Positions 1 to 64,000 of a stretch of DNA of 64,000 nt are shown in pieces (position 1 is the stretch's first letter; each line of letters opens with the position of its first letter). Below the pieces are notes generated by a model. The model did no database searches. It worked only from the letters and a program-made list of their open reading frames with translations, and was not told the origin of the DNA. Source of the DNA: Rhizobiales bacterium 64-17 (lineage in GTDB: Bacteria > Pseudomonadota > Alphaproteobacteria > Rhizobiales > Xanthobacteraceae); the NCBI GenBank assembly GCA_001899285.1, contig MKWA01000006.1, forward strand, positions 17,378-81,377. Direction: 5' to 3'. A program made the translations under genes and the position numbers.

Positions 1-458
1 GCAAGCTCTACTTCCCAGTCGATGCGCTCGGCCATCGGCGGCAGCACGATGGCTTCGCCGGGGCCGATCACGCTGCTCGACGCCTTGATGAACATATAGG
101 GCGCGCTGTCGGCCTTGCCGGCGAGCACCGTCCCCATCTCATTGGCATGCTCGATGTAATTCGACGCCGCCGCGAAGATGCGCGCGGGCCGGTAGGGCGC
201 GGCGAAGCGGCTGGCGTCCGGCGTCGGCGCGAGGCCATCGCGTTCGGTCTCGGCGCGCTTGGCCAAAGCCACGATATCGGCCTCGAGCGCGGGCCAGGAT
301 TCCATCACCCGCGCGAGACCGGCGGCAGCCGCTGTCGCGACGGCGGGACGGGAGGCCAGTTGCGCAAGCTGCTGCAGGTCGAACATGCCGGGTTCGACCA
401 GCAGCACCGGCCGATCGCTGGTCCCCGAGCGGTAACTGCCAAGCGCAAACCAGGACAC
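1..458 (-). CDS. Fumarylacetoacetate hydrolase (FAH) family protein, partial (C-terminus outside window)
   Basis: Reverse-strand reading: VSWFALGSYRSGTSDRPVLLVEPGMFDL...RPARIFAAASNYIEHANEMGTVLAGKADSAPYMFIKASSSVIGPGEAIVLPPMAERIDWEVEL; the N..EHA...P..F.K..S...GPG..I..P.....DWEVEL pattern is typical of FAH; GTG start assumed. Confidence 0.75.
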   Translation of the reverse strand, partial: MSWFALGSYRSGTSDRPVLLVEPGMFDLQQLAQLASRPAVATAAAAGLARVMESWPALEADIVALAKRAETERDGLAPTPDASRFAAPYRPARIFAAASNYIEHANEMGTVLAGKADSAPYMFIKASSSVIGPGEAIVLPPMAERIDWEVEL

Positions 459-745
459 CGTGACCTCACTGCGTCGAAAGGAGTATGTGCATACACAAAT
501 AGATTTTGCGTATACCTGTCAACACCAAACGGAATGGAGGCAGGAAAGGCCCGTTTTATCGGCAAAAATCCAGAATATGTCATGGGTCCGGTTCCGCCCG
601 GATCGCCGTTGGCGCGTCTCTCGGTTGCGTCTCTCGGGAGATTTCGCTATTTATGTATGCACGGATCGCTATTGTGCATTCCAAATGCGCCGCGCCGGCG
701 CTGAAACCCACCCGTGCCGTCGCGGCGCGGCAACCGGAGAGTCCC

Positions 746-1168
746 ATGGCAAAGATGCGTCATATCGCCATCTCGGTGAAAGACCCCGAAGCGGCCGCCC
801 GCTTCTTCGAGCAGGCGTTCGGCATGACCCGCGCTGGCAAAGCGATGCGCGGCGTCTACATGACCGATGGTGTCATCAATATCGCGCTGCTGAATTTTGG
901 CGACGAGCCGGTGCCGGGCTTCGAGACCCAGAAGGGCTATGAGGGTCTGATCCATTTCGGCATGTGGGTCGATGACGTCGAGGAAGCGGACCGCAAGGTA
1001 AAGGAAGCCGGCGGCTCCTACATGGCCGGCCGTCATGAGAAAGATCCGAACGTTTTCTACGAGGTGAAATACAAGACGCCGGAAGGCATCGTCTTCGACA
1101 TCACCCAGAACGGCTGGAAGGGCGCGGTGAAGGATGTCGTTCCGGCGAAATCCGGGCGCGCGGCCTGA
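746..1168 (+). CDS. VOC family (glyoxalase/bleomycin resistance-type) protein
   Basis: MAKMRHIAISVKDPEAAARFFEQAFGMTRAG...; internal ATG of ORF 506..1168 preceded by ggagag; VOC fold pattern. Confidence 0.85.
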   Translation: MAKMRHIAISVKDPEAAARFFEQAFGMTRAGKAMRGVYMTDGVINIALLNFGDEPVPGFETQKGYEGLIHFGMWVDDVEEADRKVKEAGGSYMAGRHEKDPNVFYEVKYKTPEGIVFDITQNGWKGAVKDVVPAKSGRAA

Positions 1169-1190
1169 TCTGACGCACAGGCGCCCGAAT

Positions 1191-2126
1191 ATGCGGTCCG
1201 GAAAGGTCCTCGTTCTCATTCCGCTGTCGGCGGATTGCATCGCGTCGTTGCAGGATACCTACGACACGCTGGTCTCGCCGAAAAGCTGGCCGGAGGTCGA
1301 CGTGGCCCGCGACGGCGCGGCGATCCGCGCGGTGGTGACCAACGGCTCGCGCGGCTTGTCGGCGGTGGAAATGGCGGCCCTGCCGGCGCTGGAACTGATC
1401 GCCTGCTATGGCGCCGGTCATGAGAATGTCGACCTCGCCGCCGCACGACAACGCGGCGTTGCCGTCACCAGCGCACCGGGCGCCAACAGCGACACTGTCG
1501 CCGACCATGCGCTCGGCCTGATGTTGGCAGTGGCGCGCGACATTCCCGCACGCGACCGCGCGGTGCGGGCGGGCGGCTGGGATGCGATCCGGGGCGCGCG
1601 GCCGACGCTCACCGGCGCGACACTGGGCTTGCTTGGCCTCGGGCAGATCGGTGCGCGAATCGCCAGGCGGGCGGCAGCCTTCGACATGCGCGTCGTCTAT
1701 CACACGCCCAAGGCGAAGCCGGATGTTCCCTGGGCCTATGCGGCGACGCCGGCGTCGCTGGCGGAACAGAGTGACTTTCTGGTGCTGGCCTGTCCGGGCG
1801 GCCCGGCGACACGGCATGTGGTCGATGCCGGGGTTCTGGCGGCGCTGGGGCGCGGTGGATTCCTGATCAATGTGGCACGCGGCAGCGTCGTCGACAGCGC
1901 GGCGCTGCTTGCGGCGCTCTCGGCGCGAACCATCGCCGGGGCCGGACTGGACGTGTGGGATGGAGAGCCGGATTTCCCGCCAGCGTTGCTGCAATCGCCG
2001 CTGGTGGTGCTCACCCCGCATATGTCCGGCCGGTCGCCGGAGGCATTCCGCTATCAGAACAAGCTTCTGTTGAGTAATCTCGCGGCGGTCTTTACCCAAA
2101 AGCCGTTGCAGGCTCTCGTCGGCTGA
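1191..2126 (+). CDS. D-isomer specific 2-hydroxyacid dehydrogenase
   Basis: GLLGLGQIGARIARRAAAFDMRVVYHTPK nucleotide-binding motif, NVARGSVVD and PLVVLTPHMSGRSPEA motifs. Confidence 0.9.
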   Translation: MRSGKVLVLIPLSADCIASLQDTYDTLVSPKSWPEVDVARDGAAIRAVVTNGSRGLSAVEMAALPALELIACYGAGHENVDLAAARQRGVAVTSAPGANSDTVADHALGLMLAVARDIPARDRAVRAGGWDAIRGARPTLTGATLGLLGLGQIGARIARRAAAFDMRVVYHTPKAKPDVPWAYAATPASLAEQSDFLVLACPGGPATRHVVDAGVLAALGRGGFLINVARGSVVDSAALLAALSARTIAGAGLDVWDGEPDFPPALLQSPLVVLTPHMSGRSPEAFRYQNKLLLSNLAAVFTQKPLQALVG

Positions 2127-2188
2127 CGGCCTCCGTGTCTGGCCTGGTCACGGGAGTGCTTCGGCAGATCGCGGTCCGCGGAGACGAG

Positions 2189-2833
2189 ATGACGACAACC
2201 ACCAGCGTCAATCGCATCTACAAGTCGATTGCCGAACAGATTATCACTGGCAACCTTCAGCCCGGCGAGAAGCTGGAAGAGAAGGTGCTGGCGAGCCGCT
2301 TCGGCGTGTCGCGGACGCCGATCCGCGAGGCATTGCGGGAACTCAGTGCGCGCGGGCTGATCAACCTCATTCCCCGCCGTGGCGGCATGGTCGCCGAGAT
2401 CGGGCTCGAGCGGCTGTCCGATATGCTTGACGCCGAATGCGAACTGGAGGGCCTGTGCGCGCGGCTTGCCGCCATGCGCATGACCGCGCTGGAGAAGGGC
2501 CAGTTGCGCGATCTGCACGACCGCTCGCGTCCAGTGGCGGAGCAGCAGGACGGTGCCGCCTATCTGATCATGAACCAGGAATTTCATGATCTGATCTGCG
2601 CCGGCGCGCACAATGAAACGCTCTCGGATACGACGCGCGCGCTGCGCGAGCGGCTGAGCCCGTTCCGTCAGTCACAGGCTGAGGAACAGGGGCGTCGTCT
2701 GCTGCGCTCGGTCGAGGAGCACGATGCCATTGTCGAGGCGATCGCTCGCGGCGACGGCAATGCCGCCTATGAAGCGATGCGCGCGCACAATGCGCGGCTT
2801 GGGACGGGCGTGCTGAAACTATTGCGTCGCTGA
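2189..2833 (+). CDS. GntR family transcriptional regulator (FCD subfamily)
   Basis: IYKSIAEQIITGNLQPGEKLEEKVLASRFGVSRTPIREALRELSARGLI wHTH plus FCD-like C-terminal domain. Confidence 0.92.
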   Translation: MTTTTSVNRIYKSIAEQIITGNLQPGEKLEEKVLASRFGVSRTPIREALRELSARGLINLIPRRGGMVAEIGLERLSDMLDAECELEGLCARLAAMRMTALEKGQLRDLHDRSRPVAEQQDGAAYLIMNQEFHDLICAGAHNETLSDTTRALRERLSPFRQSQAEEQGRRLLRSVEEHDAIVEAIARGDGNAAYEAMRAHNARLGTGVLKLLRR

Positions 2834-3114
2834 TGCAACACGATCATTCCGGCTGCTGGACCTTCGGCGATACGTCGCTGACCCGCATCGTCGAATCCGA
2901 GGAGCCGCTGCTGTCGCCGTTCGAGATCTATCCCGACTGCACGCAGGCGCATCTCGACGCGAACCGGAATCTCCTGACGCCGCATTTCTTCGATGCGCAG
3001 CGTCAACTTCTGACGATCACCATCCAGAGCTTCCTGATCGCTGTCGATGTCTCCGGGGCGCTCCGCCATGGTTCGCGATCCTCATGCGTTTCGATTGGGT
3101 CTCTCGCCCTGTAG
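2833..3114 (+). pseudogene. Truncated MBL-fold metallohydrolase N-terminal remnant
   Basis: MQHDHSGCWTFGDTSLTRIVESEEPLLSPFEIYPDCTQAHLDANRNLLTPHFFDAQRQLLTITIQSFLI resembles the N-terminus of MBL-fold hydrolases, then breaks into unrelated sequence and stops before any HxHxDH motif. Confidence 0.55.
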
Positions 3115-3302
3115 CGCAGGGGTGTCGCCGCGTCTTGCCCGTGAGTGCAAGCCGGATTGCCCGATGGCGCAGGGAAAAAAGGGACGCCGGGCCGCTTTTG
3201 TCCTCATCCGCGATTTATAGGTCTGGACTATATATAAATAAGGACGGGCCGGGTTGCTGTGGCCTCGCTGCCGCGATGTGGTGACGGCAGGGAAGCAGGG
3301 GC

Positions 3303-4181
3303 ATGATCGTGCCGGATATCGACAACATCAATCATGTGGGCATGGCGGTTCGCGATCTGCGCGACACCACGTCGCGTTACGAACGTCTTGGATTTCAACT
3401 CACGCCGTTTTCGCCGCATTCGGGCGCGTGGAAACCGGGCGAAGCTGTGCAGAAGCTGAACTCCGGCAACCGCTGCGTGATGTTCGCCACTAACTATCTC
3501 GAAATTCTCGCCAGCGAGGATCCGGCCACGCCCGCGCCGCGCATCGAGAATTTCCTCAAGCATCATCAGGGCGGCTGCATCATCTGTTTTAATTCGGAGG
3601 CTGTGCAGGTCGCGGACCAGCGGCTGGTGGCGAACGGGATCAAGACCTCGGGCGTGATTCCCTTGCAGCGCGACATCGACACCCCGGAGGGTGTGCGGAC
3701 CGCCAAGTTCGAACGGATGCAGTTCGCGCCGGACGATTCGCCGGAAGGCTATATCCAGGTGGCGCGGCATCTGACGCCGCAATACATCTACCAGCCGCGC
3801 TACATCGTGCATCCCAACGGCTGCAACCGGCTGAACGATACGTTTGTCGCCACCGATGACCTTGCGCATTTCGTCGAGAAATACGCGCGCTATGTCGGCA
3901 CCGCGGCGCAATGGGACGGAGACGACTGCGCGGTGTTCAGTTTTGAACTTGGCACGCGGCTGCTGATCGGCACCAGCCGCCGCATGGCCAAGATGCTGCC
4001 CGGCACGCTGTTCCCGCCGGTGCCGGGTATTGTCGCGGTATCATTCAACACTCCGGAGCTGGCAGCGCAGCGCCAGCGTCTGGTGCAGGCGAGGGTGCCA
4101 TTAAACGAGGCCGAGGGGCGGATTGTCGTGCCAGCGGAAGAGGCGAGCGGCATCGCCGTCGTGTTCGACAATCGATCATAA
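3303..4181 (+). CDS. VOC / glyoxalase-like domain protein
   Basis: MIVPDIDNINHVGMAVRDLRDTTSRYERLGFQLTPF... repeated VOC modules. Confidence 0.85.
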   Translation: MIVPDIDNINHVGMAVRDLRDTTSRYERLGFQLTPFSPHSGAWKPGEAVQKLNSGNRCVMFATNYLEILASEDPATPAPRIENFLKHHQGGCIICFNSEAVQVADQRLVANGIKTSGVIPLQRDIDTPEGVRTAKFERMQFAPDDSPEGYIQVARHLTPQYIYQPRYIVHPNGCNRLNDTFVATDDLAHFVEKYARYVGTAAQWDGDDCAVFSFELGTRLLIGTSRRMAKMLPGTLFPPVPGIVAVSFNTPELAAQRQRLVQARVPLNEAEGRIVVPAEEASGIAVVFDNRS

Positions 4182-4241
4182 GCACGCGCGGTCATCGGTG
4201 CTCGCGGCCACAAGCGATCGCGTACAGAGAGGGAGGATGCG

Positions 4242-5219
4242 ATGAACAGACGTAAGATGATGAGCGCCGTCGCAGCGGTGTTCGCGGTTGTCGCCGTGCA
4301 GCCGGCGATGGCGCAGGATTTTCCGGCTCGACAGGTCAAGATTGTCGTGCCGTATCCGGCCGGCGGCGGTGTCGACGGGCTGGCGCGCGCGTTGACCGAC
4401 CGTCTCGGCAAGATCTGGAATCAGACCGTCATCGTCGAGAACAAGGGCGGCGCCGCCACCATGATCGGCGGCGAATCCGTCGCGCGTTCGGCACCGGATG
4501 GCTACACGCTGTTCCTGACCAGCGACTCGTCGATCACCAGCAATCCGTTCTTGTTCAAGAAGATGACCTATGATCCGATCAAGGAGCTGGCGCCGGTGAC
4601 GCAGCTTATCGATCTGCATCAGATGGTGGTGGTCAATCCGTCGGTGCCGGCGAATTCGCTGCAGGAACTGGTGGCGTATGCCAAGGCCAACCCCGACAAG
4701 CTGAACTACGGCTCCTACGGCAACGGCAGCCAGCCGCATCTGCTGTTCGCGACGATCCAGGCCAAGACCGGGGCGCGCATCCAGCAGGTGCCGTTCCGCG
4801 GCATCGCGCCGGCGATCACCGCGACGCTCGCCAACGATGTGCAGATGACGCTCGGCGGCGCCGCGACCACCGGCGCACACACGCAGTCTGGCAAGCTGAA
4901 GGCACTGGCGATCGGCCGTAAGCAACGGCTAGCGTCGTTCCCCAACGTGCCGACCCTGGCGGAAGCGGGCTTCGGCGATGCGGACCCGCGCTCGTGGTTC
5001 GGCGTGTTCGCGCCGGCCGGAACGCCGCCGGCGATCCTCAACAAGATTTCCGCCGATATCAAAAAGGTCTTGAACGAACCGGAGTTCAAGCAGCGGTTCA
5101 TCGACAGCGTCGGTTACACCGGTGTCGGCAATACGCCGGCCGAGTTTGCCGCCTTCATCAAGGACGATCTCGCCTACAAGAAAAACATGATCGCGAAGGC
5201 CGGCATTCAGGCCGAATAA
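4242..5219 (+). CDS. Tripartite tricarboxylate transporter (Bug/TctC family) substrate-binding protein
   Basis: Signal peptide; DFPARQVKIVVPYPAGGGVDGLARALTDRLGKIWNQTVIVENKGGAATMIGGESVARSAPDGYTL is typical of Bug proteins. Confidence 0.93.
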   Translation: MNRRKMMSAVAAVFAVVAVQPAMAQDFPARQVKIVVPYPAGGGVDGLARALTDRLGKIWNQTVIVENKGGAATMIGGESVARSAPDGYTLFLTSDSSITSNPFLFKKMTYDPIKELAPVTQLIDLHQMVVVNPSVPANSLQELVAYAKANPDKLNYGSYGNGSQPHLLFATIQAKTGARIQQVPFRGIAPAITATLANDVQMTLGGAATTGAHTQSGKLKALAIGRKQRLASFPNVPTLAEAGFGDADPRSWFGVFAPAGTPPAILNKISADIKKVLNEPEFKQRFIDSVGYTGVGNTPAEFAAFIKDDLAYKKNMIAKAGIQAE

Positions 5220-5243
5220 GCTCTTCGGTAGAACGCACATAAA

Positions 5244-5270
5244 AACGGCCGGCGCGATGCGCCGGCCGTT
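5244..5270. terminator. Bidirectional intrinsic terminator between convergent genes
   Basis: Perfect 12-bp stem AACGGCCGGCGC-GAT-GCGCCGGCCGTT with flanking A/T tracts on both sides (aaaaa upstream, tttcgtt downstream). Confidence 0.85.
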
Positions 5271-5294
5271 TCGTTGTGAAGTCGATTTCGTTGG

Positions 5295-8134
<2,840 letters not shown>

Positions 8135-8267
8135 GGCTGACTCGGCCCCGGCACCGCACAGCAGATTGCATGGGCATTATTTCTGGCCGGGGCATCTATA
8201 AGGCAATCAGGTTTCTTGCTATGAATTTATCCGCTTGCCGTATGAATATGGCCGGCGACGGAGAACC

Positions 8268-9248
8268 ATGGCGGGCCGCAACGAGACACCGATAAATATG
8301 ACGATCCGCCAGATTCAGGCGTTTCTGGCAGTGGCGGAGCTTGGCAGCTTCACGCGGGCGGCGGAGCGTCTGCATGCGGCACAGCCGGCACTGTCCTTGC
8401 TGCTGCGCCAGCTCGAGGAAGAACTCGGCACCCGACTCTTAGATCGCACGACGCGGCGCGTCGAACTGACCGAGGCCGGTCGCGAATTCAAGAATTCCGC
8501 CGACCGCATTCTCGACGAGCTGCACCACGCCGCGCGTAGCGCGCGCGATCATGCCGCGCGCCGGCGCGGCCGCATCAGCATCGTCGCGCCGCCTTTGCTC
8601 GCCGCCGTGCTGATGCCTCACGCGATCGCCGAATTCGGGCAGGCGCACCCCGGCATCGAGATCAAGCTGATCGAGGCGCGCACCGACCAGATCGTCGATC
8701 TGGTGCGCTCCGGCGGCGCCGATTGCGGTGTTGGCACCTTCGCGGTCGATGAAAGCGGGATCGACCGGACTCGGCTGACGCGCGACAATCTGATGCTGTT
8801 CTGCGTGCCCGGTTGCGAACTGGCGGACCGGCCGAAAGTGACATGGGATGACGTGGCGCGGTCCGGCCTGCCGCTGATCACGCTGACGCGCGACAGCGGC
8901 ATCCGGTTGCTGGTCGAGGTCGGCTTCGAATCCGCGCGCAAGCCATTGCAGCCGGCGTTCGAGGTGACGCAGATCACCACGGCGCTGGCTTTGACGGCGG
9001 CCAATCTCGGCGTCGCGGTGCTGCCCGCCTACGCCTGGAACGCAGCGCGGCATGACCAACTGGTCGTGCGCGAAATGACAAAGCCGTCGATCGTGCGCGA
9101 TATTGTCATGATCAGCGCCCAGGGGCGCACCCGGACACCGGCGGTGATCGCGTTCGAAGCGGTGCTGCGTCGCCACGCGCAGCAGCATGTTCCCGGCGAA
9201 ATCGTCGCGCGCGGCGGCGCCTCGGCTATGCCTCGCCAGCGCGGCTGA
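8268..9248 (+). CDS. LysR family transcriptional regulator
   Basis: MTIRQIQAFLAVAELGSFTRAAERLHAAQPALSLLLRQLEEELGTRLLDRTTRRVELTEAG; start 8268 (ggagaacc ATG) or 8298. Confidence 0.9.
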   Translation: MAGRNETPINMTIRQIQAFLAVAELGSFTRAAERLHAAQPALSLLLRQLEEELGTRLLDRTTRRVELTEAGREFKNSADRILDELHHAARSARDHAARRRGRISIVAPPLLAAVLMPHAIAEFGQAHPGIEIKLIEARTDQIVDLVRSGGADCGVGTFAVDESGIDRTRLTRDNLMLFCVPGCELADRPKVTWDDVARSGLPLITLTRDSGIRLLVEVGFESARKPLQPAFEVTQITTALALTAANLGVAVLPAYAWNAARHDQLVVREMTKPSIVRDIVMISAQGRTRTPAVIAFEAVLRRHAQQHVPGEIVARGGASAMPRQRG

Positions 9249-9386
9249 TCCGTTTCCGCACAATGCGCGTGCGTCGCAAACGCGCGCACCCTCCGCGGTT
9301 ATCCCGCCGTCGACAAATTGATTTTGCGCTCACGGGGGAAATGACGTTAGAATTATTCTCATCACGTCGAGCCGGATGGAATACTC

Positions 9387-12254
9387 TTGCCGAAATCCAG
9401 CAATTTTGCCTTCGGCGATCCTCCGGTTCCGACCCAGGCGCCCGTCGCCGATGAGGTGAAATACACCACCTGCTACATGTGCGCGTGCCGCTGCGGCATC
9501 AAAGTCAGCCTCCGCGACGGCAGGATCCGCTACATCGAAGGTAATCGCGACCATCCGGTCAATCGCGGCGTGCTGTGCGGCAAAGGCTCGGCCGGGATCA
9601 TGCAGCATTATTCGCCCGCACGGCTGCGCAAGCCGTTGCTGCGCACCGGCGCGCGCGGCAGCGGCGAATTCCGCGAGATCGAATGGGACGAGGCGCTGTC
9701 GATCGCGACCGGCTGGCTCGGCACGATCCGCGCCAACGATCCGAAGAAGCTCGCCTTCTTCACCGGGCGCGACCAGTCGCAGGCGCTGACCGGCTGGTGG
9801 GCGCAGCAGTTCGGCACGCTCAACTATGCGGCGCACGGTGGCTTCTGTTCCGTCAATATGGCGGCGGGCGGCCTCTACACCATCGGCGGATCGTTCTGGG
9901 AGTTCGGCGAGCCGGACTGGGAGAACACGCGCTATTTCATGCTGTTCGGTGTCGCGGAGGATCATGATTCCAATCCGATCAAGATCGGGCTGGGTCATCT
10001 GAAGACGCGCGGCGCCAAGGTGGTCTCGGTCAATCCGATCCGTACCGGCTATTCCGCCATCGCCGACGAATGGCTCGGCATCCAGCCCGGCACCGATGGT
10101 CTGTTCATCCTCGCGGTGGCGCATGAACTGCTCAAGGCGGGGAAGATCGACGCTGATTATCTCGCCCGCTACACCAATGCCGCGTGGCTGGTGATCGATG
10201 ATCCCGCCAGCGCCGACGACGGCCTGTTCGCGCGCATCGACGGTGCGCCGCTGGCGTTCGACCGCAAGCGCAACGCCCTCGTCAGTTTTCACGATCCCGA
10301 TCTCGCGCCGTCGCTGACCGGTGAGTACACGCTTGCCGACGGGCGCAAGGCGGTGCCGGCCTTCGTGCATCTGGCGAAGCGTTATCTTGACGAGCGCTAT
10401 GCGCCGGACACGGTGGCGGTTGAGACCGGCATCCCGGCCGAGACCATCAAGCGGATCGCCGCCGAACTCGCGCATGTGGCATTCGAGCAGGCGGTGACCA
10501 TCGAGCAGCCATGGACCGACTGGACCGGCCGGCGGCACGAACGCATGGTCGGACGGCCGATCAGCATCCATGCGATGCGTGGCATCTCCGCGCATTCCAA
10601 TGGCTTTCACACCTGTCGCGCGCTGCACCTGTTGCAGGTGTTGCTTGGCGCCGTCGATACGCCCGGTGCGTTCCGTTATGAGCCGCCGTATCCAAAACCG
10701 ATCCCGCCCGGCATCAAACCGGCCGGCCCCGCTGCGCCGAACACGCCGCTCGCCGGTCCGCCGCTCGGTTTCCCGCAGGGGCCGGGCGATCTGCTGGTGG
10801 ATGCGGCCGGAGAGCCGCTGCGCATCGACAAGGCGTTCTCATGGGAGGCGCCGCTCGCCGCGCACGGCATGCTGCATACGGTGATCGCCAACGCGCATGC
10901 CGGCGATCCGTATCCGGTCGATACGCTGTTCATGTACATGGCGAATATGAGCTGGAATTCCGCGATGAATACCGCGGAGACCATGCGGATGCTCGCCGAC
11001 AAGAATCCCGAGACTGGCGACTACAAGATTCCGCGCATCATCTATTCCGATGCCTACTATTCGGAGATGGTCGCGTTCGCCGATCTGGTGCTGCCCGATA
11101 CCACTTATCTTGAGCGGCATGACTGCATCTCATTGCTCGACCGGCCGATCAGCAATGCGGACGGCGCGGCCGACGCGATCCGCCAGCCGGTGGTGCAGCC
11201 CGATCGCGACGTACGCCCGTTCCAGGACGTGCTGATCGATCTTGGCGCGCGGTTGAAGCTGCCGGGGTTTGTCGATGACGCGGGCAAGCCGAAATATCCG
11301 GGCTTCTTTCCCGACTATATGGTCAATCACCAGCGTAAGCCCGGCGTCGGCATGCTGGCCGGGTGGCGCGGCGCGGACGGCGAGGATGCCGGCATCGGCG
11401 CGGTCAATCCGCAGCAGCTTGAGCGCTATATCGAGAACCAGTGCTTCTGGCAGAGCCGCATGCCGGCGGAAGCGCATTACTTCAAGCCGTGGAACAAGGC
11501 TTACCTCGCGTGGGCCGTGGCGATGGGCTTCCTCGACAAGCCGGAGCCGGTGTTCATCCAGCTTTACAGCGAGACGTTGCAGAAATTCCGGCTCGCGGCG
11601 CGCGGCCATGGCGATGTGCCGGTGCCGGACAAACATCGCGCGCGCGTCGAGACCTATTTCGATCCGCTGCCGTTCTGGTACCCGCCGTTCACCAGCGAAG
11701 CGGATGGTTATGCGCTGCACGCCATCACCCAGCGGCCGATGGCGATGTATCATTCCTGGGGTTCGCAGAATGCCTGGCTGCGGCAGATCCATGGCGAGAA
11801 CCGCCTGCACATCCATCGCGAGACGGCGCGGACGCTCGGCATTGCCGACGAGGACTGGGTGAAGGTCACGAGCGCGCACAGCAGCATCACCGTCAAGGCG
11901 AAGCTGATGGACGGCGTCAACACCGATACGGTGTGGACCTGGAACGCCATCGGCAAGCGGTCCGGTGCCTGGAATCTCGCGCCTGATGCGAACGAAAGCC
12001 GTGGCGGCTTCCTGCTCAATCATCTGATCCGCGATCTGCTGCCGCCGCGCGAAGGCGGCTACCGCTACAGCAATTCCGATCCGGTGACCGGACAGGCGGC
12101 GTGGTACGATCTGCGGGTGCGGATCGAGAAGGCCGCCGGACAACACGATCGCAGCGAACCGGCATTCCGTACGGTGGAGAGGGCCGATCTGCCGCCACGG
12201 CCGGACGTGTTGCGCTACGGTCAGATATTCCGGCCGAAGGCGGAAGCATCATGA
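9387..12254 (+). CDS. soeA: SoeA-type sulfite dehydrogenase molybdopterin catalytic subunit (DMSO reductase family)
   Basis: EVKYTTCYMCACRCGIKVSLRDGRIRYIEGNRDHPVNRGVLCGKGSAGIMQHYSPARLRKPL 4Fe-4S motif; operon order with soeB/soeC; apparent TTG start. Confidence 0.85.
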   Translation: MPKSSNFAFGDPPVPTQAPVADEVKYTTCYMCACRCGIKVSLRDGRIRYIEGNRDHPVNRGVLCGKGSAGIMQHYSPARLRKPLLRTGARGSGEFREIEWDEALSIATGWLGTIRANDPKKLAFFTGRDQSQALTGWWAQQFGTLNYAAHGGFCSVNMAAGGLYTIGGSFWEFGEPDWENTRYFMLFGVAEDHDSNPIKIGLGHLKTRGAKVVSVNPIRTGYSAIADEWLGIQPGTDGLFILAVAHELLKAGKIDADYLARYTNAAWLVIDDPASADDGLFARIDGAPLAFDRKRNALVSFHDPDLAPSLTGEYTLADGRKAVPAFVHLAKRYLDERYAPDTVAVETGIPAETIKRIAAELAHVAFEQAVTIEQPWTDWTGRRHERMVGRPISIHAMRGISAHSNGFHTCRALHLLQVLLGAVDTPGAFRYEPPYPKPIPPGIKPAGPAAPNTPLAGPPLGFPQGPGDLLVDAAGEPLRIDKAFSWEAPLAAHGMLHTVIANAHAGDPYPVDTLFMYMANMSWNSAMNTAETMRMLADKNPETGDYKIPRIIYSDAYYSEMVAFADLVLPDTTYLERHDCISLLDRPISNADGAADAIRQPVVQPDRDVRPFQDVLIDLGARLKLPGFVDDAGKPKYPGFFPDYMVNHQRKPGVGMLAGWRGADGEDAGIGAVNPQQLERYIENQCFWQSRMPAEAHYFKPWNKAYLAWAVAMGFLDKPEPVFIQLYSETLQKFRLAARGHGDVPVPDKHRARVETYFDPLPFWYPPFTSEADGYALHAITQRPMAMYHSWGSQNAWLRQIHGENRLHIHRETARTLGIADEDWVKVTSAHSSITVKAKLMDGVNTDTVWTWNAIGKRSGAWNLAPDANESRGGFLLNHLIRDLLPPREGGYRYSNSDPVTGQAAWYDLRVRIEKAAGQHDRSEPAFRTVERADLPPRPDVLRYGQIFRPKAEAS

Positions 12255-12985
12255 CCTCGCTCCCGCACACGCGCGGCACGGCGCGCCTCGGTCTGGTGAT
12301 CGATCTCGATATCTGCGTCGGCTGTCATGCCTGCGCGGTGAACTGCAAGGAATGGAACACCGGCGGCGTCGCCGCCCCGCTCACCGATCTCAAACCCTAT
12401 GATGCCGATCCGGATGGTGTCTGGTTCAACCGCATCCACAGCTACGAAGTGAACGGCGAGGATGCGCGCACGGTGCACTTCCCGCGCTCGTGCCTGCATT
12501 GCGAGGAGCCGGCCTGCGTCACGGTGTGTCCGACCGGCGCCAGCTACAAGCGCGCCGAGGATGGCATCGTCCTCGTCAACGAGGATCTGTGCATCGGCTG
12601 CAAGCTATGCTCGTGGGCGTGTCCCTATGGTGCACGCGAATATGATCTCGATGCCGGTGTGATGAAGAAATGCACGTTGTGCATCGACCGCATCTACAAC
12701 GAGCATCTCGACGAGGCGGCGCGGGTGCCTGCCTGTGTCGCGACGTGCCCGACCTCGGCGCGGCATTTCGGCGATCTTGGTGATCCTGACTCGAAAGTGT
12801 CGCAACTCGTGCGCGAGCGAGAAGGTTACGACCTGATGCCGGAGATGGGCTACAAGCCGACCAACAAATATCTGCCGCCGCGTCCGCGCCAGCGCGATGC
12901 CGCTTCGATCGGCGCGCCGGCGCTGGAACCGCTGCCGCAGGCCGGCGGTCTGCTCGGCCTGATCGATCGTCTGCTGTCCGGTTGA
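12251..12985 (+). CDS. soeB: SoeB-type 4Fe-4S ferredoxin iron-sulfur subunit
   Basis: LDICVGCHACAVNCKEWNTGG, HCEEPACVTVCPTGA, EDLCIGCKLCSWACPYGA; ATGA overlap with soeA. Confidence 0.88.
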   Translation: MTSLPHTRGTARLGLVIDLDICVGCHACAVNCKEWNTGGVAAPLTDLKPYDADPDGVWFNRIHSYEVNGEDARTVHFPRSCLHCEEPACVTVCPTGASYKRAEDGIVLVNEDLCIGCKLCSWACPYGAREYDLDAGVMKKCTLCIDRIYNEHLDEAARVPACVATCPTSARHFGDLGDPDSKVSQLVREREGYDLMPEMGYKPTNKYLPPRPRQRDAASIGAPALEPLPQAGGLLGLIDRLLSG

Positions 12986-12992
12986 GCGCGTC

Positions 12993-13946
12993 GTGCATCC
13001 CGCATCGTCCGTCATCGTTTTCACCACCTTGTCCGGCGTCGGTTACGGTCTGCTCGGCTGGCTTGGGCTTTATGCCGCCGCCGGCCTGCTGCCGATGCAA
13101 CCGCTGTTCGCGCTCGTTGCGATGCTGGTGGGCCTCGGCTCGGTGACGGTCGGGCTGCTGTCGTCCACGCTACATCTCGGCCATCCGGAGCGGGCGTGGC
13201 GCGCGCTATCGCAATGGCGCACCTCATGGTTGTCGCGTGAGGGCGTCGCGTCGATCGTCACTTATGTTCCAGCTCTGTTGTTCGGCATCGGCTGGGTGAT
13301 CGGTGGGGCGTTGCGCGATTGGCTGATGCTGATAGGACCGGTGTTGACGCTCTGCGCGATCGTCACCGTGATCTGCACCGCCTATATCTATCGCTCGCTC
13401 AAGCCGATCCCGCGCTGGAGCAACGGCTGGGTGGTGCCGAACTATCTCGCTTTGGCGGCAATGACTGGTGCGCTGCTGTTGGCCGGGCTTGCGCGCGTGT
13501 TCGTTGTGCCGCTGTCGGGGATCGATATCCTGGCCGGCGTGGCGGTGATCGTCGCGCTGGTGCTCAAGCTCGGCTATTGGTGGTCGACCGATCGTGCCAA
13601 AGCGATCAGCACGCCGGAAAGCGCGACCGGTCTCGGTGCGATCGGCGCGGTCCGTCTGCTGGAAGCGCCACACACCTCGGAAAACTATCTCCTGAAGGAA
13701 ATGGGTTATCGCGTCGCCCGCAAACATGCAACGAAGCTGCGCATTATCGCGGTGATGCTGGCGTTTCTTGTGCCGCTAGCGTTGCTGATCGCGGCCTGGC
13801 AATGGCCGATGCTGGCGCTGCCGTTCACCGTGGTCGCGCCGCTGATCGCGCTCGTGGGTGTGTTGACCGAACGTTGGCTGTTCTTCGCCGAGGCTCGCCA
13901 CGTCGTGACGCTGTATTACGGCCGCCGACTCGATCCGGCGGCCTGA
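12993..13946 (+). CDS. soeC: SoeC-type membrane anchor (DmsC family)
   Basis: Multi-TM protein with LHLGHPERAWRALSQWRTSWLSREG and GWVVPNYLALA; GTG start. Confidence 0.85.
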   Translation: MHPASSVIVFTTLSGVGYGLLGWLGLYAAAGLLPMQPLFALVAMLVGLGSVTVGLLSSTLHLGHPERAWRALSQWRTSWLSREGVASIVTYVPALLFGIGWVIGGALRDWLMLIGPVLTLCAIVTVICTAYIYRSLKPIPRWSNGWVVPNYLALAAMTGALLLAGLARVFVVPLSGIDILAGVAVIVALVLKLGYWWSTDRAKAISTPESATGLGAIGAVRLLEAPHTSENYLLKEMGYRVARKHATKLRIIAVMLAFLVPLALLIAAWQWPMLALPFTVVAPLIALVGVLTERWLFFAEARHVVTLYYGRRLDPAA

Positions 13947-13954
13947 CTTGGTCG

Positions 13955-16093
13955 TCAGCTCAACGTGTCCCAGCCCGCGTCGGGTTTGAAGCGCGGGCCG
14001 TATTTCCCTTCGAGCCGCGCCAGCGTGTCGCGCACATCGGCGATGCCGCGTGTGCGGGCATAGTGCAGCGGTCCGCCGCGGAACGGTGCGAAGCCGGTAG
14101 CGAAGATCATTGCGCCGTCGACGATCTCCTCGTTCTCGACCACGCCTTCGCGCAGGCAGGCGACGCAGACATTGAGCATCGGCAGGATCATCCGGTCGGT
14201 GGCGTCCGGGGGCGGTGAGGCCGGCTGGCCCTGCTTCTCCGCCTTGCCGTCGCTCCAGCGGTAGAAGCCCTGTCCGGTCTTCTTGCCGAGTTCGCCGCGC
14301 GCCACCTTGTCCTTGAGCCATTGCGGTGCCGGCGGCATGTCGTTGCCGAGACTGTTGCGCAGCATCTCCGCGACGTGCAGGCAGATATCGAGGCCGACCT
14401 GATCGGCCAGTTCGATCGGCCCCATCGGCATGCCGAAATCTTCCGCCGCCTTGTCGATGGTTTCCTTGGTGACGCCCTCGTCGAGCATGACCATCGCTTC
14501 GAGCAGATACGGCGTCAGGGCGCGGTTGACGAGGAAGCCCGGTGCGCTCTTCACCGGCGCGGGCAGGCGGTCGATCTTGCCGAGGAAGGCGCGCATGGCG
14601 GCGAGCACGTCCGGCGCGACACCGTCGTGGCTGACCACCTCGACCAGCTGCATCCGCGACACCGGATTGAAGAAATGCACGCCGACGAGGCGTTCCGGAT
14701 GGGCCAGACCCTCGCGCAACTGTTCGAGCGGAATGCTCGACGTGTTGGTGGCGAGGATCGCGCCCGGCTTCATCTTCGGCTCGGTCGCCGCATAGACCTT
14801 GCGCTTCAACTCCAGCGTCTCCGGCACGGCCTCAATGATGAGGTCGGCGGAACGCACGCCATCGCCATGCAGATCGGGGATCAGCCGGTCCATGGCGTCG
14901 CGCAGCTTGCGCCGGTCGCCGCGTCCGATCTTTTTGTAAAGATCGGCGGCCCGTTTGATGGCCGCGCCGAGCGGCTCCGCTTTCATGTCGGCGAGGCTGA
15001 CGGTGAAGCCGTGCCACGCGCACCAGGCGGCGATGTCGCCACCCATGGCGCCGGCACCGATCACATGCACGCGCTGGCCGTCCCATTTGCCGGAGGCGAG
15101 GCTTTTCAGCGCGTTGCGCAGGAAGAACACGCGCACGAGGTTCTGTGCGGTGTCGCCGACCAGCAGCCGCGCGAACGACGGGATTTCGGCGCGGCGCATC
15201 GCAGCGTTGTCGCCACCATTGCGCTCCCACAGGTCGATCATCGCGTACGGCGCGGGATAAAAGCGCTTTGGTGCCTGTTTCGCCGTTTCGCTGCGCATGC
15301 GCCGCGCGAGGAGTGGTCGCGCAAGGCTCGAATTCATCGCACGGACGAGGAAGCCCGGCGGCTTGATCCGCAGCTCGCCGCTGACGGCGCCGCGCACCGC
15401 GGCGCGGACATGCCGCTCCGGCACCACGGCATCGACGAGGCCGAGCGATTTTGCCTTGCGGGCGCGCTCGGTCTTGCCGGTGAGCATCATGGTCATCGCC
15501 TGCAGCGGATTGATCAGATGCGCGAGCCGTCCGGTGCCGCCGAAGCCGGGGTGCAGGCCGAGCAGCACCTCGGGGAAGCCGAAGCTCGCATTGTCCATCG
15601 CGATGCGCCGATCGCAAGCCAAAGCGAGTTCGAGCCCGCCGCCGAGACAGAAGCCGTGGATCACGGCAATGGTCTTGACCGGCAGCGCGTCGAGCTTGTC
15701 GAGTACGGCCTGGCCTTGCGCGATCGCGCTTTCGATGCCGGCAACGTCGGTCGCGCCGCGGAATTCGGCGATGTCGGCACCGGCGATGAAGCCGGATTTC
15801 TTCGCGGAGCGGATCACCAGCGCGCGCGGCCGTTCCTTCTCGACGACGGTGAGCACCGCATCGAGCTCGGTCAGTACCTCGCGCGACAGGATGTTGGTGC
15901 TGCTGCCCTGTTTGTCGAACAGCAGCCACGCGACGCCATCCTCGTCCCGGCGCATCCGCCAGTTCGTCCAGGTCTTGTCGTCCAAAGTCTGGTCGTTGTC
16001 GCTGCGGCCGTTGCGGAACGGACCAAGCTCGAGGTCGCGCGGACCAAGCACTTTGAGCACCGGTTGTCGCGTATGGTTCATGCTCGTATCCAT
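13955..16093 (-). CDS. fadJ: 3-hydroxyacyl-CoA dehydrogenase/enoyl-CoA hydratase fusion
   Basis: Enoyl-CoA hydratase domain (IHGFCLGGGLELALACDRRIA...GLHPGFGGTGRL) and HAD domain (VIGAGAMGGDIAAWCAWHGF...PGFLVNRALTPYLLEA). The ORF track extends to 16612 but the start is inferred at MDTSMNH. Confidence 0.9.
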   Translation of the reverse strand: MDTSMNHTRQPVLKVLGPRDLELGPFRNGRSDNDQTLDDKTWTNWRMRRDEDGVAWLLFDKQGSSTNILSREVLTELDAVLTVVEKERPRALVIRSAKKSGFIAGADIAEFRGATDVAGIESAIAQGQAVLDKLDALPVKTIAVIHGFCLGGGLELALACDRRIAMDNASFGFPEVLLGLHPGFGGTGRLAHLINPLQAMTMMLTGKTERARKAKSLGLVDAVVPERHVRAAVRGAVSGELRIKPPGFLVRAMNSSLARPLLARRMRSETAKQAPKRFYPAPYAMIDLWERNGGDNAAMRRAEIPSFARLLVGDTAQNLVRVFFLRNALKSLASGKWDGQRVHVIGAGAMGGDIAAWCAWHGFTVSLADMKAEPLGAAIKRAADLYKKIGRGDRRKLRDAMDRLIPDLHGDGVRSADLIIEAVPETLELKRKVYAATEPKMKPGAILATNTSSIPLEQLREGLAHPERLVGVHFFNPVSRMQLVEVVSHDGVAPDVLAAMRAFLGKIDRLPAPVKSAPGFLVNRALTPYLLEAMVMLDEGVTKETIDKAAEDFGMPMGPIELADQVGLDICLHVAEMLRNSLGNDMPPAPQWLKDKVARGELGKKTGQGFYRWSDGKAEKQGQPASPPPDATDRMILPMLNVCVACLREGVVENEEIVDGAMIFATGFAPFRGGPLHYARTRGIADVRDTLARLEGKYGPRFKPDAGWDTLS

Positions 16094-17379
16094 CACACCG
16101 TCTCCAGCAGCATGGCGCCGCCCTGGCCGCCGCCGACGCACTGGCTGGCGATGCCGCGCTTGAGGCCACGCTGCCGCATGGCGTTGATGAGATGCAGCAC
16201 AATGCGGTTGCCGCTGGCGCCGACCGGATGGCCGATGCCGATGGCGCCGCCGTCGACATTCAGCCGGTCGCGCGGAATGCTGCCGGCCGGGCGGGGAAGG
16301 CCCAGCACCTCGCGGCAGAATGTGTCGTCCTCCCACGCGGCGAGGCAGCCGAGCACCTGCGCGGCGAAGGCTTCGTTGAGTTCCCAGAGATCGATGTGGG
16401 ACAGATCGAGCCCGTGCCGCTGCATCAGCACCATCGAGCAGATCGCCGGGCCGAGACCCATCACGGCGGGATCGAGCGCCGACCACTCGCAATCGACAAT
16501 CACCGCCTTTGGCGTGAGGTTGTGTTCGCGCACGGCATCTTCCGACGCGACGATGACCCAGGACGCGCCATCGGTGATCTGCGAGCTGTTGCCCGGCGTG
16601 ACCTTGCCCCACGGCCGCTCGAACGCGGGTTTCAGCTTGGCGAGCTGATCGGCCGTGCTGTCCGGTCGCACGCCGTCGTCGTGATCGTAGACCGTGCCGT
16701 CCGCAGCGAACATCGGTGCGACTTCGTTCGCGAACGTACCGTCTTTTTGCGCGCGCGCGAGCCGGTTCTGGCTCTCGGCGGCGTACTCGTCGGCGTCGCG
16801 GCGCGAGATGTTGAACAGATGCGCCACCAGCTCGGCGGTCTGGCCCATATTGAGTTCGGTGATCGGATCGGTGAGCCCGCGCTCAAGCCCGATGATCGGC
16901 TTGAAGAAGCCGGGACGCAGGCCGAGCAGCGTCTGCAGTTTCGCGCCGGTCGAACGCGCGCCATTGAGCCGTGCGAACCAGTTGACGGCGCTGCGGCTGA
17001 ACACCAGCGGCGAATGACTGAGCGCATCGGTGCCGCCGGCCAGCACCAGATTCGATTTACCCTCGCGGATCGCACGAAACGCCTGATCGATCGACAGCAT
17101 GCCGGAGCCGCAGTTGATCTGCACCGTATAGGCCGGCATCTGGTCGCCCATACCGAGCCGCAGCGCGGCGACGCGGGCGGGATTCATCTCGTCGGCGATG
17201 ACGCTGACGCAGCCGAGGACCACTTCGTCAAAGGCGTCTGGCGCGAACGGCTGGCGCATCAGCAGCGGCCGACCGCACTGCACGGCGAGATCGACCGGTG
17301 TGAACGGGCCGGGCTTGCCGCGCGCCTTGATGAACGGCGTCCGTGCGCCGTCGACGATATAGACCGGACGGTGGCTCAT
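16093..17379 (-). CDS. fadI: Acetyl-CoA C-acyltransferase (thiolase)
   Basis: MSHRPVYIVDGARTPFIKARGKPGPFTPVDLA...QINCGSGMLSIDQAFRAI...GGAIGIGHPVGASGNRI. Confidence 0.92.
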   Translation of the reverse strand: MSHRPVYIVDGARTPFIKARGKPGPFTPVDLAVQCGRPLLMRQPFAPDAFDEVVLGCVSVIADEMNPARVAALRLGMGDQMPAYTVQINCGSGMLSIDQAFRAIREGKSNLVLAGGTDALSHSPLVFSRSAVNWFARLNGARSTGAKLQTLLGLRPGFFKPIIGLERGLTDPITELNMGQTAELVAHLFNISRRDADEYAAESQNRLARAQKDGTFANEVAPMFAADGTVYDHDDGVRPDSTADQLAKLKPAFERPWGKVTPGNSSQITDGASWVIVASEDAVREHNLTPKAVIVDCEWSALDPAVMGLGPAICSMVLMQRHGLDLSHIDLWELNEAFAAQVLGCLAAWEDDTFCREVLGLPRPAGSIPRDRLNVDGGAIGIGHPVGASGNRIVLHLINAMRQRGLKRGIASQCVGGGQGGAMLLETV

Positions 17380-19706
17380 TGCGCCGCCACGTCCGGTTGT
17401 GCTGTCGCTGGCGATGACACGCCTCCCTGGTTGCGGGCGCCGCGCCCCACGAGATCCTCCGGCGCAAAGTCGTCGACGGCGATTACCGCCGCGACGGCTT
17501 TTGCCGTAGCGTGAAGCGCTTCGGCATCGGCCGCCGAAATGGTCCCCTGCCGCTGCGCCTGATCGATATCGCGCGTATGCGCCGCGCGCATCCTATCACG
17601 GATCGGCTGGACTTGCGCGACCATCGCGAAGGCGCGGTGCAGCAGCGCGACGCCATCGTTGTCGGCGGTCTCGTCGGCGTGACGGTAAAGTCCGGTCAGC
17701 AGCCGGTCGCGCGTGGCGCTCGGCTCGGTGATGATGGCGGCGCAGTCCTGCGTCACGCGATCACTCGGACCGCGGCGACGCGGGCCGAACGGGAGGATCA
17801 TCGGCCGCAGCAGCCAGGCCACCGGCCGGCTCGGGAAATTGGCGATGATCTCGTTGAACCGCGCCTCGATGGTGGCGAAGCTCGATTCCAGACAGAACGT
17901 CAGCAACGGCAGATCGGCGGCGAGCCGCCCTTCGTCGTTCCAGCGCTTCAGCGCGGCGCTGGACAGATACAGTTCGGAGAGAATATCGCCGAACCGCGCC
18001 GATACCATCTCCTGCCGTTTCAAGCCGCCGCCGAGACTGAGCAGCGCGAGATCGACCGCGAGCGCGAAGGCGGATGTATAGCGGCCAAGCTGGCGATAGA
18101 AACGTGTCACCGCGCCGGCGGCCGGTGCGGGCGAGAATATGCCACCGGTCCAGGCACGGCCGATAGCGCGGCCGGCATTCGCGAGGCTGTGGCCGACATG
18201 CCCCCAGAACGCCTTGTCGAACGCATCGAGGCCGCGCGCGCGATCGTCGTCCTGCAGCGCCAGCATCTCCTTCAGGAGATAGGGATGGCTGCGGATCGCG
18301 CCCTGGCCGAACTGGATCAGGCTGCGGGTGACGATGTTGGCGCCTTCCACGGTGATGCCGATCGGCACCGCGCGATAGAGGCTTCCGAGATAGTTGAGCG
18401 GACCGTCGATGATGCCCTTGCCGCCGTGTACATCCATGGCGTCGTTGACGCTGATGCGCATGCGGTCAGTGGCCTGCGACTTCATCACCGCGGTGACGAC
18501 CGCCGGGTGGTGCCCGTCATCGATCGCCGCGCAGGTCATGCGCCGTGCGGCGTCGAGCAGATAGGCGGCGGCCGCCATGCGGCCGAGACGCTCCTGGATC
18601 GCCTCGAACTTGGCGATCGGCACATGGAATTGCTCGCGAATGCGCGCATAGGCGCCGGTGACGTCGGCGGTGAACGCCGTGCCGGCAGCGGACAGCGACG
18701 GCAGCGAAATACCACGCCCGGCCGCAAGCGCGCTCATCAGCATCTTCCAGCCCTTGCCGCATTGCTCGCGCCCGCCGATCACATGGTCGAGCGGGATGAA
18801 GACGTCGCGGCCCCAGTTCGGGCCGTTCTGGAAGAACTGCATCGCCGGCAGATGCCGGCGACCGATCTCGACACCGGGCAGGTTGGTCGGCACCAGCGCG
18901 AGCGTGATGCCGATCTCGTCCTGATCGCCGATCAGATGATCCGGGTCGGACAATTTGAACGCGAGGCCGAGCACGGTCGCGATCGGACCGAGCGTGATGT
19001 AGCGCTTGTGCCAGTTGAGCCGGATGCCCAGCACCTCTTTCCCGTCGAATGTGCCGCGGCAGACCACGCCGGTGTCGGTCATGGATGCGGCGTCCGAACC
19101 GGCCTCCGGACTGGTCAGACCGAAGCAGGGGATTTCCTCGCCACGCGCCAGCCGTGGAAGCCAATAGTCGCGCTGCGGCTGCGTGCCGAACTGCAACAGC
19201 AACTCGCCGGGGCCGAGCGAATTGGGCACCATCGCTGTCACCGCGGTGGTGAGCGAGCGTGACGACAGTTTGCGGATCACTTCCGAGTGAGCAAAAGCGG
19301 AGAAGCCAAGTCCGCCATATTGTTTCGGGATGATCATCGCGAAGAAGCGATGCGCCTTGAGAAAATCCCACACCTGCGGTGGCAGGTCACGCCATTCCCA
19401 GTTGATGCGCCAGTCGTCGGCCATGGCGCACAGTTCTTCGACCGGCCCGGCGAGGAATGCCTTTTCCTCATCGGATAATCGCGCCGGCGCGAAGGCGAGA
19501 AGCTTCGCCCAGTCCGGATTGCCGGTGAACAGGTCGGCGTCCCACCACACGTCGCCGGCCTCGATCGCCTCGCGCTCGGTCTCCGACAGGCTTGGCAGCG
19601 CATGGCGCGCCAGACCGAAAATCGGCTTGGTCAGAAAGTCGCGCCGGAACGAGGACGACTTGGGGTGCGGTGATGCAGGAGGCAGGGACGTGGGTTGCAG
19701 GGACAT
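17376..19706 (-). CDS. fadE: Acyl-CoA dehydrogenase (FadE-type, long form)
   Basis: 776 aa; PEAGSDAASMTDTGVV, RGISLPSLSAAGTAFTADVTGAYARIREQFHVPIAKFE, DAMDVHGGKGI; overlaps fadI by ATGA. Confidence 0.9.
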   Translation of the reverse strand: MSLQPTSLPPASPHPKSSSFRRDFLTKPIFGLARHALPSLSETEREAIEAGDVWWDADLFTGNPDWAKLLAFAPARLSDEEKAFLAGPVEELCAMADDWRINWEWRDLPPQVWDFLKAHRFFAMIIPKQYGGLGFSAFAHSEVIRKLSSRSLTTAVTAMVPNSLGPGELLLQFGTQPQRDYWLPRLARGEEIPCFGLTSPEAGSDAASMTDTGVVCRGTFDGKEVLGIRLNWHKRYITLGPIATVLGLAFKLSDPDHLIGDQDEIGITLALVPTNLPGVEIGRRHLPAMQFFQNGPNWGRDVFIPLDHVIGGREQCGKGWKMLMSALAAGRGISLPSLSAAGTAFTADVTGAYARIREQFHVPIAKFEAIQERLGRMAAAAYLLDAARRMTCAAIDDGHHPAVVTAVMKSQATDRMRISVNDAMDVHGGKGIIDGPLNYLGSLYRAVPIGITVEGANIVTRSLIQFGQGAIRSHPYLLKEMLALQDDDRARGLDAFDKAFWGHVGHSLANAGRAIGRAWTGGIFSPAPAAGAVTRFYRQLGRYTSAFALAVDLALLSLGGGLKRQEMVSARFGDILSELYLSSAALKRWNDEGRLAADLPLLTFCLESSFATIEARFNEIIANFPSRPVAWLLRPMILPFGPRRRGPSDRVTQDCAAIITEPSATRDRLLTGLYRHADETADNDGVALLHRAFAMVAQVQPIRDRMRAAHTRDIDQAQRQGTISAADAEALHATAKAVAAVIAVDDFAPEDLVGRGARNQGGVSSPATAQPDVAAQ

Positions 19707-19830
19707 GGGGCTGCCGGAATCCTTGGAGCTACCAACAAGCCGTGGCGGGGGATATGGTTCCTCACAACATTATCGCCGGCAAGTATTGATCCCGTATTGA
19801 TATTTATCCGGTCATCGACGGGTAGCCGGC

Positions 19831-20604
19831 GTGTTCGATCGTGTGAAAGCTTACATCAGCGAGGCCATCCTGCGCTATCTGTCAAAGCCGACAGTGCGCT
19901 ATGCCCCGTTTTTTGCACCGGAACCGCATGTCCTGCGGGATGCGCTGCAGCCGGGCGATATCCTCCTGGTCGAAGGCAATACCCGCCTGAGCGCGATCAT
20001 CAAATTCCTGACCCAGTCCACCTGGTCGCATGCGGCGCTTTATGTCGGCGACCGAAGGCCGCAGGGCCGCTCCGCCAACGACGATCTGGTGCTGCTGGAA
20101 GCTGATGCGGAGGTCGGCGTCACGCTCGTGCCGCTGACCAAATACGCGCATTTCAACCTGCGCATTTGCCGGCCGGTCGGCATTCCGCTGGAGCAGCGGT
20201 ATGCGGTGATCGACTACGCGCTGGAGCGGATCGGCCGTGCCTATGATTCCAAGCAGATCATCGACCTTGCGCGGTATCTGTTTCCTTACCCGCCCGTGCC
20301 GGTCTGGTTTCGCCGCCGGATGCTGGCGATCGGCGCCGGCGATCCGACCAAGGCGATCTGTTCGGTGCTGATCGCGGAAGCGTTCGCCTCGATCCGTTAT
20401 CCGATCTTGCCGGAGCAGATCACCCATAACGGCAAGATCATCGGCATCGCGCCGTTCGTGGAGCGGGAAATCGCGCATATCCGCAAGCATGGACTCTATA
20501 CGCCGCGCGATTTCGACGTGTCGCCGTATTTCCAGATCGTCAAGCCGGTGCTGGAGTCCGGTTTTGATTTCAGCACGCTGCCGTGGATGCCGCCGGAGCA
20601 ATAA
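19831..20604 (+). CDS. YiiX/YebB-like permuted papain-type (NlpC/P60-like) hydrolase
   Basis: LQPGDILLVEGNTRLSAIIKFLTQSTWSHAALYVGD...CSVLIAEAFAS; GTG start. Confidence 0.75.
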   Translation: MFDRVKAYISEAILRYLSKPTVRYAPFFAPEPHVLRDALQPGDILLVEGNTRLSAIIKFLTQSTWSHAALYVGDRRPQGRSANDDLVLLEADAEVGVTLVPLTKYAHFNLRICRPVGIPLEQRYAVIDYALERIGRAYDSKQIIDLARYLFPYPPVPVWFRRRMLAIGAGDPTKAICSVLIAEAFASIRYPILPEQITHNGKIIGIAPFVEREIAHIRKHGLYTPRDFDVSPYFQIVKPVLESGFDFSTLPWMPPEQ

Positions 20605-20725
20605 CCCTCGACGGAGCATGCTTCGTCCCGCCCGGATCGACGCTTCGCGTGCCGCGAATTGATCTCGCCGAAAGTCGTTGATGGCGTTGCGTGCGCGACA
20701 TCCTAGAATGGCCCGTCCAGGAGAG

Positions 20726-21811
20726 ATGATGATGGCCAACACGATGTCGGCGCGACAGCGCGCGAAAGCATTCTGCGACCGGTTTGCGTTGCAGATTCCC
20801 ATTCTGCAGGCGCCGATGGCGGGTGCATGCCCGGCGTCGCTGGCGATCGCGGTGGCCAAGGCTGGCGGCATGGGTGGCATGGGCGGCTTGATGACGTCAC
20901 CGGACGGCATTCGCGCCTGGGCAATCGAAGTGCGCGCCAGCACCAATGGCGCGTTCCAGATCAATCTCTGGGTGCCCGATCCGCCGCCGGTGCGCGACGC
21001 GGCGGCCGAAGCGCGTGTGCGCGATTTCCTTGGTCAGTTCGGCCCGGCGGTACCGGAAGAGGCTGGCAATGCCGCGTTGCAGGACTTCGCGCGGCAATGC
21101 GAAGCGATGCTCGATGCCGGCGCACCCGTCGTGTCGTCGATCATGGGTGTGTTTCCGGATGCATTCGTCGCGCGGCTGAAGGAGCGCGGCGTCGCCTGGT
21201 TCGCCACGGTGACGACGCTGGCCGAAGCGCAGGCAGCGCAGCGTGCCGGCGCCGATGCGCTGATCGTGCAGGGGACGGAAGCCGGCGGTCATCGCGGCGC
21301 GTTCGACAATGCCGCGGCAGAGCGGCAGGGCGGCACGCTGCTCGCGTTGTTGCCGCGCATCGCCGACAAAATCGATCTGCCGCTGATCGCCACCGGCGGC
21401 ATCGGTGACGGCCGCGCCATCGCCGCGGTGCTGACGCTTGGCGCCAGCGCGGTGCAGATCGGCACGGCGCTGTTGCGCTCGCCGGACGCGAAGATGCCGG
21501 CGGCCTATGCCGATGCGCTGGTCGAACTCGAGCCGGAAGGAACGGTGCCGACCCGCGCCTTCAGTGGCCGGCTCGGTCGCGCGGTGTTGAATGATTACGT
21601 GAAAGCGACGATGGCGCCCGACGCGCCGAAACCGGCGCCCTATCCGGTCCAGCGTGGCCTTGCCACCCCGATGCGGGATGCGGCCGGGCGCGCTGGCGAT
21701 GCGCAGCACATGCAGATCTGGGCCGGGCAGGCGGCGGCGATGGCGCGCGCCGAACCGGCGGCGGATTTCGTCCGGCGTGTCTGGCAGGACGCGGAGCGGC
21801 TGCTGCCTTGA
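20726..21811 (+). CDS. Nitronate monooxygenase (2-nitropropane dioxygenase family)
   Basis: QIPILQAPMAGACPASLAIAVAKAGGMGGMGG, GTEAGGHRG, LIATGGIGDGRAIAAVLTLGASAVQIGTALL; start choice between 20726 and 20732. Confidence 0.88.
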   Translation: MMMANTMSARQRAKAFCDRFALQIPILQAPMAGACPASLAIAVAKAGGMGGMGGLMTSPDGIRAWAIEVRASTNGAFQINLWVPDPPPVRDAAAEARVRDFLGQFGPAVPEEAGNAALQDFARQCEAMLDAGAPVVSSIMGVFPDAFVARLKERGVAWFATVTTLAEAQAAQRAGADALIVQGTEAGGHRGAFDNAAAERQGGTLLALLPRIADKIDLPLIATGGIGDGRAIAAVLTLGASAVQIGTALLRSPDAKMPAAYADALVELEPEGTVPTRAFSGRLGRAVLNDYVKATMAPDAPKPAPYPVQRGLATPMRDAAGRAGDAQHMQIWAGQAAAMARAEPAADFVRRVWQDAERLLP

Positions 21812-21906
21812 GTGCGTGAGCCGGCGAGGTGGCGGTTCGCCGCCACAGCGGCTACAAGGCGCGGATTCATGCGATCTGCTCCCTGAAAGCCCATATCTGA
21901 AGCCAC

Positions 21907-23721
21907 ATGGCCCCGCCGCTCCTGCAACTTAAATCCATCGCGCTCACCTTTGGCGGCACGCCGCTGCTGGAGGATGCCGAGCTATCGGTGGCGGCCGGCG
22001 AGCGCGTCTGTCTGGTCGGTCGCAACGGGTCCGGTAAATCGACGCTGCTGAAGATCGCCGCCGGCACGGTGGCGCCGGACAGGGGCAGCGTGTTCGTGCA
22101 GCCCGGCGCGAGCCTGCGCTACCTGTCGCAGGAGCCGGATTTCGGCGATGCGCCGACGACCCTGGCTTATGTGGAAGCCGGTCTCAACGACGACGGCCTG
22201 CACCGCGCGCGGATGATGCTCGATGCGGTCGGTCTGCGCGGCGATGAAAATCCGGCGGCGTTGTCCGGCGGCGAGGCGCGCCGCGCGGCGCTGGCGAAGG
22301 TGCTGGCGCCCGAGCCGGATATCCTGCTGCTCGACGAGCCGACTAACCATCTCGATCTATCCACTATCGAATGGCTGGAGCGCGAACTGGACGGCCTGCG
22401 CACCGCGCTTGTCCTGATCAGCCACGACCGGCGCTTCCTCTCCAATCTGTCGCGCAGCACCGTGTGGCTCGACCGCGGGCGGACCAAACGGGTCGAGCGC
22501 GGCTTTGCCGATTTTGAAAGCTGGCGCGACGAGGTGCTGGCGGAGGAGGAGCGCGACCTGCACAAGCTCGGCCGCAAGATCGTCGCCGAGGAGCACTGGC
22601 TGCGCTACGGCGTCTCCGGCCGCCGCAAGCGCAATGTCCGCCGGCTCGCGGCGCTGCAGGATTTGCGGCAGGCGCGGCGCACCCATCGCGGGCCGGAAGG
22701 CCGCGTCACCATGGCGTCGAGCGAGGCGGATGCCTCCGGCGCGCTGGTGATCGAGGCGCGCGACATCGCCAAGAGCTATGGCGACCGCGCCATCGTCGGA
22801 AAATTCTCGACGCGCACCTTGCGCGGAGACCGCGTCGGCATTGTCGGCCCGAACGGCAGCGGCAAGACCACGCTGGTGTCGATGCTCATCGGTGCGCTGG
22901 CGCCGGACAGCGGTACGGTCAAGATCGGTGCGACGGTGGAGATGGCGACGCTGACGCAGCATCGCGACAGTCTCGATCCGACGACCACGGTGGCCGACGC
23001 GCTCACCGGCGGTTCCGGCGACAGCGTGCTGATCGGCGGCGAGCGCCGCCATGTGGTCGGCTATCTCAAGGACTTCCTGTTTGCACCGGAGCAGGCGCGT
23101 ACGCCGCTCGGCAAGCTCTCAGGCGGCGAGCGCGGGCGGCTGATGCTGGCGCAGGTGCTGGCCAAGCCGTCGAATCTCCTCGTGCTCGACGAGCCGACCA
23201 ACGATCTCGATATGGAAACGCTCGACGTGCTTGAGGGCATGCTCGGCGATTACGCCGGCACCGTGCTGCTGATCAGTCACGACCGCGATTTCCTCGACCG
23301 GCTGGTGACCAGCGTGATCGTGCCGGAAGGCGATGGCCGCTGGACCGAATATGCCGGCGGTTACACCGACATGCTGGCGCAGCGTGGCGAGGATTTGACG
23401 CGCACCAAGCCGGCCAAAGAGCCAAACAAGGCGAAGGCTGAAAAGGTTGTCACGGAACCGGTGCCGGCTGCCATGCGCAAACGCAAGCTCAGCTTCAACG
23501 AGAAGCACGCACTGGAAACGCTGCCGAAAACCATCGCTGATCTGGAAAAGCAGGCGCAGACCTTGCAGCAGCAGCTCGACGACCCGTCGCTGTTCACCCG
23601 CGACCGCGCGGCGTTCGACAAGGCGACGCAGGCGCTGGGCGAGGTGCAGACGAAACTCGCGGAGGCGGAAGAGCGCTGGCTCGAACTAGAAATCCTGCGC
23701 GAAGAGATCGACAGTCAGTAA
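21907..23721 (+). CDS. uup: ABC-F family ATPase (Uup-like)
   Basis: Two ABC ATPase domains (GRNGSGKST, LSGGEARRAALAKVL; GPNGSGKTT, LSGGERGRLMLAQVL) and C-terminal coiled coil. Confidence 0.9.
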   Translation: MAPPLLQLKSIALTFGGTPLLEDAELSVAAGERVCLVGRNGSGKSTLLKIAAGTVAPDRGSVFVQPGASLRYLSQEPDFGDAPTTLAYVEAGLNDDGLHRARMMLDAVGLRGDENPAALSGGEARRAALAKVLAPEPDILLLDEPTNHLDLSTIEWLERELDGLRTALVLISHDRRFLSNLSRSTVWLDRGRTKRVERGFADFESWRDEVLAEEERDLHKLGRKIVAEEHWLRYGVSGRRKRNVRRLAALQDLRQARRTHRGPEGRVTMASSEADASGALVIEARDIAKSYGDRAIVGKFSTRTLRGDRVGIVGPNGSGKTTLVSMLIGALAPDSGTVKIGATVEMATLTQHRDSLDPTTTVADALTGGSGDSVLIGGERRHVVGYLKDFLFAPEQARTPLGKLSGGERGRLMLAQVLAKPSNLLVLDEPTNDLDMETLDVLEGMLGDYAGTVLLISHDRDFLDRLVTSVIVPEGDGRWTEYAGGYTDMLAQRGEDLTRTKPAKEPNKAKAEKVVTEPVPAAMRKRKLSFNEKHALETLPKTIADLEKQAQTLQQQLDDPSLFTRDRAAFDKATQALGEVQTKLAEAEERWLELEILREEIDSQ

Positions 23722-23722
23722 C

Positions 23723-23878
23723 TCAGGCAATCGGCTTGTCGTTCTCGTCGAACAGGATGCGTTCGGCGGCGCCGTCGAGGTCGTCGTACTGGCCGTTGCG
23801 CAGCGTCCACATGAAGGCGCCGAGCCCGGCGAGACCGAGTGCCAGCGCGATCGGGACTAGATACAGGAAATCGCTCAT
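23723..23878 (-). CDS. ccoS: cbb3-type cytochrome oxidase assembly protein CcoS
   Basis: Short ORF not in the track: MSDFLYLVPIALALGLAGLGAFMWTLRNGQYDDLDGAAERILFDENDKPIA; ATGA-type overlap with ccoI. Confidence 0.9.
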   Translation of the reverse strand: MSDFLYLVPIALALGLAGLGAFMWTLRNGQYDDLDGAAERILFDENDKPIA

Positions 23879-26109
23879 GGTGCGGCCTCCGCAAGGACAG
23901 GGCGGACAGAGCTGGTAGCCTGCGGCCGCGGCGCGTCCGGCGCGCGCACGCGCAACGCATTGGCGACCACCAGCAGCGACGAGCCCGACATGGCGATGGC
24001 CGCGACCAGCGGCGTGACGTGGCCGAGCACGGCGATCGGCACGGCGATCGTGTTGTAGGCAATGGCGAGCGCGAGGTTCTGCCGGATCAGCCGCGCCGCA
24101 TCGCGTGCCACGGCGATGGCTTGCGGGACCGCGCGCAGATCGTCGCGCAGGAACACGAGATCGGCGGCGTTGCGGCCGACATCGGCGGCAGAGGCCGTCG
24201 CCATCGACGCATGTGCCGCTGCGAGCGCCGGCGCATCATTGAGGCCGTCGCCGACCATCAGCACGCGATGGCCTTGTTCGGCGAGCGCCGCGAGATGCAA
24301 GGCTTTGCCAGCGGGTGTGACTTCGGCGCTGTGCCGCACGCCGAGCGTTTCCGCGAGCGCGCTGACGCGGCTGTCGCGGTCGCCGGACAGGATTTCGACC
24401 GGCAATCCGCTGGTGGTGAGTGCGCGCATGGTTTCGTGCGCGCCCGGCCGCAGCCGGTCGTCGAACCGGAACGCGGCGAGGAGTATGCCGTCGCGGGTCA
24501 GCGCCACGCCATCGTCGCCGGTGTCAGCGCCGGCCCAGCCCGGCCGACCGAGCCGGATGACGGACGATCCGTCGCGCGCTTCGAGGCCGAAGCCGGGATG
24601 CTCGGTGACGTCGTGCAGTGCCGGTGCAGTCGTGTGGTCGGCGGCAGCGGTCAGCGCGCGTGAATAAGGATGCCGCGAATGCGCGGCGAGCGCGCCGGCC
24701 AGCACCAGCGTCTGCGGCGTCATGTCATGGCCGTTGACGAGCCGCGGCTCGCCGAATGTCAGCGTGCCGGTCTTGTCGAAGACCACGGTGTCGACGGTGG
24801 CGAGCCGCTCCAGCGCGCTGCCGTCCTTCACCATGATGCCACGGTCGAACAGCCGCCGCGCGGCGACCACCTGCACCATCGGCACGGCGAGGCCGAGCGC
24901 GCAGGGGCAGGTGATGATCAGGACAGCAATGGCGATAGTCAGCGCGCGATGTACATCGCCCGAGACCATCATCCAGCCGACGAAGGTGAGGAACGCCGCC
25001 GTGTGCACGACCGGCGCATAAAGCTGCGCGGCTCGGTCGGCGATGCGGCGATAGCGCGAGCGGCCGGATTCGGCGGCTTCCATCATCCGCATCATTTCGG
25101 CGAGGAAGGAATCCTTTGCGGCCGCCGTCGCCGTGAGAGTCAGCGGCCCGGTGAGGTTGAGCATGCCGGCCTGCAGCGTCGCGCCCGCTGCGGCGCGCTG
25201 CGGCACGCTCTCGCCGGTGACCAGCGATCCGTCAATGTCGGACGTGCCACTGGCAACGATGCCATCGATCGGAACGCGCTCGCCGGCAGCAACGAGCAGC
25301 ATCATGCCGGGCACGATCTCGGTGATCGGGCGATAAATGCGGCGGCCGTCTGCCTCCAGCACCATGGCGCCGCGCGCGGCGAGGCGGGCAAGCCCTTTCA
25401 CGGCCGCGCGGGCGCGGTCGCGCATCATGTGATCGAGGGTGCGGCCGATCAGCAGGAAGAACAGCAGCGTGATTGCCGCGTCAAAATAAGCGTGCGGCCC
25501 GCGCGTCGCGGTTTCGTACAGGCTCAACCCGAAAGCGAGCAACACGCCGATCGAGATCGGCACATCCATGTTGGTGCGGCCGTGGCGCAGCGCCTGCCAC
25601 GCCGAGCGGAAGAAGATGCGGCCGGAATAGGCGAGTGCCGGCAAAGCGAGTGCGGCGGAAATCCAGTGGAACAGATCACGCGTCTCGCCGTCGGCGCCGG
25701 ACCAGACCGAAACCGAGAGGAGCATGATGTTCATGGCGGCGAAGCCTGCCACCGCCAAGGCGCGGATCAGTTCGCTGCGCGCGGTGTCCTCGTCGCGCGC
25801 CACCGGATCGGCGAGGTGCGCCGCATAGCCGAGCCGACCAAGGGTTTCGAGAAACGGCGGCGGTGTCTCGCCGGTGGCCCAGCGGACGGTGACGCGCCGG
25901 GTCGAGAGGTTGACGCGCGCATGACTGATGCCCGGCATTGTCCCGAGCGCGCTCTCGATGGTGCGGATGCAGGCGCCACAATGGATGCCGGGCACAGAGA
26001 GTTCGGTTTGCCGTTCGCCATTGCCGGCGTCGTGGCTCGCGAGCTGCACCTCCTCCGCCGCCGGCAAAGCCGGCGTGATGCTGTCAACGGAGGGGGCGCA
26101 GCAGCTCAT
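23875..26109 (-). CDS. ccoI: Heavy-metal (Cu) translocating P-type ATPase, CcoI/FixI
   Basis: PGIHCGACIRTIESAL metal-binding domain, CPC in TCPCALGLAVP, DKTGTLTFGEP, MVGDGLNDAPAL. Confidence 0.93.
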   Translation of the reverse strand: MSCCAPSVDSITPALPAAEEVQLASHDAGNGERQTELSVPGIHCGACIRTIESALGTMPGISHARVNLSTRRVTVRWATGETPPPFLETLGRLGYAAHLADPVARDEDTARSELIRALAVAGFAAMNIMLLSVSVWSGADGETRDLFHWISAALALPALAYSGRIFFRSAWQALRHGRTNMDVPISIGVLLAFGLSLYETATRGPHAYFDAAITLLFFLLIGRTLDHMMRDRARAAVKGLARLAARGAMVLEADGRRIYRPITEIVPGMMLLVAAGERVPIDGIVASGTSDIDGSLVTGESVPQRAAAGATLQAGMLNLTGPLTLTATAAAKDSFLAEMMRMMEAAESGRSRYRRIADRAAQLYAPVVHTAAFLTFVGWMMVSGDVHRALTIAIAVLIITCPCALGLAVPMVQVVAARRLFDRGIMVKDGSALERLATVDTVVFDKTGTLTFGEPRLVNGHDMTPQTLVLAGALAAHSRHPYSRALTAAADHTTAPALHDVTEHPGFGLEARDGSSVIRLGRPGWAGADTGDDGVALTRDGILLAAFRFDDRLRPGAHETMRALTTSGLPVEILSGDRDSRVSALAETLGVRHSAEVTPAGKALHLAALAEQGHRVLMVGDGLNDAPALAAAHASMATASAADVGRNAADLVFLRDDLRAVPQAIAVARDAARLIRQNLALAIAYNTIAVPIAVLGHVTPLVAAIAMSGSSLLVVANALRVRAPDAPRPQATSSVRPVLAEAAP

Positions 26110-26110
26110 C

Positions 26111-26914
26111 TCAATCCTTCTGAACGATGTCGCCGCGCAGCGCGCGGTAGGCGTGCCAGGTGCCGTGGCCGAGCACCGGGAAGACGACGATCAGGCCGAC
26201 CAGACCGGTGGCGAGGCAGAACAGGAACAGCGCCAGCACGATCGCGCCCCAGGTGAACAGGGCCGGCAGGTTGTGCCACACGAGCGCGACGCTGGTCCCC
26301 ATGGCTGTGAGTGCGTCGACGCGCTCGTTCAGCAGCATCGGGATCGAGAACGCGCTGATGGCGAACGAGAAGGCAGCAAACAGCGCGCCGACCACGCCGC
26401 CGACCAGCAGCATCGCCCAGCCTTCCGGCGTGGTGAACAGCATTGGCGCGATGTGATCGAGGCCGGGGAACGGTCGCAGCCCGAAGAACAGCGCGTAGAT
26501 GATCACCGCGGCGCGCATCCACAGCAGCATGAGGAGGCACAGCAGCACGCCGGTGAACAGGATCTGTCCGCCGGAAGCCGGCCTGACGAAGATCATGCGC
26601 ATCAGGCTGACCGGCTCGCCGGCGGCAAGCCGCCGGCTCTTTTCATAGAGGCCGATCGCCACCACCGGGCCGACCACCATGAAGCCGGCGAACGCCGGAA
26701 ACAGGATGTAGTCCCAGCCGAACCAGATCAGGCTGGCGACAGTGGTGAGCGACACCACGAATACGATCAGACCGTAGGTAAGGCTTGCATTCGCACGCGT
26801 GCAGGTGTCGTGCCAGCCCTGGGCCAGCCAGCGGAAGGCCACGCCGGCGGGAAGATTACGCTTCCAGCGCTCGGGATGCGGCGCGGGCGGGAAGACTGCG
26901 GGGATCGTGGTCAT
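26111..26914 (-). CDS. DUF2189 domain-containing membrane protein
   Basis: GWHDTCTRANASLTYGLIVFVVSLTTV...GPVVAIGLYEKSRRLAAGE...FAISAFSIPMLLNERVDALTAM; located in the cco cluster. Confidence 0.8.
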   Translation of the reverse strand: MTTIPAVFPPAPHPERWKRNLPAGVAFRWLAQGWHDTCTRANASLTYGLIVFVVSLTTVASLIWFGWDYILFPAFAGFMVVGPVVAIGLYEKSRRLAAGEPVSLMRMIFVRPASGGQILFTGVLLCLLMLLWMRAAVIIYALFFGLRPFPGLDHIAPMLFTTPEGWAMLLVGGVVGALFAAFSFAISAFSIPMLLNERVDALTAMGTSVALVWHNLPALFTWGAIVLALFLFCLATGLVGLIVVFPVLGHGTWHAYRALRGDIVQKD

Positions 26915-26949
26915 CGTTAGTCTCTTCTCTGCAGCTTGAGAACGACGGA

Positions 26950-27159
26950 TTAGCGGCTGGTGCAGGCGGAACGTGCGGCGGCGAACTGACCGGCCGCGGC
27001 GCTGCCGCTGCGGACATGGTCGACGCAGTCGGGCTGCGACTGCGTCGCGACGTAGACGAGATGAGCGTTGGCGCCGAGCACCAGCAGCAGTGCGGCGCCG
27101 ATGCCAAACCAGAACGCGAGTCGGTAAGGCGAAATGCCGAGAGTCGTGTTGCTGGTCAT
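26950..27159 (-). CDS. 69-aa single-TM small protein in cco cluster, function unknown
   Basis: MTSNTTLGISPYRLAFWFGIGAALLLVLGANAHLVYVATQSQPDCVDHVRSGSAAAGQFAAARSACTSR; 4-bp overlap with ccoP stop. Confidence 0.75.
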   Translation of the reverse strand: MTSNTTLGISPYRLAFWFGIGAALLLVLGANAHLVYVATQSQPDCVDHVRSGSAAAGQFAAARSACTSR

Positions 27160-28061
27160 TGCTTCGCCTCCTGAGAGTTTTTCTTGCGCAGATCGACGAG
27201 ATAGAGCGTCAGGATCTTGCGATCGAGTAGCGACAACCGGCCTTCCCAGGACGGCATGTGGCCCTGCCGGCCACCCCAGACGGTGGTGAAGATCGATTGC
27301 GCGTCGCCGCCATAGATCCAGAACGGATCGGTGAGATCGGGTGCGCCGGCTTCGGTGCTGCCCTTGCCGCTCTCGCCGTGGCAGGAGACGCAGTTGGCGG
27401 CGAATAAGGTTTTGCCGGCGGCAATCTCCTGCGGTGTTGCGTCCTTCGCTGTGGCCGGGTTCGACAGCGTGCGTACATAGGCGACGACGTTGTCGATCTC
27501 GTTGCGCTTGAGCACGCCGTCGCGGCCGAACGCCAGCATCTGCGAGACACGGGTCTTGGGATGCGTGGCATTGATGCCGACGCTGATGGTTTCGGCGATG
27601 GCGTTGGTATCGCCGCCCCACAGCCAGCTATTGCCGACAAGGCTCGGGAAGCCTTTGCCGCCCTTGTTGCCGTCGGCGCGCAGGCCGTGACACACGGCGC
27701 AATTATCGCCGAACAATGTATGCCCGGTCTGCCGCACGATCTGCATCAGTTGTGGGTCGGCTTCGACCTGCTGGTGGGATTCGGTTTCGATCCGCTTGCT
27801 CCAGGTCGCGCGGTCGAGCGCGGCTTCCTGCAATTTTTCCGCGACGGTGGCGCGCTGATCGATGCCGAGCAGCCCCCTGGTGTAGCTCACGCCGAGCGGC
27901 CAGGCCGGCATCAACACCCAGTAGCCGAGCGAGAACAGCGCGGTGACGATCAGGAAGAAGTACACCACGCGCGGCACCGGCGTGTTCAGCTCGGTGATGC
28001 CGTTCCATTCGTGGCCGGTGGTCAAATAACCGGTATGCGGATCGCGTTGCTCGACGCTCAT
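27156..28061 (-). CDS. ccoP: cbb3 oxidase diheme cytochrome c subunit CcoP/FixP
   Basis: Two CxxCH motifs (CAVCHGL, CVSCHGE), N-terminal YDGITELNTPVPR-like HEWNGITELNTPVPRVVYF. Confidence 0.95.
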   Translation of the reverse strand: MSVEQRDPHTGYLTTGHEWNGITELNTPVPRVVYFFLIVTALFSLGYWVLMPAWPLGVSYTRGLLGIDQRATVAEKLQEAALDRATWSKRIETESHQQVEADPQLMQIVRQTGHTLFGDNCAVCHGLRADGNKGGKGFPSLVGNSWLWGGDTNAIAETISVGINATHPKTRVSQMLAFGRDGVLKRNEIDNVVAYVRTLSNPATAKDATPQEIAAGKTLFAANCVSCHGESGKGSTEAGAPDLTDPFWIYGGDAQSIFTTVWGGRQGHMPSWEGRLSLLDRKILTLYLVDLRKKNSQEAKQ

Positions 28062-28246
28062 GGTTTATCCTTTGCCGTCGTCTCCGGCCTGTCGTCGTCC
28101 TCAAGAATCGATGTGGCCGCGTGCTGGAATCGCGCGCGATTGGCAGGCCAGAACGTGTAGACGAGCACCGCGATGGAGAGTGCGATCAGGTAGAAAAGCC
28201 CGAATGACTTCGCGAGCCAGACAGTGAAGTTGTGATCAAGGTCCAT
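28058..28246 (-). CDS. ccoQ: cbb3 oxidase subunit CcoQ/FixQ
   Basis: Short single-TM protein ending VLVYTFWPANRARFQHAA between ccoO and ccoP. Confidence 0.9.
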   Translation of the reverse strand: MDLDHNFTVWLAKSFGLFYLIALSIAVLVYTFWPANRARFQHAATSILEDDDRPETTAKDKP

Positions 28247-28248
28247 GA

Positions 28249-29022
28249 TTACTTCCCGCTGGTTGTCTTGACCGGCACCTGCGCCGGCGCAGTCAGCGCC
28301 GCGACCGGTTTGCTGGCGACAGGGGTCAGGCGGCCGAGTACCTGCAGATAGGCGACGACCGCATCCATCTCGGTCAGCCGGCCCGGACGGCTATCGAAGG
28401 CGCGGACGGTGGTGTCCTTGCCGTAACGCTTGCTGACGCCTTCCGCCTGCGGCGTGTCCGGCGCGGCCTGGCCATAGGCGTCCGCCGGCGCGTTGGCGAT
28501 CATCTCGTCGGTATAGGGCACGCCGACCTTGCGCAGCGCCTTGAGATGCAGGCCGAGGTCCGCCGTCTCCAGTTCGTTCCGCAGCAACCAGCGATAGGCC
28601 GGCATCACCGATTCCGGCACCACGTCGCGTGGATTGTTAAGATGCGCGACGTGCCAGTCGTCGGAATATTTCTCGCCGATACGGGCAAGGTCCGGGCCGG
28701 TGCGCTTCGAGCCCCACAGCATTGGATGGTCGTATTTGGATTCGACCGCCAGCGAGTAGGGGCCGTAACGTTCCACTTCGTCGCGCAGGGTGCGGATCAT
28801 CTGCGAGTGGCAGGCATAGCAACCCTCGCGGATATAGATGTTGCGGCCGGCGAGTTCGAGCGGCGTATAGACCCGCATGTCCGGCGCATCCTCCACCGTC
28901 TGGTGGATGGTGAACAACGGCGCGATCTCGACGAGGCCGCCGATCGAGGCGACGGCAACGATGGCGAGCACCAGTCCGATCGCCTTGCGTTCGAGTTTGT
29001 AGTGAAATCCGAAAACCGACAT
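28249..29022 (-). CDS. ccoO: cbb3 oxidase monoheme cytochrome c subunit CcoO/FixO
   Basis: YTPLELAGRNIYIREGCYACHSQMIRTLRDEVERYGPYSLAVESKYDHPMLWGSKRTGPDLARIG. Confidence 0.95.
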   Translation of the reverse strand: MSVFGFHYKLERKAIGLVLAIVAVASIGGLVEIAPLFTIHQTVEDAPDMRVYTPLELAGRNIYIREGCYACHSQMIRTLRDEVERYGPYSLAVESKYDHPMLWGSKRTGPDLARIGEKYSDDWHVAHLNNPRDVVPESVMPAYRWLLRNELETADLGLHLKALRKVGVPYTDEMIANAPADAYGQAAPDTPQAEGVSKRYGKDTTVRAFDSRPGRLTEMDAVVAYLQVLGRLTPVASKPVAALTAPAQVPVKTTSGK

Positions 29023-29026
29023 GATC

Positions 29027-30712
29027 TTACTCCCCCGGCTGCAAGGCTGGGATATTGGCAGGGACATCGGCCGGCAGGCCGCCGGCGAGAACGGGATCGG
29101 GCCGTTCGCTGACCTTGGCCGCTGCGCCTTCCGGGGCCGTGCGGATCGTCATCCAGATGTTGTAGGCGCCGATCACTGCGCCGATCAGGAAGAACAGGCC
29201 GCCGATCGCGCGGGCGATGTAGTAGGGGTGCATCGCCACCAGCGAGTCGATGAACGAGTAGGCGAGCCTGCCGCTCTCGTTATAGGTCCGCCACATCAGC
29301 CCCTGGATGATGCCGGAGTTCCACATCGCGAAGACGTAGATGAGCGTGCCGGCGAGCGCGAGCCAGAAATGCGCCTCGACCAGACGTGCGGAGTACATCG
29401 CCTCGCGCTTCCACAGCCAAGGCACCGCGGCGTAGATCGAGCCGAAGGTGATCATCGCCACCCAGCCGAGCGCGCCGGCATGGACGTGGCCGACAGTCCA
29501 GTCGGTGTAATGCGAGAGCGAGTTGACCGAGCGGATTGCCATGAACGATCCCTCGAAGGTCGACAATCCGTAAAATACGGCGGCGACCATCATGAAGCGC
29601 AGCGTCGCGTCGTCGCGCACCTTGTGCCAGGCGCCATTGAGCGTCATCAGCGCGTTGCCGGCGGAGGCCCAGGACGGCACCAGCAACATCACCGAGAAGG
29701 TCATGCCCAGCGTCTGCACCCAGTGCGGTAGCGCGGTGTAATGCAGGTGGTGCGAGCCCGCCCACATGTAGAAGAAGGTGATGCCCCAGAAGCTGATGAT
29801 CGACAGCCGGTAGGAATAGATCGGCCGGCCGGCGCGCTTCGGCATGAAGTAATACATCATGCCGAGGAAGCCCGCGGTGAGGAAGAACGCCACCGCGTTG
29901 TGGCCGTACCACCATTGCGTCATCGCATCCTGCACGCCGGAGAAGGCTGAATAGCTCTTGGCGGAGCCGAACGAGATCGGCATCGCCAGGTTGTTGACGA
30001 TGTGCAGGATCGCCACCACCAGGATAAACGCCATGTAGTACCAGTTGGCGACGTAGATATGCGGTTCCTTACGCCGCATCAGCACGCGCAGATACAGCAC
30101 GAAGTAAGTGACCCAGACGATCACCAGCCAGATGTCGGCGTACCATTCCGGCTCGGCATATTCCTTCGACTGGGTGATGCCCATCAGGTAGCCGGAGGCG
30201 GCGAGCAAGCAGAACAGGTTGTAGCCGAGCAGCACGAACCATGGCGTGAGCTGGTCCGGCAGTCGCGTGCGGCAGGTGCGCTGCATCACATAGAACGAGG
30301 TAGCGATCAGCGCGTTGCCGCCGAAGCCGAAGATCACGCCGGAGGTGTGCACCGGGCGGAGCCGTCCGAAGCTGGCCCAGCCGGCGTCGAAGGTGAGATC
30401 GGGATAGGCGAGCAGGGTCGCCACCCAGACGCCGACGAACATACCGATCACGGCCCAGATCATCGCCAGGATGATGCCGACCTTGCTCGGATCGTCGTAG
30501 TAGCGGGTCAGGCGGTCGGCGCCCGGCTCCGGCGCGTAATAGCCCGACATCACGCCGAACAGGCCGAGCACGCCGGCGAGGAGCACGATCCATCCCTGCG
30601 GGCCGAGCAGATCGCCGTGACCGGCGATCGCCATCGACAGCCCCCACAGGACGATGAACAGCAGGATGATGAGCGCGGATTGGCGCTCGCTGACGGTCAG
30701 TTGGCCGATCAT
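29027..30712 (-). CDS. ccoN: cbb3 oxidase catalytic subunit I CcoN/FixN
   Basis: WYGHNAVAFFLTAGFLGMMYYFMPKRAGRPIYSYRLSIISFWGITFFYMWAGSHHLHYTALPHWVQTLG; start MIGQLTV at 30712. Confidence 0.95.
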   Translation of the reverse strand: MIGQLTVSERQSALIILLFIVLWGLSMAIAGHGDLLGPQGWIVLLAGVLGLFGVMSGYYAPEPGADRLTRYYDDPSKVGIILAMIWAVIGMFVGVWVATLLAYPDLTFDAGWASFGRLRPVHTSGVIFGFGGNALIATSFYVMQRTCRTRLPDQLTPWFVLLGYNLFCLLAASGYLMGITQSKEYAEPEWYADIWLVIVWVTYFVLYLRVLMRRKEPHIYVANWYYMAFILVVAILHIVNNLAMPISFGSAKSYSAFSGVQDAMTQWWYGHNAVAFFLTAGFLGMMYYFMPKRAGRPIYSYRLSIISFWGITFFYMWAGSHHLHYTALPHWVQTLGMTFSVMLLVPSWASAGNALMTLNGAWHKVRDDATLRFMMVAAVFYGLSTFEGSFMAIRSVNSLSHYTDWTVGHVHAGALGWVAMITFGSIYAAVPWLWKREAMYSARLVEAHFWLALAGTLIYVFAMWNSGIIQGLMWRTYNESGRLAYSFIDSLVAMHPYYIARAIGGLFFLIGAVIGAYNIWMTIRTAPEGAAAKVSERPDPVLAGGLPADVPANIPALQPGE

Positions 30713-30820
30713 CGGCTTTTTCCTCGACTTGGTTCGGAACCGGGTGCCATCTTCTGCATGGATATCGATCTCTGGTAACCGGTTGCGGGCCGACATGTAG
30801 CGTGCCGACCGGCAAAAACC

Positions 30821-30834
30821 TTGCGCCAGCGCAA
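30821..30834. promoter_or_regulatory. FixK/FNR-type box (anaerobox)
   Basis: TTGCGCCAGCGCAA, matches the TTG(A/C)-N6-(T/G)CAA FixK2-type consensus; 109 bp upstream of the ccoN start codon. Confidence 0.75.
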
Positions 30835-30934
30835 ACCGCCACCGGCGCGACCGTGGCAGGATTGCGCGAGCAGCCGATCGGCGCAAGTTCGTGCGGCGGC
30901 TGGAAGTCCGATCACGCAGGAGCTTCGTGCGGTG

Positions 30935-31432
30935 ATGTCAGTTCAACAGGACGCCGTCGACCCGGATCAGGGCGGATGCGCCAATATGGCGCTGCTGGCT
31001 TTGGTGATGCTGTGGATTGGCACGTTGCTCGGCGTCTCGTTCCTGGCGACACCGGCGAAATTCCTGGCGCCCAGCCTGACGCTGCCCGTCGCGCTCGACG
31101 TTGGTCGCCAGACCTTTGCGGTCTTCAATAAAATTGAATGGGTTTACATCGTGGTCTGCGCTCTGCTGATCGCAATCGGACCGCGCAACCGGCTTGGTTC
31201 GGCGGGACTGGTGGCCGTCGCGATACTGTCTGCGCTGCAGATGGGATGGTTGCTGCCGGAGCTGGACGTGCGCGTCGGCACCATCATCGCGGGAGGCCAG
31301 CCGCCGGCTTCGCCGCTGCATCATCTCTATATCGTCGCCGAGGTCGCCAAGCTGGTCGCGCTTGGCATGGTGGCGGTAACGGCGGCGCGCCGCCTTCTCG
31401 CCGGTCAGCGGCTGGCGCCCGCACCCGCGTGA
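30935..31432 (+). CDS. Hypothetical four-TM membrane protein
   Basis: MSVQQDAVDPDQGGCANMALLALVMLWIGTLLGVSFLATPAKF...; start is one option within ORF 30821..31432. Confidence 0.65.
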   Translation: MSVQQDAVDPDQGGCANMALLALVMLWIGTLLGVSFLATPAKFLAPSLTLPVALDVGRQTFAVFNKIEWVYIVVCALLIAIGPRNRLGSAGLVAVAILSALQMGWLLPELDVRVGTIIAGGQPPASPLHHLYIVAEVAKLVALGMVAVTAARRLLAGQRLAPAPA

Positions 31433-31438
31433 TGCGGC

Positions 31439-33070
31439 CTACTCAGCCATCGGCAATTTCAGCAACGCCTGACGGTCGATCTTGCCGGTTCCGGTTTTCG
31501 GCAGATCGGCGAGGAAAGTGACGATGCGCGGATATTTGTAAGGCAGCAGCGTCGTCTTGACGTGATCCTGCAACCGGCGCGTCGCCGTCCCGGCATCGAA
31601 ATTCGCATCGTTCATGCTGACGAAGGCGCGCAACGTCATGCGCCGGTCGGCCATCTCGATCGCCATCACCGCGCATTCGCGCACGGCCGGATGATCGGCG
31701 AGGCAGCGCTCGACCTCCAGCGGGTAGACCCACTGGCCCGACACCTTGACGAGATCGTCGGCACGGCCGCGGAAGAAATAGAAGCCGTCATCATCGCGCT
31801 CGAAGCGGTCGCCGGTATAGATCCAGCCGTCGGCGCGCATGGTTTCGGCGGTCTTGTCCGGCCGATTCCAGTAGCACGGCGCATTGCTGTCGCCGCGCAC
31901 CCACAGCACGCCTTCCTCGGCGCCAGTGATGGTCTCGCCGGCGGGGTTGCACAGCTTCACCTCGTAGCCGGGCACGCGCTGTCCGGCGGCGCCGAGCTTT
32001 TTCGCCTGCGGCGTGTTGGAGAGATAGATGTGCAGCACTTCGGTCGAGCCGAGCCCCTCAACGATCTCCAGTCCCGACAGCGCCTTCCAGCCGTTGAACA
32101 CATCGGCGGACAAGACTTCTGCCGCCGAGATCGACAGCCGCAGCGACGAAAGATCGGCGTTCGCGGCCTCGGGCGCTTTGGTCAGCGCGGTGTAGAGCGT
32201 CGGCAGGCCGAAGAACACGGTCGGGCGATGGTGGGCGATGGCGTCGAAGATCGCGCTGGGCTTCGGCTGACCGGGCATCAGCAGGCTCGCCGCGCCGGCC
32301 GCGTAAGGGAAGGTGATGGAATTGCCGACGCCATAGGCGAAGAAGATTTTCGGCGCCGAGAAGCAGATGTCGTTCTCGGTGAGCTTGAGGATCGAATCCG
32401 AATAGCTCTTCACCGTGTAGAGCATGTCGTGATGCAGATGCACGATGCCCTTCGGCCGCCCGGTCGAGCCGGACGAATACATCCAGAACGCCATGTCGTC
32501 GCGGCCGGTGTCGGCGGCGGGCAGGTCGGTCGGCTGGCTCGCGATCAGCGATGCGGCCGCGCGCACCGGCACCGGGGCTGATGCTTCGCCGTCGATCACG
32601 ATCAGCGTCTCGAGTTTTGTCCCGGCGCAGGCGGCGGCGGTGAACTTGTCGATGAAGGCTGTTTCGGTGATCGCAATACGGGCGCCGGAATCCTGCAGAT
32701 AGAATTGCAGCAGATCGGGCGGCGTCAGCGTGTTGATGAACAGCGGCACGAAGCCCGTACGCATCGCGCCGAACAAAGCCGCCGGATAGGCCGGGCCGTC
32801 GTCGAGGAACAGCAGAACGCGATCGCCCGGCGTCAGCCCGAGTGAACGCAGCGCATGGCCGTAACGCGCCGCATCGACGCAAAGATCGGCATAGGTTTTG
32901 TGCCCGGCGGGGCCGAGTACGGCGGGCCGCGCGCCGCGTCCGGCGGCGAGATTGTCGAACAGGATCGCGCTGGCATTGTAACGCGCCGGCACCGCGAAAC
33001 CGATCTCGCGTGTGCCGGGCGCGTCATGCGGCACATGGTCGGCGAGCGGAACGGACGACGTTTCGGTCAC
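31439..33070 (-). CDS. Benzoate-CoA ligase family protein
   Basis: MYSSGSTGRPKGIVHLHHDM AMP-binding motif; NAPCYWNRPDKTAETMRADGWIYTGDRFERDDDGFYFFRGRADDLVKVSGQWVYPLEVE; GTG start inferred. Confidence 0.88.
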   Translation of the reverse strand: MTETSSVPLADHVPHDAPGTREIGFAVPARYNASAILFDNLAAGRGARPAVLGPAGHKTYADLCVDAARYGHALRSLGLTPGDRVLLFLDDGPAYPAALFGAMRTGFVPLFINTLTPPDLLQFYLQDSGARIAITETAFIDKFTAAACAGTKLETLIVIDGEASAPVPVRAAASLIASQPTDLPAADTGRDDMAFWMYSSGSTGRPKGIVHLHHDMLYTVKSYSDSILKLTENDICFSAPKIFFAYGVGNSITFPYAAGAASLLMPGQPKPSAIFDAIAHHRPTVFFGLPTLYTALTKAPEAANADLSSLRLSISAAEVLSADVFNGWKALSGLEIVEGLGSTEVLHIYLSNTPQAKKLGAAGQRVPGYEVKLCNPAGETITGAEEGVLWVRGDSNAPCYWNRPDKTAETMRADGWIYTGDRFERDDDGFYFFRGRADDLVKVSGQWVYPLEVERCLADHPAVRECAVMAIEMADRRMTLRAFVSMNDANFDAGTATRRLQDHVKTTLLPYKYPRIVTFLADLPKTGTGKIDRQALLKLPMAE

Positions 33071-33096
33071 GGAACTGTCTCTCCCGGCGTGCGGCG

Positions 33097-33321
33097 TCAA
33101 CGTTTGCGGATCGTGAACGTGAGTACGCCGCCGTCCTTGGCGCTGCTGTCCAGCGTGTCGCCAGTTTCCCGCAGCAGGTTGGGAATGTCGATTGCCGCCA
33201 GCGGATCGGTGCATTCGATGGTCAGAGTGTCGCCGGCGGCGAGGCCGGCCAGCAGCTTGCGGGTCTTCAGCGCGGGAAGCGGGCATTTGAGGCCGCGCAG
33301 GCTCACGGATTTCTCGGTCAT
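33097..33321 (-). CDS. TusA-family sulfur carrier protein
   Basis: MTEKSVSLRGLKCPLPALKTRKLLAGLAAGDTLTIECTDPLAAIDIPNLLRETGDTL; CPxP motif. Confidence 0.9.
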   Translation of the reverse strand: MTEKSVSLRGLKCPLPALKTRKLLAGLAAGDTLTIECTDPLAAIDIPNLLRETGDTLDSSAKDGGVLTFTIRKR

Positions 33322-33412
33322 CGGCGCGTCGTCAACCATCGGTTCGGCCCGGCAGGAGGCGCCGGGCGGCGAGACTGGACATTTCGCTGCGGCCCACGTC
33401 AAGGTCGCCGCC

Positions 33413-34549
33413 ATGACAGGGATACCACAGCAGAGCCCGGCGCCGGCCGCGGTTCCGGCGCGCCAGCGCATCGGCCGGCTGACGCCGCTCGCCGATGTGG
33501 CGGCGGCGTTTGCGGTGGTGCCGCCGGTTGCGCCGCGCGCGACGCCGGTGGCGCGGGTGGCCGGATTGGTGCTTGCCGAAGCGGTGACCGGCCAGCGGCG
33601 TCCGGAGGCCGCGCGTGCGCTGATCGACGGCTACGCGGTGTACGCGGACGATACGCGCGATGCCGGCGGTTATGCGCCGGCGCTGCTGCCGCAGCCGCCT
33701 GCGTGGGTCGAGGCCGGCGCGCTGTTGCCGCAGGGAACCGACGCGGTCGCGCCGCCGGCCACGGTGACGATTGGAGATATGGGCGCCGAGGTGTTGTCGC
33801 CGCTCGCGCCGGGCGATGGCGTGCGTGCAGCGGGAGCCGATTGCGCGGATGGCGCCTTGCTGATCGGCGCAGGGTGCCGCCTCCGTCACGGCGACGGCAT
33901 AGCGCTACGGCTCGCCGGCGTGGACGAGGTACGTGTCCGCGCGCCGCGCATCGTCATCGCGATGCTGCGCGACGACGAGATCATAAGGGCGGTCGCGGAC
34001 ACCATCGCCGGTCATGTTGCGGTCGCGGGCGGGACATCCTCTGTTGTGTTGGCTGTGACTGCGGAATCCGCGTTCGAGACTGACGCCGATGCGATCCTGA
34101 CCATCGGCAAGACCGGCGAGGGCCACGACGACGATGCGGTGCTGGCGCTCGCCCGCATGGGCAAGGTGATCGCGCACGGTCTCGCCCTGTCGCCCGGTGA
34201 AACCGCCGCGGCCGGATTTATCGGGACGCGCCCGGTGCTGATGCTGCCGGGACGGCTCGATGCTGCGCTGGCGGTCTGGCTGACGCTTGGCGGACCGCTG
34301 CTCGCGCGCCTGACGGGTTTTATCGAACCGCCGCACATGCGCGCGATGCCGCTGATGCAGAAAATCGTTTCGACCATCGGCCTGTGCGATGTGGTGCCGG
34401 TGGCTGTTACTGCCGACGGCGCGATGCCGCTCGCCACACGGTTCTGGCCGCTGCCGGCCATGACGCGGGCGGACGGGTTTGTGCTGGTGCCGGCGGAGAG
34501 CGAAGGATTTCCGCCCGGTGCAACGGTGACGGTGGCGGATTGGCGATGA
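33413..34549 (+). CDS. MoeA-like molybdopterin-binding protein, divergent
   Basis: RIGRLTPLADVAAAF...LIDGYAVYADDTRDAGG...LLPQGTDAVAPPATV...HGLALSPGETAAAGFIGTRPVLMLPGRLDAALAVW aligns by eye with MoeA but lacks GGxSxGxxD. Confidence 0.75.
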   Translation: MTGIPQQSPAPAAVPARQRIGRLTPLADVAAAFAVVPPVAPRATPVARVAGLVLAEAVTGQRRPEAARALIDGYAVYADDTRDAGGYAPALLPQPPAWVEAGALLPQGTDAVAPPATVTIGDMGAEVLSPLAPGDGVRAAGADCADGALLIGAGCRLRHGDGIALRLAGVDEVRVRAPRIVIAMLRDDEIIRAVADTIAGHVAVAGGTSSVVLAVTAESAFETDADAILTIGKTGEGHDDDAVLALARMGKVIAHGLALSPGETAAAGFIGTRPVLMLPGRLDAALAVWLTLGGPLLARLTGFIEPPHMRAMPLMQKIVSTIGLCDVVPVAVTADGAMPLATRFWPLPAMTRADGFVLVPAESEGFPPGATVTVADWR

Positions 34550-36525
34550 ACGACAATCTCAAACCGACGATGCTGTTGATCGACGCCGTGCGTCAGGCCG
34601 CGCGTCAGGAGCAATTCCTCGACGTCGTGTCGCCGGAGATCGCACGCGAGCGCTTCCATCGTCATTTGAAATTGTCTCCGCTCGCGGCGGAAAGCGTGCC
34701 GCTGGCCGAGGTGTTGCAGCGTGTCCTGGCGCACGATCTCACTGCGCCAGTCGATGCGCCGCCGTTCGACCGCTCGGCGGTCGATGGTTTTGCGCTGCGC
34801 GCCGCCGATACCACCGCGGCGAGCGAAGCCGCGCCGGCGCGGTTCCTGCTCAATGCGGAAGTGATCGCCTGCGGCCATCCACCGACGGTCCCGGTCGCAC
34901 CCGGCACCGCGACGGCGATCGCCACCGGCGGCGTCATTCCGCGCGGCGCCGACGCGGTGGTGATGGTCGAGCACACCGATCTGCTCGACGACGACCGGCC
35001 GGCCATTGCGCTGTATCGGCCGGCCGCGCCGGGACAGTTCATTGCTTATGCCGGGTCCGACATCGCGCGTGGCGAAACCCTGCTGCGCAAGGGCGCGCGG
35101 ATCGGTTCGCGCGAGATCGGCATCGTCGCTGCCTGCGGTCTCGACCGGCTCGACGTGGTGCGTCGACCGCGTGTCGCGGTGCTGTCCACCGGCGACGAAC
35201 TGGTACCGCCGGGAGAGCCGCTGCGGCCTGCCGGCGTCTATGACAGCAACGGTGCGATCGTCGCCGCTACCGTCGCCGAAGCCGGCGGCGAGCCGGTCTT
35301 GTTCGGCGCGTTTCCCGACGACGAGGCGGCGCTGGGCGACGCTGTGCGTGCTGCGCTCGCGACCTGCGACATGGTGGTCCTCTCTGGCGGCACGTCGAAA
35401 GGCGCGGGCGATCTGTCACATCGCATCGTCTCGACACTCGGCGCGCCTGGCATCCTCGTGCACGGTGTCGCGCTCAAGCCCGGCAAGCCGCTGTGTCTCG
35501 CGGTGATCGGCGAGAAGCCGGTGATCGTGCTCCCCGGTTTTCCGACCTCGGCGATCTTCACCTTCCATACGTTTGTCGCGCCGGTCATCCGCGCTTATGC
35601 CGGCCTGCCGCCGGAAGCGGCGCGCACCGTCGCAGCACGCGTGCCGGTGCGCGTGCCGTCCGAGCTTGGCCGTCAGGAATTCGTGCTGGTCGCGCTGGCC
35701 GACAGCGACCGCGGACCGGTGGCGTTCCCGACCGGCAAGGGCTCCGGTTCGGTGACGAGCTTCTCGCAGGCGGACGGTTTCATTGCCGTCGATGCGCTGG
35801 CGCAAGCGGTGGAACCCGATACGGTCGAGCCGGTGACGTTGATCGGCGGTGCCGCGCGTGCGCCCGATCTCGTCATCATGGGCAGCCACGACGTCGCGCT
35901 CGATGCGTTGATCGGTGCGCTGGCGGATCGCGGCTTCACCGCGCGGGTGCTCGCCATCGGCAGTCAGGGTGGCGTCGCCGCCGTGCGCCGTGGCGAATGC
36001 GACATCGCGCCGGTGCATCTGGTCGATCCGAAGACCGGCCAATACAACACGCATCTGGTCGCGCCCGGCTACGCGCTGGTGCCGGGCTGGCGGCGCATGC
36101 AGGGCGTCCTCTTCCGTCCCGGCGATGCGAGATTTGAAGGACGCACGGTGGAACAGGCGATTGCCGTGGCGCTCGCCGATCCAGCGTGTCTGATGGTCAA
36201 TCGCAATGCCGGCTCCGGCACGCGCGTGCTGGTGGATGGTTTGCTGAAAGGCGCGCGGCCGCCAGGCTATGCCAACCAGCCGAAGTCACACAACGCGGTG
36301 GCGGCGGCGATCGCGCAGCATCGCGCCGACTGGGGTCTCGCCATCGAACCGGTGGCGACGCTTTATGGGCTGGGTTTCCTGCCGGTGACGCCGGAGCACT
36401 ACGATTTCATCGTGCCGGATGCGCGGCGCGAGCGGCCGGCGGTCAAGGCGTTGCTCGACGCGCTCGCCGATCCGCAAGTGCAGGAGGCGATCCGCGCCCG
36501 CGGCATGCAGATCGGCAGCGCGTAA
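34546..36525 (+). CDS. MoeA molybdopterin molybdenumtransferase fused to a C-terminal PBP-like (substrate-binding) domain
   Basis: FDRSAVDGFALRAADT, ATGGVIPRGADAVVMVEHTD, VLSTGDELV, LSGGTSKGAGDLSH, HGVALKPGKPLCLAVIGEKPVIVLPGFPTSA; C-terminus MGSHDVALDALIGAL...VNRNAGSGTRVLVDGLL is PBP-like. Confidence 0.9.
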   Translation: MNDNLKPTMLLIDAVRQAARQEQFLDVVSPEIARERFHRHLKLSPLAAESVPLAEVLQRVLAHDLTAPVDAPPFDRSAVDGFALRAADTTAASEAAPARFLLNAEVIACGHPPTVPVAPGTATAIATGGVIPRGADAVVMVEHTDLLDDDRPAIALYRPAAPGQFIAYAGSDIARGETLLRKGARIGSREIGIVAACGLDRLDVVRRPRVAVLSTGDELVPPGEPLRPAGVYDSNGAIVAATVAEAGGEPVLFGAFPDDEAALGDAVRAALATCDMVVLSGGTSKGAGDLSHRIVSTLGAPGILVHGVALKPGKPLCLAVIGEKPVIVLPGFPTSAIFTFHTFVAPVIRAYAGLPPEAARTVAARVPVRVPSELGRQEFVLVALADSDRGPVAFPTGKGSGSVTSFSQADGFIAVDALAQAVEPDTVEPVTLIGGAARAPDLVIMGSHDVALDALIGALADRGFTARVLAIGSQGGVAAVRRGECDIAPVHLVDPKTGQYNTHLVAPGYALVPGWRRMQGVLFRPGDARFEGRTVEQAIAVALADPACLMVNRNAGSGTRVLVDGLLKGARPPGYANQPKSHNAVAAAIAQHRADWGLAIEPVATLYGLGFLPVTPEHYDFIVPDARRERPAVKALLDALADPQVQEAIRARGMQIGSA

Positions 36526-36527
36526 CT

Positions 36528-37802
36528 TTAGCGAACCGCGCCGAGCGTCGAGCCCTTCATCTTTTCCATCAGTTCGAGCGACGGATAGGAATCCGCCGGC
36601 AGACCGAATTTGAGCTGCGCCTGGCGCACCGCGGCGCGGGTCATGAGGCCGAGCTTGCCATCCGGCTTGCCGACATCGTAGCCGTTGCGCGCCAGCATCA
36701 ACTGCAGTTCGAGCATCTGCTGGGTGTTGAGCACGGTCACCGGCGCGTTGCCGCGATGGACCGGCGGCGCGCCCTGGATGCGCGTGGCGAAATAGGCGAC
36801 GGTGGTCGAGTAGACGAGCGCCGAATTCCAGCCGAGGAACGACTTGAAGTTGTTGTAGGCGAGGAACGCCGGGCCATTGCGGCCCATGGGCAGCACCAGC
36901 GAAGCCTCCATCGTGTCGGCCGGCAGCGCGCCGTTGGCGCCGGTCACGCCCCACTTCGCCCATTGCGCGCGCGGATGCACGATCTTCAGATCGGATTGCT
37001 CCCACGGCATGTTCGCGGGGACGCGCACTTCCTGGAGCCACGGTTCGCCGCGCTTCCAGCCGAAGCTCGACAGGAAGTTCGCGGCGGAGGCGAGCGTGTC
37101 CGGCACGCTCTTGACCAGATCGCGGCGGCCGTCGCCGTCATAGTCGACGGCGCTGCGATAATAGTCGGAGGCGGTGAACTGCATCGCGCCCAATTCGCCG
37201 GCCCAGTCGCCGCCGTTCATTTCGGCGACGGTGAGATCGCCGCGCTGCAGGATGCGCAAGGCGTCGACAAGCTGCTCGCGGAAATATTCGGTGCGGCGGC
37301 AGTCATAGGCGAGCGTCGCGATGGCGCGGAGGATGTTGTGCTTGCCGGTATTGGTGCCGAAGTCGCTTTCGAGGCCCCAGAACGCGACGAGAACCGGCGC
37401 CGGAATGCCGTATTGCTTCTCGACCTTGGCGAGAATCGCCGCATGACGCTGCATCATGATCTGCGCGTTCTTCATGCGATGACCGGCGATCATACGGTCG
37501 GAGAACTGCAGGAAGCTCTGCTGAAACACCTGCTGATTGCGGTCGCGCTGGATGATCTCGGGCGCGAACTCCATGTAGGGAACGGCCGAATCCACCACGG
37601 CGGGGCTGATGCCCTGCGCGATCGCGTCCTTGCGGAAGTCCTGCACCCAGCGTTCGAAGCTGGCGCTGTTGCGACAGCCGTCATGCACCTTGACCGCACC
37701 CGGCGCCGGATTGGCCGCCGCCGGACCTGACGGGATGGCCGCAAGCGTCAAAGCCGCGAGGGCAGCGAGGGTGGGCGTGGTTAACCGCATGGACGGCAGC
37801 AT
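36528..37802 (-). CDS. Lytic murein transglycosylase (MltB-like) with C-terminal peptidoglycan-binding domain
   Basis: Signal peptide; FWGLESDFGTNTGKHNILRAIATLAYDCRR...GAMQFTASDYYRSAVDYDGDGRRDL; C-terminal PG_binding_1-type NGYDVGKPDGKLGLMTRAAVRQAQ. Confidence 0.92.
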   Translation of the reverse strand: MLPSMRLTTPTLAALAALTLAAIPSGPAAANPAPGAVKVHDGCRNSASFERWVQDFRKDAIAQGISPAVVDSAVPYMEFAPEIIQRDRNQQVFQQSFLQFSDRMIAGHRMKNAQIMMQRHAAILAKVEKQYGIPAPVLVAFWGLESDFGTNTGKHNILRAIATLAYDCRRTEYFREQLVDALRILQRGDLTVAEMNGGDWAGELGAMQFTASDYYRSAVDYDGDGRRDLVKSVPDTLASAANFLSSFGWKRGEPWLQEVRVPANMPWEQSDLKIVHPRAQWAKWGVTGANGALPADTMEASLVLPMGRNGPAFLAYNNFKSFLGWNSALVYSTTVAYFATRIQGAPPVHRGNAPVTVLNTQQMLELQLMLARNGYDVGKPDGKLGLMTRAAVRQAQLKFGLPADSYPSLELMEKMKGSTLGAVR

Positions 37803-37968
37803 GACATTCACCTGATGAACCTGTCCGGCGACCCTGCCTGCCGTGTCCGGTGCGTTCAACCGCGATCGGTTGGAAACCTTAAGAACGGGCGTGGCGACGA
37901 ACGCCGTGCTTTTCAACCGCGGCTGGCGATGGTTAAGAAGGTGGTGGATTGGGTGGAATCAAATCGCA

Positions 37969-39063
37969 ATGCAGGTCTTGGTAGCGGGGGCAGGGGTTGT
38001 CGGGTTGGCGGTGGCGCGTGCCGCCGCGTTGCGTGGCCATGAGGTGATCGTCGCCGAGGCGGCGAATGCCATCGGCACGGTGACCTCCTCGCGCAACAGC
38101 GAGGTGATCCATGCCGGCATGTACTATCCGACCGATACGCTGCGCGCGGTGCTGTGCGTGCGCGGGCGGCGGATGCTGTACGAGTTTCTGGTGTCGCACG
38201 GCGTGCCGCACCGCAAATGCGGCAAGCTGATCGTCGCCACCAACGACGCCGAACTGGCCAAGATCGAAACCATCTACCAGCAGGGCGGCATCAACGGCGT
38301 CGAAGGTCTCACCTTCATCGATGCAAAGACCGCGATGGCGATGGAGCCGGAACTGTTCTGCACCGCGGCGCTGTTGTCGCCGGAAACCGGCGTCATCGAC
38401 AGCCACGGCTATATGCTCGCGCTGCGTGGCGACATCGAGGATCACGGCGGTGCCATTGCGCTGAACACGCCGGTTGTCGGCATGACCCGCAAGGACGGCC
38501 AGTGGCAGGTACGGTTCGGCGGTGCAGAGGCCGGCACTTTTTCTTTCGATGCGGTGATCAATGCCGCCGGCCTTGGCGCGCAGGTGCTGGCGCGCGGCAT
38601 CGACGACTACCCGAAGGAACGGGTGCCGCGCCTCGTCTACGGCAAGGGCAATTATTTCTCTTATGCCGGTCGGCCGGCGTTCAAGCGGCTCATTTATCCG
38701 ATGCCGATCGACGGCGGGCTCGGCGTGCACGTCACGCTCGATCTCGCCGGGCGGATGCGGTTCGGTCCCGACGTGGAATGGATCGAGACCGAGAACTACG
38801 ACGTCGATCCGCGCCGCGCCGATTCATTCTACGCGCGCGTACGCACCTACTGGCCGAAACTGCCGGACGGATCGCTGACGCCGGACTACGCCGGCATCCG
38901 GCCGAAGCTGCGCGGCCAGGGCGAGGGACAGGCGGATTTCCTGCTCGAAGGCCCCGCTGAGCACGGTCTCGCCGGTCTCGTGCAACTGTTCGGGATCGAG
39001 TCGCCCGGCCTGACGTCGTCGCTAGCGTTGGGTGATGAGGTCGCGCGCCGGCTCGATCTTTGA
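37969..39063 (+). CDS. FAD-dependent oxidoreductase, LhgO (L-2-hydroxyglutarate oxidase)-like
   Basis: MQVLVAGAGVVGLAVARAAALRGHEVIVAEAANAIGTVTSSRNSEVIHAGMYYPTDTLRAVLCVRG. Confidence 0.87.
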   Translation: MQVLVAGAGVVGLAVARAAALRGHEVIVAEAANAIGTVTSSRNSEVIHAGMYYPTDTLRAVLCVRGRRMLYEFLVSHGVPHRKCGKLIVATNDAELAKIETIYQQGGINGVEGLTFIDAKTAMAMEPELFCTAALLSPETGVIDSHGYMLALRGDIEDHGGAIALNTPVVGMTRKDGQWQVRFGGAEAGTFSFDAVINAAGLGAQVLARGIDDYPKERVPRLVYGKGNYFSYAGRPAFKRLIYPMPIDGGLGVHVTLDLAGRMRFGPDVEWIETENYDVDPRRADSFYARVRTYWPKLPDGSLTPDYAGIRPKLRGQGEGQADFLLEGPAEHGLAGLVQLFGIESPGLTSSLALGDEVARRLDL

Positions 39064-39852
39064 GCGCAGGCTCACGCGCGCGTCGGCGTCGTTGCCGATG
39101 CTGGCGGTGGTGTCGCCGTCCTCGACCGCGGGCTCGGTATGATTGGGCGCGATCTTGGTGCTCGCCAGCGTCTCGCGCACGGACTTGTTCACCCTGGCCA
39201 GATCGACCGGCGTGAACTCCGCCTGCGCGTGGCGGTTTGGGGTGAAGGCTTTGAATCCTTCGGCGGTGGCGACGATGTCGCCGGGGCGCAAGGTCGGATC
39301 GGTCTGCGCCGGGATCGCGGCGAGACCGCCGGTGCGCTTGCCGTTGCAGGTGCAGCCGTCCACCAGCTTCTGCCGATAGACGAACGCATTCTGCAGGTCG
39401 GTGTAGCGCTGGCCGTCGCGGGCCACCGCGTAATCGATATTGCTACCGGAGAAGACCTTGGTCTCGCTCGCGGGGCAGAATGACGAACAGGCTTCGGCGG
39501 CGCTCATGCCGGGACGGCTCTGCACCGGGAAGTAGGACCCATCGCAGGTGCGCACGCAGAAGCCGCGGGACGGGCCGCTGGGCGCGGCAGCGACACGTTG
39601 ACCGCTGCGCTGTCCCGTCAGGTCGTCAAAGAACCGCGTCACCGGATCGCGGTCATAGCCGCGCTCGGGCGCATAGGCCTGTGGAGCAGACACCGGTCTT
39701 GCTTCGCCGCGGATCGCGCGGCTGATGCCGCCGAACAGCGCCTCGAACAGGCCCTGCGCGTTGGCGGGGCCGGTCATCGCGCCCGTCATTGCAGCGCTGC
39801 CGATCGCCACGGCGGTGATGAAGGCACAGGCTGATCGGGACGGACGACGCAT
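39022..39852 (-). CDS. DUF2865 domain-containing secreted protein
   Basis: Signal peptide; GFCVRTCDGSYFPVQSRPGMSAAEACSSFCPASETKVFSGSNIDYAVARDGQRYTDLQNAFVYRQKLVDGCTCN is characteristic. Confidence 0.85.
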   Translation of the reverse strand: MRRPSRSACAFITAVAIGSAAMTGAMTGPANAQGLFEALFGGISRAIRGEARPVSAPQAYAPERGYDRDPVTRFFDDLTGQRSGQRVAAAPSGPSRGFCVRTCDGSYFPVQSRPGMSAAEACSSFCPASETKVFSGSNIDYAVARDGQRYTDLQNAFVYRQKLVDGCTCNGKRTGGLAAIPAQTDPTLRPGDIVATAEGFKAFTPNRHAQAEFTPVDLARVNKSVRETLASTKIAPNHTEPAVEDGDTTASIGNDADARVSLRSKIEPARDLITQR

Positions 39853-40001
39853 CACGAACCTCGCAAAACTCCCGGCAGAATTCCCGCTGTATCAACGTCC
39901 GCCGGATGCAAAGGTTGCACCCTTTGCTTTCCTTGCACCGCCCGGCCGGAGGCGGCCGCGAGCGCAATCTGGCGAAAATGCGTAAAGGACCGGTCAACAA
40001 C

Positions 40002-40014
40002 CCCCGTTTCGGGG
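40002..40014 (-). terminator. Possible intrinsic terminator for the antiporter gene
   Basis: Minus strand CCCCG-AAA-CGGGG followed by GTTGTT; short stem. Confidence 0.4.
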
Positions 40015-40029
40015 CGATTTCCGGCGATA

Positions 40030-41442
40030 TCAGCGGAAAAACAGGACTGTGATCAGAACGAACAGCGGCAGCAGGATCAGTCCCGACCAGATCATGTAGC
40101 CGAAGAACGACGGCATCGCGACGCCGCCGCGCCGGGCGATGGCGTAGACCATGAAGTTCGGCGCATTGCCGATATAGGTGTTGGCGCCCATGAACACGGC
40201 GCCGGCGGAGATCGCCGCGAGCGTCGAGGCGAAGGTCGTCATCAGCACTTTCGGATCGCCGCCGGCAAGCTCGAAGAACACCAGATAGGTCGGCGCATTG
40301 TCGAGGAACGACGACAGCGCGCCGGTCACCCAGAAATAGGCGATGTTGTTGGCGTGGTCGCCTTTGCCGACCAGCGACACCAGTGGCGCCAATGCGCCGT
40401 CGAGACCGGCGTGCAGGATGGCGATCACCGGCACGATGCAGATGAAGATCGCGACGAACAGCTTGGCGACCTCGACGATCGGTCCCCATTCGAAGCCGTT
40501 GCCCTCGCGGCAGGTCTTCGGCGTCAGCCAGAGCGACAGCAGCGTGGCGATGACGAACACGGCGTCACGGACGAGATCCTGCAGCGGCAATTCGACCGTG
40601 TAGAGCGTGAACGTGATGCCCGGTTTCCAGTAGGCGCTCATCAGGATCGCGGCGATCACCAGCGCGATCAGCAGCAGGTTGATCTTGCCGTGCAAAGCGA
40701 GCGGGGAATCCGGCGTGAAATCGAACGGATGCTCCTCCCGTTCCTCACGGTGGTGCAGATACCAGTCCATCAGGAAAAATAAGACCAGCAGGATCCCGAC
40801 ACAGACCAGCATCTCCGGGAACAGGTGCTGCGGCGTCCAGAAGAAATCGACACCTTTGAGGAAGCCGACGAACAGCGGCGGATCGCCGAGTGGGGTCAGC
40901 ACGCCGCCGATATTCGAGACGAGGAAAATGAAAAAGACGATGACGTGGACGTTGTGATTGCGATCGTCATTGGCGCGCAGCACCGGGCGGATCAGCACCA
41001 TCGACGCGCCGGTGGTGCCGATGAAGCTCGCCAGCACGGTGCCGATGCCGAGCAGGATCGTGTTGGTCGCGGGCGTGCCGCGCAGATTGCCCTCGAGCCA
41101 GATGCCGCCGGCGATGGTGAACAGCGCCAGCAGTAGCAGGATGAACGGCATGTATTCGTGCAGCAGCGCGTGCAGGAGCGCGTCGGTCGCCGGCCCCGTG
41201 CCGGCGAACAGATAGAGCGGGATGATGGTGCATGCCGCCCAGAACGCGGCGAACTTGCCGTAGTGGTGTTCCCACAGATGCGGATAGAGCAGCGGCCCGG
41301 TGGCGATCGACAGCAGCATGCCGGCGAACGGCAGTGCCCACAGGATCGACATGCCGGCGCCGTTGAGCCCTTCGGCAGCGAACGCCGGCTGCGGCAGAAA
41401 TACGCTGCCGGTCAGGATCGCCAGTGCCAGTCGCAGTCGCAT
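40030..41442 (-). CDS. Sodium:proton antiporter / CitT-ArsB-like (NhaD-type) ion transporter
   Basis: Multi-TM; GTVLASFIGTTGASMVLIRPVLRAN...VFFIFLVSNIGGVLTPLGDPPLFVGFLKGVDFFW...SSFLDNAPTYLVFFELAGGD. Confidence 0.88.
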   Translation of the reverse strand: MRLRLALAILTGSVFLPQPAFAAEGLNGAGMSILWALPFAGMLLSIATGPLLYPHLWEHHYGKFAAFWAACTIIPLYLFAGTGPATDALLHALLHEYMPFILLLLALFTIAGGIWLEGNLRGTPATNTILLGIGTVLASFIGTTGASMVLIRPVLRANDDRNHNVHVIVFFIFLVSNIGGVLTPLGDPPLFVGFLKGVDFFWTPQHLFPEMLVCVGILLVLFFLMDWYLHHREEREEHPFDFTPDSPLALHGKINLLLIALVIAAILMSAYWKPGITFTLYTVELPLQDLVRDAVFVIATLLSLWLTPKTCREGNGFEWGPIVEVAKLFVAIFICIVPVIAILHAGLDGALAPLVSLVGKGDHANNIAYFWVTGALSSFLDNAPTYLVFFELAGGDPKVLMTTFASTLAAISAGAVFMGANTYIGNAPNFMVYAIARRGGVAMPSFFGYMIWSGLILLPLFVLITVLFFR

Positions 41443-41528
41443 CGTGTGTCCCCTCAACATCGAGGCGCAAAATCGGACGGAGATGCGGTGCGAGTCAAGT
41501 TGCGACGTTCTGCCAGCGTTGCAGAGAA

Positions 41529-42110
41529 TCACGCCGGCTCGTGTTCGGCGCAAAGGCGCGTCCTGTCGCTGTCCTGCAGCGTTTGTTCCAGCAGCGTGCA
41601 CCAGTGGGTGCGTTCGCCTTTGGCGCCGGCGCGGAAATGCCGGCAGGTGTGGCAGACGCCGAACGGGCGATCGCCGCGGCCACGCTGAAGCTGCGTCAGC
41701 ATGGCAGCGAGACCTTGCAGCATCGCCTCGCGCTGCGTTGCCGGGAGCGTGGCGGCGGCGGCGGTCAGCTCCTGCATCGGGTCGCGTGCCGCGAGCGTTT
41801 CTCCGCGCGGCGTGAGGAACAATCGGACGACACGGCCGGACTCCGGATCGGGACGGCGCTGGAGGAGGTGCTTGCGTTCCAGCGCATTCAGGGTCTGCGA
41901 AGCGGTGCCTTTGGTGGCGTTGAGAAATCGCGCCACCGCGCCCGGCGTGTTGGAATAGCGGTTGCAGCGCGCGAGGTAGGTGAGCGCGTCCCACTGCGCC
42001 GGGTTGAGCCCGGCCGCGTGACGCTCGGCACGGACGAGCCGGGCCAGCCGCTCGATCAGTTCGGCGATCAGCGGGGCGTCGGCGGGTGTGGCCGGAGTTC
42101 TTGCGATCAT
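41529..42110 (-). CDS. MarR family regulator with cysteine-rich C-terminal tail
   Basis: NPAQWDALTYLARCNRYSNTPGAVARFLNATKGTASQTLNALERKHLLQRRPDPESGRVVRLFLTPRG; tail FGVCHTCRHFRAGAKGERTHWCTLLEQTLQDSDRTRLCAEHEPA. Confidence 0.88.
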   Translation of the reverse strand: MIARTPATPADAPLIAELIERLARLVRAERHAAGLNPAQWDALTYLARCNRYSNTPGAVARFLNATKGTASQTLNALERKHLLQRRPDPESGRVVRLFLTPRGETLAARDPMQELTAAAATLPATQREAMLQGLAAMLTQLQRGRGDRPFGVCHTCRHFRAGAKGERTHWCTLLEQTLQDSDRTRLCAEHEPA

Positions 42111-42119
42111 CAGCCCAAA

Positions 42120-42134
42120 GTATCGACTCGCTAG
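42120..42134. promoter_or_regulatory. Second, imperfect copy of the MarR operator-like palindrome
   Basis: GTATCGACTCGCTAG versus GTATCGAGTCGATAC at 42163: same length, arms match at 12 of 14 positions outside the centre; lies just upstream of the MarR start. Confidence 0.55.
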
Positions 42135-42162
42135 CATCTTGCAAGGTTGCCCAATCTTGATA

Positions 42163-42177
42163 GTATCGAGTCGATAC
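42163..42177. promoter_or_regulatory. Probable MarR operator (perfect inverted repeat)
   Basis: GTATCGA-G-TCGATAC, 7-bp perfect arms, 18 bp upstream of the ATG at 42196 in a divergent promoter. Confidence 0.65.
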
Positions 42178-42195
42178 AATAAAGGAGGGCTCCCC

Positions 42196-42921
42196 ATGCG
42201 GATCATCAGTTGCGTGGCTTTTGCCGGAATGCTCGCCGTGGCGCCGGCGACGGCCCACGATCTCAAGTCGGAACGCAAGGCCGGCATCGCGCCAGCCTTC
42301 GACATCCTGTCGGCCGACGCCAAGGCCAAGGGCCGAATCGTCACCTTTCACATGACAGTGGCCGGACAGGCGGGCAGCGAGCGCCCCGTACCAACCGGCA
42401 AGCTGCCGGGATCGGAGGTCTACGCTTATGCGTGGCCGACGACGCTCGATCCGTCAGTCGCGGGTTTCAAGAAGAAATCCGGCATTCTCGCCCTGGTGGT
42501 CACCGCGCATCCGGATTTCGACGACACGCCGCTCTACGACGAGGATGGTGACGGCGATCCGAATAATGACGGCAAGCAATGGCACAGCCACTGGGTGGTG
42601 CTGGCCAAGGACAAGACCTGCGGCCCGTCCGGCCTCAAGGTGCGCGACATTTCGCCGGGCGAAGCGCTCCCTGCGAGCGCGCCGGGTCTGCCGCTGGCGC
42701 TCGACAGTCCGGGCTACACGCCGCTGATCAAGGGCGACGGGTTGACGGTCAACGGCACCACCCACAAGCCGAAGGCCGCAATCGGCGCCGGCTTCGACGC
42801 CGTCACCGCCAAATTGCGAGTCCACCCGCAGGGCAAGACGCCGCTATTGTGCATCACCGAGGTGATGGACGTCGTCTCCGGCAAGCTCGATCTGTCGGGG
42901 CGCATCGTCGAGCAGAAATGA
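42196..42921 (+). CDS. Secreted protein of unknown function with acidic DxDxDG (EF-hand-like) loop
   Basis: Strong SD aaaggagg; signal peptide MRIISCVAFAGMLAVAPATAHD; YDEDGDGDPNNDGKQWHSHWVVL. Confidence 0.75.
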   Translation: MRIISCVAFAGMLAVAPATAHDLKSERKAGIAPAFDILSADAKAKGRIVTFHMTVAGQAGSERPVPTGKLPGSEVYAYAWPTTLDPSVAGFKKKSGILALVVTAHPDFDDTPLYDEDGDGDPNNDGKQWHSHWVVLAKDKTCGPSGLKVRDISPGEALPASAPGLPLALDSPGYTPLIKGDGLTVNGTTHKPKAAIGAGFDAVTAKLRVHPQGKTPLLCITEVMDVVSGKLDLSGRIVEQK

Positions 42922-43427
42922 CGGACGGAAGCCGCATGCAGAACACGACACAAGACATGACGCAGATGACGCAAGCCCCGGAACTGATCGTCGACAGCTG
43001 GTTCAACGCCGATCAGCCGCTGACGCTGGCGGCGCTGCGCGGGCGTGTCGTGTTCCTGCATGCGTTCCAGATGCTATGCCCCGGATGTGTCAGCCACGGC
43101 ACACCGCAGGCGCAGAAGGCGCATCGGGTGTTTCACGCGAGCGGCTTGCAGGTGATCGGTCTGCACACCGTGTTCGAGCATCACGCAGCAATGACGCCGG
43201 TGTCGCTCGAAGCGTTCATCCACGAATACAAGCTGAGCTTTCCGATCGCGGTGGATCGTCCCGGCGACCCCGGCCCGTTGCCGCAGACCATGCAGGCTTA
43301 CGCGTTTCAGGGAACGCCGAGCGCCGTGATCATCGGCCGCGACGGGCGCATCCGCCATCGCGCGTTCGGTGCCGAGGACGACATGGTGATGGGCGCGCGC
43401 CTCGCTGCGGCGTTGAGCGAGGCTTAG
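42918..43427 (+). CDS. Redoxin/TlpA-like thioredoxin-fold protein
   Basis: RGRVVFLHAFQMLCPGCVSHGTPQAQKAHRVFHASGLQVIGLHTVFEHH...FQGTPSAVIIGRDGRIRHRAFG; CPGC motif; ATGA overlap with upstream gene. Confidence 0.85.
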   Translation: MTDGSRMQNTTQDMTQMTQAPELIVDSWFNADQPLTLAALRGRVVFLHAFQMLCPGCVSHGTPQAQKAHRVFHASGLQVIGLHTVFEHHAAMTPVSLEAFIHEYKLSFPIAVDRPGDPGPLPQTMQAYAFQGTPSAVIIGRDGRIRHRAFGAEDDMVMGARLAAALSEA

Positions 43428-43436
43428 CGCGGCACG

Positions 43437-46400
43437 CTAGTGCGCCTCGTCCCAGTTGTCGGCGGCGCGCGCCTCGACCTGTAGGGGCACCTGGAGTTGC
43501 ACCGCCGGCAGCGGCGCTTTTTCCATCACCCGCGTGACGATCGGCAGTGTCTTTTCAACCTCGCGGTCCGGTACCTCGAAGATCAGTTCGTCGTGCACCT
43601 GCAGCAGCATCTGCGCGGTGAGCTTCGCCGCCGTCAGCTCGCTCTCCATGCGGATCATGGCGCGGCGGATGATGTCGGCGGCGCTGCCCTGCAAGCGCGC
43701 ATTGATCGCGGCGCGTTCATTGAAGGCGCGCACCGAGGCGTTGGAATGCTTGATGTCCGGGTAATGGCATTTGCGCCCGAACAGGGTGAGCACATAGCCG
43801 TTCTCGCGGCAGAACGCCTTGGTCTCTTCCATGTAGTCGCGAATGCCGGGGAACCGCTCGAAATATCTTTTGATATAGGCGCCCGCTTCCTCGCGCTCGA
43901 TGCCGAGCTGATTGGCGAGGCCGAACGCGGAGATGCCGTAGATGATGCCGAAATTGATCGCCTTGGCGCGGCGGCGAATGTCGGGCGGCATGCCTTTGAC
44001 CGGCACGCCGAACATCTCCGATGCCGTCATCGCATGAATGTCGGTGCCGTCCTTGAACGCCGCGCGGAGCGTCGGCACGTCGGCGACTTCGGCCAGCAGC
44101 CGCAATTCGATCTGCGAATAGTCGGCGGAGACGAGCTTGTGACCCGGGGTCGCGACGAAGGCGCGGCGAATCTTGCGGCCTTCCTCGGTGCGGATCGGAA
44201 TGTTCTGCAGGTTCGGCTCGGACGACGACAGTCGCCCGGTGCTGGTCGCCGCCAGCGCGTAGCTGGTGTGGACGCGGTTGGTCTCGGGGTTGAGATAGGT
44301 CGGCAGCGCGTCGGTATAGGTCGAGCGCAGCTTCGACACCTGTCGCCATTCGAGGATCTTCGCCGGCAGCTTGTGGCCCTGCTCGGCGAGGTCTTCCAGC
44401 GCCTTGGCGCCGGTCGCCCACTGTCCGGTCTTGGTCTTGGTGCCGCCCGGCAACTGCATCTGGCCGAACAGCACGTCGCCCAGTTGCTTCGGACTGCCGG
44501 GATTGAGCGGCGCGCCGGCGAGCGCGTTGATCTCCTGCTCGACCGACGCTTGCGTCTTGGCGAATTCGTTGGAGAGCTTCGCCAGCAGCGGCTTGTCGAT
44601 GGCGATGCCGCGCTGCTCCATCCGCGCCAGCACGCGCGGCAGCGCGCGTTCCAGCGTCTGATAGACGGTGGTGACGGTTTCGTTGGCTAGTCTCGGCTTG
44701 AGCGCCAGCCACAGCCGCAAGGTCACGTCGGCGTCCTCGGCGGCGTATTGCGTCGCCTTGTCGATCGCGACGCAGTCGAACGTTACCTGCGATTTCGACT
44801 TGCCGGCGATCTTGCCGGTGACGTCGTCGTATTTGATCGTCGTATGCGCGAGATGGCGCAAGGCGAGATCGTCCATGCCGTGGCCGTTGCGCCCGGCATC
44901 GAGCACGTAGGACATCAGCATCGTGTCGTCATAGGTGTTGATGTCGATGCCGCGCCTGGCAAAGATCAGCCAGTCGTATTTCAGGTTCTGGCCGATCTTG
45001 AGGACGGCCATGTCCTCGAGCATCGGCTTCACCGCGGCGAGCGCGTCCGCTTCCGGAATCTGGCCGTCGCACGGCTTGCCGGCGAACAGGCCGCTGCCGT
45101 CGCCGCCCTCGCGATGGCCGATCGGCACATAGCAGGCTTCATTCGGCGCCACGGCCATGGAGAAGCCGCACAGATGCGCCTGCATCGGATCGAGGCTGGT
45201 GGTCTCGGTGTCGACCGCCACATGGCCGGTCTCGTAGGCGCGGGCGATCCAGTGCTTCAATCGCTCCAGCGTGCCGACGGTTTCATAGCGGCTGTGGTCG
45301 ATCTTCTGGTTACGCAATTCCTCCGCGCGCGCGATGACCAGACCTGCTGGACTCATGCCACCCGGGCTCATGCCGCCGGTGACGGCCTCGCCGTTCGTTG
45401 TGCCGCCCGCGCCGGGCGGAGGCGGATTGGTGATCGCGATCTCGTGCGCGGCGAGCTTTGGGTCGCGCTCGACGGCGCTCGCGTCGATCTCACCTTTCTC
45501 GGCGACGCGGCGCGTCAGCGTTGAGAATTCCATCGCCTTCAGGAACGCGATCAGGTTGCGGTAGTCCGGCTCATGGACCGCGAGGTCGTCGACCGGTACG
45601 TCGAGCGGCACATTCTGGTCGAGGGTGACGAGCTTCTTCGACAGCCGCGCCGCGTCGGCGTGGTCGATCAAAGACTGCCGCCGCTTCTCCTGCTTAATCT
45701 CGCCGGCGCGCGCCAACACGGTCTCGAGGTCGCCATAGTCGCCGATGAGCTGTGCCGCGGTCTTCGGACCGATGCCAGGCACACCTGGCACGTTGTCGGT
45801 GGAATCGCCGATCAGCGACTGCACCTCGATCACCTTCTCCGGCGGCACGCCGAATTTCTCGATCACCTCGGGGATGCCGATGCGCTTGTCCTTCATCGTG
45901 TCGTACATGACGACCGTATCGCCGACGAGCTGCATCAGATCCTTGTCGGACGAGACGATGGTGGTGGTCGCCTTCGCCTCGCAGGCGATCCGCGCATAGG
46001 TGGCGATCAGGTCGTCTGCCTCGTAGCCGGCCTGTTCGAGGCACGGGATCTCGAACGCCTGCACGGCCTCGCGGATCAGCGGGAATTGGGGAATGAGATC
46101 GTCCGGCGGCGCCGAGCGGTTGGCCTTGTACTCGGCATACATCGCCGTGCGGAAAGTGACTTCCGACTTGTCGAACACCACCGCGAGGTGGGTCGGCTTG
46201 TCCTCCGGCTTCATCTCGCAGATGAGCTTCCACAGCATGTTGCAGAAGCCGAGCACGGCATTGACCTGCAGTCCGTCGGACTTGCGGGTCAGCGGCGGCA
46301 GCGCGTGGTAGGCGCGGAAAATGTAGCCGGAGCCGTCCACCAGGAAGAGATGGTCGCCCTTCTTCAGCGGGCGGGCAAAGGAAGGTGGGGCTGCCGCCGG

Positions 46401-46508
46401 TTTTGCAGCGGATTTGGCAGGTGCGGCTTTGGCGGGTGCGGCAGGGGCTTTGGCGGCCGTTTTGGCGCCGGAAGGCTTGCCGGTGGTCTTGGATTTGCTG
46501 GCTGGCAT
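43437..46508 (-). CDS. polA: DNA polymerase I
   Basis: 5'-3' exonuclease, 3'-5' exonuclease and Pol A domains: DYSQIELRLLAEVADVPTL, RRAKAINFGIIYGISAFGLANQLG, QVHDELIFEVP. Confidence 0.97.
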   Translation of the reverse strand: MPASKSKTTGKPSGAKTAAKAPAAPAKAAPAKSAAKPAAAPPSFARPLKKGDHLFLVDGSGYIFRAYHALPPLTRKSDGLQVNAVLGFCNMLWKLICEMKPEDKPTHLAVVFDKSEVTFRTAMYAEYKANRSAPPDDLIPQFPLIREAVQAFEIPCLEQAGYEADDLIATYARIACEAKATTTIVSSDKDLMQLVGDTVVMYDTMKDKRIGIPEVIEKFGVPPEKVIEVQSLIGDSTDNVPGVPGIGPKTAAQLIGDYGDLETVLARAGEIKQEKRRQSLIDHADAARLSKKLVTLDQNVPLDVPVDDLAVHEPDYRNLIAFLKAMEFSTLTRRVAEKGEIDASAVERDPKLAAHEIAITNPPPPGAGGTTNGEAVTGGMSPGGMSPAGLVIARAEELRNQKIDHSRYETVGTLERLKHWIARAYETGHVAVDTETTSLDPMQAHLCGFSMAVAPNEACYVPIGHREGGDGSGLFAGKPCDGQIPEADALAAVKPMLEDMAVLKIGQNLKYDWLIFARRGIDINTYDDTMLMSYVLDAGRNGHGMDDLALRHLAHTTIKYDDVTGKIAGKSKSQVTFDCVAIDKATQYAAEDADVTLRLWLALKPRLANETVTTVYQTLERALPRVLARMEQRGIAIDKPLLAKLSNEFAKTQASVEQEINALAGAPLNPGSPKQLGDVLFGQMQLPGGTKTKTGQWATGAKALEDLAEQGHKLPAKILEWRQVSKLRSTYTDALPTYLNPETNRVHTSYALAATSTGRLSSSEPNLQNIPIRTEEGRKIRRAFVATPGHKLVSADYSQIELRLLAEVADVPTLRAAFKDGTDIHAMTASEMFGVPVKGMPPDIRRRAKAINFGIIYGISAFGLANQLGIEREEAGAYIKRYFERFPGIRDYMEETKAFCRENGYVLTLFGRKCHYPDIKHSNASVRAFNERAAINARLQGSAADIIRRAMIRMESELTAAKLTAQMLLQVHDELIFEVPDREVEKTLPIVTRVMEKAPLPAVQLQVPLQVEARAADNWDEAH

Positions 46509-46577
46509 GGCCCGAATGTGGGCCGCCAGCCAGGCTTTATCAATGCGGGCGAAGCGCCCGTCCGCGTAACTTGTGGA

Positions 46578-47684
46578 TCATTCCGCCGGCTGCAGGACGG
46601 GGGCGGTTTCGGCGGGCTTTTTCTCCGCTTTCGGTTCCAGCCAGAACCGGCGCGGTCGCTCGTACAGGAACACCAGTGGCGTGCGCCGCAGCGCCCAGTA
46701 CATCAGCAGCGAGCCGAGAACGCCGCTGATCGTCACCAGCACCGAGATGGTGCCGATATCATGGATCACGCCGGTCTTGAGCAGCACGGCGCGGCTCAGC
46801 GCCATCGGCAGGAAGAAGGCGAGGTAGATGACGATCGAGTTCTCGCCGCAATAGCGCAACGCATCGAGCCGCGGCACCAGCGATAGCAGCGCGGCGAGGC
46901 GGATCACCGCGGCGGCGCCGAGGAGGCCAAGCGCCAGCGACACGAACGGCAGTTCGGAATAGCCGGCGAACACCATATAGCCGTTGACGATGCCCCAGGC
47001 GATCAGGACCAGCAGGCCCTTGAGCGGATTGAGTTGCACGCCGCGCGCGACCGCGAAGATGTGCGGCGCGAGGATGTAACCGGTGTAGAAATAGACGAAA
47101 CGCGAGGCGAATTCGTCGATCGCAGTCCAGCCGGTCTCGATCGGCAGGATCTCCAGCGCGGCCGCCAGGCCCCACATCACCGCAACGGGAATCTTCGCGT
47201 TGCGCGCGAGCTTGGTGATCACGAAGAAGATCGGCAGCAGATAGATGAACCACAGCGTGCCGAACGGCTCGATGAAGCTTTCCAGATAGAGCAGCACGGT
47301 TTTCGCGGCGCCGACGTCGGCGGCGATGCCCGGCGCCTTGAACGCGAACTGGATCGTCACCCACAGCGCGTAGAAATAAGCGAAGTGGACGACCTTGCGA
47401 TCGAGATAGGTGCGCCAGTTGCGGTCGATCACGTTGGCCAGGAACAGGCCGGAGATCATGAAGAAGTCGGGCATGCGGAACGGCTTGGCGAACGCGACCA
47501 CATAATGCATCCAGCCTTCATGCCCGTCGGCCAGCTCGACCCCGAGCGTCGAATGCATCATCACCACGAAGATAATGCAGAAGCCCTTGGCGTAATCGAC
47601 CCAGTCGACCCGCCCGTGAGCGTTGAGTTGGGCAATTGGCTGAGGGTTGGATGGTGCGGTCGATGTTGACGCTGCGCTGGTCAT
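46578..47684 (-). CDS. Acyltransferase 3 family membrane protein
   Basis: RVDWVDYAKGFCIIFVVMMHSTLGVE...FRMPDFFMISGLFLANVIDRNW...GTLWFIYLLPIFFVITK. Confidence 0.87.
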   Translation of the reverse strand: MTSAASTSTAPSNPQPIAQLNAHGRVDWVDYAKGFCIIFVVMMHSTLGVELADGHEGWMHYVVAFAKPFRMPDFFMISGLFLANVIDRNWRTYLDRKVVHFAYFYALWVTIQFAFKAPGIAADVGAAKTVLLYLESFIEPFGTLWFIYLLPIFFVITKLARNAKIPVAVMWGLAAALEILPIETGWTAIDEFASRFVYFYTGYILAPHIFAVARGVQLNPLKGLLVLIAWGIVNGYMVFAGYSELPFVSLALGLLGAAAVIRLAALLSLVPRLDALRYCGENSIVIYLAFFLPMALSRAVLLKTGVIHDIGTISVLVTISGVLGSLLMYWALRRTPLVFLYERPRRFWLEPKAEKKPAETAPVLQPAE

Positions 47685-47877
47685 GATGCCTGTCCCTGAT
47701 CGGACCCGTGTAGCAAAGTGAGGTTTCCGCCCTGTTGACGCGATCGCAGAAAGTCGGGGTATCCCGAATGGGCGCGGAAGGCTCGCCAGCTTGAAATCGC
47801 TCTGTTATTGAGACGAGGTGCAGCATCCCGGCTGCAAAGGGTTAACCCTAACGTCAACGGATTGAGCTTTTTCTGTC

Positions 47878-49188
47878 ATGCGCGTCGCCATGATCGGCAC
47901 TGGCTATGTCGGCCTCGTCTCCGGAGCGTGTTTCGCCGACTTCGGCCACGATGTCGTTTGCGTCGACAAGGACGCGGGCAAGATCGCGGCGCTCAAGCGC
48001 GGTGAAATCCCGATCTACGAACCGGGCCTCGACGACCTAGTGAAGATCAATGTCGCGGCCGGGCGGTTGTCGTTCACCACGTCGCTGCCGGCCTCGGTCG
48101 CGGAGGCCGATGCGGTGTTCATCGCGGTCGGCACGCCGTCGCGGCGCGGCGACGGCCATGCCGATCTCTCCTTCGTTCACGCGGCGGCACGCGAGATCGC
48201 CGCGGCGATCGGCAAGTTCACGGTGGTCGTTACCAAGTCGACCGTGCCGGTCGGCACCGGCGACGCGGTTGAGCGCATCCTGCAGGAAACCAGACCCGGC
48301 ATCGATGCACCGGTGGTCTCCAATCCGGAATTCCTGCGCGAGGGCGCGGCGATCCGCGACTTCAAGCATCCGGACCGGATCGTCATCGGCACCGGCGACG
48401 AGCGCGCGCGCGAGGTGATGACGCAACTCTACCGGCCGCTCTATCTCAACCGCGCGCCGTTGATGTTCACCGACCGGCGCACCGCCGAACTGATCAAATA
48501 CGCGGCCAATGCGTTTCTCGCGACCAAGATCACCTTCATCAACGAGATCGCCGATCTCGCCGAGAAGGTCGGCGCCGACGTGCAGGACATCGCCCGCGGC
48601 ATCGGTCTTGATAACCGGATCGGCTCGAAGTTTTTGCACGCCGGACCTGGTTATGGCGGCTCGTGCTTCCCCAAGGATACGCTCGCGCTGCTCAAGACCG
48701 GGCAGGATCACGACACGCCGATGCGCATCGTCGAGGCGGTGCAGACGGTCAACGACACGCGCAAGCGGGCGATGGCGCGCAAGGTGCAGAACGCGCTCGG
48801 CGGCGACGTGCGCGGCAAGACCGTCGCCGTGCTCGGTTTGACGTTCAAGCCGAACACCGACGACATGCGCGAAGCGCCGTCGATCCCGATCATCCGCGCG
48901 CTGCAGGACATGGGCGCGACGGTGCGGGTCTACGATCCGGCCGGCATGGAGCAGGCCAAGACCGAGATCTGCGACGTTGCCTATTGCCGCGATGCCTATG
49001 ACTGCGCGCAGGGCGCTGCCGCGCTCGTCATCGTCACTGAGTGGGAACAGTTCCGCGCGCTCGACTTCGCACGATTGAAGGCGGTGATGGCGCAGCCGGT
49101 GCTGATCGACCTGCGCAATATCTATCGCGCGGCGGATGTGGCGAAGCACGGCTTCGTCTACGAAAGCGTGGGCCGCCCACGCGGGTGA
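47878..49188 (+). CDS. ugd: UDP-glucose 6-dehydrogenase
   Basis: MRVAMIGTGYVGLVSGACFADFGHDVVCVDKD...GPGYGGSCFPKDTLAL. Confidence 0.95.
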   Translation: MRVAMIGTGYVGLVSGACFADFGHDVVCVDKDAGKIAALKRGEIPIYEPGLDDLVKINVAAGRLSFTTSLPASVAEADAVFIAVGTPSRRGDGHADLSFVHAAAREIAAAIGKFTVVVTKSTVPVGTGDAVERILQETRPGIDAPVVSNPEFLREGAAIRDFKHPDRIVIGTGDERAREVMTQLYRPLYLNRAPLMFTDRRTAELIKYAANAFLATKITFINEIADLAEKVGADVQDIARGIGLDNRIGSKFLHAGPGYGGSCFPKDTLALLKTGQDHDTPMRIVEAVQTVNDTRKRAMARKVQNALGGDVRGKTVAVLGLTFKPNTDDMREAPSIPIIRALQDMGATVRVYDPAGMEQAKTEICDVAYCRDAYDCAQGAAALVIVTEWEQFRALDFARLKAVMAQPVLIDLRNIYRAADVAKHGFVYESVGRPRG

Positions 49189-49193
49189 GCCGC

Positions 49194-51680
49194 ATGAAGT
49201 CGTTTCCGACGTCTCTTCCCATCGACGCGGTGCTGCCCGACATCGCGGCGGCGCTGCGCGCGCGCAACGCCATGGTGCTGGTAGCGCCGCCGGGCGCCGG
49301 CAAGACCACGCGCGTGCCGCTGGCGCTGCTGGATGAGCCGTGGCTCGATGGCCGCAAGATCCTTATTTTGGAGCCGCGCCGGCTCGCCGCCCGCGCCGCC
49401 GCCGCGCGCATGGCATCGACGCTCGGTGAAGAGGTCGGTCGCACGGTCGGCTTGCGCGTGCGGTTCGGCTCGAAAGTCTCGGCGGCGACGCGCATCGAGG
49501 TGATCACCGAGGGCATTTTCACGCGGCTGATCCTCGACGATCCGGAATTGACCGGCGTCGGCGCGGTGCTGTTCGACGAATTTCACGAACGCTCGCTCGA
49601 CGCCGATCTCGGTCTCGCGCTGGCGCGCGATGCGCAGCAGGGCTTGCGCGAGGATCTGCGGATCGTCGCCATGTCGGCGACGCTCGACGGCGCGCGCGTC
49701 GCCGCGCTGCTTGGCGATACAAAATTTGGCGATGCGCCGGTGGTCGAGAGCGAGGGCCGCGCGTTCCCGGTAGAGACGCGTTATCTCGGCCGCGACGCGC
49801 GCGAGCGGATCGAGCCGCAGGTGGCGGATGCAGTGCTGCGCGCGCTGCGCGCCGATACCGGTTCTGTTCTCGTGTTTCTGCCCGGTGCCGCCGAAATCCG
49901 CCGTGCCCAAACCTTGCTGCGCGAGCGTGTGACTGATCCGGCGGTCGATATCGTCGCGCTCTATGGTGCACTCGACGCGCGCGATCAGGACCGCGCCATC
50001 GATCCGGCGCCGCCCGGCAAGCGCAAGGTGGTGCTGGCAACCTCGATCGCCGAAACCTCGCTGACCATCGAGGGCGTGCGCGTCGTCATCGACAGTGGCC
50101 TTGCGCGCGTGCCGCGCTACGAACCGGATGTGGCGCTGACGCGGCTCGAAACCGTGAGGGTGTCGCGCGCTGCCGCCGACCAGCGGCGCGGCCGTGCCGG
50201 CCGTACCGAGCCCGGCGTCTGCTACCGTTTATGGGACGAGCCGCAGACCGGCGCGCTCGAAGCGTTCACCCGGCCGGAAATCCTTGCGGCCGATCTGTCG
50301 CCGCTGCTGCTCGATCTCGCGCAGTGGGGCGTCACCGATCCGGCGACGCTGCCGTTTCTTGATCCGCCGCCGGTCGCGGCACTCACGGAAGCGCGTGCGT
50401 TGCTGACGACGCTCGGCGCGCTCGACGCCGATGGCCGCATCACCGGGGAGGGCCAGCGGCTGCGCCGTCTGCCGCTGCCGCCACGGCTGGCGCGCATGGT
50501 GGTCGATGCCGCCGCGCGCGGGGCCGGCCGCGATGCCGCCGACATCGCCGCGATCCTCACCGAGCGCGGCCTTGGCGGCGACGATATCGATCTCGCGCAC
50601 CGGCTCGACCGTTTCCGGTCCGACAAGTCTGCCCGCGCGCGCGATGCACGGGCGATGGCGGCGCGGTGGGCCGACAGCAGTCGCGTATCAGGGCAGAGCG
50701 GGGGCCACGTTTCACCCGGCGCGCTGCTCGCGCTCGCTTACCCCGATCGCGTGGCGAAGAATCGCGGCGGCGGCAATGGTGCGTTCCTGCTCGCCAACGG
50801 TCGTGGCGGCATCGTCGATCCGGCGTCGCCGCTGGCGCGTGAGCCGTTCGTCGTCGCCGCCGATCTCACCGGCACGGCGGCGCAGTCGCGCATCCGGCTT
50901 GCCGCGGCGATCACGGCGGCGGAGATCGAAGCGGATTTCGCCGGTCAGATCGTGAGCCGTGACGACGTGACGTTCGACGCCGGCGCCATGGCGTTGCGCG
51001 CTCGCTCCGGGCGAAGGCTCGGCGCGCTGGCGTTGACCGACCGGCAGATGCCAGTGACGCCCTCGGCCGACACCGCGCGCGTTTTCGCTGACGGTCTGAT
51101 CGCGGTTGGTATCGATCGCCTGCCGTGGAGCAAGGCGCTGCTGCAATGGCGGCACCGCGCCATGTTTCTCCGTCAGGCGGAGGGCGACGAATGGCCCGAT
51201 CTGTCCGATCAGGGTTTGGCCGCGGCGCGCGTCGACTGGCTCGAACCGCTGCTGATGGACAAGACCTCGCTCGGTCAGATCGGCGGCGACGATCTCGCGA
51301 ACGCGGTGATGGCGTTGCTGTCGTGGCAACTGCGCCGCCGCCTCGATGCCGAAGCGCCGACGCATTTTGATGCGCCGTCGGGATCGAGCGTGCCGATCGA
51401 CTACGAGACCTCCGAAGGTCCGAAGCTGTCGATCCGCGTGCAGGAACTGTTCGGCCTGACGCGGCATCCGGCGGTCGCCGGTGGCCGCGTGCCGCTCCTG
51501 GTGGAGTTGCTGTCGCCGGCGCATCGCCCGGTGCAGATGACGCGCGACCTGCCGGGCTTCTGGCGCGGCAGCTACGCCGATGTGAAGACCGAAATGCGCG
51601 GCCGTTACCCGCGCCATCCCTGGCCGGACGATCCGACCACGGCCCCGGCGACCCGCCGAGCGAAACCGCGCGGGACATGA
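49194..51680 (+). CDS. hrpB: ATP-dependent helicase HrpB
   Basis: VLVAPPGAGKTTRVPLALL, DEFHERSLDADLGLAL, SATLDG, DQRRGRAGRTEPGVCYRLW. Confidence 0.95.
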   Translation: MKSFPTSLPIDAVLPDIAAALRARNAMVLVAPPGAGKTTRVPLALLDEPWLDGRKILILEPRRLAARAAAARMASTLGEEVGRTVGLRVRFGSKVSAATRIEVITEGIFTRLILDDPELTGVGAVLFDEFHERSLDADLGLALARDAQQGLREDLRIVAMSATLDGARVAALLGDTKFGDAPVVESEGRAFPVETRYLGRDARERIEPQVADAVLRALRADTGSVLVFLPGAAEIRRAQTLLRERVTDPAVDIVALYGALDARDQDRAIDPAPPGKRKVVLATSIAETSLTIEGVRVVIDSGLARVPRYEPDVALTRLETVRVSRAAADQRRGRAGRTEPGVCYRLWDEPQTGALEAFTRPEILAADLSPLLLDLAQWGVTDPATLPFLDPPPVAALTEARALLTTLGALDADGRITGEGQRLRRLPLPPRLARMVVDAAARGAGRDAADIAAILTERGLGGDDIDLAHRLDRFRSDKSARARDARAMAARWADSSRVSGQSGGHVSPGALLALAYPDRVAKNRGGGNGAFLLANGRGGIVDPASPLAREPFVVAADLTGTAAQSRIRLAAAITAAEIEADFAGQIVSRDDVTFDAGAMALRARSGRRLGALALTDRQMPVTPSADTARVFADGLIAVGIDRLPWSKALLQWRHRAMFLRQAEGDEWPDLSDQGLAAARVDWLEPLLMDKTSLGQIGGDDLANAVMALLSWQLRRRLDAEAPTHFDAPSGSSVPIDYETSEGPKLSIRVQELFGLTRHPAVAGGRVPLLVELLSPAHRPVQMTRDLPGFWRGSYADVKTEMRGRYPRHPWPDDPTTAPATRRAKPRGT

Positions 51681-51813
51681 TCGCACTGCTTTCATTTGAA
51701 AGGATCACTTTAACCTGGCGGTAGCCATCCCGGCCGATCCAGTCCGGGCGTTAATCGCGCATTTGTCGTGGCTATGGTTGATCAAGCCAAACCCGGACCA
51801 CCGGATCACGCTG

Positions 51814-52338
51814 ATGCGCCAGATCGTGCTGTTCGCTGCTGTCGTGCTCGTCCTGTCGGGCGTGCTGGTCGGCAAGTTCTCAGACAGGTTCATGAATCCG
51901 AAGGCGGCCATGGCCAATGTGGCCCCATCCGCCAAACCGGCGTCATCGGGCGCGGCTGCCTATTACGGCGAGACGGTTCTCGCCCGCGGTGACGGCGGCC
52001 ATTTCCATGCCGACGGCCGGGTCGATGGCCGCGCCGGCATCCCGTTTGTGGTCGACACCGGCGCCTCGGTCGTAGCGTTGCGGGAAAGCGATGCCGCGCG
52101 CATCGGCCACCGCCCGGCGAAGGGCGATTACACCGCGCGCATCTCCACCGCGAATGGCATCATCCTCGGCGCGCGGGTGCAACTCGACAGCGTCGAGATC
52201 GGCTCGATCAAGGCGCGCGACGTGGCGGCGATCGTGCTGCCGGACGCGGCGTTGTCGACCAACCTGCTCGGCATGAGCTATCTGTCGAAGCTCAAGCGGT
52301 TCGAGGTGGCGGGCGGCAAGCTCATCCTTACCCAGTAG
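51814..52338 (+). CDS. TIGR02281-type clan AA aspartic protease
   Basis: GIPFVVDTGASVVALRESDAARIG...LPDAALSTNLLGMSYLSKLKRFEVAGGKLILTQ; start may lie further upstream (51763). Confidence 0.88.
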   Translation: MRQIVLFAAVVLVLSGVLVGKFSDRFMNPKAAMANVAPSAKPASSGAAAYYGETVLARGDGGHFHADGRVDGRAGIPFVVDTGASVVALRESDAARIGHRPAKGDYTARISTANGIILGARVQLDSVEIGSIKARDVAAIVLPDAALSTNLLGMSYLSKLKRFEVAGGKLILTQ

Positions 52339-52436
52339 CGCCGCGCCCCGGCCTGCCATAATCCCGGCTGTTTTTCCGGGCATCCGGGCCTAAGCTGTGT
52401 CCTGTTGATCCATCCGAGCATTTCCCGAGGTCATTG

Positions 52437-53936
52437 ATGTTTCCGAAGCCGCGGCACGCGCTGTCGCCCAATACCTATGCCTATGAGTCGACGCCGCTGG
52501 TGAAGCCGACCGGCTTCCGCGAATACGACGCGCGCTGGCTCCTGGAAAAAGAAATCAACCTGATGGGTATTCAGGCGCTTGGCATGGGGCTCGGCACCTT
52601 GATCCGCGAACTCGGCGTCAAGCCAGAGATCGTCACCGGGCATGATTTTCGCGGTTATTCCGCGTCGGTGAAGATGGCCCTGATTTCCGGGCTGATGGCG
52701 GCGGGCTGCAAGGTGCACGACATCGGCCTGGCGATGACGCCGATGGCCTATTTCGCGCAGTTCGACCTCGACGTGCCGTGCGTCGCCATGGTCACCGCCT
52801 CGCATAACGACAATGGCTGGACCGGCGTGAAGATGGGCGCCAACCGCCCGCTCACCTTCGGTCCCGACGAGATGACGCGGCTGAAGGACATCGTGCTCAA
52901 CGCGCGCTTCGATCTGAAAGGCGGCGGATCGTATCAATTCCACGAGAATTTCCCGGATCGCTACATCGCCGATCTGACCAACCGGCCGAAGCTCAGGCGC
53001 CGCATCAAGGTCGTGTGCGCCTGTGGCAACGGCACGGCCGGTGCGTTCGCGCCGAAGGTGCTGGAGGCGATCGGTTGCGAGGTGGTGCCGCTCGACACCG
53101 AGCTTGACCACACGTTCCCGCGCTACAATCCGAATCCGGAAGACATGGAAATGCTGCATGCGATGCGCGACGCTGTGCTCGCCAGCAAGGCTGATGTCGG
53201 ACTTGGGTTTGATGGCGACGGCGACCGCTGCGGCGTGGTCGATAATCACGGCGAGGAGATTTTCGCCGACAAGATCGGCGTGATGCTGGCGCGGGATATC
53301 TCCGCGCTGCATCCGGGCGCGCAGTTCGTGGTCGACGTGAAATCGACCGGCCTCTTCGTGACCGATCCGGTGTTGCAGAAGAACGGCGCCAAGGTCGAGT
53401 ACTGGAAGACCGGTCATTCCTACATGAAGCGGCGCACCAACGAACTGGGCGCGCTGGTCGGCTTCGAGAAGTCGGGTCACTTCTTTTTCCGCGCGCCGTT
53501 CGGGCGCGGCTATGACGACGGCCTCGTCTCGGCGCTGGCGGTCTGCGACATGCTCGACCGCAATCCCGGGAAGAGCATGGCCGATCTCAAGGATGCGTTG
53601 CCGAAGACCTGGGGGTCGCCGACCATGTCGCCGCACTGCGACGACGAGAAGAAGTACGGCATCGTCGAACAGGTGACGAAGCACTTTGAAGCGGCGAAGG
53701 CGAACGGCGAGAAGGTCGGCGGTCAGGCGATCCGCGATCTCGTCACCGTCAACGGCGTGCGCGTCACCGTCGAGGACGGAAGCTGGGGCCTGGTGCGCGC
53801 TTCGTCCAACAAGCCGGAACTGGTGGTGGTGGTCGAAAGCCCGGTGTCGGAAGGGCGCATGCGCGACATGTTCAAGGCGATCGATGGCGTGCTGCGCACC
53901 CACCCGGAAGTCGGCAAGTACAATCAGACGATCTAG
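52437..53936 (+). CDS. Phosphomannomutase/phosphoglucomutase
   Basis: EYDARWLLEKEINLMGIQALGMGLGTLI, VTASHNDNGWTGVKMG, LGFDGDGDRCGVVD. Confidence 0.95.
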   Translation: MFPKPRHALSPNTYAYESTPLVKPTGFREYDARWLLEKEINLMGIQALGMGLGTLIRELGVKPEIVTGHDFRGYSASVKMALISGLMAAGCKVHDIGLAMTPMAYFAQFDLDVPCVAMVTASHNDNGWTGVKMGANRPLTFGPDEMTRLKDIVLNARFDLKGGGSYQFHENFPDRYIADLTNRPKLRRRIKVVCACGNGTAGAFAPKVLEAIGCEVVPLDTELDHTFPRYNPNPEDMEMLHAMRDAVLASKADVGLGFDGDGDRCGVVDNHGEEIFADKIGVMLARDISALHPGAQFVVDVKSTGLFVTDPVLQKNGAKVEYWKTGHSYMKRRTNELGALVGFEKSGHFFFRAPFGRGYDDGLVSALAVCDMLDRNPGKSMADLKDALPKTWGSPTMSPHCDDEKKYGIVEQVTKHFEAAKANGEKVGGQAIRDLVTVNGVRVTVEDGSWGLVRASSNKPELVVVVESPVSEGRMRDMFKAIDGVLRTHPEVGKYNQTI

Positions 53937-53958
53937 CGCTGTCCCGACATCAACATGC

Positions 53959-53989
53959 AAAAGGCGCGGCGATCATCGCCACGCCTTTT
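53959..53989. terminator. Bidirectional intrinsic terminator
   Basis: AAAAGGCGCGGCGAT-C-ATCGCCACGCCTTTT, 15-nt arms with one mismatch, A/T flanks, between convergent genes. Confidence 0.85.
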
Positions 53990-54012
53990 GTGTATCGGTT
54001 GATGGCGGTTGC

Positions 54013-54462
54013 CTACTCCGGTGGCGGCAGGAACATGATCTCGTATTTGGCCGAGAGCGCGACCACGTCCGGCGGGTTCTGCTCCTTCATGGAGTGGATC
54101 GCCCAGAACAGGTCATAGAGCTTGCGGGTCGGCGTCACCCAGAAGAAGCATTTGATGACCTGATCCGACTTGTTGAACAGGCCATGCGGGATGTTCATCG
54201 GCAGCTTGATGACGTCGCCGGCGGTGGCGATGAATTCCTTGCCGTCGATCACCGCGTCCATCTTGCCTTCCAGCATGTAGATGAACTCGTCCTGGGTCGG
54301 ATGAATGTGCGGCGGCACGAAGGTGCCGGGCGGGAATGTCGCGTGCCAGGCGAACGAGTTCTCGCTCAACTGCTTCGGCACATAGGTCTGGCCGAGAATA
54401 TTCCAGGAAATCCCATCGAGGCCGGTGTTGGCCTTGGTGACGCCGGCGTTCATTGGCTGCAT
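54013..54462 (-). CDS. Cupin domain-containing protein
   Basis: FVPPHIHPTQDEFIYMLEGKMDAVIDGKEFIATAGDVIKLPMNIPHGLFNKSD. Confidence 0.9.
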   Translation of the reverse strand: MQPMNAGVTKANTGLDGISWNILGQTYVPKQLSENSFAWHATFPPGTFVPPHIHPTQDEFIYMLEGKMDAVIDGKEFIATAGDVIKLPMNIPHGLFNKSDQVIKCFFWVTPTRKLYDLFWAIHSMKEQNPPDVVALSAKYEIMFLPPPE

Positions 54463-54549
54463 CGCGCTCGCACTCCCTCGTTCATCCCCGTCATTCAATC
54501 ACGAAAGCCGCATCCTGACGCTGCTGCGCGGTATGGCGATGGGGCTTTT

Positions 54550-54565
54550 TTCACGTCAACGTAAA
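54550..54565. promoter_or_regulatory. Inverted-repeat operator candidate
   Basis: TTCACGT-CA-ACGTAAA (6 of 7 paired) in the divergent cupin/livJ-like intergenic region. Confidence 0.4.
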
Positions 54566-54707
54566 TGCCGCGCCGCGAGGCCGAAAAAGAGGCTTCACAG
54601 CGGCTTTACTTTAAACCTAAAATAACCCCATGGCGGCGGTTTGACAAAGCCCGTCCTGCGGACGGGTTTGGCAATGGCGCGCGGCATAGGCCAGAGGAGG
54701 GGAAATC

Positions 54708-55892
54708 ATGAAGGGGCTTTCGACGGTATTTTTCGCGACGGCAGTTGCGGTTGGCGGCATCGCCGCGGCGACGTCCGGCGTGATGGCACAGGATAAGTTG
54801 AAGGTCGGCGTGCTGGTCACGCTGTCCGGTCCGCCGGCCGTGCTCGGCCAGCAGGCGCGCAACGGCTTCCAGCTCGGCGTGAAGCAGCTCGGCGGCAAGC
54901 TCGGCGGCCGCGAGACCGAAGTGATCGTACAGGACGACGAGCTTAAGCCCGACGTCGCCGTGACCAAGGCGAAGGCGCTGGTCGATCGCGACAAGGTCGA
55001 TTTCGTCGTCGGTCCGATCTTCTCCAACATCCTCGTGGCGATGATGAAGCCGGTGACCGAGAGCGGCACCATCCTGATCTCGCCCAACGCCGGCACTTCC
55101 AACTTCGCCGGCAAGGACTGCAACGCCAACTTCTTCGTCACCTCGTACCAGAACGACCAAAACCACGAGGTGATGGGCAAATACGCGCAGGACAAGGGCT
55201 TCAAGAAGGCGTTCATCATGGCGCCGAACTACCCGGCGGGTAAGGATTCGCTCGCCGGTTTCAAGCGCTACTTCAAGGGCGAGGTGGTCGACGAGATCTA
55301 TGTCCCGCTCGGGCAGCTCGATTATTCGGCCGAACTGTCGAAGATCGCCGCCGCCAAGCCGGACGCGGTGTTCGTGTTCCTGCCGGGCGGCATGGGCGTG
55401 AATTTCGTCAAGCAGTTCCGTCAGGCCGGTCTCGCCGACAAGATGGCGTTCCTGTCCGCCTTCACCGTCGACGAATCGACGCTGCCGGCGCAGCAGGATG
55501 CCGCGCTTGGCTTCTTCGGCGGCGCGAACTGGGCGCCCAATCTCGACAATCCGCAGAACAAGGCGTTCGTCGCGGCTTACGAGAAGGAATATGGCGCGGT
55601 CCCCGGCGGCTACGCCATGCAGGGCTATGACGCGGCGCTCCTGATCGACAGCGCGCTGAAGCAGACCAAGGGCGACACCAAGAACAAGGAGGCGCTGCGC
55701 GCCGCGCTGATGAAGGCGGACTTCAAGTCGCCGCGCGGCCCGTTCAAGTTCAACACCAACCACTACCCGATCCAGGACTTCTACCAGGTGAAGGTGGCGA
55801 AGCGCGCCGACGGCAAGTACCAGACCGAGATCGTGCAGAAGGTGTTCTCGAACTACGCTGATCCGCACGTCAAGGATTGCAAGATGAAGTGA
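54708..55892 (+). CDS. Branched-chain amino acid-type ABC transporter substrate-binding protein
   Basis: Signal peptide; LKVGVLVTLSGPPAVLGQQARNGFQLGVKQLGGKLGGRETEVIVQDDELKPDVAVTKAKALV. Confidence 0.93.
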   Translation: MKGLSTVFFATAVAVGGIAAATSGVMAQDKLKVGVLVTLSGPPAVLGQQARNGFQLGVKQLGGKLGGRETEVIVQDDELKPDVAVTKAKALVDRDKVDFVVGPIFSNILVAMMKPVTESGTILISPNAGTSNFAGKDCNANFFVTSYQNDQNHEVMGKYAQDKGFKKAFIMAPNYPAGKDSLAGFKRYFKGEVVDEIYVPLGQLDYSAELSKIAAAKPDAVFVFLPGGMGVNFVKQFRQAGLADKMAFLSAFTVDESTLPAQQDAALGFFGGANWAPNLDNPQNKAFVAAYEKEYGAVPGGYAMQGYDAALLIDSALKQTKGDTKNKEALRAALMKADFKSPRGPFKFNTNHYPIQDFYQVKVAKRADGKYQTEIVQKVFSNYADPHVKDCKMK

Positions 55893-55909
55893 GGCATCGC
55901 TCTCTGCTG

Positions 55910-55955
55910 TCATCCTGAGGGTGCGAGGCGCATCGCGCCGAGCCTCGCAGGATGA
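55910..55955. repeat. Palindromic intergenic element (REP-like)
   Basis: GTCATCCTGAGGGTGCGAGGCGCATCGCGCCGAGCCTCGCAGGATGAC; imperfect hairpin typical of dispersed intergenic palindromes in Rhizobiales; copy number not testable here. Confidence 0.6.
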
Positions 55956-55983
55956 CGGGCAAGAGCAGGACCGTCGCCCATTG

Positions 55984-56011
55984 AAAGCCCGCCAGCGAGT
56001 GGCGGGTCTTT
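55984..56011 (+). terminator. Hairpin/attenuator between substrate-binding protein and permease genes
   Basis: AAAG-CCCGCCA-GCGAG-TGGCGGG-TCTTT. Confidence 0.5.
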
Positions 56012-56035
56012 CCGGGTGATGGCGCAGCTTCCGAT

Positions 56036-57988
56036 ATGTCCCTTTCTCTCTTTGTCGTTCAGCTTCTCAACGGGCTGCAGCTCGGCGTCCTGCTGTTTCT
56101 GATCGCGGCGGGGCTGACGCTGGTGTTCGGGGTGATGGATTTCATCAACCTCGCGCACGGCGTGCAGTACATGCTCGGCGCCTATCTCGCCGTGATGTTC
56201 TACGCCATGACCGGCAGTTTCGTCGCCGCGCTGCTGCTCGCGCTCGTCGTCGCGCTCGCGTTCGGCCTGGTGCTGGAATTCGCGATCTTCCGGCATTTGT
56301 ATCAGCGCAATCACCTTGATCATGTGATCGCGACTTTCGGCATCATTCTGTTCCTCAACAGCGGTGTGAAGCTCTTGTGGGGCGCGGCGCCGCTGACGCT
56401 GCCGATGCCGGAGGCGCTGTCCGGCATGCTGGCGCTGCCCACCGGCCAACTTTATCCGATGTGGCGCGTCGTCATCATCGCGACCGGTCTCGCGGTCGCC
56501 GGACTGCTCTATGTCCTCGTCACCTACACCCGCACCGGCATGCTGGTGCGCGCGGGCGCCACCAATGCGGCGATGGTGTCGGCGCTCGGCGTCAATATCC
56601 GCCGGCTGTTCATGGTGGTGTTCGGCTTCGGCGCGATGCTCGCCGGCTTCGCCGGCATCATGATCGCACCGATCCTGTCGGTCGAGCCGGGCATGGGCGA
56701 TACCGTGCTGATCCTCGCCTTCGTGGTGATCGTGATCGGTGGCATCGGCTCGATCCGCGGCGCGTTCGTCGCTGCCTTGCTGATCGGTCTGGTCGATACG
56801 CTCGGCCGCTCGTTCGCGGTCGATATCCTGCGGCTGTTCATGGGGCCGTCGCCGGCGCGCACGGTCGGCCCGGCGCTCGCCTCGATGCTGATCTATCTGT
56901 TGATGGCGGTAGTGCTCTATGCGCGGCCGGCCGGCCTGTTCCCGGCCAAGGGGCGCCGCGATGGCGCGTCCGCGAGCAACGCGGCGACGACCCTTGCTGA
57001 AGTCGCGGACTGGCGTTCGTTCGCCGGCTTTGTCATCCCGGCGGCGATTTTCCTCGGCTTCGCCGTGGTGCCGTTCGCCGGTCTCGGCACCGAGAGCTAC
57101 ATCCTCAGCATCGCCACGCGGGTGATGATCATGGCGATCGCCGTGATCGCGCTCGATCTCCTGGTCGGCTACGGCGCGATGATCTCGTTCGGCCATGCCG
57201 CTTTCATCGGTCTCGGCGCTTACGCGGCCGGCATTCTCGCCTCGCACGGCATCGGCGATACGCTGATCGCATTGCCGGCGGCGCTGGCGGTGTCGGCGTT
57301 GTTCGCGTGGCTGACCGGTCTCGTGATCCTGCGCACGCGCGGCGTCTATTTCATCATGATCACGCTGGCGTTCAGCCAGATGGTCTATTTCACCGCAAGC
57401 TCGCTCGCGCCCTATGGCGGCGACGACGGGCTGACGCTGTCGTCGCGCAGCACCGTCTTTGGGTTCGATGCGTTCCGCAGCGACCTCGTTTTCTATTATG
57501 TCGTGCTGGCGGCGCTGATCGGCGTGTTCGTTCTGTGTCGCGCCATCGTCGGCTCGCGGTTCGGCCGCGTGCTGCGCGGTGCCAAGGACAATCCGGTGCG
57601 CATGGAGACGCTCGGTTATCCCGTCTTTCGTTACCAGCTGATGGCCTATGTGATCGCCGGCATGCTCGGCGGCCTGTCCGGTTTCCTGCTCGCCAACGCG
57701 ACCGAGTTCGTCAGCCCGGCCTATATGTCGTGGCAACGGTCCGGCGAGTTGATCATCATGCTGGTGATGGGCGGCATGGGTTCGCTCTACGGCGCGATCC
57801 TCGGCACGGTCGTGTTCCTCGTCGGCGAGGAATGGCTGTCGAACCTCACCGAGCACTGGAAGGTGATCTTCGGCCCGCTGCTCGTTCTGCTGATCCTGTT
57901 CTTCCCGCGCGGTCTTGGTGGCCTGATCGCGCAGCTTCGCGACATGACACGCAGGAGCATATCAAACGAGAGCGGGCGTCATGAGTGA
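56036..57988 (+). CDS. Fused LivH-LivM branched-chain amino acid ABC transporter permease
   Basis: 650 aa with LivH-type (MDFINLAHGVQYMLGAYLAV) and LivM-type (YGAMISFGHAAFIGLGAYAAGIL) halves. Confidence 0.92.
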   Translation: MSLSLFVVQLLNGLQLGVLLFLIAAGLTLVFGVMDFINLAHGVQYMLGAYLAVMFYAMTGSFVAALLLALVVALAFGLVLEFAIFRHLYQRNHLDHVIATFGIILFLNSGVKLLWGAAPLTLPMPEALSGMLALPTGQLYPMWRVVIIATGLAVAGLLYVLVTYTRTGMLVRAGATNAAMVSALGVNIRRLFMVVFGFGAMLAGFAGIMIAPILSVEPGMGDTVLILAFVVIVIGGIGSIRGAFVAALLIGLVDTLGRSFAVDILRLFMGPSPARTVGPALASMLIYLLMAVVLYARPAGLFPAKGRRDGASASNAATTLAEVADWRSFAGFVIPAAIFLGFAVVPFAGLGTESYILSIATRVMIMAIAVIALDLLVGYGAMISFGHAAFIGLGAYAAGILASHGIGDTLIALPAALAVSALFAWLTGLVILRTRGVYFIMITLAFSQMVYFTASSLAPYGGDDGLTLSSRSTVFGFDAFRSDLVFYYVVLAALIGVFVLCRAIVGSRFGRVLRGAKDNPVRMETLGYPVFRYQLMAYVIAGMLGGLSGFLLANATEFVSPAYMSWQRSGELIIMLVMGGMGSLYGAILGTVVFLVGEEWLSNLTEHWKVIFGPLLVLLILFFPRGLGGLIAQLRDMTRRSISNESGRHE

Positions 57989-58745
57989 GGCAACCATGAC
58001 GCCGGCGCTGCAACTCGAAGGGTTGTGCAAGAATTTCGGCGGTCTGCGCGTCACCGACAATGTCGATCTGACGGTGATGCCGGGCGAACTGCATGCGGTG
58101 ATCGGCCCGAACGGCGCCGGCAAGACCACGCTGATCAACCAGATTTCCGGTCTGCTGGCGCCTGACGCCGGCCGCATCCTGTTCGCCGGCGAGGACGTCA
58201 CCGCGCTGCCGGTCTATGAGCGCGCCGCGCGCGGTCTGGCCCGCTCGTTCCAGATCAACTCGATCCTGCCGGGCTTCTCGGTGCTGGAGAATGTCGCGCT
58301 GGCGGCGCAGGCCCGCCACGGGTCGAGCTTCCGATTCACCGGCGATGCGGCGGGTGAAACCGCGCTCAACGAGCAGGCGATGGCCGCGCTGGCCGAAGTC
58401 GGACTTGAGCCGCGCGCCAGGGTGCTGGCCGGCTATCTGTCGCACGGCGAGAAGCGTGCGCTCGAACTCGCCATCGCGCTGGCGATGCAGCCGAAGCTGC
58501 TCTTGCTCGACGAGCCGATGGCGGGCACCGGCCGCGACGAATCCGAGCGGCTGATCGCGCTGATGCAGCGGCTCAAGGGCCGCTTCCCGATGGTGCTGGT
58601 CGAGCACGACATGAATGCCGTGTTCGCGCTGGCGGACCGCATTTCCGTGCTGATCTATGGCCGCGTGCTCGCCTGCGGCACGCCCGATGAGGTACGCGGC
58701 AATCCGCAGGTCGTGGCGGCCTATCTCGGCGACGAGATGGCGTGA
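57981..58745 (+). CDS. Branched-chain amino acid ABC transporter ATP-binding protein LivG-like
   Basis: GPNGAGKTTLINQISGLLAPDAG, YLSHGEKRALELAIALAMQPKLLLLDEPMAG. Confidence 0.93.
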   Translation: MSEATMTPALQLEGLCKNFGGLRVTDNVDLTVMPGELHAVIGPNGAGKTTLINQISGLLAPDAGRILFAGEDVTALPVYERAARGLARSFQINSILPGFSVLENVALAAQARHGSSFRFTGDAAGETALNEQAMAALAEVGLEPRARVLAGYLSHGEKRALELAIALAMQPKLLLLDEPMAGTGRDESERLIALMQRLKGRFPMVLVEHDMNAVFALADRISVLIYGRVLACGTPDEVRGNPQVVAAYLGDEMA

Positions 58746-58755
58746 GGGACAGGCC

Positions 58756-59454
58756 ATGCTGACCATCGAGACATTGCAGGCAGGCTACGGTCCCGCGCAG
58801 GTGCTGTTCGACATCTCCTTCACCGTGGGCGATGGCGAGATCGTGACGATGCTCGGCCGCAACGGCATGGGCAAGACGACAACGATCAGCACGCTGATGG
58901 GCCTGCTGCCGGCGCGCGGCGGCCGCGCGGTGTTCGACGGCGTCGCGCTCACCGGCCTGCCGCCGTATCGCGTCGCGCAGGCCGGCATCGGCCTGGTGCC
59001 GGAAGGGCGGCAGATTTTCCCGACGCTGACGGTCGAGGAAAATCTCATCGCCACCGCGGCAGCGCGTCGAAAACCGGCGCGCTGGACCCGCGAGGCGGTC
59101 TACAAACTGTTCCCGAAGCTGGCCGAGCGCCGCGCCAGCCTCGGCGGGCAACTCTCCGGCGGCGAGCAGCAGATGCTCGCGGTCGGCCGTGCGCTGATGA
59201 CCAATCCGAAGCTGTTGATCCTCGACGAAGCGACCGAAGGTCTGGCGCCGCTGATCCGCAACGAGATCTGGAACTGTCTCGCGCAACTCAAGGCGGAGGG
59301 GCAATCGATCCTGCTGGTGGATAAGCATCTCGACGCATTGCTCAAGCTCGCCGACCGCCATGTGGTGATCGAGAAGGGTTATGTGGTGTGGTCCGGCGCC
59401 TCGGCCGCGCTCACTGCCGACGACAGCATCCGCCAGCGTTATCTGCAGGTGTGA
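58756..59454 (+). CDS. Branched-chain amino acid ABC transporter ATP-binding protein LivF-like
   Basis: MLTIETLQAGYGPAQVLFDISFTV, GRNGMGKTTTISTLMGL, LSGGEQQMLAVGRALMTNPKLLILDEATEGLAP. Confidence 0.93.
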   Translation: MLTIETLQAGYGPAQVLFDISFTVGDGEIVTMLGRNGMGKTTTISTLMGLLPARGGRAVFDGVALTGLPPYRVAQAGIGLVPEGRQIFPTLTVEENLIATAAARRKPARWTREAVYKLFPKLAERRASLGGQLSGGEQQMLAVGRALMTNPKLLILDEATEGLAPLIRNEIWNCLAQLKAEGQSILLVDKHLDALLKLADRHVVIEKGYVVWSGASAALTADDSIRQRYLQV

Positions 59455-59522
59455 ACGGCGCGCTATCTCGTCGCAGCCGGCTGGGGTAAAGTGCGCCCCG
59501 CCCGCAACGACGAGATTTCGCG

Positions 59523-60275
59523 ATGAGTGCCGACAAGAGCAAAAAGCAGAAGGCTTCAACGCGCAAAGCCGCGCCGCGCCGTGGCCGCGCGGCAGCGAAG
59601 CGGGTGGGCTGGCAGCGCGATCCCGAGGGCATGCGCAAGCGCATCCTCGAGGCGGCGACGGCGGAGTTCGCCAATCACGGCTTGAGCGGCGCGCGCATCG
59701 ACCGCATCGCGCGGGTCGCCGGTGCCAACAAGCGCATGCTGTACTATCACGTCGGCAACAAGGACGATCTTTATCTCGAAGTACTGGTCGGCACTTACGA
59801 AAGTATCCGCGCCGCCGAGCGGGAATTGAACCTGGAGGCGCTGGCGCCGATCGACGCGCTGGTGCGACTGCTCGAGTTCACCTGGCAGTATTATCTCGAT
59901 CATCCGGAATTTCTGGCGCTGCTCTCCACGGAGAATTTGCACCGTGGCGCATTCCTGCGCCGCTCGCGCCACATCAAGGATCTGCACTCGCCGTTCGTCG
60001 GCATGATCCGCGCGATCCTGCGGCGCGGGGAGGCCGACGGCACGCTGCGCAAGGGCATCGACCCGGTGCAGTTGTATATTTCGATCGCCAGCCTGTGCTG
60101 GTTCTACGTTTCGAACAGCCACACCCTGACGGTGATTTTCGGCGCGGATATGCTTGATTCCGCTGCGAAATCCGCCCGGCTCGCGCACATCAAGGAACTG
60201 TTCCGGGCTTCCCTTGCGCCGCGCGACGATGCGCTTGACGCGGGGGTGGCGAAGCTCCTAGAATTTAACCAGTGA
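59523..60275 (+). CDS. TetR/AcrR family regulator with basic N-terminal tail
   Basis: MRKRILEAATAEFANHGLSGARIDRIARVAGANKRMLYYHVGNKDDLYLEVL. Confidence 0.92.
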   Translation: MSADKSKKQKASTRKAAPRRGRAAAKRVGWQRDPEGMRKRILEAATAEFANHGLSGARIDRIARVAGANKRMLYYHVGNKDDLYLEVLVGTYESIRAAERELNLEALAPIDALVRLLEFTWQYYLDHPEFLALLSTENLHRGAFLRRSRHIKDLHSPFVGMIRAILRRGEADGTLRKGIDPVQLYISIASLCWFYVSNSHTLTVIFGADMLDSAAKSARLAHIKELFRASLAPRDDALDAGVAKLLEFNQ

Positions 60276-60281
60276 GTTAAA
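60264..60281. promoter_or_regulatory. Inverted-repeat operator candidate overlapping the tetR-type stop codon
   Basis: TTTAAC-CAGTGA-GTTAAA, perfect 6-bp arms. Confidence 0.5.
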
Positions 60282-60423
60282 ACGCCGCGCAGACGGCGGA
60301 GTGCGATAGGCGCCGGTCGCGAATGACGGCGCAGAGGACGACGACATCGCGGGCGTGCGCCGGACCGGCCAGCGCGTCTTCGATCATCGTCGCAAAATCG
60401 CATGTCGCTCGGAGGAAACGTCA

Positions 60424-61248
60424 ATGGCTGTGAACCCGCCCGCACGACCATCCGCTCTGTCGCGTTTGGGAACGCTGCTGAACGCAGCGTGGCTGCGCCC
60501 GGTTCTGTTCCTGGTGTTCCTGGTGGTGTTGTGGGACGTGACGATCCGCGTGTTCCGCATTCCGCCGTATCAGATTCCGAAGCCAGAAGATGTGCTGGTG
60601 ACGCTGTGGAACGACTGGCCCACATTGCTGCGGCAGGCGATCCCGACCACCATCGCCACCGTCGAGGGCTTTTTGCTCTCCGCCGTGTTCGGCGTCGCCG
60701 CAGCGGTGCTGATCGCCGGCTCGCGCACCATCGAGAGCTATGTCTATCCGCTGCTGGTGTTCTCGCAGTCGATCCCGAAGATCGCGATCGCGCCGCTGTT
60801 CGTCGTCTGGTTCGGCTTCGGCATGTTGCCGAAGGTGTTGTCGGCGTTTCTGCTCGGCTTCTTCCCGGTGGTCGTCTCGGCGGTGCAGGGCTTCAAATCG
60901 GTCGAGCCGGACATGCTCGATCTCGCCCGTGCGATGGAAGCAAAACGCCTGCAAATTTTCCGTATGGTCGCGTTCCCGCACGCGATGCCGGCGATTTTCG
61001 CCGGGCTGAAAGTGTCGATCACGCTCGCCGTCGTCGGCGCGGTGGTCGGCGAGTTCGTCGGCTCCAACGATGGTCTGGGTTTCGTGCTGCAACGTTCGAT
61101 CGGTAACTTCGAGCTGCCGACGATGTTCGCCGCGCTGGTAGTGCTGTCGCTGATCGGTGTGGTGCTGTTCTGGGTGCTCGATCTGATCGAGCGGATGATG
61201 ATCCCCTGGCACGCCAGCCAGCGCCACGATCTCGTTATTGCGGCCTGA
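60424..61248 (+). CDS. ABC transporter permease (SsuC/nitrate-taurine family)
   Basis: ESYVYPLLVFSQSIPKIAIAPLFVVWFGFGMLPKVLSAFLLGFFPVVVSAVQGFKSVEPDMLDLARAM. Confidence 0.93.
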   Translation: MAVNPPARPSALSRLGTLLNAAWLRPVLFLVFLVVLWDVTIRVFRIPPYQIPKPEDVLVTLWNDWPTLLRQAIPTTIATVEGFLLSAVFGVAAAVLIAGSRTIESYVYPLLVFSQSIPKIAIAPLFVVWFGFGMLPKVLSAFLLGFFPVVVSAVQGFKSVEPDMLDLARAMEAKRLQIFRMVAFPHAMPAIFAGLKVSITLAVVGAVVGEFVGSNDGLGFVLQRSIGNFELPTMFAALVVLSLIGVVLFWVLDLIERMMIPWHASQRHDLVIAA

Positions 61249-61283
61249 TATTCGACAACAGTGAAAAACGGGAGGAGGAAACA

Positions 61284-62270
61284 ATGAAAGGCTTTTTGGC
61301 GGCTCTGTTTGCCGTTCTGCTCGCCGGTCCGGCCTTTGCGGCGGACAAGGTGACGCTGATGCTCAACTGGTACGTCTACGGTGAGCACGCGCCGTTCTAC
61401 TACGGCAAGGAAAAGGGCTACTTCAAGGATGCGGGCATCGATCTCGAAATCCAGGAAGGCCGCGGCTCCGGCACGGTGACGCAGGTCGTCGCCGCCAAGA
61501 CCGTGCAGTTCGGTTACGTCGACGTGCCGACGATGATGCGCGCCGCGGTGAAGGGCGCGCCGGTGGAAGCGGTCGGCGTCGCGCTGCAGACCAATCCGAT
61601 GTCGGCGATGGGCTTTGCCGACAAGAACATCAAGAAGCCGGCCGACATCAAGGGCAAGACCGTCGCCACCACGCCTGGCGATTCGATGTCGCAGATCTGG
61701 CCGCTGTTCCTGAAGAAGACCGGCCTCAAGGAATCCGACTTCAAGACCGTGTCGGGCGACGCGACCACCAAACTCAACGCGGTGATCAACGGCCAGGCCG
61801 ATCTGCTGCTCGGCTACGTCATGGACCAGTCGATGAAGATCAAGGACGCGACCGGCAAGGACGTGTTCCCGATCAAATTCGCCGACTACGGCGTCAACCT
61901 GGTGTCGTCCGGCGTCATCGTCAACAAGGACTGGCTCAAGGACAACGCCGACCTGACCAAGCGTTTCATGGCGGCGGCGACCAAGTCGCTCGAGGAGGCA
62001 TCGAAGCATCCGAAGGAAGCGGCGCAGGCGATCCTCAATGCCAATCCGAAGGGCGGCAAGATCGACACGCTGACTCAAGGCTTCCAGCTGACGATCCCGC
62101 TCTACAAGGATCCAGCCGGCAAGAAGAACCGCCCGTTCAACGTCTCCGACGCCAACATGAAGGACACGGTTGACGTGATGGTCGAATACGGCGGTCTCGA
62201 TGCCAAGGCGAAGGCCGACTACAAGACCTACTACACCAACCAGTATCTGCCCGCGGGCAGCGGTAGCTGA
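61284..62270 (+). CDS. ABC transporter substrate-binding protein (NMT1/SsuA-like)
   Basis: Signal peptide; DKVTLMLNWYVYGEHAPFYYGKEKGYFKDAGIDLEIQEGRGSGTVTQVVAAKTVQFGYVD. Confidence 0.93.
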   Translation: MKGFLAALFAVLLAGPAFAADKVTLMLNWYVYGEHAPFYYGKEKGYFKDAGIDLEIQEGRGSGTVTQVVAAKTVQFGYVDVPTMMRAAVKGAPVEAVGVALQTNPMSAMGFADKNIKKPADIKGKTVATTPGDSMSQIWPLFLKKTGLKESDFKTVSGDATTKLNAVINGQADLLLGYVMDQSMKIKDATGKDVFPIKFADYGVNLVSSGVIVNKDWLKDNADLTKRFMAAATKSLEEASKHPKEAAQAILNANPKGGKIDTLTQGFQLTIPLYKDPAGKKNRPFNVSDANMKDTVDVMVEYGGLDAKAKADYKTYYTNQYLPAGSGS

Positions 62271-62279
62271 GAGGTGACG

Positions 62280-63092
62280 ATGGCCGCGCGGACATTGAAG
62301 CTCGTGGACACAGCCGCAGACCAGCGACGCCCCGTGATCGAGATGCGGGGCGTCTCCAAGACCTACCGGACGCGCGACGGCGACGTGCCGTCGCTCAAGC
62401 CGATCGATTTCACGGTCGCCGAAGGCGAATTCGTGGTGATCGTCGGCCCGTCCGGCTGCGGCAAGACCACGCTGCTGAAGATGCTCGCCGGCCTGTTGCA
62501 GCCGAGTGACGGCGAGGTGGTGGTCGAAGGCAAGGCCATCACCAAGCCGCACCGCGATGTCGGCATCGTGTTCCAAACTGCGCTGCTGCTGCCGTGGCGC
62601 AACGTGCTCTCCAACGTGATGATGCCGGTCGAAGTGAAGGGCCTGCCGCGCGCCGAATACGAGCAGCGCGCGCTCGACCTGTTGAAGATGACCGGGCTCG
62701 AGGGCTTCGAGCGCAAATATCCCTGGCAGTTGTCGGGCGGCATGCAGCAGCGCGTGTCGATCTGCCGCGCGCTGGTGCACGATCCGAAGATCGTGCTGAT
62801 GGACGAGCCGTTCGGCGCGCTCGACGCCATGACCCGCGAGAAGATGAATGTCGAGCTGCAGCGCATCCAGCGCGAGACAGGCAAGACCGTGTTGCTGATC
62901 ACGCACTCGATCCCGGAAGCGGTGTTCCTCGCCGATCGGGTGATGGTGATGAGCGCGCGTCCCGGCGCGATCGCCGCCGTCTACGAGATTCCGATGCCGC
63001 GCCCGCGCACGCTCGACGTGCTCGCGGACCCGCGCTTCGTCGAGATGACCCAGAAGATCCGCGCGCACTTCTCCGACGCGCATATCGACTAG
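62280..63092 (+). CDS. ABC transporter ATP-binding protein (SsuB/nitrate-taurine family)
   Basis: GPSGCGKTTLLKMLAGLLQPSDGEVVVEG, LSGGMQQRVSICRALVHDPKIVLMDEPFGALDAMTREKMN. Confidence 0.95.
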   Translation: MAARTLKLVDTAADQRRPVIEMRGVSKTYRTRDGDVPSLKPIDFTVAEGEFVVIVGPSGCGKTTLLKMLAGLLQPSDGEVVVEGKAITKPHRDVGIVFQTALLLPWRNVLSNVMMPVEVKGLPRAEYEQRALDLLKMTGLEGFERKYPWQLSGGMQQRVSICRALVHDPKIVLMDEPFGALDAMTREKMNVELQRIQRETGKTVLLITHSIPEAVFLADRVMVMSARPGAIAAVYEIPMPRPRTLDVLADPRFVEMTQKIRAHFSDAHID

Positions 63093-63166
63093 GAAAATGG
63101 GGCGCGAGGCGGCGTGACCGCCGAGGCCCGAGTTCGCAAGCTATCGTCGCAAGCATATTCGCAAAC

Positions 63167-64000
63167 ATGACACCGACCCTGACCGTCAAGGATATCCGCC
63201 TGACCGAGCGGCATGCGCAGTTCGCGCATCCGTTCCGGTTCGGCGACGTGACGGTCACCGGCACGGCGCAGGCGTTCGTCCATGTCGATATCGAGGTGGA
63301 CGGCGAGCGGGTCGAGGGTGCCGCCGCCGAGCTGATGGTGCCCAAGTGGTTTGACAAGAATCCGGCGCTGACCATCGAGGGGGCCGTCGAGCAGTTGCGC
63401 ACGTCGCTGCTGCTGGCGCGCGACATCTATCTTGACCAGAAGAAGCCGATGTCGGCCTTTGCGCTACATGCGGCCGTCTATCCGAAGCAGATCCGCGCCG
63501 GCGCCGCGGCCGGTCTGCCGCAACTCGCGGCGGTGTTCGGCCCGGCGGAGATCGACAAGGCGATCCTCGATGCGTTGCTGCGCGCGCTCGGCATGGACGT
63601 GTTCGAGGGGCTCGCCCGCAACGTCATGGGGCTCGACGCCCGGCTGACGCCCGATCTCGATCAGGACGCGATCCGCAAGGTGCTCGCGGGCGGTCAGCGA
63701 CCGGATCGCATCGCCGTGCGCCACACCGTCGGCATGGTCGATCCGGCGGAAACGCTGGAAGCGGTGGTGCGCGAGCAGGGCTGCCGCTATTTCAAGATCA
63801 AGCTGCGCGGCGATCCGGAGCGCGATATTGCCCGGCTTGAGGAACTGGCCGCCGTGCTCGATCCGCTCGGCGTCGATTATCGCGCGACGCTCGACGCCAA
63901 CGAGCAATATGCCGATCCGGCGCAGCTTCTGAAACTGGTCGAGATGTTGCAGGCCGCGCCCCGGCTGGCGGCGTTCCAGCAGCGCATGCTCTATATCGAG
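63167..64000 (+). CDS. Enolase-superfamily (mandelate racemase/muconate lactonizing enzyme-like) protein, partial (runs off window)
   Basis: HTVGMVDPAETLEAVVREQGCRYFKIKLRGDPERDIARLEELAAVLDPLGVDYRATLDANEQYADPAQLLKLVEML; KxK and DANEQY motifs. Confidence 0.72.
   Translation, partial: MTPTLTVKDIRLTERHAQFAHPFRFGDVTVTGTAQAFVHVDIEVDGERVEGAAAELMVPKWFDKNPALTIEGAVEQLRTSLLLARDIYLDQKKPMSAFALHAAVYPKQIRAGAAAGLPQLAAVFGPAEIDKAILDALLRALGMDVFEGLARNVMGLDARLTPDLDQDAIRKVLAGGQRPDRIAVRHTVGMVDPAETLEAVVREQGCRYFKIKLRGDPERDIARLEELAAVLDPLGVDYRATLDANEQYADPAQLLKLVEMLQAAPRLAAFQQRMLYIE

Follow-up and report, generated by a model that had tools for sequence, protein, structure and literature searches.

The window, a 64,000-nucleotide stretch of contig MKWA01000006.1 from Rhizobiales bacterium 64-17, carries a gene for a 193-residue MarR-family regulator (marR, 41529–42110, minus strand). 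The translation, P0001, ends in FGVCHTCRHFRAGAKGERTHWCTLLEQTLQDSDRTRLCAEHEPA, letter for letter as quoted in a first-pass annotation that had described a MarR regulator with a Cys-rich C-terminal end. The winged helix-turn-helix (wHTH) domain spans approximately residues 34–107, a C-terminal dimerisation helix spans residues 124–145, and a tail with four cysteines (residues ~149–193; 41532–41666, minus strand) begins right after that helix. P0001 scored above the Pfam cut-offs for both MarR_2 (PF12802; 45.3 bits vs. 27) and MarR (PF01047; 31.2 bits vs. 24.6). The AlphaFold2 model of the full-length protein (mean pLDDT 93.5) has the MarR-type fold, including dimer helices at both termini, and was matched by Foldseek to MepR, SlyA, HcaR and MarR (E ~1e-6 to 1e-5). 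By its wHTH scores and the fold of the model, P0001 is a member of the MarR family. Within the window's own genome the MarR_2 model has 43 matches, 30 of them over the cut-off, and only P0001 bears the four-Cys tail. A Pseudolabrys MAG (L021) encodes a protein 98% identical to it, which makes the host a bacterium of the Pseudolabrys type.

Divergent from marR lies P2 (P0002; 42196–42921, plus strand), a predicted exported protein of 241 residues with a signal-like N-terminal sequence, which has no Pfam match and gave nothing meaningful against PDB sequences. It is followed by a redoxin gene (~42936–43427, plus strand) with a CPGC motif and the AhpC-TSA/Redoxin fold (PF00578 and PF08534, both above cut-off). 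The first-pass annotation had taken the divergent partner to be a thioredoxin-fold protein; the direct neighbor is in fact P2, and the redoxin comes second in the divergent operon. Immediately after marR, also on the minus strand, comes a gene for a transporter-like membrane protein (40030–41441), NhaD/citrate-type by appearance, which is absent from the recurrent neighbors of relatives of the tailed marR.

Relatives of P0001 were retrieved with a peptide pattern from the HTH (LxPAQWxAL) and not with the tail, giving 80 sequences across the Alphaproteobacteria, or 81 with the window protein. All 81 sequences have all four tail cysteines, and because the set was fetched by its HTH, the tail is not a chance cluster of cysteines. 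The first-pass annotation had singled out these residues, and no close homologue was found to lack any of them; they are also kept in farther relatives at ~30% identity. In P0001 the pattern reads F150-G151-x-C153-x2-C156-x14-C171-x15-C187. Across the family it is C-x2-C-x(9–25)-C-x15-C, such that the loop between the second and third cysteines varies from 9 to 25 residues while the last gap is 15 in all 81. Besides the cysteines, only F150 and G151 reach 90% conservation in the tail, and no cysteine outside the tail does so in the 81 sequences. Histidine, which had also been listed as a feature of the tail, did not hold up: the residue two after C187 is His in 44/81 sequences and Gln in 21/81, and His occurs two residues before C171 in 61/81. 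A conserved histidine completing a metal site was dropped as a candidate on this account.

Unsupervised counts of 7-mers upstream of the 81 marR genes, compared with shuffled sequence, returned GTATCGA, CGACTCG, GAGTCGA and their relatives far above the shuffles. The palindromic consensus TAGTATCGANTCGATACTA occurs at 14/18 or better in 52 of 81 loci and in none of 810 Markov shuffles (shuffle maximum 13), typically as two sites ~40–55 bp apart. Beyond the alphaproteobacterial set, it scores 18/18 in an Enterobacter plasmid copy and 16/18 in Vibrio. In the window, the predicted operator O1 (TAGTATCGAGTCGATACAA; 42161–42179) is an inverted repeat that matches the consensus at 17/18 and abuts the Shine-Dalgarno sequence that precedes the P2 start codon; the predicted operator O2 (AAGTATCGACTCGCTAGCA; 42118–42136) matches at 14/18 and ends ~7 bp short of the marR start codon. 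A sigma-70 promoter scan of the marR/P2 intergenic region found none. These palindromes in the divergent promoter region constitute a conserved predicted operator of the tailed MarR family. Allowing at most one mismatch, TATCGASTCGATA occurs at three places in the 4.63-Mb genome. Two of the three are O1 and O2, and P0001 is therefore probably a local, autoregulatory regulator. The third lies ~15 bp upstream of an apparent flagellin start and was judged to be chance, as several one-mismatch matches are expected in 4.6 Mb.

One clade linked to pckA (L024, L025, L028, L030, L032, L034, L039, L040, L041, L049 and L072) keeps the four-Cys tail and has no operator upstream of marR, and its target would therefore lie elsewhere or be marked by a different site. 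The pckA-linked loci lack the operator except for L033 and L035, which also carry P2. Since these two loci have both P2 and pckA, pckA was rejected as a target and taken as a matter of genomic position.

The genes opposite marR recur across the relatives. The divergent unit is P2, a redoxin, P2-redoxin, a short CPVC glutaredoxin-like protein (in Pseudomonas-like bacteria and Enterobacter) or an RpoH2-type sigma-32. P2 homologues are divergent from or adjoin tailed marR genes throughout the family, and the order marR, P2, redoxin is the same in Vibrio. On the Ruegeria pomeroyi DSS-3 megaplasmid (L161, 1831–6214), a single divergent unit comprises P2, a hexameric tyrosine-coordinated heme protein, the redoxin, a MOSC protein and a PDR/VanB oxidoreductase. 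Tailed marR genes have redox genes as neighbors. Also at L161, marR overlaps a second MOSC gene, as it does in Phaeobacter and Leisingera. In some distant relatives (L144 and L151) the divergent position is taken by a gene for a short predicted membrane protein (beginning MNLKVISPTLHGLLDYTAALG in L144) and not by P2 or a redoxin.

The linkage was also seen when loci were found by the tail alone. A tail-only profile matched 35 of 399 Pseudomonadota genomes: 12 of the 15 with P2, vs. 23 of the 384 without it (Fisher p ~1e-11). In the reverse view, 13 of 17 P2 loci inspected have the tail motif no more than 1.5 kb away. At the well-matched tail loci that were inspected, the tail sits on a MarR protein, and two wHTH groups bear it: one of the LNPAQW type, and a distant one that has NPTQ and whose tail reads RMCxSCRHF. 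A P2, redoxin or glutaredoxin-like gene lies within 1.5 kb in 19 of the first 23 loci found in this way, both MarR subfamilies among them. Given the operators and the gene linkage, P2, the redoxin and related neighbors would be regulated by the tailed MarR protein. The invariance of the cysteines in all 81 sequences, the fixed C-x15-C spacing and the tight linkage to thiol-redox genes together strongly support a dedicated four-Cys metal or redox module in the tail.

What the module holds had been left at Zn, Fe-S or disulfides, and of these the cysteine spacing favors Fe-S, as do fold matches that are individually non-significant. A HiPIP-like [4Fe-4S] site was guessed from the spacing before any fold search. 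The ligand layout of the HiPIP fold, C-x2-C-xn-C-xn-C, is present in 81 of 81 tails; HiPIP itself has C-x2-C-x16-C-x13-C. The small subunits of the HPAD-γ, BSS-β and MASS-γ type have HiPIP-like folds in which a [4Fe-4S] cluster is held via CX2CXnCXnC (PMC12358834). Among five AlphaFold2 models of the tail alone, the best had a pLDDT of 85.8 and the rest 64–70, so that only one model is confident. In Foldseek against the PDB, the top five chains were 2y8n_B (HPAD-γ), 9pzj_B and 4pkf_B (both benzylsuccinate synthase, BSS) and 3h31 and 3hip (HiPIPs from Rhodothermus and Chromatium), with E from 0.32 to 3.6 and none individually significant. The best of them, 2y8n_B, had a probability of 0.95, TMq of 0.63 and rmsd of 2.5, but E ≥ 0.3. 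For this model, the top five converge consistently on one fold, short of statistical proof.

Sequence profiles added less. When profile-profile comparisons were scored against 60 shuffles preserving the cysteines, 2, 2 and 4 shuffles did equally well for HiPIP, HPAD-γ and MASS-γ, a weak excess, compared with 13 for the DksA zinc finger and 21 for rubredoxin. This result is suggestive at best, and we do not base kinship with HiPIP on sequence similarity. The tail profile matched no PDB sequence at E ≤ 10. Across 44 tails there was no significant Pfam iron-sulfur family (the best, BssC_TutF, reached E 0.12 in one tail of the 44), and the weak matches were to DUF7140 (E 0.0044) and to zinc fingers (E ≥ 0.39). 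PF01355, the family of HiPIP proper, matched neither the 44 tails nor the window's own genome. HiPIP proper, a periplasmic electron carrier, was rejected as an identity for the module, which lacks the profile match and belongs to a DNA-binding protein.

The main rival is that the four cysteines bind Zn(II), either as a structural dimer clip or as a redox switch that would release zinc on oxidation and so lose DNA binding. We consider this an unlikely but serious alternative. Four invariant cysteines also suit Zn(Cys)4, a few tails have weak zinc-finger matches (DksA/TraR zf, E 0.39), and AlphaFold is known not to discriminate zinc from iron-sulfur sites. Against it, zinc ribbons and treble clefs need two CxxC-type knuckles, and the tail has a single CxxC with its other two cysteines 15 residues apart, which disfavors these folds. 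Zinc-type folds also reached a Foldseek probability of at most 0.09 vs. 0.95 for HPAD-γ, and the DksA profile matched no better than shuffles. We therefore rank [4Fe-4S] above zinc for the tail site, though not overwhelmingly.

The MarR fold (by sequence and by model), the invariant cysteines, the conserved operator and the conserved gene linkage are direct results. The reading that we favor, finely balanced but leaning towards correct, is that P0001 is an autoregulatory MarR repressor with a HiPIP-like tail and a four-Cys metal site, most likely [4Fe-4S], and that oxidative or nitrosative damage lowers its DNA binding and induces the operon. Cluster type, metal, signal, mechanism and the direction of the switch are here what we infer. 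A dimer with intact tail sites would bind the palindromes O1 and O2, each placed just ahead of a start codon, and would thereby repress both marR itself and the divergent P2-redoxin operon. Candidate signals that could damage the site are peroxide, superoxide, singlet oxygen and NO. A damaged site may alter the tail at its junction with the dimerisation helix, such that affinity for DNA would fall and the operon would be induced; because the tail starts right after this helix, damage could change how far apart the two DNA-reading heads stand. The thiol and heme redox proteins linked to marR, together with a sigma factor in one clade, suggest that oxidants or NO would relieve the repression.

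Alternatively, the tail could be a metal-free thiol switch that acts through disulfides, sulfenylation or persulfidation, comparable to OhrR-type or sulfane-sulfur-sensing MarR proteins. MarR thiol switches are familiar, sulfane-sulfur sensors among them, and the neighboring genes do encode thiol-redox proteins. Thiol-switch MarR proteins, however, use one or two cysteines near the N-terminus or in the wHTH domain, whereas in the tailed family no cysteine outside the tail is conserved, and four invariant cysteines with a fixed x15 spacing over deep divergence fit a tetrahedral site better. We consider a metal-free switch improbable. Membership of the OhrR thiol-switch group was rejected, as no N-terminal cysteine is conserved among the 81 sequences and the NCBIfam OhrR model gave P0001 12.5 bits against a cut-off of 200. 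It is more improbable still that the tail serves only for structure or protein contacts and that an ordinary small ligand is sensed in the usual pocket, in keeping with the canonical core of P0001 and the aromatic ligands often bound in the dimer cleft of MarR proteins: the tail accompanies the P2/redoxin/glutaredoxin module on the second, distant MarR subfamily as well, and thus goes with the genes that are regulated.

Sensing through iron-sulfur clusters is well known for Rrf2, CRP/FNR, WhiB, SoxR and the wHTH proteins ArnR and SufR, the last of which controls the suf genes. Metal or redox signals are also sensed by MarR-fold proteins such as ZitR/AdcR and OhrR, which sense with residues of the wHTH or dimer domain, whereas the conserved cysteines of the tailed family are all in the tail. 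A literature search for a published MarR regulator with a HiPIP-like or Fe-S cluster found none; the nearest was ArnR of Corynebacterium, a wHTH repressor and NO sensor with a C-terminal [4Fe-4S] cluster that loses DNA binding upon nitrosylation (PMC12343034). ArnR shares with P0001 an N-terminal wHTH, a dimerisation helix and a C-terminal Cys module, and the [4Fe-4S] cluster that it binds is the one we propose for P0001, likewise as a repressor. In contrast to the four cysteines of P0001, ArnR has three conserved cysteines (179, 193 and 223), an unknown fourth ligand and no CxxC, and its sensory domain resembles TRAPPC3 and not HiPIP. It is actinobacterial and controls narKGHJI and hmp, whereas the tailed MarR is proteobacterial with other neighbors. 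The four invariant cysteines, proteobacterial hosts and different neighbors rule out membership of the ArnR family. SufR, a wHTH [4Fe-4S] repressor named in the same work (PMC12343034), resembles P0001 as a winged-helix repressor and in the cluster proposed for the tail. HPAD-γ, BSS-β and MASS-γ share CX2CXnCXnC and a similar size with the tail and are its top fold matches, but they are stand-alone subunits of glycyl radical enzymes with no DNA-binding domain and no significant sequence similarity to it.

The [4Fe-4S] reading of P0001 would extend the known class of metal-cluster wHTH repressors, and the tailed MarR suggests that metal-cluster redox switches of a so far uncharacterised family occur across Proteobacteria. 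More broadly, and with somewhat less than even confidence, we suggest an undescribed class of iron-sulfur repressors, MarR joined to a HiPIP-like [4Fe-4S] module, that would be widespread in Proteobacteria (rhizobia, Pseudomonas-like bacteria, Vibrio, Enterobacter plasmids), would guard an oxidant/NO defence module (P2, CPGC redoxin, CPVC glutaredoxin-like protein, heme proteins) and would directly control an RpoH2-type sigma factor in one clade. If true, many genes annotated as 'MarR family regulator' would gain a predicted cofactor, operator and target operon, and a role in redox defence would follow for the exported P2, of unassigned family.

In the clade in question (support 99/97), the divergent gene is an RpoH2-type sigma-32 (NCBIfam PRK07500, 349.5 bits vs. 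a cut-off of 315). The clade is monophyletic (L051, L053, L054, L056, L061, L063, L065, L075, L077, L082, L084, L086, L087, L094 and L095), and at most of its loci a shared operator lies between marR and the RpoH2-type gene. If the class holds, this arrangement might feed a redox signal directly into a stress sigma factor.

Cytochrome P460 is divergent from a tailed marR in two loci, and P460-like genes adjoin or lie near tailed marR genes at L026 (7391–7871), L037 (7405–7927) and also L074. Such neighbors would fit a role in nitrosative stress. Finally, an Enterobacter hormaechei IncHI2A plasmid (L157, 107–14482) carries a chromosome-like block that runs from uspE to the glutaredoxin-like gene, the tailed marR, mppA, mpaA, tpx and tyrR. 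Blocks of this type ride on conjugative plasmids, and more than 50 Enterobacter plasmid records match.
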